A stretch of DNA of 27,499 bases from a virus, in the IMG/VR virus record IMGVR_UViG_3300035698_006915, positions 1 to 27,499 of that record, one strand, 5' to 3'. Shown in pieces: positions 1 through 27,499 of the stretch. A model generated the notes under the pieces. That model worked only from the letters and a program-made list of their open reading frames with translations. It was not told the origin of the DNA and did no database searches. How positions within the stretch are numbered: the first letter of the stretch is position 1; every line of letters begins with the position of its first letter. The translations under genes were made by a program, and so were the position numbers.

Positions 1-80
1 CACATGATGGCTGTGTAAGCAAAGATGCATGATGCCATCATAATGATAGCACCAATAGCTTCCTTCTTAGTCTTAGACAT
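1..80 (-). CDS. Small membrane protein, N-terminal part only (cut by window edge)
   Basis: This gene starts with an ATG read on the minus strand at 80-78 and runs off the left edge, so only 26 residues are visible. They begin MSKTKKEAIGAI and continue as a hydrophobic stretch, the usual look of a short basic cytoplasmic tail followed by a transmembrane helix. The start is well supported: a strong Shine-Dalgarno site (AGGAGG on the minus strand) sits five bases upstream. It is the only minus-strand gene seen, and it is transcribed away from the accessory and virion genes, so the gap to its right marks an operon boundary. The function cannot be told from this fragment. Confidence 0.72.
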   Translation of the reverse strand, partial: MSKTKKEAIGAIIMMASCIFAYTAIM

Positions 81-348
81 AGATTCCTCCTGTGTCGTGA
101 AAAGACGGGGTGGGCGTGTTCCTTTTGCAATAAAGGAGACTACTATCCCATATATCCTATTATCCAGTGACAGTATTGTTGTATATTATTTTTTTCTTAC
201 GTCCACACGCCGTGTATATTTTTTTCACCTTTTTAGCCCCATTAAGGCGTTATTAACATTTTCATGGAAATAAATACCTTCATGTCTCGATACTATTAAT
301 TAGGAACGGTAACTCCATAAGGGAGATACAAAAACGCGCGGATTTAAT
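81..348. promoter_or_regulatory. Divergent intergenic region, probable promoter region for both directions
   Basis: These 268 bases lie between a minus-strand gene and the first plus-strand gene, so promoters for both directions would be expected here. The stretch is AT-rich. Two similar blocks, GTATATT followed by a run of T, lie at 181-196 and 214-226, and a small inverted repeat (ACACG/CGTGT, 205-215) sits between them. No -35/-10 pair matched the sigma70 consensus well on either strand, so no individual promoter is called. Open reading frames crossing the region overlap the minus-strand gene and look like chance. Confidence 0.5.
86..91 (-). promoter_or_regulatory. Ribosome binding site of the leftmost minus-strand gene
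   Basis: AGGAGG on the minus strand, five bases before the ATG at 80-78. It decides the start of that truncated gene and is one of the few near-perfect Shine-Dalgarno sites in the window. Confidence 0.75.
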
Positions 349-540
349 ATGAAAGAGAAAGAGTTAGTAATAATAGCCAATCAAGAGATAAAGCGTAGAA
401 TAGACATAGCTATAGCAGGTAATGATTGCATGATCAGTAGACCTTGCCTCAGATGTGATGAGGATCGCATATCCTGGTCTAACACATTCTTCTGTATAGA
501 TTGTACTAAGAAGATTGGAGAGATGAGGGTGTGGACTTGA
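349..540 (+). CDS. Small zinc-ribbon-like protein (63 aa)
   Basis: A 63-residue charged protein with two cysteine pairs, C33-x2-C36 and C49-x2-C52, separated by twelve residues. This spacing is that of a short zinc ribbon, which in small phage proteins often serves protein or nucleic-acid binding. A further cysteine lies at residue 27. It is the first gene of the rightward accessory run. The ATG is preceded only by a weak GGA at about seven bases; the better GGGAG at 321-325 is too far away. Its TGA overlaps the next small gene. The function is not recognised; zinc binding is inferred from cysteine spacing alone. Confidence 0.62.
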   Translation: MKEKELVIIANQEIKRRIDIAIAGNDCMISRPCLRCDEDRISWSNTFFCIDCTKKIGEMRVWT

Positions 541-623
541 GTAACGCAGACAAGGGGGTCTCTAGGGAAGAGATGCTTAGTATAAAGAAGCTAGTCTGGA
601 CTAACATGCAAGGAATAAACTAA
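531..623 (+). CDS. Tiny ORF (30 aa) linking two coupled genes
   Basis: A 30-codon frame from GTG at 531 (or TTG at 537, 28 codons) to a TAA at 621-623. It overlaps the end of the zinc-ribbon gene, and its stop shares one base with the next ATG (TAATG at 621-625). A GGAG at 517-520 sits about ten bases before the GTG. The peptide includes the segment SREEMLSIKKLVW. The seamless overlaps at both ends are the main reason to believe it is translated: without it the 83-base gap before 623 would be the only break in a tightly coupled run. It has no recognisable domain and could be a chance frame. Confidence 0.4.
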   Translation: MDLSNADKGVSREEMLSIKKLVWTNMQGIN

Positions 624-886
624 TGAAAGTAACAAGTAAGACAGAGTTAGTCTCTAGCGAGAGAAGACAGCCCTGGAACCCCAGGCACGTCGCACAGGAT
701 TTGCTCAGTAACGTGAACTACCGTTGCTCGTCTAAAGAGTTTAAACGTATAGCGTATCTTATACTGGAGGCTTATGATAATGAATGTACGATCTACACTG
801 AAAGAAATATGAACTCTGCTTATACTCATGTAAAAATAGAGCATCGTTATTATGCATACAAATGCGCGGTATTAATAGGACAATGA
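623..886 (+). CDS. MKVTSKTE-family small protein 1 (87 aa)
   Basis: First member of a tandem family of small proteins that share the N-terminal peptide MKVTSKTEL. The body of 87 residues is mixed charged and aromatic, with segments such as EFKRIAYLILEAYDNE, predicted by eye as helix then strand. No catalytic motif, signal peptide or membrane segment is visible. The ATG overlaps the stop of the preceding tiny frame (TAATG), and its own end overlaps the next gene as ATGA. There is no Shine-Dalgarno site, so translation probably depends on coupling. Location in an array of small fast-changing genes beside a divergent control region suggests an accessory or host-takeover role; this is inference only. 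Confidence 0.7.
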   Translation: MKVTSKTELVSSERRQPWNPRHVAQDLLSNVNYRCSSKEFKRIAYLILEAYDNECTIYTERNMNSAYTHVKIEHRYYAYKCAVLIGQ

Positions 887-1146
887 AAGTAACAAGTAAG
901 ATAACAATTCAAAGCCACAGTGCTAATGATCTCAAGATAGACATCATGAATACTAAGACACCTCAGGAGCTCAACTCCCTCATTGAGTCATACGATGGAG
1001 ACCTAGTCTTAAAAGTAGAGCCAATAGGCCTGAGTGGCGTTAGGTTCGACGCGTTTGCTACTATAATAGAGAACGGTGATAAGGTTAAGACTATAGCTAG
1101 ACATACATCTCCTATGGGGGAGTATAAATGGCAGGAGTTCGCATAA
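883..1146 (+). CDS. MKVTSKTE-family small protein 2 (87 aa)
   Basis: Begins MKVTSKITIQ; its first 18 bases are identical to those of the gene at 623. The start at 883 is chosen over an upstream in-frame ATG at 862 because it gives the family N terminus and an ATGA overlap with the preceding stop. The region NTKTPQELNSLIES followed by a short strand is clearly shared with the gene at 1704 (KTKTGDELGMLVRT), so the two are homologous beyond the N terminus. The stop shares one base with the next ATG. Function is unknown; the fold looks like a small alpha/beta domain. Confidence 0.72.
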   Translation: MKVTSKITIQSHSANDLKIDIMNTKTPQELNSLIESYDGDLVLKVEPIGLSGVRFDAFATIIENGDKVKTIARHTSPMGEYKWQEFA

Positions 1147-1442
1147 TGAAGGTAACCAGTGTGACAGAGATAGAAGACGACTACTATCTCAATGTAATGT
1201 CGGATGCAGTCTTTAATCTAATATTCAAGAACGGAGGTGCTTTTACTATGGCTGAGTACTACGAGCTGCTTACGAAGATCGGTGATATCTACAATGACAA
1301 CTGTCAGATTGAAACCAGGAGAAGAGGCTATGGTCTTTGTGATATGACTCTAGTAGTCTCCTATGGTCTTTGTGATATGACTCTAGTAGTCTCCTATCGT
1401 GGCAACAAGACTAGTTATTCAATAGTAGTGATATTAAAGTAA
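1146..1442 (+). CDS. MKVTSKTE-family small protein 3 (98 aa) with internal duplication
   Basis: Begins MKVTSVTEIE. The start at 1146 is preferred over an in-frame ATG at 1128 because it gives the family N terminus and the TAATG overlap. Near the C terminus an 11-residue unit, YGLCDMTLVVS, occurs twice in a row because of a perfect 33-bp tandem repeat in the DNA. The last two codons before the stop appear to be a readthrough extension: changing one base (T1434 to G) would restore a TGA stop here and an ATG start for the next frame. So both the duplication and the 3' end look recent. No known domain is visible. Confidence 0.68.
   Translation: MKVTSVTEIEDDYYLNVMSDAVFNLIFKNGGAFTMAEYYELLTKIGDIYNDNCQIETRRRGYGLCDMTLVVSYGLCDMTLVVSYRGNKTSYSIVVILK
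1328..1393 (+). repeat. Perfect 33-bp tandem duplication
   Basis: Two identical 33-base copies lie head to tail at 1328-1360 and 1361-1393, followed by the first four bases of a third (CTAT). The length is a multiple of three, so the reading frame of the host gene is kept and 11 residues are doubled. Complete identity at synonymous positions implies a recent event, or an assembly error to be checked. Confidence 0.93.
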
Positions 1443-1657
1443 CGCTGATTAGTGAGTTTGACAATAGCCCCTATATTATAGAGAAGTATATGTCTAGTTA
1501 TAAGATAGACTCCACTGATCCTTACTTTAATATACTTCATAATGAGATCTGCGGTTTGATAGATGATAGCTTCATTGGTTACCTGGATGACGTAACGTAT
1601 GATAAGGACTTTAATATAGAGCAGCCATTTAATATTAGAATAGAGTATCCAGTCTAA
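1433..1657 (+). pseudogene. MKVTSKTE-family small protein 4 with ATT in place of ATG
   Basis: A 74-codon open frame running to TAA at 1655-1657. Its first codons read IKVTLISEF, which lines up with MKVTSKTEL of the neighbours, but the initiator is ATT (1433-1435). No ATG, GTG or TTG occurs between the nearest upstream in-frame stop (1412-1414) and this point; the first in-frame ATG is at 1490 and would give 55 residues. The frame is otherwise intact and contains typical family text (YIIEKYMSSYK, GYLDDVTYD). Either the gene starts at the rare ATT codon, or at 1490, or it has been silenced by one point mutation. Length and composition match the family. Confidence 0.6.
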
Positions 1658-1703
1658 AAGCCTTGGTACATTAAAACGTTTACGTACAATAAGGGAAAAT
1701 GCA

Positions 1704-2003
1704 TTGAAAGTAAGTAACATCCTAAAGATACAGTACTATGATCCAGATGACCTTATGGAGGACCTGAAGAAGACTAAGACAGGTGACGAACTAGGTATGC
1801 TAGTTAGAACTGTTAACGCTAACACCTCGAGAAACGGCGGGCTATCTATCACTATGCCTGACGGAGATGGTACCTCAGGTGGTCCATACTCAGACGTAAG
1901 AGTATATGAAGACGATGTATACTATGCAAGCGTTCTTTATGAGTACAACAATTGGTATGATCCTCATGGATACGAAAAACAAAGAATAAACTGGCATAAG
2001 TAA
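1704..2003 (+). CDS. MKVTSKTE-family small protein 5 (99 aa, TTG start)
   Basis: Starts at TTG (1704), giving MKVSNILKIQ; no ATG is available in frame, and an AAGGG at 1691-1695 serves as a plausible ribosome site. The segment DPDDLMEDLKKTKTGDELGMLV matches ANDLKIDIMNTKTPQELNSLI of the gene at 883, so family membership rests on more than the N terminus. The C-terminal half is rich in Tyr, Trp and Asp. A 46-base gap upstream follows the ATT-start frame, the longest spacer inside the array. Its stop overlaps the next ATG (TAATG). The function is unknown. Confidence 0.7.
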   Translation: MKVSNILKIQYYDPDDLMEDLKKTKTGDELGMLVRTVNANTSRNGGLSITMPDGDGTSGGPYSDVRVYEDDVYYASVLYEYNNWYDPHGYEKQRINWHK

Positions 2004-2287
2004 TGAGAGTAACAAGTAAGACAGAGCTCGTTGATGATTTCGTTAATGACTATCATCATCATAGGGCAGAGGTAATTAAGAACTCTGCACTCGTAGCTAG
2101 ATCAATAGAGGACCTTCACGCTCTCCAGCAGAGCGTCTCTGAGCACGAAGACGATATCGTGATAGATATTACGGAAAATTATATAGTGGACCACAAACGA
2201 CGTGGCAGAGCGTTTGGCGCTAAAGTAGACATCATACACAATGTAGGATCAGTCTTCTGCATCAGAACAATAACAGTAGCATTTTAA
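2003..2287 (+). CDS. MKVTSKTE-family small protein 6 (94 aa)
   Basis: Begins MRVTSKTELV; the first 24 bases differ from those of the gene at 623 at one position only, although the rest of the two proteins diverges. This is the clearest case of N-terminal conservation against a variable body. The segment SIEDLHALQQSVSEHEDD followed by a strand resembles TPQELNSLIESYDGD in the gene at 883. A basic patch, DHKRRGRAFG, lies near residue 70. The ATG overlaps the preceding stop as TAATG. No catalytic motif is visible; function unknown. Confidence 0.72.
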   Translation: MRVTSKTELVDDFVNDYHHHRAEVIKNSALVARSIEDLHALQQSVSEHEDDIVIDITENYIVDHKRRGRAFGAKVDIIHNVGSVFCIRTITVAF

Positions 2288-2288
2288 T

Positions 2289-2522
2289 ATGAAAGTAACA
2301 GCAACAGAAATAGAATTCGAAGAAGAGATCTTATTTACCCAAGGCTATGTGCAATTGGATATGACAAATGGTGACCTCTCAGTATACGACGGTAAGCAAT
2401 GGGATACGACTAATGTAAATGCTGATAACGTAATTACTATAAAAACTACAGAAATTACCAGCTCACCTCAGTACACAGCAACTTGGGCCTATGGTGATTC
2501 GATAACTTGGACTAGTACGTAA
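2289..2522 (+). CDS. MKVTSKTE-family small protein 7 (77 aa)
   Basis: Begins MKVTATEIEF, keeping the MKVT start and the acidic follow-up of the family. The first 12 bases match the genes at 623 and 883. The body is acidic and Thr-rich with alternating polar and hydrophobic residues, suggesting a small beta domain. It starts one base after the previous stop. It ends the array; a 75-base gap with a TATAAT follows, so the accessory run probably stops here. Function unknown. Confidence 0.68.
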   Translation: MKVTATEIEFEEEILFTQGYVQLDMTNGDLSVYDGKQWDTTNVNADNVITIKTTEITSSPQYTATWAYGDSITWTST

Positions 2523-2544
2523 GATCGGACTTCTTATCGAGAGC

Positions 2545-2550
2545 TATAAT
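2545..2550 (+). promoter_or_regulatory. Candidate -10 element before the fibre gene
   Basis: A perfect TATAAT sits in the 75-base gap between the accessory array and the large fibre gene, about 47 bases before its ATG. No -35 hexamer is found at the usual 16-18 base spacing, so a normal sigma70 promoter would be weak or activator-dependent. The rest of the gap holds only two minute frames of five or six codons. Confidence 0.25.
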
Positions 2551-2597
2551 ATGAGACCGGAAAGATAATGCGCAGCAAACCCTTCTAACATTCAAGC

Positions 2598-5111
2598 ATG
2601 ACCTTTCAAGTTACATACTGGCAATCTCAGCATAATGATCGCTCAGGATTAGTTGGAGGTCCGCCAACTTTAGAAGTACCGGGCTTCCTCGGGAACTCTA
2701 TAGATCTAGAGACTATTACCTCCCCTGGTAGGGGTGACGGTAAGTTATACGTATTCTCTAAGCACTATACCTCTGTTGATAGTTTCTCTGGTTACACACA
2801 GCTCGATCAGCTAGATCTTGCTATCCTTAATAAGACTTCTCCAGAGAGAATGTTATTTGCTCCTGCGGCTAGCAATAGTCAGACTATCCTTAATGGTAGC
2901 CATCATTACTCCTCTGTTGATGGAGTAGAGTGGTCTAACGGAGTGTCTCCTGAGTTCACAGAGATATATGGTAACAGTAATAAGGCTACACTATCAGATG
3001 GCTCTTTTTACATTATAACCGGTCACGGGGAATCTCATGGGTTTTGGATCAGACGTGAGTTCAGTGAGAACTACGCCTTAACAGGAGCAGGCTTTGCTAC
3101 CTTTGCAGTATCAACTCCTTCAATAGGTTTCAGTGGTGACCAGGATGAAAGTCCTAGGCCTTCAGGTGAAGGAACGGGAGAAGACGGAACGGGAGACCTG
3201 TTCGCAGCTCCAGAACCTCCTGACTATACCATACCTGTTGAGGGTGACTGCGACATAATCGTTGACGGTAGTGATCTTACTATATCATTCTTTAATGACT
3301 TCACTAGGTCCCCTAATATAACAGAGGGCAACTGGGCTGCTCAAGGCTTTGGAATGGGTGGATGGTCCGATGCTGAGCTTCAAGAGCTAGTCGACAATAG
3401 CGGCGGCAACCCAATAGGTATACAGCGCAATGAGATCAATCTTATATCTCAAGCTATAAATATGGCTGTCAGAGACAAGCCTTACTATACTGTCATTGTT
3501 ACTGGAGCGAATGCAGAATATCAGACTCTTCAGGTTCCTATTTCCTACGGTGATGACTGGCTATGGGATAGCGTTGCCGATGAACTTGGTCCTGTAAAGA
3601 TAGGCATCAAGGGTAACGGAGGTAACGTCAAATGCATGGATGCAGCCATAAATGCTTCTCCAGCCTCAAGAATAGCTAATAATAAACCAGAGATATACGA
3701 CTCTACTCATAATAATCCTAAGCAACCAGAAGGAGGCAGGAGGGCATATGCTGACCCTATATCTGGAGCACCAACGCATCTAGTATCGCACGGCTTTAGC
3801 ATTACATATGTAGGTCTTGATACAGGGGCACAGATGTCATATCCTGTTCATGGCCCTAACGCCAGTAAGATATATGATCCTTTAGCCTTCTACTCTTCTG
3901 TTAACGAATTAGACGACCCGGACCCAAGTGACAGGAGTCAAGCTCCCTGTAATTACGTAGAACTGTTTAACATGAAGCTTCGTCCCGCTCTATATGGCGG
4001 CGACGTTCAATACTTCTATATGGTAGGTCATATACAAGGACATATGTATGTAGAAGGTTGCGAGTTTATGCCTATGGACTTAGGTGCAGATGGAGCTACC
4101 GAATACCATAAGAGAGGTCCCAAAGAAGATCCTCCTTTCCAGTATATATATGCTGATGCAAAATCATGCATGAGGTTCAATCACCAGGTATTTGGAGACA
4201 CAGTACTTAAAGGTAATGGAACTAGTAGAGATTTTCCTGCAGCCGCACAACTAGCCACATACACTGGAGCAACAGACCTTGTTACTTGCCACGAGCATAT
4301 GTACTATATTAAAGATGGTGGTAGCCTATGGATTCTCGATCATGGTATAGAGAATAGCCCATTCTATGTAGTGACTACTGACCGCACAATGTTCCAGGTC
4401 CGTCCCGAGAAGGCAGATATTACGGACGAGGAAGAAGAAAAATACTCAGGCCAAAGTCCTGATACCAACTGGGGTTATGGAAGAAACGGAGATATTGTCA
4501 TAAAGAATAATTATCTCTCTGGACATGGAACACAATTATTTACCAGTGAAGGAATTCACCCCGAGGCAGATGGCTTTGACGGAGGAGGTGCAAACTTAAC
4601 TGTATGGAGAAATACTACAGGTAGTACTTACTTCTATGACAATAATTGTATTGATGCATACTACAATTGCTTAGCAGCTGTAGCTCAGGCTCAAGACAGG
4701 AATATGTTCAATACAGAGCATGGATATCCTATGGATATAGTATACCTAAGAGGCAACACTCTTACTAGCACAGCTGATACAAGTAGAGAGACAGTTACTC
4801 TAGTAGGCATGCATCGCCTGCATATACTATCAGGCAATAGCGTATCTAATGCTGGTGGCAAGGAAACCTCATTCGGAGATTCTACATCGTTCCAGCCAGA
4901 TGGATTCAAAGGACCCTTTGGAGGCGGCATAAATGGTATCACAGATCTACTTATTGAACACGAAGGAGTTAACTTTAGTGGAGACTTTGGACCCCAGGCT
5001 AGGTACGTTGAGTATGCCGCTGGAACAGGAGTGCTAGGTGTTTATGTTGACATAGATATGAGCGATCCAAGCGGAAGTTTAGAGGGGATTGTCCCCTGGC
5101 TAAAAGTTTAA
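2598..5111 (+). CDS. Probable tail fibre/tailspike with beta-helix region (837 aa)
   Basis: An 837-residue Gly-, Asn- and Asp-rich protein with no signal peptide or membrane segment. Residues 1-175 form an N-terminal beta-rich part, residues 180-210 a low-complexity acidic and proline linker, and the remainder is beta-strand rich. In the C-terminal third, turns such as DIVIKNNYLSGHG, LTVWRNTTGS, IVYLRGNTLTST and LHILSGNSVSN recur, the pattern of a parallel beta-helix like that of phage tailspikes and pectate-lyase-fold proteins. This supports a receptor-binding or surface-glycan-degrading virion protein, though no catalytic residues could be assigned. The ATG is the first start after an in-frame stop at 2586 and lacks a Shine-Dalgarno site. 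It stands well away from the tail genes, upstream of the packaging module. Confidence 0.55.
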   Translation: MTFQVTYWQSQHNDRSGLVGGPPTLEVPGFLGNSIDLETITSPGRGDGKLYVFSKHYTSVDSFSGYTQLDQLDLAILNKTSPERMLFAPAASNSQTILNGSHHYSSVDGVEWSNGVSPEFTEIYGNSNKATLSDGSFYIITGHGESHGFWIRREFSENYALTGAGFATFAVSTPSIGFSGDQDESPRPSGEGTGEDGTGDLFAAPEPPDYTIPVEGDCDIIVDGSDLTISFFNDFTRSPNITEGNWAAQGFGMGGWSDAELQELVDNSGGNPIGIQRNEINLISQAINMAVRDKPYYTVIVTGANAEYQTLQVPISYGDDWLWDSVADELGPVKIGIKGNGGNVKCMDAAINASPASRIANNKPEIYDSTHNNPKQPEGGRRAYADPISGAPTHLVSHGFSITYVGLDTGAQMSYPVHGPNASKIYDPLAFYSSVNELDDPDPSDRSQAPCNYVELFNMKLRPALYGGDVQYFYMVGHIQGHMYVEGCEFMPMDLGADGATEYHKRGPKEDPPFQYIYADAKSCMRFNHQVFGDTVLKGNGTSRDFPAAAQLATYTGATDLVTCHEHMYYIKDGGSLWILDHGIENSPFYVVTTDRTMFQVRPEKADITDEEEEKYSGQSPDTNWGYGRNGDIVIKNNYLSGHGTQLFTSEGIHPEADGFDGGGANLTVWRNTTGSTYFYDNNCIDAYYNCLAAVAQAQDRNMFNTEHGYPMDIVYLRGNTLTSTADTSRETVTLVGMHRLHILSGNSVSNAGGKETSFGDSTSFQPDGFKGPFGGGINGITDLLIEHEGVNFSGDFGPQARYVEYAAGTGVLGVYVDIDMSDPSGSLEGIVPWLKV

Positions 5112-5127
5112 CAATTAATATACCCCT

Positions 5128-5343
5128 ATGACAGATTTTTTAACAGTTATCTGGCAGTGCGATAAAAAGAACTGCAAACAAGATAATCTTCGCGTATTAG
5201 AAGTAGGGTCAACAATTATAGATGATGAGTGCGAACATTGTAAGAAACTCATTAGAGAACCAATCTGGTTTGAAATAGAACTAGATAATAAGAAAATAGA
5301 CGAATTATATGGAAACAGTAAAAGAGACGGACAGCAAGGTTAA
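5128..5343 (+). CDS. Small zinc-ribbon-like protein (71 aa)
   Basis: A 71-residue charged protein with C11-x4-C16 and C35-x2-C38, a likely four-cysteine zinc site on a short beta-rich body, ending in a basic tail. Such single-domain ribbons in phages often bind DNA, RNA or a host enzyme, but nothing here tells which. It starts 16 bases after the fibre gene without a Shine-Dalgarno site and its 3' end overlaps the following frame if that gene begins at 5309. It opens the group of small genes between the fibre and the nuclease fusion. Confidence 0.58.
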   Translation: MTDFLTVIWQCDKKNCKQDNLRVLEVGSTIIDDECEHCKKLIREPIWFEIELDNKKIDELYGNSKRDGQQG

Positions 5344-5722
5344 TAGCGAAATGCCACTCCCACCGGAGTATCAGGTTCAAGATCAGGTCTTGCTAGAAAA
5401 AACTCAAGAGTATCCTTTGGTTACTGCTGAGGTTTGCCCGTTGCCAATGAAGCGTGTCGCTGACATATCTACAGGAGGTGAAAGACATAGACGCTTCGCT
5501 ATCGTGTTAAGCTTGGGAGGAATCCCAAACTTCGAAGAGATCCAAGAACCTATTACTATCAACTCTGACATGCCTAAAAAGCTTATAGATGGTGACAGTA
5601 TAGAGGACATACGAAAGAGAGCTCACGCCGAGCTTGATTGTATGATTAATATCTTTAGAGATACATCTGACGGCACTATCATGGAAAAGATAGCAGAAGC
5701 CGCTGAAGGCAACGAGGAGTAA
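5309..5722 (+). CDS. Hypothetical protein (137 aa, or 123 aa from 5351)
   Basis: A mostly soluble acidic protein with a central beta segment (RRFAIVLSLGGIP) and a C-terminal helical, acidic end. Two starts are possible: ATG at 5309, which overlaps the preceding gene by 35 bases, or ATG at 5351, seven bases after that gene's stop, with an AAGG at 5337-5340 nearby. The downstream start fits the close but non-overlapping style of most neighbours, and the upstream start cannot be excluded. No domain is recognised. The last bases (GAGGAG, 5714-5719) provide the ribosome site for the next gene. Confidence 0.58.
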   Translation: METVKETDSKVNSEMPLPPEYQVQDQVLLEKTQEYPLVTAEVCPLPMKRVADISTGGERHRRFAIVLSLGGIPNFEEIQEPITINSDMPKKLIDGDSIEDIRKRAHAELDCMINIFRDTSDGTIMEKIAEAAEGNEE

Positions 5723-5727
5723 TTGAA

Positions 5728-6102
5728 ATGCCTAAAACACAAGTAATTGAATACCGTAGAGAACAGATAAAGAGATTTATCACTATTACCAATTTAGGTA
5801 AGGAGAATGAGGCATTTCGCGTTGATTTTGATAATTTGCTAAGACATCTTATGCAAGCACCTGGTGTTAACTTTGAAGCTACAGAGTATGAAAAACTCTT
5901 AAAGCGAGAGCTTGATTCTAAAGTTATTAACCATACTCTTTCTCCTGAGGTAATGAATACTATAAGTGATTATATGTGGAACCTTGCTCTGTTCTGTACT
6001 GCCGAAAAGGAAAAGAAAGACAGAAAGTATGATAAGATAGCACAAGAGCGAGCTGTTAACAAGCATGAGTCCGCAGAAAGACTGCGAAGAGGAAATGCAT
6101 AG
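5728..6102 (+). CDS. Hypothetical helical protein (124 aa)
   Basis: A highly charged, helix-rich protein with long Lys/Glu stretches at the C terminus (AEKEKKDRKYDKIAQERA), suggesting coiled coil. The start is secure: GAGGAG at 5714-5719 is eight bases before the ATG. Placed in a small-gene group upstream of packaging genes, it could be a minor virion or assembly protein, or a small terminase candidate by size and helicity, but there is no recognisable DNA-binding helix-turn-helix. The function remains open. Confidence 0.65.
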   Translation: MPKTQVIEYRREQIKRFITITNLGKENEAFRVDFDNLLRHLMQAPGVNFEATEYEKLLKRELDSKVINHTLSPEVMNTISDYMWNLALFCTAEKEKKDRKYDKIAQERAVNKHESAERLRRGNA

Positions 6103-6117
6103 CAGCAGTACATAGTC

Positions 6118-6357
6118 GTGGCTGATATAGAATTGATGCGTATCTTTCAGGGGTATCTAGAAGGTCCCCTGAAAGATACCTTGTTTATAACTTATGAGCC
6201 ATACATGAGTGCTTACTTTAGATACAGAGAAAGAACTGGGCCTCAATGTCCTTTTTGTAAAAGTGCAGTGAAGCATATTTACTTATCTGAATTTTCAAAG
6301 CACGGAAATGACTTTTTAGAGAGAATAAGAAATGGAAGATGGGAAGGATACTCCTGA
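6118..6357 (+). CDS. Small Cys/His protein (79 aa, GTG start)
   Basis: A 79-residue protein whose C-terminal half holds C44-P-F-C47 followed by H53 and H62, a plausible C2H2-type metal site. The GTG at 6118 is used because the frame opens just upstream; an ATG at 6136 is the alternative. Neither has a clear Shine-Dalgarno site. Codons 8-21 coincide with a perfect 14-bp inverted repeat, which would form a strong hairpin in the mRNA some 20 bases after the GTG. This may control translation, or may mean that the true gene is different. The 3' end overlaps the next gene by 26 bases. Confidence 0.5.
   Translation: MADIELMRIFQGYLEGPLKDTLFITYEPYMSAYFRYRERTGPQCPFCKSAVKHIYLSEFSKHGNDFLERIRNGRWEGYS
6140..6179 (+). 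repeat. Perfect 14-bp inverted repeat with 12-base loop
   Basis: The arms GTATCTTTCAGGGG (6140-6153) and CCCCTGAAAGATAC (6166-6179) are exact reverse complements around the loop at 6154-6165. It is by far the most regular inverted repeat seen in the window and lies in the 5' part of a small gene. It could be an RNA hairpin acting on translation or transcript ends, or a binding site for a dimeric protein. No U-run follows directly, so a classical intrinsic terminator is unlikely. Confidence 0.85.
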
Positions 6358-7111
6358 TATCTTTGATATGCCTGCTCCCGATTTAACGGGGCCTGCTAAG
6401 GAAAAGAAACCTAAAAGAACCACTAAGGCTCTACAGGTTACTGATGAGAACAAAGAGTTAGTCGAGAAAGCTAAAGAAGCTGGTATGCCTATTACCAGTG
6501 CAAACACAGTTGATATACTTACTAAGTTTGTTGAAAGGCAGAAGTACGGTCACCAAGGCGCTATAGCTATGACATGTAAGGGTACTAAGTGTAGTTACCT
6601 GTCTATGTGTCCGATACATGAAGCAGAAGAGAAGCTTCCTGTAGGTAAGCGGTGCCCTGTAGAGAATATACTTATAGAGATGTGGGCTTCTAAGTTTATA
6701 GCCGCTCTCAATATAGATATCTCAGATCCAGAGTATGCCATCGATATGGATATGGTATACGAGCTAGCTGGACTAGAGCTCATAAGAAACAGGGCAGCGT
6801 GTAAGCTATCCGATGAGCCTGATATATTCACTAGCAAAGCTGTAGCATTCTCTCCTCAGGGAGCTACAATCTATGATGACAAGCCAAACATGGCTTTACT
6901 TATACTTGAGCGCTACGGTAAGAGAGTTGACAAGTTGAGAGAGCAACTTATAGCTACTAGATCTGCTCAGGCTAAGATCGGTAAGATATCTGGCGATAGT
7001 TCAGTTAGAGCTGCTAACCTTGCACTTAGAGCTAAACAGATTCTTGAGAAGAGAATGAACCATGGATCCATTGAAGACGTAGAGTTTGAAGTAACAGATC
7101 CTAATGAGTAA
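6332..7111 (+). CDS. Cysteine-cluster protein before the nuclease fusion (259 aa)
   Basis: A soluble 259-residue protein with a basic, Pro/Lys-rich N-terminal tail (to about residue 35) and a cysteine cluster C82-x4-C87-x5-C93-x14-C108, seen as CKGTKCSYLSMCP and GKRCPVE. Four cysteines in this order would bind zinc or an iron-sulphur cluster. The C-terminal half is helical, with a basic last helix (LALRAKQILEKRM). I have a general memory of similar Cys-rich proteins near packaging genes of large phages, but cannot place it in a named family; a small-terminase-like role is possible by position and size. It overlaps the next gene by eight bases. Confidence 0.62.
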   Translation: MEDGKDTPDIFDMPAPDLTGPAKEKKPKRTTKALQVTDENKELVEKAKEAGMPITSANTVDILTKFVERQKYGHQGAIAMTCKGTKCSYLSMCPIHEAEEKLPVGKRCPVENILIEMWASKFIAALNIDISDPEYAIDMDMVYELAGLELIRNRAACKLSDEPDIFTSKAVAFSPQGATIYDDKPNMALLILERYGKRVDKLREQLIATRSAQAKIGKISGDSSVRAANLALRAKQILEKRMNHGSIEDVEFEVTDPNE

Positions 7112-8789
7112 CATCTTCTTTGACCTTGAAACTACTGGACTCGGTAAAGAGTCTGGTAAGACTTTCGCTAATGAGATAGGTATATTTAACCTAGCTTATT
7201 CTCAGTCTGGAGGTCAAATATCTACTCTATATGGAACATCTAATGTTCCTTTTGAAGAAGGTAAGTTCATGAAGAATCTTCAGAGAATAAACAAGGCGGG
7301 TATCCTCCGTGCCACTAAGGATAACAGAACAGAGAAGGATATACTTACTAAGTTTGTAGGCAGCCTAAACGAGGGAGATACTCTTGTTGGCTGGAACAGT
7401 TTCGCATTTGACTCTCCTGTGCTAACCCAGAGACTAAGAGACCTGGGACTTAAGAGCGAGGCTACCAAGGTCGCAAGTATGACTCATATTGATATGATGC
7501 ATAAAGTAAAAGGTCACATGGATAGGTTACTCTCGGACTATGGCGATGAATCTCCCTGGCATTTCGGACCAGGAGTTACTCCTAAGGGAATGACTCAAGA
7601 AGCTATAGCTGCTGGGTTAGATATTAATGTTAAAGCTGCTCACATGGGAGGAGATGACGTAAGAGTATTAAAAGAGATATCAGGGCATGCACAAGACTAT
7701 GAGACATTTAAAAAAAGATTCACACCAAATTTAAGAAAGTGGGCAAGGCATGTCGATAACCAAAGAAGACAAGAGTCTCCTAACTCTAAGTACGCTTCTT
7801 ACGAACAGTTCTTCAGTTCCAAGCAAGGCAACATAGCGAGAAGTCAGAGTTCAGCAAATAAAATTAGTCAGTCTTCCTACGTAAGAAGTTCCTCTGAGAT
7901 AGACCAGCTAAACTGGAACAGAGCAGGAGTTGAAGCTGCAGGGGAGGACATCTCTAAGGTCGCTGCTTCTGCTGCGACAGAGGCTAGCGAAGGATTCATG
8001 AAAGGCTTAAACGAGCTAGGTACTGTTAAGAACGCAGGTATACTTGCGGGAGTAACTGTTGGAGCTATAGCCGTAAGCAATATTAAGAAGTACTTTCAGG
8101 ACAAGGGAGACGAGGTTCCACAGAATCTAAGGATAAGTGCTCGTGAACTTGGCAAGCCTATGTACGAGATAGTAAATGACTTGAAAGTAGCTGGCACAAC
8201 AGAGAGATTAAACAAGCAGCTAAAAGCACAGTACCATACAATGGGCGCTGGTACTATTATAGGTAGACAAGTAGAAGAAGAAATGTCTGAGCTTCCTAAC
8301 TTTGTAGGTGCGGAAGTGGAACTTGAAGACAGGTTCCTTGGAGTCAAAGGCTTTGCTGATACGGTTATGAACATCGAAGGTGAAGATAGGCCAATAGAGC
8401 TTAAGACTATAGATGATGCAGACTTTGATAAGCTTACTGGGCCTAAAGCATCGCACGCAATGCAGGCTAACTTCTATACTCATGCACTGGGAGCTGAGAT
8501 GGGATATGTAATGTATATCTCACGTGAAGACCCTAGCAAGCGCGTTACTTTTGATGTTCCATATGATCCAGGCTCATTGATAGCTGCAGTAGAAAAGTAT
8601 AGAGGAGCTGTTCATCAGGCTGGGCAGTCAGGTGGATACAGCACTGCTTTAGAATATTTTTTCGGAAATAAGTCAGGCACAAGAGATCAGACTAATAGAA
8701 GCTATCTAACTGGTCCAGGCTACAAAAGAACACCTAATGATCCTAACAACTCTCACGTTGGATCAAGAAACATACCGAGGAACTACTAA
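7104..8789 (+). CDS. DnaQ-like DEDDh exonuclease fused to RecB/Cas4-like PD-(D/E)XK nuclease (561 aa)
   Basis: Two nuclease domains in one chain. Residues 1-200 carry the DEDDh 3'-5' exonuclease motifs: D7-L-E9-T-T-G (Exo I), N98-SFAF-D103 (Exo II) and H180 with D185 (Exo III, spacing HxxxxD). A Ser/Gln-rich linker follows, then a hydrophobic stretch at about 300-316 (ILAGVTVGAIAV). Residues 370-480 fit a RecB/Cas4-like PD-(D/E)XK core: D409, E422-L-K424 and the Q444-x3-Y448 motif typical of that superfamily. The usual upstream motif I histidine is not obvious. Known members of these families trim DNA ends; here the pairing suggests processing of viral or host DNA. It sits before three hydrophobic proteins and upstream of TerL, so a virion-associated or membrane-linked role is conceivable. 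Nuclease assignment is confident; role is inference. Confidence 0.85.
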   Translation: MSNIFFDLETTGLGKESGKTFANEIGIFNLAYSQSGGQISTLYGTSNVPFEEGKFMKNLQRINKAGILRATKDNRTEKDILTKFVGSLNEGDTLVGWNSFAFDSPVLTQRLRDLGLKSEATKVASMTHIDMMHKVKGHMDRLLSDYGDESPWHFGPGVTPKGMTQEAIAAGLDINVKAAHMGGDDVRVLKEISGHAQDYETFKKRFTPNLRKWARHVDNQRRQESPNSKYASYEQFFSSKQGNIARSQSSANKISQSSYVRSSSEIDQLNWNRAGVEAAGEDISKVAASAATEASEGFMKGLNELGTVKNAGILAGVTVGAIAVSNIKKYFQDKGDEVPQNLRISARELGKPMYEIVNDLKVAGTTERLNKQLKAQYHTMGAGTIIGRQVEEEMSELPNFVGAEVELEDRFLGVKGFADTVMNIEGEDRPIELKTIDDADFDKLTGPKASHAMQANFYTHALGAEMGYVMYISREDPSKRVTFDVPYDPGSLIAAVEKYRGAVHQAGQSGGYSTALEYFFGNKSGTRDQTNRSYLTGPGYKRTPNDPNNSHVGSRNIPRNY

Positions 8790-8792
8790 GTC

Positions 8793-9263
8793 ATGCTAGG
8801 AGCTAAACTAGGAGAAGCATTTTTTGAATCATTTCAGAAATCTGTCATTGGTAGAAATATGATGCCAGGACCTCTTGACTTATTCAGAGCAGAGCAGAGA
8901 GGTAAGTTCGCTCGAATGATTGGTGACGACACACAGGGTTCTATAAAGAACTACTTCGAAGGAAGAAATGTGTCAACCGCAGGTGACGCTCTTCAATGGG
9001 GAGACACTAGCGATAAACTTGCTAAGACAAGGAAATACGCCGCAGGTGGAGCAGCTGGCTTACTTGCGGCTAATGCATTTGGGTTCGATCCCTTTGGTGC
9101 AACTAGTGGTGCCAACAATCTTACACAACTGGGAGCTAACGCTGCCATTGGCTCAACCATGTATGGATCAGGTAGTAAAGGATTAAAGCTCGCGGGCTTA
9201 GGTTACTTAGCAACGACCGCTGTTAATACATTTAGACCTGGTGACAACATGGGGCCTCAGTAA
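8793..9263 (+). CDS. Gly/Ala-rich hydrophobic protein 1 (156 aa)
   Basis: The N-terminal half is soluble, and the C-terminal half is Gly/Ala-rich with hydrophobic segments at about 82-98 (AAGGAAGLLAANAFGF) and 114-146. Small-residue repeats of this type pack as membrane helices and are seen in phage ejection proteins and pore formers. It starts three bases after the nuclease fusion, with GAGGA at 8777-8781. It is the first of three similar-looking genes joined by TAATG overlaps, so the products are probably made in step and may act together. No named family is recognised; membrane or virion association is inferred from composition. Confidence 0.66.
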   Translation: MLGAKLGEAFFESFQKSVIGRNMMPGPLDLFRAEQRGKFARMIGDDTQGSIKNYFEGRNVSTAGDALQWGDTSDKLAKTRKYAAGGAAGLLAANAFGFDPFGATSGANNLTQLGANAAIGSTMYGSGSKGLKLAGLGYLATTAVNTFRPGDNMGPQ

Positions 9264-10225
9264 TGTTAGCAGCAGCATTGGCACTAGGTGGTATACATGC
9301 TGCCAAAAACGTAGGCTCAATAGGTGGGTTAGCCAGGGGTGCATTTAGCACAGGCTTAAGTTCCTTCAGAGGAGCAAGTAAAGGTTTAAAAGGACTTCAT
9401 AAGCCAACTCATTCTGCAGTTAAGTACGGAGTCGGAGCTGTAGGCGGATATGCAGGTTACCAAGTTGGAGGAGCAGTAGGCGATTTCGCTGGACAAGCTC
9501 ACCTTGCGTATGAAGGAGAGAATGAGACAAGTCTAGCTGTTGCATCCAAGATGGGAACTATGGGTAGGATGGGAGGTATGCTACTTGGAGGCGGCCTAGC
9601 TATGGGAGCAGTCAAGATGGCAGCACCAGGTCCTGCCGGTAGAGTAGCTAGCGTAGCTAAGGCAGCTAACACAACTGCTATTGATTTATCTTCTAGAGTC
9701 TTTAATCGTAGTGCTGCGAGAGCACACCGTCAAGGAGTAGCAAACAATGCTAACTTCTCATACGTTAACATGTCAAGGACTCCAATGAACTCCGCGGTTA
9801 CAGCATCAAATGGTTATGGTCAAGGCTTCGGACAGGGCTTTGCTTACACAGGTAATGTTGCTGGAAAACAAAGACACGGAAGAAGAATACAGAAGAGAGC
9901 TAAGAATATAAAAAATCTTAGAAGAAAAGCAGATCGCTCTGCCCTTAAGGGACGTAACTCTATTCTTGGAAGGTCTTTACAGGGTAATGCTACTAAGTCA
10001 GCTTCGTTCAAGTCAGACTTTGCCTTTATGGGCGCAGGACTAGGGCTCGGAGGAGTAGGCGCTATAGGAGCTGAAGGTCTAAACCCAACAAGAAGAGTCG
10101 CTCCAGAGGGTATGATATCTGCTATACAATCTTCGCCTAGAGGCGGTATAAGTCCAGAGCTTCAAATGTCCACACAAGGACTTACTCTTGGCATACACAA
10201 TAGAAGGAAGCAAAGGATAATATAA
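9263..10225 (+). CDS. Gly/Ala-rich hydrophobic protein 2 (320 aa)
   Basis: Hydrophobic Gly-rich segments lie at about 1-10, 52-77 (YGVGAVGGYAGYQVGGAVG), 103-121 and 253-271 (FAFMGAGLGLGGVGAIGA). Between the last two is a strongly basic stretch, residues 202-231, with runs of Lys and Arg, suitable for contact with DNA or acidic lipid. The combination of glycine-zipper-like membrane segments and a basic patch recalls phage proteins that travel with the genome or line a channel, but no family is recognised. It overlaps the previous stop by one base and is coupled to the next gene in the same way. Confidence 0.66.
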   Translation: MLAAALALGGIHAAKNVGSIGGLARGAFSTGLSSFRGASKGLKGLHKPTHSAVKYGVGAVGGYAGYQVGGAVGDFAGQAHLAYEGENETSLAVASKMGTMGRMGGMLLGGGLAMGAVKMAAPGPAGRVASVAKAANTTAIDLSSRVFNRSAARAHRQGVANNANFSYVNMSRTPMNSAVTASNGYGQGFGQGFAYTGNVAGKQRHGRRIQKRAKNIKNLRRKADRSALKGRNSILGRSLQGNATKSASFKSDFAFMGAGLGLGGVGAIGAEGLNPTRRVAPEGMISAIQSSPRGGISPELQMSTQGLTLGIHNRRKQRII

Positions 10226-10824
10226 TGTACATGGACTACAACGATAGCACTCCAAGAACTCATGACAATCTGTATAACAATATATGGAAAGACATTGGGT
10301 TAACTGTTGGGTCTGGAGTTGGAGGCTTCGCGGCAAGAAAGTATGGAAAAAGAGGCTATAAAGAACTTAGAGCTTCTCAGGATGCAGCGATGGCACAAAC
10401 CGCTAGAAGACCTGTCCCAGGTAGTCAACACATGCGCGGTTACGGTGGAGAGCCTAGAAACATGGGCAAGCAACCATTCATGAATCAGGCAAGCAGAGAA
10501 AGCATTGCATCTAGTGTGACTGGTAAAAAAAGAGTTTACGGCTTCGGCAAGAAACTTACCAGTATATCTAATGTATTTGGATGGGCAACGATGGCCTATA
10601 TGGGAGCTAACTTAGCTTCCTCCGCCCTGAGATCAGGGCAATCTTTCAGAACTACCAAGCAGGAAGTAGAGAAAGCAAATTTCAATAGTATGAACGATCA
10701 AGGTACATACTACGACACAAGAGCAGCGTATACTCAAAGACAGAGAGCGTTGCAGGTTATACATAACTCCCGTCTGTCGCTCAAGCCTATGCTTGGCGCA
10801 GAGTCAAACTACTTGCATTACTAA
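10225..10824 (+). CDS. Gly/Ala-rich hydrophobic protein 3 (199 aa)
   Basis: A 199-residue protein with hydrophobic Gly/Ala segments at about 23-37 (GLTVGSGVGGFAA) and 113-134 (ISNVFGWATMAYMGANLASSAL), a basic middle and a polar C terminus rich in Gln, Arg and Tyr (RQRALQVIHNSRLSLKPML). It closes the three-gene hydrophobic block, joined to the previous gene by TAATG. Its C-terminal block reads like a conserved binding motif and is a good search seed. Membrane or virion association is inferred only from composition. Confidence 0.64.
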   Translation: MYMDYNDSTPRTHDNLYNNIWKDIGLTVGSGVGGFAARKYGKRGYKELRASQDAAMAQTARRPVPGSQHMRGYGGEPRNMGKQPFMNQASRESIASSVTGKKRVYGFGKKLTSISNVFGWATMAYMGANLASSALRSGQSFRTTKQEVEKANFNSMNDQGTYYDTRAAYTQRQRALQVIHNSRLSLKPMLGAESNYLHY

Positions 10825-10828
10825 ACAG

Positions 10829-11227
10829 ATGTCAACAAAAGATACAGCAATAAGCAAAGACACTAGAATATCCATAGGGCTCGTCGGAGTTCTTGTCGCT
10901 GCTTTCTTAACTGGAGCATTCTGGGTAAAAGACCAGATGCAAAATACAAGCACGACGATGTACACAAACAACGCCGCGCTGTTAGCAGAGATAGCTAAGA
11001 CTAATAGTCAGCTACTGCTAATGAATACAAGACTGCAGGCGATAGAAAGGAGTGTAGATACTAAGTATGAATACCTGGAAGGTTATATAGATAGCAAGTT
11101 CGATATAATAGATGATAAGCTAACGAAAGCAGGCGAAGACCGCATTTATAAGCATGAATTTTTAAGCTGGGTAGAGTTGCTGAAAGCAAAGAACAAGGGT
11201 ATTATAGAAGTACCTGTAGTGCATTAG
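10829..11227 (+). CDS. Single-pass membrane protein with coiled coil (132 aa)
   Basis: One transmembrane helix at residues 14-33 (SIGLVGVLVAAFLTGAFWV) follows a short polar N terminus, and a long heptad-like region (about 35-100) follows it. The C terminus, EFLSWVELLKAKNKGIIEVP, resembles the end of many small phage membrane proteins of unknown function found among structural genes. The start at 10829, four bases after the previous stop, is preferred over a frame extension to 10793 that lies inside the upstream gene. It could be holin-like or anchor a complex at the membrane; there is no endolysin nearby to support a lysis cassette. Confidence 0.68.
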   Translation: MSTKDTAISKDTRISIGLVGVLVAAFLTGAFWVKDQMQNTSTTMYTNNAALLAEIAKTNSQLLLMNTRLQAIERSVDTKYEYLEGYIDSKFDIIDDKLTKAGEDRIYKHEFLSWVELLKAKNKGIIEVPVVH

Positions 11228-11237
11228 ACAAAAAAAT

Positions 11238-12257
11238 ATGAACAACGTAGAAAAAGAAGTTCTCTCTTTAATGAAAGAGGGATTGGGCAGAAGAAGAATT
11301 GCTGAGGTGCTAGGCATAACTCAGTGGAGTGCTAGACAAATCATAAAGAGGCTACTAGGAAAGAAAGAAGCAGTCTCTAAAACTAAGGCATCACCATCGG
11401 GACCTACTAAGAAGATAAAGAAACAAAATGCTCCTAGGAGTAGAAGCAAGAAACAAGAGAAGACAGTAGTAGAGGTTCAGTCAGTAGGTGTTCAATCAGA
11501 CATGGATTCTGATATACTAACTAGAAGTCCAAATGGCAAGGCTATAGTTTTATCTGATATTCATTTGCCTTATCACGATCACAACGCTCTCCGTATCGCT
11601 CTCGAGTATATGGATGACTGTCAGCCTGATACAATAGTATTGAACGGCGACATAGCAGACTTCTACGGAGTCTCTGCTTACACGAAGACAAAGAAAGACT
11701 CAATGGACTATCAGCAAGAACTTGATGTAGTCAGAGAGTGGCTAGAGGATCTTGTTGCTAGATTCCCCAAGTCTGATATCTATTACATAGAAGGAAACCA
11801 CGAGACTAGAGCAAAGAGAACCTTAGCTAATAACGCTCCTGACTATTCTTCAATGAGAGACATGAGAGTTAACGTTCAGCTTAAGCTTGACTCGCTAGGC
11901 ATAACATGGATCCCTGAAAGTCAACAGCTTAAGATAGGCGACCTTATGTTTATTCATGGTCACAAAGTTAGAAAACATGCAGGTACGACAGCTAGAGCTC
12001 ACTTCGAAGACTACGGCTGCTCTATCATTGTTGGCCATGTTCACAGGCTATCTGTAGCATACAAAAGAAATAAGTTTGGTAATCACGCTATGATAGAGAA
12101 CGGTACTCTATGCGACATAGACGTTGAATACGTGAAGTATCCAGACTGGCAACACGGATTCACCGAAGTAAATTTTGATGGTAACGACTTCTCTATAGTG
12201 CAGCATGCGATAAAAGATTACAAGCTGGTAACTGCGGACAAAGTCTACGTTCTATAA
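11238..12257 (+). CDS. Helix-turn-helix protein fused to a metallophosphoesterase (339 aa)
   Basis: Residues 1-40 form a helix-turn-helix of the homeodomain-like kind (EGLGRRRIAEVLGITQWSAR). A Lys/Ser-rich linker (45-75) leads to a calcineurin-type metallophosphoesterase with the complete metal-binding set: D107-I-H109, G137-D138, G186-N187-H188-E189, H240-G-H242 and G266-H267-V-H269. Such enzymes hydrolyse phosphomono- or diesters with two metal ions; some act on nucleic acids. The DNA-binding domain and the one-base overlap with terL (TAATG) suggest that it works on DNA with the packaging motor, perhaps filling part of the small-terminase role, but it could equally be a regulator or nuclease. 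Domain calls are firm, the role is inferred. Confidence 0.88.
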   Translation: MNNVEKEVLSLMKEGLGRRRIAEVLGITQWSARQIIKRLLGKKEAVSKTKASPSGPTKKIKKQNAPRSRSKKQEKTVVEVQSVGVQSDMDSDILTRSPNGKAIVLSDIHLPYHDHNALRIALEYMDDCQPDTIVLNGDIADFYGVSAYTKTKKDSMDYQQELDVVREWLEDLVARFPKSDIYYIEGNHETRAKRTLANNAPDYSSMRDMRVNVQLKLDSLGITWIPESQQLKIGDLMFIHGHKVRKHAGTTARAHFEDYGCSIIVGHVHRLSVAYKRNKFGNHAMIENGTLCDIDVEYVKYPDWQHGFTEVNFDGNDFSIVQHAIKDYKLVTADKVYVL

Positions 12258-14251
12258 TGGCTGAAGAAACGCAAGGACCTGATGTAACAGGTGAAGTGAA
12301 GAATGCAAAGGACATGCTTGTTAAGTATGTCCCTGAGCGTCCATATAAAGACAGAAAATATAAGCCTTACAAGAAGGGCTTCACTGATCTTTGCGGACAC
12401 TGCAAGCATTACTACAAAAACATACACGAGATAGGATTAACAACTAATGCTTTTCCTGTAGAGTGCGAAGGACACATACTCGATCCTCTTAAGAATCTTA
12501 GAGAGGATGACTTCGATAACGAAGAAGAGTATCAAGAAGTGGTAACAATGATAGACCCAGTAAGCTGGGCCTATAAGATGTTCCCCGATGAGCTTGGAGA
12601 AGGATGGAAGGCTCGTTGGTACCAGGAAGAGCTTGCCTCATGTACAGCTGACAGAAAGATAGTCCGAGCTGGAAGACGAACAGGCAAGTCCGAGCTTATC
12701 TGCATGATGATGATGTGGATGACACATGTGAATAGCAACTTTACTATTCTCGTCATTGTCCCTTATGAAGCACAGGTTAACTTGCTCTGGGATAAGATCA
12801 TGGCATTCGTATCTAAGTCACCAGAGATTGAAAGTTCTATCAGGCGTAGTACTAAATCTCCAGAGCACAGACTCGAGTTTAACAATGGTTCTAAGATCAT
12901 TGGTTTCTCATCTGGTCCATCCTCTGCTGCTAGATCAGATAAGATTCGTGGTCAGGATGCTAACTATATCGTTCTCGATGAGGCAGACTACCTTGCTGGA
13001 GATGACATCGAAGCTATCCTTGCTATCCTTGCGTCGCATACTCACTGTGGTACGTGGGCATCTTCAACTCCTACAGGTAAGCACGACAAGTTCTACCAGT
13101 TTGCTACGTCTAAGGACGCTGGCTTCAAGGAGTTCCACTTCATATCAGCAGAGTCTCCCTCCTGGACAGACAATGCTGAGATGTTCTATAAGACTACATA
13201 CGATGCTGTAACATATGAGCATGAGTTCTTAGCCGAGTTCGGTATCCAAGAGCAAGGTGTTTTCAGAAACGACCTTATCGATGCATCTCTAATGAACTAT
13301 TCTCTCCCAAGAATAAGATCAGGCCCAGGCTCTCGTATTGTTATTGCATGCGACTGGAACGGACAGGCTGTCGGAGCTCATATAGTTGTCGTAGAAGTTG
13401 TTCACTCGACTAGAGGCTTGAAGTATGTCCTCCTTGACAAGATAATAGTTAAAGGAGTTGAGTTTACTCAGCACGCATCAGTCAATAGAATCATAGAACT
13501 AGATGAACAGTATGGTGCTGACTTTATCTACATAGACCATGGCTTCGGAGAGATGCAATTTGAAATGCTTCAGATGCATGGCAAGCAAACTCCAGGAAGC
13601 ACTCTACATAAGAGAGTAAAACCTTACATGTTCGGAGGCCAGATAGAGATAAAAGATCCTCTGAGTAATCAGATGATCAAGAAGCACGCTAAACCATTCC
13701 TGGTTAACGCAACTCTTCTAGCGCTTGAGCGCGGTGCTCTCATATTGCCTACCTGTGAAGATACTCAGATCCTTGTTAACTCTGCTGACGACGAAGAAGA
13801 AGGTCAGACTAAGGGAATCATTCAGCAGATGCGTAACTTTGCTATCGAAAGATACTCTGTGTCAGGACAGCCTACATATTCACAAGGAGAGGATCACTCT
13901 CTCATAGCTTACATGCTTGCCATCACCGCATTCCTACTTGAGTTTTCAGACATTAAGAAAGATATGTCTATTAACGAGCAGATGTTGTTTATCAAGAAGG
14001 TAGACAGCGAAGGAACACCTGTAGGAAAAAGCGAAGCAAGTAAAGAACTCTCTGAGCTTGTGAGACAGCTTGGAGCCGGAAAGCCTTCTGCTGAGTTAAG
14101 CAAGAACGTACTATCCACTATCAAGAATATAAAGTCCAATCAGCAATTCGTTAAGAAGAAGATCGCTGGCGGCAATAGATCTACCCTTGGAGAGTATCTG
14201 AATGGTGGCAATAGAAATTCAATGGGAAAAAATAGCAGAAAGAACTTCTAA
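12257..14251 (+). CDS. terL: Terminase large subunit (TerL, 664 aa)
   Basis: The packaging motor: ATP hydrolysis pumps DNA into the prohead and the nuclease domain cuts the concatemer. The Walker A motif is R137AGRRTGKS145, Walker B Y237IVLDEAD244, the coupling motif S269-S-T-P-T-G. The RNase H-like nuclease shows D366 (IACDWNG), D427 (YIDHGFG) and D536 (GEDHSL). Ahead of the ATPase lies an extra N-terminal segment of about 100 residues with C46-x2-C49 and C70, possibly a metal site; its acidic stretch is rich in Asp/Glu. The length of 664 is at the long end for this family. It is coupled by TAATG to both neighbours. No separate classical small terminase was identified next to it. Confidence 0.96.
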   Translation: MAEETQGPDVTGEVKNAKDMLVKYVPERPYKDRKYKPYKKGFTDLCGHCKHYYKNIHEIGLTTNAFPVECEGHILDPLKNLREDDFDNEEEYQEVVTMIDPVSWAYKMFPDELGEGWKARWYQEELASCTADRKIVRAGRRTGKSELICMMMMWMTHVNSNFTILVIVPYEAQVNLLWDKIMAFVSKSPEIESSIRRSTKSPEHRLEFNNGSKIIGFSSGPSSAARSDKIRGQDANYIVLDEADYLAGDDIEAILAILASHTHCGTWASSTPTGKHDKFYQFATSKDAGFKEFHFISAESPSWTDNAEMFYKTTYDAVTYEHEFLAEFGIQEQGVFRNDLIDASLMNYSLPRIRSGPGSRIVIACDWNGQAVGAHIVVVEVVHSTRGLKYVLLDKIIVKGVEFTQHASVNRIIELDEQYGADFIYIDHGFGEMQFEMLQMHGKQTPGSTLHKRVKPYMFGGQIEIKDPLSNQMIKKHAKPFLVNATLLALERGALILPTCEDTQILVNSADDEEEGQTKGIIQQMRNFAIERYSVSGQPTYSQGEDHSLIAYMLAITAFLLEFSDIKKDMSINEQMLFIKKVDSEGTPVGKSEASKELSELVRQLGAGKPSAELSKNVLSTIKNIKSNQQFVKKKIAGGNRSTLGEYLNGGNRNSMGKNSRKNF

Positions 14252-16179
14252 TGGGTTTAGACTATAACGGCATCCCTGAATTCTCAAGGAAGAGAGATTT
14301 ATTCATCTCTTCTATTGATGATAATTTGCTCTCCTCAGTTCTCGAGGATGACACAAGGGATAAGATAGAGGATAGAATCTTTGATGATATAGCTAGGACT
14401 TATCTAAAAGGCGAAGCACTTAAGAAAGCTCTAGGAGATATGGATAAGGCTGGGTTTATACCAGTTGAGTCTATGTCAAAGGTCATCTCTTCTATTCAAA
14501 GAGTCAATCCAGATGCAAGTAGTTACGATGTAATAACATTCGGACTCTTCAAGGAAGCCTGTGAGTTTCTACACAGTAGGTCGTCTTCACTCAATGAAGA
14601 ATTCCTCGGCACTTACAATATTATAGACCCTGACCTACAAGGTCAGACTATAACTACGGTTCATAAGAATGTCAAACACTCTGGTGATGACTGGATATCT
14701 GACTTCCTGATGGCTGGGTCAGCTGTAGCAGGTATCATGCTTACAGGATTCATGAATGACCTGTTCACTTCCGTTGCTCCTAGGACTACTTCTCCTGATA
14801 ACGAGATGAAGCAATGGGGAGCTCAGGGTATCATAATCACAGTTGCTCTTCTTATAGAGCTAGGCATAACATATGCCCAGATGGAAGAGAAATTCAAAGG
14901 CTCTAACACTATAGACTCAGATACTCTTAATTCATTCAAGGATCTAGAGAGCGATCCTACTGGTAGAGCAGAGATACTTTCTGAGGCTGGATACGACTAC
15001 GAATCCCTAAGGAACAATCAAGCTTTCGATGACTATGTTGCTATTAAGGATTACTCTATTGAGTATATAAAGAGACAGAAGCAACAAGAGAAGTATCAGC
15101 ACTGGATCTCTTGGATCAGTGTAGTTGCAAACCAGGGACTCGTCAAGCACGGACTAGCCATGGCTCCCGTCTTCTCAGAGAAATGGGCTGCATTCTCAAC
15201 TGAAACCTCTGAGGTTAAGGAAACACTAGAAGATCCATTCGACGAGGCTAAGGACAAGGTTGTATCTAACTTTAACAATGGTCTAAAGAGTTATCTGTCT
15301 GGTCTGAATTCTAACAGTAGCGATATGTATGACGATACATATGCTGCGTTTAACTTCCAGCTAGATGAAAGAATACTATGCTGCATGATATACTTCCTAG
15401 GCCCTCTTGACTCGAGCGCACTTGAGTCCATATCTAAGGTGCTGAAGATATCCCTCATAAGATTCAATGTGGACTTCAGACAGCTAACAGCATTTATGCT
15501 AGACAGCACTCTTACGTCTATCCTGAACATGGCTGCTACCTATTCAAGTAAACTTATAAGCGAGATATCAGATGATATCCTGGGCACCTTCTTCTCATTG
15601 CCTAAGAATGATTTCGAGGCTATGATAAAGTTATGCGTGGGTATTGACTGGCTCTTCAAGATGCTAGACGATGCAATAGGGAGCATAGTTGAAATGATAG
15701 AGGATATGCTTAATCAATTAAGACTCTCCATTGAAGCTATCTGCGGCAAGTCTCAAGCGTTAGCCTCTAATATTGTTGAGAATAGAGCCGTTATAACGCT
15801 TGTAGCAATGCTAGACTCGATAGTTAGCAAGCTAGATCATGCCAATGAAGTATGCCATGCTAACCTGGATGATAAGGAGTTACCTCTCATAGATAACTAC
15901 CAGGCAGCAGACGCAGCAATCCAATTTGTTGCAATAGAATTGCCTAATTTGTTCCCAGTTATGTCCATGAGTGAAGAAGATAGCAGGAAATACTTTAGAG
16001 ACGTTTCAGGTTTCGAGACAAGAACACTTGGATTAGCAGTGCCTGGCACTGATTCAGAAGGTAAACAACTAAGGCCACTAGAGTTTAGTGACCCAGTAAC
16101 AGATTGCTCAAGTCAATCATTAGCATCAGAAAGTATAGCATTAGGAAGAAAACTATCAGAGCTGTTTAAGGCAAAATAA
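14251..16179 (+). CDS. Large protein of unknown function between TerL and portal (642 aa)
   Basis: A long helix-rich, acidic protein with two candidate membrane segments at about 148-172 (DFLMAGSAVAGIMLTGFM) and 191-210 (GIIITVALLIELGITYA). The remaining 430 residues are helical, with amphipathic heptads near 450-520. The position between the motor and the portal, with TAATG coupling to terL and a five-base gap to the portal, suggests a virion or assembly protein made in step with them, perhaps a portal-associated or ejected protein. I recognise no family or catalytic motif. Its size makes it the largest unexplained gene in the head module. Confidence 0.72.
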   Translation: MGLDYNGIPEFSRKRDLFISSIDDNLLSSVLEDDTRDKIEDRIFDDIARTYLKGEALKKALGDMDKAGFIPVESMSKVISSIQRVNPDASSYDVITFGLFKEACEFLHSRSSSLNEEFLGTYNIIDPDLQGQTITTVHKNVKHSGDDWISDFLMAGSAVAGIMLTGFMNDLFTSVAPRTTSPDNEMKQWGAQGIIITVALLIELGITYAQMEEKFKGSNTIDSDTLNSFKDLESDPTGRAEILSEAGYDYESLRNNQAFDDYVAIKDYSIEYIKRQKQQEKYQHWISWISVVANQGLVKHGLAMAPVFSEKWAAFSTETSEVKETLEDPFDEAKDKVVSNFNNGLKSYLSGLNSNSSDMYDDTYAAFNFQLDERILCCMIYFLGPLDSSALESISKVLKISLIRFNVDFRQLTAFMLDSTLTSILNMAATYSSKLISEISDDILGTFFSLPKNDFEAMIKLCVGIDWLFKMLDDAIGSIVEMIEDMLNQLRLSIEAICGKSQALASNIVENRAVITLVAMLDSIVSKLDHANEVCHANLDDKELPLIDNYQAADAAIQFVAIELPNLFPVMSMSEEDSRKYFRDVSGFETRTLGLAVPGTDSEGKQLRPLEFSDPVTDCSSQSLASESIALGRKLSELFKAK

Positions 16180-16183
16180 TAAT

Positions 16184-18337
16184 ATGGGCATTTTCGACTT
16201 TTTTAAAAATATAAATAGAGCTAAGGCTCATGATAAGCAGCTAACGGATATTAGACTTGCCATAGGTAAGATAGCAAAGGAAGGCGAAAAGAACGCTTCC
16301 ATTAAGAAGGTGATAGGAGAGAAGAGAATGACTCTTCCTAAGCCTCTTATGTATTCTAATCCTACAACGCATGCTACAACATCTAGTGACAATAGGCAAT
16401 ATCATGGACCTGTACACGACTTAACAGAGATAGCTCAGGCTATGGATGTTGAGCCTTACGTCAATCAGTCTGTCAGAAAGCACAGGGAGCAGATCCTTAA
16501 AGAAGGCTATTCTATTGTAGGCGAAGATGATGAGATGGTTGAGTATGTAAACAGGAGACTGTTTGAGATATCTTTAATATCTGGCATATCCACTAACGAA
16601 TTCGTAAGAGAGTTTGCATATAACCTTGCTGCGTACGCTACATCCTTCCTTGTACTCAAGAGAGACATGGAGAAGAGTTCAGGTAGGAGAATAAAGTGGC
16701 ATGGCAAGAGACTTGATCCTATAGCTGCAATATACCCCTTGGATCCTACCTCTGTAAGTGTAAAGCTTAACAAGTACGGACATCCTATTAAGTGGAAGCA
16801 GACAGTTGAACAGAGTATAAGTAACGACAGGGTTAGAACCTACAACGCAGATGATGTCATTGTAGCTACCATAGATAAGAAAGCTGGGTTTGTATTTGGA
16901 ACACCCTACATTCTACCTGTCCTTGACGACGTAAGAGCTCTTAGACGACTTGAAGAGTTAGCTGAGACCTCTGCTCGCAAGTATGCTTATCCTTCTTCTC
17001 ACTGGAGAGTGGGAACAGATGAGTTCCCTGCTCAGTCATATGATGATGGCACTACTGAGATTGAAATACTTCAGATGCAGGTTCAGAACATGACTCCAGA
17101 GGGAGGCTTGGTTACTACTCACAGAATCGAACAAGATGTAATAAACGAAAGTGCCGCAGTATTCGATGTAGAGAAATATATCAAGTACTACGAGCAACGT
17201 GTTCTTGGTGGCTTAAGACTTAGCCCCGTTGACATTGGTAGAGGTGACGTATCCAAGGCAAGTGCTGGTGCAGTCTCTCAATCCCTACAAGACTCCTCAA
17301 GAGACTTCCAGGCTATCATCCAGGATAGACTAACTACAGAGCTTATAATCCCTCTCCTGCTCGAAGGCGGTTTTGATATTAAGCATGACAATATAGTTAG
17401 ATTCGAATTCCCAATGATAGACAGAGAAGAAGAGAGAGCTAAGCAGTCTCACGGCGCTGACCTCTTTAACAACTCTGTCATTACCTGCACAGAGTACAGA
17501 CAAGAGTATCTCGCCAAGAAAGAACTTGACGAAGAGCAGCTTAAGGATGTCAAGTCAAACCTTGATCACGAGAAAGCTAAAGAGCTACAAGAGATGGCAG
17601 AGGCTGCTGCAGTCAAGCAAGCTAAGGTTAGCAAGGCTGCTGCCAATACTACTGCTAATAAGAACAGACCGAAGAATCAGTCTGGCCAGAAGAAGGCTAA
17701 GACTAAGATCACGGCTAACAATAGCTTAAAGCAAGAGAGGCAGCTACACAGAGACACAGTCTCTAATCAGCTATCCAAGTACAAAGAGTTTATCTCTCTT
17801 GATGAGCTATCTGTTACAGCTAATAACTTCTTTGATAACTTCCAGTCCATATGCATAGTAGACTCTAAGTCGAGCATACTTAGCGCAATGAATGAGGGAG
17901 TCAATGACGCCTTAGTCTACTCAGATAAGGATTCATACTCTGTCCCTAAGAAGTCAATAGATAGGTTCTTCAAGAACTACGTAGGAAAAGGCATTAAGTC
18001 TTTAACTGATGGCTCTCTAAGGTACATAAAGAACAGTACCAAGATGGAAGAGCTCCCAGAAGTAGGGCTTCATTCAGTATTTGACCAGCTTGAGGATGAC
18101 CTAGGATACCTTTGCGACAAGCAGATTGATATAGCATACAGATTTGGCTTCTCTAAAGCATTGAAGTCCTGTGGCTATACTGACTTCGCAATGGCTCCGA
18201 TCGAAGGTCATGCATGTGATGACTGCATTGAGACAGGCGATATAAGCGTATCACTTGAGTCTAAGGACATGCCTTATCATGTGCTACTTGCTACTCATGA
18301 CAGCTGCGTATTCGCTCCTTATGTGATGGAAGAATAA
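16184..18337 (+). CDS. Portal protein with C-terminal Mu-F/SPP1 gp7-like extension (717 aa)
   Basis: The portal is the dodecameric ring through which DNA enters and leaves the capsid. Residues about 60-450 show portal features: QYHGPVHDLTEIAQ, then a mixed region with the clip and stem (FGTPYILPVLDDVRALRRLEE) and RQEYLAKKEL near the end. A Lys/Ala/Asn-rich linker follows at about 485-525. The last 180 residues are a separate helical domain ending in C678-D-D-C681 and H705-D-S-C708, the Cys/His pattern of the Mu gpF/SPP1 gp7 minor head proteins. This fusion would place the minor head protein on the portal ring. There is no Shine-Dalgarno site; the start is five bases after the upstream stop. 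Confidence 0.87.
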   Translation: MGIFDFFKNINRAKAHDKQLTDIRLAIGKIAKEGEKNASIKKVIGEKRMTLPKPLMYSNPTTHATTSSDNRQYHGPVHDLTEIAQAMDVEPYVNQSVRKHREQILKEGYSIVGEDDEMVEYVNRRLFEISLISGISTNEFVREFAYNLAAYATSFLVLKRDMEKSSGRRIKWHGKRLDPIAAIYPLDPTSVSVKLNKYGHPIKWKQTVEQSISNDRVRTYNADDVIVATIDKKAGFVFGTPYILPVLDDVRALRRLEELAETSARKYAYPSSHWRVGTDEFPAQSYDDGTTEIEILQMQVQNMTPEGGLVTTHRIEQDVINESAAVFDVEKYIKYYEQRVLGGLRLSPVDIGRGDVSKASAGAVSQSLQDSSRDFQAIIQDRLTTELIIPLLLEGGFDIKHDNIVRFEFPMIDREEERAKQSHGADLFNNSVITCTEYRQEYLAKKELDEEQLKDVKSNLDHEKAKELQEMAEAAAVKQAKVSKAAANTTANKNRPKNQSGQKKAKTKITANNSLKQERQLHRDTVSNQLSKYKEFISLDELSVTANNFFDNFQSICIVDSKSSILSAMNEGVNDALVYSDKDSYSVPKKSIDRFFKNYVGKGIKSLTDGSLRYIKNSTKMEELPEVGLHSVFDQLEDDLGYLCDKQIDIAYRFGFSKALKSCGYTDFAMAPIEGHACDDCIETGDISVSLESKDMPYHVLLATHDSCVFAPYVMEE

Positions 18338-18366
18338 ATATAAGTCGGAATATAATCAGGATCCAT

Positions 18367-18528
18367 ATGACTAATAAACACAAGGACTTAGAGTCCGAGG
18401 AATATGAAAGTGTTGAAGAATTACAGCACAAGGATAAGGTTAAGATTCGAAGATTGAAGAATACTCGCGAGTCAAAAACTTCTAAATCAAGAAATAAGCC
18501 CAAAACAAAAACAGATGACAAATCCTAA
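18367..18528 (+). CDS. Small highly charged protein (53 aa)
   Basis: A 53-residue protein with an acidic N-terminal half (DLESEEYESVEEL) and a strongly basic C-terminal half rich in Lys, Arg and Ser. The ATG has a good ribosome site, AGGA at 18358-18361, five bases upstream, and the frame overlaps the protease start by 14 bases, matching the tight packing of the module. Its place between portal and protease suggests an assembly factor or internal head protein; similar small basic proteins bind packaged DNA. The function is unknown. It is easily missed because of its length. Confidence 0.62.
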   Translation: MTNKHKDLESEEYESVEELQHKDKVKIRRLKNTRESKTSKSRNKPKTKTDDKS

Positions 18529-20098
18529 GTTTCGAATCATAGACAACTTAAATGTTAACTTTAAGTCACTTAGACCTGATGCATTGGATTTATTCTCTGA
18601 CGCTATAGAGGTTAACAAGAAGCCTATCCTGTCAGTGGATATAGATGCTACTCACTCCGGAAGACTCACTAACATGAGAGTTTATCCAGGAGCAAGAGTA
18701 AAGAGATCAATGAAGACATTTTTAGAACCGGTTGGGAAGCCGGTTTTAAAGCATCACGACATGCGCTCTGACCCAATAGGTAGAGTTACTGATGCTAAGT
18801 TCATTCAACTAAAAACAGGCGATGATTTTAAGTATGATTATCGTAATCCAACGAAAGATACAGGCTCTGGCTTTATTCAGCTAGGACTCAATATCATGGA
18901 GCAAGATGCTATAGAGCAATTCGTTGATGGAAGAATTCAACAGTTCTCTACAAGTCAAGACTTCCAAGATGTATTCTGCTCCGTATGCGGAAAGAACATT
19001 GCAGACGAAATGTCTATGTTCTGGAATGAGCATGAGCATAAAGTTGGAGAAACTTACAAAGTAAAAGTTGGCAAGAAGTCACAAGACTTCCTATGCTACC
19101 TAATCACAGGCGACCTTAATTATGTTGAGGTATCGCCTGTTAACATTCCAGCTGACGAGCACACTAAAGTCAATGGCTTTAAGTTTATCGAACCAGCATC
19201 GGACAGTGGCATAGGAACGATGGAATGCTTTAGCGATTCTGTTGCCTCTGTCGCATCAATGACTCTCTCTGTCGGATCTGACTCAGTAGTAGACCTCTTT
19301 GCAGGTAACTACGATTCAGCTAAAGACAGAAAAACCCTTACCGGAAAAACAATAGTAGCTGTATCTCCACTGTTTACAGACTTACTACAAGATCATCAAC
19401 AGGAAGAAGATATGAAAACTGAACAAGATAAGTCCGATAAGGACGAAACCAAAGAAACAACTGATGCAATCGCGGCCAGCGATACATCGGAAGATAACTC
19501 AGACAACGACGGCAGTAGCAAGGAAGAGGAAGGTGTCGTAGCCCCTGTGACCGAAGCTAAAGTTGAAGATAAGAGTGATCAAAGTGGCTTGAGCGATACG
19601 GCTCTTACTGTTTCATTAGAAGCAGTTACCGTTCAACTCGAAACACTTAAAACTGAGAAGGCGGAAGCTGACTCAAAAATTGATCGTCTTGAAGCTAAGA
19701 TTGCTGAAAGAGATGAAGAAATTGATAAGGCGAAGACCGCCGCAACAGACAGCCTGACAGAGACGAAGGCTGCACTAGCAGGTCAACTACTTACCTCTAG
19801 ACTTATTCTTAAGAAGCAAGACGTTACTTCTATTAAATCTAAAGACGAATACGAAGCAAAGATAGTAAGCTTTACTGAAAGGAAGATTGAGTCCCTCAAA
19901 GATTCAATCTCTGATCTATCTGTTGAAGTAGCGGAAGCTATGTCAACGATGGGTGTAAAGACCTCTGCTGATTTTGCAGCTGACTCGATCGAAGATGACG
20001 TAACGAGTGTTGCCACTGACAGTAAAAAGCCAGTAGTAGCGCCCAAGCCTCAATCAAAAGACGAAAGCATCACATCATACTTTAATGAAAACAATTAA
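18515..20098 (+). CDS. Prohead maturation protease fused to scaffold domain (527 aa)
   Basis: Residues 1-230 fit the head maturation protease fold: the His motif KHHDMRSDPIGRV (H80/H81), the serine region QQFSTSQDF (S145 or S147) and VEVSPVNIPAD near 203-213, which matches the E-x-S-x-V-x-x-P-A signature of HK97-type proteases. Inside the domain is a C155-x2-C158 knuckle with H173, H175 and C194, a probable zinc-binding insertion known from relatives. Residues about 295-527 are acidic and coiled coil (SLEAVTVQLETLKTEKAEAD), the usual scaffold. The protease cuts scaffold and capsid proteins during maturation. Start 18515 overlaps the preceding small gene; the scaffold part has an internal start at 19412. 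Confidence 0.9.
   Translation: MTNPKFRIIDNLNVNFKSLRPDALDLFSDAIEVNKKPILSVDIDATHSGRLTNMRVYPGARVKRSMKTFLEPVGKPVLKHHDMRSDPIGRVTDAKFIQLKTGDDFKYDYRNPTKDTGSGFIQLGLNIMEQDAIEQFVDGRIQQFSTSQDFQDVFCSVCGKNIADEMSMFWNEHEHKVGETYKVKVGKKSQDFLCYLITGDLNYVEVSPVNIPADEHTKVNGFKFIEPASDSGIGTMECFSDSVASVASMTLSVGSDSVVDLFAGNYDSAKDRKTLTGKTIVAVSPLFTDLLQDHQQEEDMKTEQDKSDKDETKETTDAIAASDTSEDNSDNDGSSKEEEGVVAPVTEAKVEDKSDQSGLSDTALTVSLEAVTVQLETLKTEKAEADSKIDRLEAKIAERDEEIDKAKTAATDSLTETKAALAGQLLTSRLILKKQDVTSIKSKDEYEAKIVSFTERKIESLKDSISDLSVEVAEAMSTMGVKTSADFAADSIEDDVTSVATDSKKPVVAPKPQSKDESITSYFNENN
19412..20098 (+). CDS. Likely nested scaffold protein (228 aa) from internal start
   Basis: An in-frame ATG (Met300 of the protease-scaffold polyprotein) is preceded by AGGAAG at 19401-19406, five bases upstream, a better ribosome site than that of the full-length gene. 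It starts just before the acidic, coiled-coil scaffold half and leaves out the protease. Lambda C/Nu3 and related systems make a free scaffold from such nested starts. The product would be mostly Asp/Glu/Lys helix, ending with SYFNENN. The reading is from sequence only; whether the start is used is not shown. Confidence 0.62.
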   Translation: MKTEQDKSDKDETKETTDAIAASDTSEDNSDNDGSSKEEEGVVAPVTEAKVEDKSDQSGLSDTALTVSLEAVTVQLETLKTEKAEADSKIDRLEAKIAERDEEIDKAKTAATDSLTETKAALAGQLLTSRLILKKQDVTSIKSKDEYEAKIVSFTERKIESLKDSISDLSVEVAEAMSTMGVKTSADFAADSIEDDVTSVATDSKKPVVAPKPQSKDESITSYFNENN

Positions 20099-20112
20099 CC
20101 CCTTAATATATA

Positions 20113-20116
20113 GGAG
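20113..20116 (+). promoter_or_regulatory. Ribosome binding site for the pre-capsid gene
   Basis: GGAG eight bases before the ATG at 20125, in a 26-base gap after the scaffold stop. It contrasts with the coupled genes around it and suggests strong independent translation. Confidence 0.65.
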
Positions 20117-20124
20117 ACTAAACT

Positions 20125-20997
20125 ATGGCGTTTAGAACCCCGAGAGGATACGCGGTCAACAGACCTCCGTATCAAGAAATTCAAGAGGGCGTAAGACCGG
20201 AGACTAGCACAGTTCCAATGGAAGCATATACAGGACTCGCTCCTGTTCGTGTGGACAAGCTTCATGACGATCCAATCGTTATCGACGCTGGAACTATCGT
20301 TGGCATCGCTACAGGTGGAACTGCAGTAGGTAAGATCTTCCCGGCTCACGCCGTGACAGGTCAGATCACAATGCACTTCCAATCAAGTGATAATACTGAC
20401 TGGGGCCTACCGGCCGCAGACACTACCGATCTTGCATCCGTACTCACAGATGGCCCCGTGCTTCCTTTAGGAGTAGTTACCATGCCGGTATACTCCTTCT
20501 TCCTGCAAGCCGAATATCAAAACTACACTAGAAACGTCAACGTTCCTATTGTAACAGATTACATGATCCAGATTCCTGCACTAAACGCAGGCGAAAGAGC
20601 TATTAATGCCGGTGACCTAGTTATGGTCAACGACGTTGCTACTCTAGGAGAGTATGGTCGCATAGGTGACCTTGCTGACACTGCTAACCTGCTTGGTAGA
20701 TTTACCAGATGGGACGGCACAGCTGCTTCTATGGATAAAGTAATCGGACGCTGCTACCAGAACCTCGCATTTGCCGATGGAACTATTAACGTAGCTGGAA
20801 CTGTTCTTAGCGCAGACACTACTCAGTCACTTACGACTGCTGGTTCTGCAGAATTCAAAGGCCTAGAGAGAGTGCAAACTGTCGACGGGCTTGGTAACGC
20901 TGGTTCTGGAACCGCTGGTACACCTTCATGGTTGCGCAGCGCTCAATCAGACGCCACTGGTACCTACTACGCTCTAACAATTCTTGTTAGACTATAA
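20125..20997 (+). CDS. Probable capsid accessory (decoration/cement) protein (290 aa)
   Basis: A 290-residue, beta-rich protein with repeated hydrophobic/Thr-rich strands (GTIVGIATGGTAVGKIF, TINVAGTVLSADTT), low in charge, no signal peptide and no membrane helix. It lies directly before the major capsid gene, with a strong ribosome site, so it is likely made in high amounts. Its codon choice, richer in C-ending codons than the upstream genes, resembles that of the capsid gene. By position and composition a capsid decoration or cement protein is most likely; a head fibre is the alternative. No family is recognised with certainty. Confidence 0.6.
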   Translation: MAFRTPRGYAVNRPPYQEIQEGVRPETSTVPMEAYTGLAPVRVDKLHDDPIVIDAGTIVGIATGGTAVGKIFPAHAVTGQITMHFQSSDNTDWGLPAADTTDLASVLTDGPVLPLGVVTMPVYSFFLQAEYQNYTRNVNVPIVTDYMIQIPALNAGERAINAGDLVMVNDVATLGEYGRIGDLADTANLLGRFTRWDGTAASMDKVIGRCYQNLAFADGTINVAGTVLSADTTQSLTTAGSAEFKGLERVQTVDGLGNAGSGTAGTPSWLRSAQSDATGTYYALTILVRL

Positions 20998-21000
20998 GAT

Positions 21001-21007
21001 AAAGGAG
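21001..21007 (+). promoter_or_regulatory. Ribosome binding site of the major capsid gene
   Basis: AAAGGAG ten bases before the ATG at 21018, followed by an A-rich spacer. It fits a highly expressed gene. Confidence 0.72.
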
Positions 21008-21017
21008 TAAAAAACAA

Positions 21018-22457
21018 ATGACTAAATTTAATAAACTTACTTCTGATGAGCTTGAAGTTTTCGACGAAAAGCAAAGAGACGTAGTGGTAAGAATGCAGGA
21101 CGGTTTCGAGTCTGCACTAGAAGACGTAAAAAGACAGGCTGTAGAGTCTGTTAAAGATGAACTAGGACACGATACTTCTATCGTTGGTCTAGATGAAAGA
21201 CAGCTTGCTTACCGCAAGGACTCTGTCAAGGTTAACAAGATGAAAGATCTTTGGACATCCAACGGAGTAATCCCTGGTGCTGAAGAACGCATGAGTGTTG
21301 CAGATATGATCAAGTTTGACCAGGGCTACAGCTCTGGCATCCGCACATCTGACAACTTCTCAACCGATCATCCTCTATTGATCCCTCGCGTAATCAGCGA
21401 AGTGGTCAAAGAAGCTATTGAGCCGAACATCGTGCTCACTGGTTTGCTTCAGAGAATTAATTATCAGCATGGTACGCAACTCACTTTCCCAAGTGTTGGT
21501 GCATTCAGTGCTGCTGATATCCCTGAAGGCGGCGAGTACCCAGAAAGAAGCCTCGACTTCGCTGGGCAAGTAGTCGCAACGATCGGTAAGAGTGGTCTTG
21601 CCGTCAAGATGACCGAAGAAATGATTCGTTACTCACTCTATGACGTAATGAGCATGCATCTTCGTGCAGCTGGCAAAGCCCTTATTCGGCACAAGGAACA
21701 GAAGGTATCAGACCTTATTATCGACAACGCTGGTGGTACTAACACTGTGTTCGATAACACGTCTGCTTCATACCCTTCTACTACTGGTCGCGACGCGGCT
21801 GGTGCCTATAACGGTACTCTTACTCTTGATGACCTTCACAAGGCGTACGCAACGTTCGTCGCTAGAGGTTTCACTCCCAACGCCCTAATCATGAACCCAT
21901 TCGCGTGGTCTATCTTTGCTGATGAAGCACTGATGCGCGCATTTGGCTTCCAGAATGGTGCTGGCATGTGGCAAGCTCTTCAAGGTGCTCCTGGCGCTGC
22001 TCCTCAGTGGAGTAACGGTGGGTTCGGCAATGGTCTTCTTCAGAACACCACTGTTGGAGATCCTCAGCAACTCGCTTCTACTCATACTACAGTTCCTGGC
22101 TTATTCCCATACGCATTCCGTATCATAGTAAGCCCTTACATGCCTTATAACGCAACCAACAACACAACGGACATGATCCTTTGCAGCGTTGATGAGCTAG
22201 GCGTGCTTGTAGTAGACGAAGACGTGGTTGTAGATAGCTGGAATGATCCTGCTCGTGACATCATGAAGGTTAAACTTCGTGAACGTTACGGTCTTGGTAG
22301 CATGAACAGCGGACAAGGTTCTGGTATTATCAAAGGTGTTAGCCTTGATCGTAGCTTCGACTTTGCTCACAACATCCAGACTACTATTGCGACCAGTGGT
22401 CTCGGTAGTTCTCTAGACGGCGACGCAACCTTCTCCGGTGTAACTGGACAAGCGTAA
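21018..22457 (+). CDS. Major capsid protein, HK97 fold (479 aa)
   Basis: The protein that forms the icosahedral shell. After a charged helical N-terminal part (1-100; a likely scaffold-like delta region, cut by the protease in relatives) come the features of an HK97-type subunit: SVADMIKFDQGY, the RVISEVVKEAI spine helix region, LLQRINYQHGTQLTFPSVG of the E-loop/P-domain, MTEEMIRYSLYDVMSMHLR and the A-domain part with WSIFADEALMRAFGF. The C terminus is Gly/Ser/Thr-rich. It follows the protease-scaffold and decoration genes in the usual order. The assignment by order and text is strong; the family within the HK97 group is not resolved. Confidence 0.9.
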   Translation: MTKFNKLTSDELEVFDEKQRDVVVRMQDGFESALEDVKRQAVESVKDELGHDTSIVGLDERQLAYRKDSVKVNKMKDLWTSNGVIPGAEERMSVADMIKFDQGYSSGIRTSDNFSTDHPLLIPRVISEVVKEAIEPNIVLTGLLQRINYQHGTQLTFPSVGAFSAADIPEGGEYPERSLDFAGQVVATIGKSGLAVKMTEEMIRYSLYDVMSMHLRAAGKALIRHKEQKVSDLIIDNAGGTNTVFDNTSASYPSTTGRDAAGAYNGTLTLDDLHKAYATFVARGFTPNALIMNPFAWSIFADEALMRAFGFQNGAGMWQALQGAPGAAPQWSNGGFGNGLLQNTTVGDPQQLASTHTTVPGLFPYAFRIIVSPYMPYNATNNTTDMILCSVDELGVLVVDEDVVVDSWNDPARDIMKVKLRERYGLGSMNSGQGSGIIKGVSLDRSFDFAHNIQTTIATSGLGSSLDGDATFSGVTGQA

Positions 22458-22459
22458 GC

Positions 22460-22522
22460 TAACTGAGTAATCAGTTAATTTGACAACTAAGGGCCCTTGA
22501 GGACTCAACCCCTCGGGGCCCT
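22460..22522 (+). terminator. Tandem hairpins after the capsid gene, terminator candidate
   Basis: The gap after the capsid stop holds a perfect 7-bp hairpin (TAACTGA/TCAGTTA, 22460-22477, loop GTAA) and a GC-rich one at 22490-22522 (AGGGCCC/GGGCCCT plus GAGG/CCTC with a small bulge and 8-base loop). Neither is followed by a clean U-run, so termination may be partial, or the hairpins may protect the 3' end of capsid mRNA. Transcription must continue some of the time into the following neck genes unless they have another promoter. Confidence 0.6.
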
Positions 22523-22546
22523 ATTCACTTTAGGCAGTAGAATAAA

Positions 22547-23290
22547 ATGGCACGTAGAACAAATAAACAAATAGCAGTAGATAAGGCAGCAGAAGCAGCC
22601 AAGCAAGAAGTAATTCAACCAGAAGCAACTGCACCCAAGAGTGAGATTCTTGGAGTAGTAAGTAGATACGCTGGAACAGTTATATCAATCAATCTAAAGA
22701 AAGGAGCCTACTTCGGAATAGGTGACCAAGGCAAGTGCAAGATGTGGCTAGATGGAGAGACGTGGACCGCTAAGGTTCCTGACACTCTATCAGACCAAGA
22801 AAGCATGCAGCTACAAGGTGCTTTAGAAAGAGGAACAGTAGTAGTAGGTAAGCATTACCTACCCGTTCTCATAAAAGAGAAAGGGACAAGAGAAGAGTAT
22901 GCTAAACTTGTCAAGCTTGCAAGAGCTATGACCAAGGAAGTAAAGCAGCCCTTTATTGATCTCGTCAGGATGACTAACGTAGGCAACTGGACTCCACTGG
23001 AGATCTATACTTATTGCCTAGATCAAGAGAGAACTACTAAGGGTAGACCAGAGTGGATAGACTTCCTCACTGAGGCTATCGCTAACTACAATGGTCCCGA
23101 CTCTCTAGTAGAAGACTTTGTAGACGATCCAGACAACTACGAGGTTGTCATCGATCCTAATGTAGGTATCATAATGGATAGTAGAGGAGAAGTTAAGAAG
23201 GATGAGCTTAAGATCGAATATGGAGATCCTTCATTGACGACTGCATCATCTCAGGTAGCAGAAAAAGCATTGAGTGAATACCTAGACTAA
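22547..23290 (+). CDS. Head-completion candidate (247 aa)
   Basis: A soluble protein with an Ala/Gln-rich N-terminal helix, a small beta segment (VSRYAGTVISINLKKGAYFG) and a helical middle (EEYAKLVKLARAMTKEVK). It is the first gene after the capsid hairpins and is coupled to the next by TAATG. Genes in this place usually encode head-completion, neck or packaged minor proteins. No motif identifies it further; the function is assigned by position only. Confidence 0.55.
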   Translation: MARRTNKQIAVDKAAEAAKQEVIQPEATAPKSEILGVVSRYAGTVISINLKKGAYFGIGDQGKCKMWLDGETWTAKVPDTLSDQESMQLQGALERGTVVVGKHYLPVLIKEKGTREEYAKLVKLARAMTKEVKQPFIDLVRMTNVGNWTPLEIYTYCLDQERTTKGRPEWIDFLTEAIANYNGPDSLVEDFVDDPDNYEVVIDPNVGIIMDSRGEVKKDELKIEYGDPSLTTASSQVAEKALSEYLD

Positions 23291-24657
23291 TGGCTGCACC
23301 GGTACTTTCAACAAGTTCTCCAGTAGATGGAGCGGCAGATTCTTTTTTAAACAAGACTCTTACCGCTACATTTGCTGCAGAATTAGATACAGCTAGCATA
23401 GATAGCAATGCTGTAATCCTTTTAAACGTCGCTACAGAAGATATTATTCAGACAAGTATCTCCTACAATACAGCAACGTTTACTATAAGTATTACTCCTC
23501 TAACTGTTCTTGCTGAAAGTACCGTATACAAAATAAGGTTTCCCGGAACGGACATAGCTCTAGGTCCAACGTATGTACTACAAGATAGTGCGTCGTCTGA
23601 CTCTATAGTTACTACAATAGATGTAACGTTCACAACTGGAGCGAGAACGTTCATAGATGATTCATCTATAGATAAGGACTCCACAGACTTCTCCCTAGAG
23701 GGAGACCTTAATTTACCTGTACACGTCAAAGCATTAGGGGACTTTGCTGTATCAGGTACCACTCCAAAGATTCATTCATATGACGTAGCAACTACGCTCG
23801 ATGGGTCTAATAGAATCGCGATCACTTTCAATAAGGCATTGTCTGGAGACTTATGTAGTACAGACTGGGTAGATGTTGATGCATATGCCATGTTAGATAG
23901 TGACTCTTATATGGCTGTAGGCTCAACCCTTGGGGTAGGAACAGTGGCTCCTATGACAGGAGTAACATGTGCGGGTAGCACTATGTACCTATGGTTCAGC
24001 GGAGAGATGCCAAAGAACGTAGGAGTATCAGTTACTCTTGACAGCTCTATAACAGCTGATGATGGCAGCGAGTTCGGTCCTTCTGACTACGAGCTAACCT
24101 TCACCATGGAAAGATTCCCTAAGATATCGGGCATCCATGTTGTAAAGAGAGAGCTCAGTACGATAGCTGACACGCTTAACAATGATTACATTGCAGCGTT
24201 GCTTCTTTCCAATACTATAAACCTAGTAGAGAAGCTGGCTATAGATGTAGATAATATATCATGGACTCATCTCCAGTGGGTCACAAATAAAACAATCGTT
24301 GACATACTTGATGATCAAGAGCTTGAAAAAGCTATCGTTGCTGGAACAAGAAGACAGCTTGGTGACTTGAACGTTTCCATAGATCTTCCTCAGACAGAAG
24401 CAGCAAGACTTTCACTGAAGCATGCACGAGCTCTTAAGAAGCTCGACATAGCCGATAAGACGCTACTAGGCGCACGCGGCATAGCACTTCGGTATGACAG
24501 TACTAAAAACATTACAGACGTCGTAGACCGCCTGTGGCACGGTGTCGCCGGAAAGCTAATAGATAGTAGATGGTCTACATATCAGCCAAACATGCCTGCG
24601 AGTAACGTAAGCATTAATAGGCAAGCAAAAGTTCCTCCTGGAACAAACTGGTGGTAA
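23290..24657 (+). CDS. Virion protein with two SbsA-type Ig-like domains (455 aa)
   Basis: Residues about 3-117 match the bacterial SbsA-type Ig-like domain: SPVDGAADSFLNKTLTATF, then ELDTASIDSNAVILL and TVYKIRFPG. Residues 157-274 appear to hold a second, more diverged copy (NRIAITFNKALS, YELTFTMERF). The C-terminal 180 residues form a different helical part (IADTLNNDYIAALLLSNTIN) ending NTNWW-like in an aromatic tip. Ig domains on phage particles commonly sit on the capsid or tail surface and are thought to stick to carbohydrates. Position points to a head or neck component whose C-terminal part anchors it. Coupled by TAATG to the gene before. Confidence 0.7.
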   Translation: MAAPVLSTSSPVDGAADSFLNKTLTATFAAELDTASIDSNAVILLNVATEDIIQTSISYNTATFTISITPLTVLAESTVYKIRFPGTDIALGPTYVLQDSASSDSIVTTIDVTFTTGARTFIDDSSIDKDSTDFSLEGDLNLPVHVKALGDFAVSGTTPKIHSYDVATTLDGSNRIAITFNKALSGDLCSTDWVDVDAYAMLDSDSYMAVGSTLGVGTVAPMTGVTCAGSTMYLWFSGEMPKNVGVSVTLDSSITADDGSEFGPSDYELTFTMERFPKISGIHVVKRELSTIADTLNNDYIAALLLSNTINLVEKLAIDVDNISWTHLQWVTNKTIVDILDDQELEKAIVAGTRRQLGDLNVSIDLPQTEAARLSLKHARALKKLDIADKTLLGARGIALRYDSTKNITDVVDRLWHGVAGKLIDSRWSTYQPNMPASNVSINRQAKVPPGTNWW

Positions 24658-24662
24658 CCAAA

Positions 24663-24848
24663 ATGGCAGAAAATAAAAAGAGCTTCTCTCAAGAGATACT
24701 AAGTAAGAATCAATCAGCAGAAGCAACAGCTGAAGTTAGAAAGCAGATGGCAGATCCAGGCTTAATGAAGTCTAAAGGATATGTCCCTCCTAAGAACACT
24801 GTAAATAAGAACGCAGGTGATCTACCTCCTGGGGTACCTGGTGCCTAA
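24663..24848 (+). CDS. Small hydrophilic protein (61 aa)
   Basis: A 61-residue charged protein (AENKKSFSQEILSKNQSAEA) with a Gly/Pro-rich end (DLPPGVPGA). The ATG at 24663 is five bases after the preceding stop and is preferred over a GTG in the same frame at 24651 that lies within the upstream gene. Its 3' end overlaps the next gene's GTG start by eight bases. It may be an unstructured linker or assembly protein of the head-tail joint. No family is recognised. Confidence 0.55.
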   Translation: MAENKKSFSQEILSKNQSAEATAEVRKQMADPGLMKSKGYVPPKNTVNKNAGDLPPGVPGA

Positions 24849-25356
24849 GAAGCTCGGCTTTATAAATCTAAGGAAAGAAATAGAGTTGCTCTCTGAGTCT
24901 GTAGGATTCAGCTGGGTAGCTCTTCGTTCCGTAGACCTAACTAGGCCAACGAAAGAGGCTCAAGGTTCCTTGCCTCAGAACTACGATCAAGCTAATATAA
25001 ATTACCAGCACATCACTTCTAATTATTACTACGTAGATAAGCTGGTGAAAGGATACAGATACCTGGCTCAGCCGGGGTTCGACTTTCAAGCACAGATAGG
25101 AACTATCAATACTAAAACTCAGGTCTATATAGTAGAGCACGATAAGCAGCCTAAAAATACAGACTTTATTCTAGAGCTAGAGCTAGATGAAACAACAGGA
25201 CAACCTAAGCAACCTTTCTCAATATCCAGAGTATTTAATATACAAGATGCTCAGCCTATGAGAGGTGGGCAACCAGCAGCTGTTCCAGGCGGAATAGAGT
25301 TCTGGAGATGCTACACGGAAGAGGACAACTTAGGATACGGAATTAATATAACTTAA
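24841..25356 (+). CDS. Head-tail joining candidate (171 aa, GTG start)
   Basis: A soluble mixed alpha/beta protein. The GTG at 24841 is chosen because it overlaps the upstream stop by eight bases in the style of this operon; an upstream frame start at 24817 lies inside the previous gene. The C-terminal part is beta-rich (TKTQVYIVEHDKQP, DFILELELDETTG). Its size and place between capsid and sheath fit head-closure or tail-terminator proteins. It is coupled to the next gene by TAATG. No sequence motif proves it. Confidence 0.58.
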   Translation: MPKKLGFINLRKEIELLSESVGFSWVALRSVDLTRPTKEAQGSLPQNYDQANINYQHITSNYYYVDKLVKGYRYLAQPGFDFQAQIGTINTKTQVYIVEHDKQPKNTDFILELELDETTGQPKQPFSISRVFNIQDAQPMRGGQPAAVPGGIEFWRCYTEEDNLGYGINIT

Positions 25357-26456
25357 TGAGTACTAAATCAGACAAAACAGGAAAGCCAATACTTGAGGAT
25401 CATGACGATCCAAGTATCAAGTATTACGATAGCGTTATTCCTAACTGCTCTGGTTCTACTGCTTACCAAAAGAAGAGTACCAGAGATAGGAACGTAAATC
25501 TCGTTGAAGCTATGGAGATGGTTGACATACTACTAATGCAGTATGAATCTAACTATCGAGTCCATAACATTGACAAGACCTTGATTCATTTTCCTTACCT
25601 GTTCCAGAGACCAGCAGATGGCACCAAGATAAGGAACAAGTCTACTGGTGAGTTTTATATAGTTCAAGAAACACTCATAAATCCAAGGACTAAGAACTGG
25701 GAAGGTCTAGTAAAGATAGAATTTACTAACTCTTATCCCGATAGAACCAAGTTTGAGAAGATAGAATTTGTAGATGAAAACAATTACGTAAGGTTTACAT
25801 CTGAAGATCCTCAATCGATTGGATTAGAATCACAGGACGACGTGGGACTTATCGTTGATAAGGGCCCTATTAGACCTACTGTAGTTCATGCACTTATACG
25901 TAAGTTGCCTGGTACTATAAGCAGTAGACCTTTCGCTCCTGCCAAGCAATACAGACCCGACTTAAGAGAAACTCTTAGATCCGTTGACGACCCAAACCAT
26001 ACAATAGAGATGTATGGTCAATGGCTTGATCATTTGGTACAGTTTGATTGCTGGACAACAGACAATTTTTCTGCCGACAGGCTGGCCGACTGGTTTGAAA
26101 GATTTGTAAGTCTCTACGGAAAGATACTTAAACTCAATGGAGTACAGGAGGTTCTCTTTTGGGAACGCCTGAGAGACGCATCAGTTACGAAGTGGAGGCA
26201 GAACCTCAAAAGTAGAGCTGTGCAATATTTTATAAGAACAGAGTACCTTGAAGCTGTCTTTACACGAGACATAACAGATATAGATTACAATGTCAGTCTG
26301 GCCGACAACATTGAACCTTGTATCGGAGAGTATGAAATAGCTGGGCAGATGGTTTCTGGCCAAGTCACCTTAGCTGAGTACAACTCTATGTTCCGTGATA
26401 GCGATGGCAAATATTTATTTGGCAACTTTAACATAACAGACCAGAACCTAACCTAA
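25356..26456 (+). CDS. Neck/tail-completion candidate (366 aa)
   Basis: A 366-residue soluble protein: a short charged N terminus, a helical stretch (VEAMEMVDILLMQYES), a beta segment with FPYLFQRPADGTK and VQETLINPRT, and an aromatic helical second half (YGQWLDHLVQFDCWTT, LADWFERFVSLYGK). It is the last gene before the tail sheath, the usual place of neck, tail-terminator or tail-completion proteins of contractile-tailed phages. I recognise no family. Its stop lies within a small inverted repeat followed by T residues. Confidence 0.55.
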   Translation: MSTKSDKTGKPILEDHDDPSIKYYDSVIPNCSGSTAYQKKSTRDRNVNLVEAMEMVDILLMQYESNYRVHNIDKTLIHFPYLFQRPADGTKIRNKSTGEFYIVQETLINPRTKNWEGLVKIEFTNSYPDRTKFEKIEFVDENNYVRFTSEDPQSIGLESQDDVGLIVDKGPIRPTVVHALIRKLPGTISSRPFAPAKQYRPDLRETLRSVDDPNHTIEMYGQWLDHLVQFDCWTTDNFSADRLADWFERFVSLYGKILKLNGVQEVLFWERLRDASVTKWRQNLKSRAVQYFIRTEYLEAVFTRDITDIDYNVSLADNIEPCIGEYEIAGQMVSGQVTLAEYNSMFRDSDGKYLFGNFNITDQNLT

Positions 26457-26471
26457 TCTTAGGTATTTTTT
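26451..26471 (+). terminator. Weak terminator-like hairpin before the sheath gene
   Basis: ACCTAA-TC-TTAGGT is an exact inverted repeat over the stop codon of the preceding gene and is followed by ATTTTTT. The stem is short and AU-rich with a tight loop, so termination would be weak. It may simply separate neck from sheath transcripts. Confidence 0.3.
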
Positions 26472-26485
26472 AGGAGAATAAAAAA

Positions 26486-27499
26486 ATGGCTTTTGACTCT
26501 TTACCAGCTACGAACGTTAATCTTAGCGATCAAGGCTTGAAAATTGCCCCACAGCCTTCTGGGCCAAAGGTTACGTTACTAGGAATAACCTCTAATACTG
26601 GAATCAGTATAAGAGAACCTTTCCAAGTAACTAACGTTGGCCAAGCTTCAGCATCATTGTACTTTTCAGGAACAGTAGGAGACGCCTATCCAGGTGAACT
26701 TTCTATGGCTCTTGAGGAAGCAGTTGCTGCGGGTGCACCGTCTGTCGAGATTGTTGTAATCGGACACTACAATGGAGCCGCACTAGAGAATATCATTTCT
26801 CCTGTCGGCACTAACGTGGTTCAAAGATACACAGACTTGACTTCAGCTTATGATACAATAGTGAACACCGATCTCGATATCGTTGTTCCTGTTGGCGCAT
26901 GGGCAGACTGCACAGGCACTACGGGCGATTTCACAAACCAGCTTGCAAACTTTTGTGAGCAAGCTACTAATGAATTCGGAAACACCTGCATAGGTGTAAT
27001 AGGCATGATGCCTACTCTTCACTGGGCCAGAACATGGTCCAACGCAACTGGCCTTCTGCCAGACTCCACGCTTAGCGGCGAGTCAGCTGCTATCACTGGA
27101 GAAGGAGTTGCAAGGTTTAATATACCTTCCATCTCCATGGTTGATGAGTGGGTTAAGTATGCAACGCAAGACGATGAGGATACCGGTGTTTCTACACCTC
27201 CTCTAGTTGAATCTACTGAACTGAACTTCCCAACTACGTTCTACAATTACCTTGTAGGATCTAATGACCAGGATGGAGTCTTCTACCCAGAGAACTCTTC
27301 TAACGCAGCAACCGCTGTTAACGCTTCTTACTGGACTTCGTTCCAGGCAGAGGACTCTGCTGGCGCAGCTCAAACTGACGCCAAAGGAAACAAGGTTGAT
27401 GCAGGTCGTAGAGTTTGCGTAGTTGGTGCACCTCTTATTACTACAAATAATACTGTCAAAGATCTCGCAAGAGGCCTTAGTCAGCCATTAAGTAATACA
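26486..27499 (+). CDS. Tail sheath protein, N-terminal 338 residues (cut by window edge)
   Basis: The frame opens at ATG 26486 with TAGGAG at 26471-26476 and an A-rich spacer, and stays open to the window end. The N terminus contains KVTLLGITSNTGISIREPF and the Ser-Met-Ala-Leu-Glu-Glu-Ala-Val segment leading into GAPSVEIVVIGHY, the pattern of myovirus tail sheath subunits, which form the contractile outer tube. This shows that the virus has a contractile tail. The remainder, expected to include the C-terminal domain that links neighbouring subunits, lies to the right. Tail tube and baseplate genes would be expected next. Confidence 0.83.
   Translation, partial: MAFDSLPATNVNLSDQGLKIAPQPSGPKVTLLGITSNTGISIREPFQVTNVGQASASLYFSGTVGDAYPGELSMALEEAVAAGAPSVEIVVIGHYNGAALENIISPVGTNVVQRYTDLTSAYDTIVNTDLDIVVPVGAWADCTGTTGDFTNQLANFCEQATNEFGNTCIGVIGMMPTLHWARTWSNATGLLPDSTLSGESAAITGEGVARFNIPSISMVDEWVKYATQDDEDTGVSTPPLVESTELNFPTTFYNYLVGSNDQDGVFYPENSSNAATAVNASYWTSFQAEDSAGAAQTDAKGNKVDAGRRVCVVGAPLITTNNTVKDLARGLSQPLSNT

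Follow-up and report, generated by a model that had tools for sequence, protein, structure and literature searches.

Seven small open reading frames (ORFs), which follow one another on one strand of a viral DNA fragment, begin with nearly the same residues and then continue as dissimilar proteins. The question raised by this locus is what kind of genes these are, and what keeps their starts alike. The explanation considered best is an accessory-gene array that arose by tandem duplication and leader-anchored recombination, with a probability of about 0.5.

The window, i.e. the whole stretch of DNA analysed, comprises 27,499 bases and is equal to the entire IMG/VR record IMGVR_UViG_3300035698_006915, so a search of the whole assembly adds nothing; this record is a fragment. 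It is a fragment from a large uncultured phage of the tailed type, and the terminase, the portal, a prohead protease-scaffold fusion and the major capsid protein are encoded in the window. The nearest annotated phages, on the basis of terminase identity, were Moorella phage MTATph1 (33%) and Bacillus phage KLEB27-3 (31%), and closer uncultured relatives (L016–L022) showed capsid protein identities of 58–94%. At position 80 a gene begins on the minus strand, preceded by AGGAGG, and this places the array near the head of the rightward gene run; beyond the array this run continues with a probable virion gene and then the head genes. The array itself comprises seven small ORFs of 74–99 codons each, at positions 623–2522 of the plus strand. 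The features of this region, together with the protease gene, are the following.

349..540, plus strand: ORF of 63 amino acids with a CxxC...CxxC zinc-ribbon-like pattern, opening the rightward unit.
537..623, plus strand: ORF of 28 amino acids (u28) with a TTG start, linked to the 63-residue ORF by a TTGA overlap and to g1 by a TAATG overlap.
609..646, plus strand: repeated 5' block of g1, CAAGGAATAAACT plus the 24-nt leader.
623..886, plus strand: g1, 87 amino acids, MKVTSKTELV; Shine-Dalgarno site AAGGA; start overlapping the stop of the upstream 28-residue ORF (TAATG).
883..1146, plus strand: g2, 87 amino acids, MKVTSKITIQ; ATGA overlap with g1; closest body, g5.
1146..1442, plus strand: g3, 98 amino acids, MKVTSVTEIE; Shine-Dalgarno site AGGAG; TAATG overlap with g2; 33-bp tandem duplication at 1328–1393.
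1433..1657, plus strand: g4, 74 amino acids from ATT, IKVTLISEFD; body unalignable with the others.
1704..2003, plus strand: g5, 99 amino acids, TTG start, MKVSNILKIQ; Shine-Dalgarno site AAGGGA; body related to that of g2.
1980..2026, plus strand: partner block of g6, CAAAGAATAAACT, a short insert and the leader.
2003..2287, plus strand: g6, 94 amino acids, MRVTSKTELV; TAATG overlap with g5; g1-like leader DNA (23/24) and upstream sequence (12/13).
2289..2522, plus strand: g7, 77 amino acids, MKVTATEIEF, leader one codon shorter; body unalignable with the others.
2598..5111, plus strand: probable virion or adhesin protein of 837 amino acids, 75 nt after the array, without family match.
18515..20098, plus strand: fusion of a prohead protease with a coiled-coil scaffold, aligned by hhalign (probability 99.4%) to the annotated prohead protease gp014 of KLEB27-3.

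The order of the portal, protease and capsid genes is the same as in KLEB27-3, and the protease-scaffold fusion suggests that the head of this phage matures by proteolysis. The linker of this fusion is variable except for a conserved (K/E)EGVVAP motif, which could be a self-cleavage site. At 7104–8789 a protein of 561 amino acids combines a DnaQ-like exonuclease N terminus with a Cas4-like nuclease domain (phrog_1706, residues 378–481), of which relative G003 encodes a version of 421 residues. A metallophosphoesterase with an apparent N-terminal helix-turn-helix is located directly before the terminase (11238–12257), and homologues with a similar start occupy the same place in G003, G004, G006 and G007. 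The slot at 2598–5111 is filled by proteins of 199 amino acids in G003, about 112 in G006 and 2378 in G007, and is a probable hypervariable virion or adhesin locus.

All seven ORFs look coding, and in each of them its own frame was favoured by codon usage, by a small margin in g1 and g4. The starts of g2 (883) and g3 (1146) are internal to mechanically delimited ORFs beginning at 862 and 1128. The g4 leader has no ATG, GTG or TTG, and the first in-frame ATG, at 1490, is the start of the mechanical ORF; the g4 start is a rare or decayed one. ATGA or TAATG overlaps join u28/g1, g1/g2, g2/g3 and g5/g6, while the other junctions are a 10-base overlap (g3/g4), a gap of 1 base (g6/g7) and one of 46 bases ahead of g5; similar stop/start overlaps are also common across the rest of the phage. 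Six of the seven predicted proteins are acidic (pI 4.1–5.9), and g1 has a pI of 9.1. The 33-bp duplication within g3 is exact and in frame (11 residues), and suggests ongoing change of the array. The sequence-only reading of this DNA, seven tandem small genes with a common N terminus, was thus borne out, with the reservations that the resemblance is weak at 1704, that the leader at 2289 is one codon shorter and that the copy at 1433 reads from ATT.

The common N terminus may be written MKVTSxTE-h. It is close in the copies at 623, 883, 1146 and 2003 and weak in the TTG-started copy at 1704. All seven copies have a hydrophobic residue at position 9, provided that g7 is aligned with its one-codon gap. 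At the DNA level, the identities reported from the sequence alone were both confirmed: the copies at 623 and 883 have the stretch ATGAAAGTAACAAGTAAG in common (18/18), and those at 623 and 2003 differ in one of 24 bases. The 24-mer leader, with up to three mismatches, occurred twice in the window and not once in 100 dinucleotide shuffles, and GTAA is invariant at the 5' stretch of the seven copies. Over codons 2–8, copies that agree in a residue used the identical codon for it in 58 of 77 pairwise cases, against 30 expected from the codon usage of the phage (p about 0.0004). This excess falls to p = 0.016–0.035 when only one of g1, g2 and g6 is kept, and AAA and GTA tend to be preferred early in other genes of the phage too, so conservation at the DNA level is secure for the closest trio, g1/g2/g6, only. 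Part of the codon identity of the leader reflects a general A-rich 5' codon preference.

Upstream of the start, g1 and g6 match in 12 of 13 bases (repeat D4, p = 0.001), and this upstream conservation is confined to that pair. Their bodies gave no alignment (p = 0.93). As the leader and upstream sequence of g1 and g6 are alike and their bodies are not alignable, the leader seems to have been copied or swapped without the bodies.

The bodies are near saturation. The pair g2/g5 was significantly similar (pairwise score, p = 0.0015), g1/g2, g1/g3 and g2/g6 were marginal, and the remaining pairs were not significant. Of the body homology previously proposed among the copies at 883, 1704 and 2003, the link between 883 and 1704 therefore stands and that between 883 and 2003 is marginal (p = 0.045), whereas 1704 and 2003 are not similar pairwise (p = 0.53). 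The summed score of the seven bodies was significant against shuffles (p = 0.0085) and against size-matched real ORFs (p = 0.0043), and five of the bodies show weak collective similarity (p 0.004–0.03). By eye, five copies show a helix, an (S/T)xxE helix and then three strands. AlphaFold2 (AF2) models of g1 and g2 gave HH-EEE(E) with the leader unstructured, at a mean pLDDT of only 59 and 63; confidence was low before the domain (residues 1–17 in g1, 1–11 in g2), in models that are of low confidence throughout. The spacing between the leader and the first body element varies between copies.

The array was found in one genome only. Single array proteins and profiles had no match in PHROGs, Pfam, PADLOC (the models of which describe defence systems, not counter-defence) or PDB sequences, and no homologue was found by tblastn of the array proteins against INPHARED phages or in the IMG/VR and GTDB species contigs searched; such single-protein searches reach close relatives only and could miss distant homologues. 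Weak matches to SelB_WH1, tegument, HAMP and replication initiation families (E 0.02–0.23) were rejected as chance, and a Foldseek search with a model of low confidence returned nothing at E ≤ 0.001. A degenerate pattern of the leader DNA was present in ten contigs, where the matching frames, if any, start unrelated proteins of 147–762 amino acids. A profile search of the whole records of relatives revealed no array homologue. At the syntenic site, upstream of a small conserved gene (window position 5128), different genes and no array are present in G003, G006 and G007; absence is shown in this way for the more distant relatives only, since the contigs of the closest ones, L001, L016 and L017, do not extend over the left flank.

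Shared N termini were also scanned as pairs of ORFs that agree in five or more of the eight residues following the start. The array was recovered in the window, and the relatives yielded scattered pairs only, largely in antisense or repetitive frames. With at least six of eight residues, no comparable cluster appeared over the covered parts of the larger relatives (hits in G006 were mostly one gene in two overlapping loci), and the T4 stretch gave ipII/ipIII. Among the collections searched, the N terminus thus has no homologue in other viral genomes, while similarity between the bodies is collectively significant; of the two refuting findings named in the sequence-only reading, the first came out and the second did not.

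According to the preferred explanation, each unit would consist of a translation start, a conserved leader of nine residues (MKVTSxTE-h) and, behind it, a mini-domain of about 65–90 residues that diverges fast. The genes are read in one direction, most of them coupled by stop/start overlap, and the leader would be copied or exchanged between them independently of the bodies; a duplication with later exchange at the 5' block may have produced the g1/g6 pattern. Duplication with fast divergence, already proposed from the sequence alone, is supported by the tandem overlapping genes, the weakly homologous bodies, the common leader and the 33-bp duplication in g3. The g4 and g7 bodies, which are unalignable, count against the preferred explanation, as does the lack of a family match for a counter-defence role. 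T4-type mobile promoter cassettes likewise have repeated DNA at gene borders that is a possible anchor for the exchange of small ORFs; their repeats lie outside the coding region, whereas the array repeat is the coding start itself. Anti-CRISPR and other counter-defence clusters encode small, often acidic, fast-changing proteins. Unrelated genes in such clusters are not known to have a leader in common, and in the array no known regulator gene of that kind and no family match was seen.

The products would most likely be counter-defence or other host-directed accessory proteins, judging by analogy; they would be non-essential, and each copy may meet a different target, like T4 Ip1–3. An anti-defence or takeover role, as first suggested for these genes, is plausible by analogy with the T4 ip genes. 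The internal-protein (ip) loci of T4 (Tequatrovirus) are the nearest known analogue, and their products are injected inhibitors of restriction enzymes. Ip1–3 have nothing in common but a leader that directs packaging, and each blocks a different GmrSD enzyme (PMC12373910); this leader has 10–19 residues and is removed by proteolysis (PMC9026906). As in ipI, ipII and ipIII, the array genes are small, with a codon-identical short N-terminal leader and bodies unlike each other, and they are variable among related phages (PMC12373910, PMC9026906). Same-residue codons in the ipI/ipII/ipIII leader were identical in 17 of 17 cases, with 10.4 expected (p = 0.001, from NC_000866). A prohead protease is encoded both by T4 and by the array phage. 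On the other hand, neither the leader, with its different residues, nor the bodies of the array have sequence similarity to the T4 proteins, and no PHROG or Pfam match was found; the T4 proteins are basic (pI 8.9–9.5) and the array proteins mostly acidic; seven mostly overlapping genes lie together, instead of in two separate loci; and in the array, known from sequence alone, similarity between bodies remains detectable. A common leader before diverged bodies and a phage-encoded prohead protease are thus found, but sequence homology and basic character are not, and on these two grounds the array is kept apart from the Ip family. A mode of action similar to that of the T4 Ip system is plausible, at a tentative level.

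A sharper form of the preferred explanation, compatible with it, would make the leader a capsid-targeting propeptide: as with the T4 ip products, the proteins would enter the head through it, be cut there by the prohead protease behind Glu8 and be injected. This is an equally tentative reading. The short leader ahead of diverged small bodies at variable spacing, its low AF2 confidence before the domain, the protease-scaffold fusion and a codon-level signature equal to that of the ip genes are consistent with it, as are the length of the T4 leaders and the protease of another giant phage, which likewise cuts after Glu (PMC10052503). Against it, the acidic character of six proteins contrasts with the basic T4 Ips and the AF2 models are of low confidence throughout. 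Moreover, Glu8 is present in g1, g3, g4, g6 and, if gap-adjusted, g7, but missing in g2 and g5, with the cleavage consensus of the phage's own protease underivable. In phage P1, an N-terminal signal also takes antirestriction proteins into the head (DarB; PMC9024508), but the Dar proteins are large and unrelated, their signal is longer (30 residues) and they form no tandem short-leader array.

It is doubtful that the ORFs are plain paralogues, with the leader as the first beta strand of the fold, kept for structure and without separate function. The strand-like alternation of V3, S5, T7 and L/I/F9, with a hydrophobic residue at position 9 in every copy, agrees with such a strand, but protein constraint alone would not hold the third-codon positions in g1/g2/g6, AF2 leaves the leader outside the sheet (at low confidence), and a strand of the fold fits poorly with the varying distance to the body.

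An RNA-level element in the 5' stretch, either the start-region operator of a translational regulator or a downstream initiation enhancer by which the array would be co-regulated, is unlikely. The start codon and the first eight codons are the centre of the conservation, GTAA is invariant and synonymous identity exceeds expectation; nevertheless, upstream conservation is restricted to g1/g6, ordinary Shine-Dalgarno sites precede three copies, the motif is absent from the other genes of the phage, and the codon preference is in large part a feature of 5' ends in general. The related proposal that the conserved 5' sequence replaces missing Shine-Dalgarno sites was rejected as mostly unsupported, because five-base matches precede g1 (623, AAGGA), g3 (1146, AGGAG) and g5 (1704, TAAGG), so that such sites are lacking in the remaining copies only, most of these are stop-coupled, and a match is likewise missing from roughly half of the remaining genes in this phage, which makes the array not special in this respect.

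Under the accessory-array explanation, the leader may also route the array proteins into the head. The locus would then represent, outside the T4 group, a second and independently evolved system of a leader with variable cargo: a common nine-residue leader would bring seven small counter-defence proteins, most of them acidic, into the head of a large phage, and new cargo would come from duplication and leader-anchored recombination within one operon. Taken as a whole, this is rather unlikely. If the leader is a packaging signal, leader-fused genes in relatives would be recognisable as injected cargo, and it would provide a sequence handle on counter-defence proteins in little-known large phages. 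Even if it is a recombination anchor only, the array would represent a compact route to new small proteins, in which the start and leader are kept and the body is diversified.

Follow-up and report, generated by a model that had tools for sequence, protein, structure and literature searches.

Polyvalent proteins combine several enzymatic domains in a single chain with variable architectures, and the phage versions, encoded near late virion genes, are considered to be packaged (Iyer et al. 2017, PMC5512222). In giant phages and in T4, ejected or internal proteins travel inside the head and reach the cell with the DNA (PMC5694885), a route proposed below for the protein studied here. We analyzed a 27,499-nt stretch of viral DNA (the window; IMG/VR record IMGVR_UViG_3300035698_006915, positions 1 to 27,499) in which one gene, encoding a protein here called X (P0001), was originally predicted to place two nucleases in one chain, a prediction borne out by profile HMMs, an AlphaFold model and full-length homologues in two other contigs. 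The parts of X are arranged as follows.

7104 to 8789, plus strand: slot protein X (P0001), 561 aa, with a DEDDh domain, a Gly-rich hydrophobic helix, a PD-(D/E)XK domain and a C-terminal tail
7104 to 7721, plus strand: DEDDh 3′-5′ exonuclease domain, residues 1-206 (RNase_H_2, phrog_192/403, 2gui fold match)
8034 to 8102, plus strand: hydrophobic Gly-rich helix, residues 311-333 (hydropathy; low-confidence helix in the model)
8136 to 8618, plus strand: PD-(D/E)XK (RecB/Cas4-type) domain, residues 345-505 (phrog_1706, Foldseek 4ic1/5zyt)
8658 to 8786, plus strand: C-terminal tail of X, residues 519-561 (SGTRDQTNR....GSR), conserved with contigs L009 and L011 and weakly with L012

The X reading frame starts with ATG, overlaps the 3′ end of the preceding gene A by its first 8 nt, and belongs to a run of closely packed plus-strand genes. 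A disordered linker containing the helix at 311-333 separates its DEDDh domain (about residues 1-206) from its PD-(D/E)XK domain (about 345-505), and the chain ends in a disordered tail. The AlphaFold model, built on an alignment of 12 sequences that drew homologues from other viral contigs and superseding an earlier 3-sequence model (pLDDT 46.6), resolved most of both domains, with pLDDT 70-95 across the greater part of residues 1-225 and about 385-500, some loops weaker, and the linker and tail below 50. Searching IMG/VR with the P0001 sequence alone found no relatives, and neither did scanning GTDB genomes with the fusion alignment; a search for the same fusion near the terminase large subunit (TerL) gene in other viral contigs found it in IMG/VR contigs L009 and L011, as full-length homologues with about 40% identity and their parts in the same order. 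Because these two contigs independently encode the same architecture, misassembly of two genes, which the original prediction had raised as a possible source of the fusion, is rejected. The TM0106-family RecB-like nucleases presumably also join a PD-(D/E)XK and an RNase_H_2 domain in one chain, in the reverse order relative to X; an NCBIfam scan of P0001 up to an E-value of 1 matched cas4 and PRK09182 only, leaving the TM0106-family model unmatched.

The N-terminal domain matched Pfam RNase_H_2 at 28.5 bits (cut-off 22 bits) and the PHROG polymerase-exonuclease families (phrog_192/403), and its model matched DNA polymerase III epsilon (2gui; Z 15.5, rmsd 2.5 Å over 167 residues) as well as TREX enzymes; the rows of this structural comparison spanned residues 1-202, and the C-terminal domain was assessed by Foldseek and HMMs. 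The catalytic residues D7, E9, D103, H180 and D185, numbered exactly in the original prediction, are invariant in four homologues. The domain has the four acidic residues and the histidine of the ExoI-III motifs and the RNase H-like exonuclease fold that define the DEDDh superfamily, and 3′-5′ exonuclease activity is predicted from the family.

For the second domain, residues 378-504 matched RecB/Cas4-like phage exonucleases (phrog_1706, 7.7e-15; phrog_2506, 2.5e-7), and the best Foldseek matches of the X model overall were two PD-(D/E)XK enzymes, SSO0001 (Cas4; 4ic1, E 9.7e-7) and MGME1 (5zyt). Foldseek and HMMs thus place a PD-(D/E)XK fold within residues 330-561, the region in which the original prediction had allowed that it might be missing. 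The domain has homologues in eight other slot proteins, and its core was modeled at pLDDT of about 75-95, carrying the D, ExK and QxxxY motifs of RecB/Cas4-type nucleases on an alpha-beta core. The residues concerned are D419, E432, K434, Q454 and Y458; they had been spotted correctly, with numbers 10 too low (D409, E422, K424, Q444-Y448). The motif-I His of this nuclease type is replaced by Gly387 in the window copy only, being His in all other homologues that cover the position, and the second nuclease of X may therefore be impaired. Hence the earlier view that both active sites are complete holds for the DEDDh set and fails for the PD-(D/E)XK set. P0001 has no cysteines, so a Cas4-type Fe-S cluster is absent; judged on its sequence, X is not a Cas4 (Fe-S) protein, having neither the four cysteines nor a cas4 score above the cut-off (24.4 bits versus 65). 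A stand-alone Cas4-like gene of Moorella phage MTATph1 (locus L008, 1141-1983) does encode the cysteines that P0001 lacks, and could possibly represent the source type for the fused domain. PADLOC lists both Cas-associated DEDDh and Cas4 models, and we considered a CRISPR role for X; with no cysteines in P0001 and no other cas gene recognized among the scanned window proteins, such a role appears unlikely, and we treat the DEDDh/Cas4 resemblance as one of shared folds.

The genes around X, used to compare loci, are these.

6332 to 7111, plus strand: gene A, left border of the slot, with a Cys/His cluster (HMM matches in 51 loci besides the window)
8793 to 9263, plus strand: Y1, Gly/Ala-rich, present only in the window, L009 and L011
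9263 to 10225, plus strand: Y2, Gly/Ala-rich, with a conserved C-terminal tail STQGLTLGIHNRR
10225 to 10824, plus strand: Y3, right border of the slot, with the C-terminal motif TQRQRALQVIHNSRLSLKPxLGxE..YLH
12257 to 14251, plus strand: TerL (phrog_2, 2.7e-33), anchor of the locus comparison

As originally noted, X lies upstream of TerL, and the portal and major capsid genes follow on the same strand. The description of its neighbors as membrane-type held for one of them, the gene at 10793-11227, which has a clear transmembrane-like segment; the others are Gly/Ala-rich, with hydropathy about as modest as that of the helix in X. Gene A matched no family in Pfam or PHROG; conserved clade-wide beside the slot, it might be a partner in packaging, for instance a small terminase. 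The C-terminal motif of Y3, about 30 residues long, recurs in 52 distinct homologues whose bodies range from 107 to 1205 aa, and is a candidate particle-targeting or anchoring tail; the 1205-aa homologue (L030, 6302-9919) has NMSIEDFMDQFVGVDGQTQQDID-like internal repeats before the Y3 tail. Between the slot module and TerL, the window encodes a metallophosphoesterase with an HTH-like N-terminus (11238-12257), with homologues in 11 fetched loci. Farther upstream, six small tandem ORFs at 623-2522 (starting at 623, 862, 1128, 1704, 2003 and 2289) share a similar N-terminal peptide (MKVTSKTEL-like) ahead of differing bodies. A promoter and terminator scan gave results near chance.

The TerL, portal and capsid genes tie the contig to Moorella phage MTATph1, Bacillus phage KLEB27-3 and Acinetobacter phage ME3, relatives of 0305phi8-36 and large contractile-tailed phages (myophages). 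A TerL-profile scan gathered 80 related loci, and in about 50 of them genes A and Y3 flank a variable slot upstream of TerL, which is recognizable across the 0305phi8-36/ME3/KLEB27-3/MTATph1 clade. In the reading we favor, X bears the cargo in a conserved module, A-X-(Y1)-Y2-Y3, a short way upstream of TerL. The original judgment that it is no standard packaging-module component was right. The two-nuclease form occupies the slot in the window, L009 and L011; among their closest neighbors by TerL, the L012 slot encodes a DEDDh protein without PD-(D/E)XK, and the L017 slot an HExxE...FGSH protein. In the TerL tree the HExxE form (L017) falls outside the DEDDh form (L012), itself outside the two-nuclease form. 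In ME3 gp011, encoded two genes upstream of TerL, the N-terminus is DEDDh-like and a terminal hydrophobic segment is present.

The original prediction placed a hydrophobic linker with a possible membrane segment between the two domains. A hydrophobic segment is present at residues 311-327 (Kyte-Doolittle 17-mer mean 1.82); rather than a clear transmembrane segment, it forms part of a short Gly-rich helix of modest hydropathy, and segments resembling the helix at 311-333 occur in L009, L011, L012 and ME3 gp011. The C-terminal tails of L012 and L017 aligned with a score of 73, reached by 0 of 2000 shuffles, and this pairing was the best match among 1286 background tails, self excepted. The window and L012 tails are also alike, with 0-2 of 2000 shuffles reaching the observed score; directly compared, the tails of P0001 and ME3 gp011 showed no significant similarity, and neither did those of P0001 and the non-nuclease occupant L017, a result that counts against reading X as exchangeable cargo. 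Given that the L012 tail is similar both to that of L017 and to that of the window, the PD-(D/E)XK domain looks to have been inserted between the helix and tail of an L012-like ancestor.

Iterated HMM searches for four domains (DEDDh, PD-(D/E)XK, SNase and HExxE) covered 69 distinct slots. At least 23 of these carry DEDDh, PD-(D/E)XK or SNase, the domain counts being lower bounds since the HMMs missed the DEDDh domains of L033, L022 and ME3, which were recognized through a motif or a Pfam/PHROG hint. By combination, the searches found DEDDh with PD-(D/E)XK in 4 slots, PD-(D/E)XK alone in 6, DEDDh with SNase in 3, DEDDh alone in 3, SNase alone in 5, SNase with HExxE in 2, and none of the four in the remaining 46. 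PD-(D/E)XK and SNase occurred together in 0 of 69, an avoidance that is not significant by our estimate. More distant phages have slot proteins of 700-2085 aa (up to about 2100) in which a repeated linker, FSGxDDxYNTIEGLPHxGxAGxxRRxxTDFGSGYQG, connects SNase, kinase-like and HExxE domains. A scan with this linker as the only query hit 44 loci; in most of them the protein carrying it occupies the A-X-Y3-TerL slot, bordered by A and Y3. HMMs built from window-type domains also detected PD-(D/E)XK and DEDDh among the large linker proteins, with both in L139. P0001 itself lacks the linker repeat, which again counts against the cargo reading. Taken together, the cargo of the slot is exchanged between genomes, ranging from nothing recognized through DEDDh, PD-(D/E)XK, SNase, HExxE and kinase-like domains to several combinations.

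The very large slot proteins with SNase include those of L033 (843-7094), L024 (1428-5291) and L065 (4337-6697); L024 also has a kinase-like stretch, and, by eye only, L065 has a possible ParB-like and L033 a possible ART-like region. An HExxE...GxH...E domain, probably metal-binding, is common to L017 (5959-6852), L033 (4770-5429), L022 (4767-5396) and L024 (3375-3824), and had no match in Pfam and no solved-structure relative by profile search.

In four loci (L136, L154, L157 and L158), the linker protein is sited outside the slot, and its C-terminal part is homologous to ME3 gp035, annotated as a virion structural protein by homology to 0305phi8-36. The L136 protein has an N-terminal PD-(D/E)XK domain (6e-10 with the starting HMM), and 97% of the length of an upstream gene matches the tail sheath of ME3; N-terminal DEDDh motifs among proteins of this type were read by eye and not found by HMM. 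Nuclease cargo and linker are thus tied to a virion protein in relatives, a tie that we infer extends to X. Against this, the KLEB27-3 record labels the slot genes "hypothetical" and other genes "structural", which may mean that the slot proteins went undetected in virions.

The original prediction offered three roles for X, namely trimming genome ends, repairing the genome, or acting on host DNA after entry. The last fits best, because the slot's cargo is exchangeable and relatives fuse nuclease and linker to virion-protein homologues; end trimming and repair fit worse, since neither explains the exchange with SNase and with nuclease-free occupants. We therefore lean, by a small measure, toward placing X in a polyvalent-protein-like cargo slot as a compact member with two nucleases, one that is carried in the virion, delivered with the DNA, and active early. 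X would be packaged in the particle, where its hydrophobic segment, its C-terminal tail and the Y proteins would hold or target it, and would enter the cell along with the phage DNA. Once inside, the DEDDh domain would attack DNA from 3′ ends, while cutting or resection would fall to the PD-(D/E)XK domain. The target would most likely be host DNA or host-defense DNA intermediates early in infection. Injected nucleases would also be a threat to the phage's own linear DNA, which weighs against such cargo.

We consider it unlikely, if still the strongest of the competing accounts, that X is a packaging or maturation enzyme, one that works late alongside TerL and the Y proteins to trim genome ends or remove recombination intermediates before or during head filling and is not ejected. 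Its position directly upstream of TerL, packed tightly with A and the Y genes that are conserved alongside TerL, would suit such an enzyme, as would the metallophosphoesterase that also lies between Y3 and TerL, yet the 46 of 69 slots without any of the four domains are hard to square with a required step, and other slots swap PD-(D/E)XK for SNase or add kinase-like domains. A core packaging or end-maturation role is disfavored because SNase replaces PD-(D/E)XK and many occupants have no recognized nuclease. The same variability makes it improbable that X enters with the DNA to resect the phage's own terminally redundant ends for circularization or recombination, sparing host DNA: SNase, HExxE and kinase-like cargo are unsuited to end resection, and many slots encode no recognized nuclease. 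A 3′-5′ exonuclease with a RecB/Cas4-type nuclease could resect both strands, given the activities established for these families; the terminal repeats of 0305phi8-36 (PMC2147016) would fit as well. Slightly more improbable again is an ordinary intracellular replication or recombination nuclease, two stand-alone enzymes fused for repair and placed by chance in a late operon. Phages do carry stand-alone relatives of each domain, the Cas4-like gene of MTATph1 among them, but the DEDDh and PD-(D/E)XK pairing occurs in four distinct slots of the same locus, the hydrophobic segment and tail are retained, and both domains recur in very large multi-domain slot proteins.

Extending the virion-delivered cargo reading to the clade as a whole, we tentatively propose, with rather less confidence than for X itself, that these phages keep a fixed pre-terminase socket for interchangeable virion-delivered effectors, held by tails, Gly-rich helices and the linker, which may be a processing site; the two-nuclease protein of the window would then be a compact, nuclease-only form. 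If true, a single odd fusion becomes a predictable clade-wide slot for proteins that large phages deliver to their hosts, offering a handle on protein loading into the phage particle, a source of paired nucleases, and an annotation rule for many 700-2100-aa hypothetical proteins upstream of TerL.

Each part of X is already known. Its first domain is alike in fold and in all five catalytic residues to DnaQ/TREX-type DEDDh enzymes (PF13482, PF00929, phrog_192), but is joined to a hydrophobic segment and to another nuclease, outside any polymerase; its second domain shares the fold and D-ExK-QxxxY signature of RecB/Cas4-type nucleases (phrog_1706, SSO0001, MGME1), but without the cysteines and Fe-S cluster and with the motif-I His changed to Gly. 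For a terminase-proximal slot with exchangeable nuclease cargo, including the DEDDh and PD-(D/E)XK pairing, we found no description in the open-licence literature, and the main text of PMC5512222 includes no DEDD, SNase or exonuclease cargo and no mention of the clade, slot, tail or linker. Whereas the ejected and internal head proteins have N-terminal propeptides or capsid-targeting sequences (PMC5694885), the conserved pieces of X are C-terminal. Like phage polyvalent proteins, X sits next to late virion genes. It differs from them in having two domains only, both nucleases. Its slot relatives mix SNase, kinase-like and HExxE domains; these larger relatives, with nuclease, kinase-like and metal-binding domains combined, resemble polyvalent proteins.
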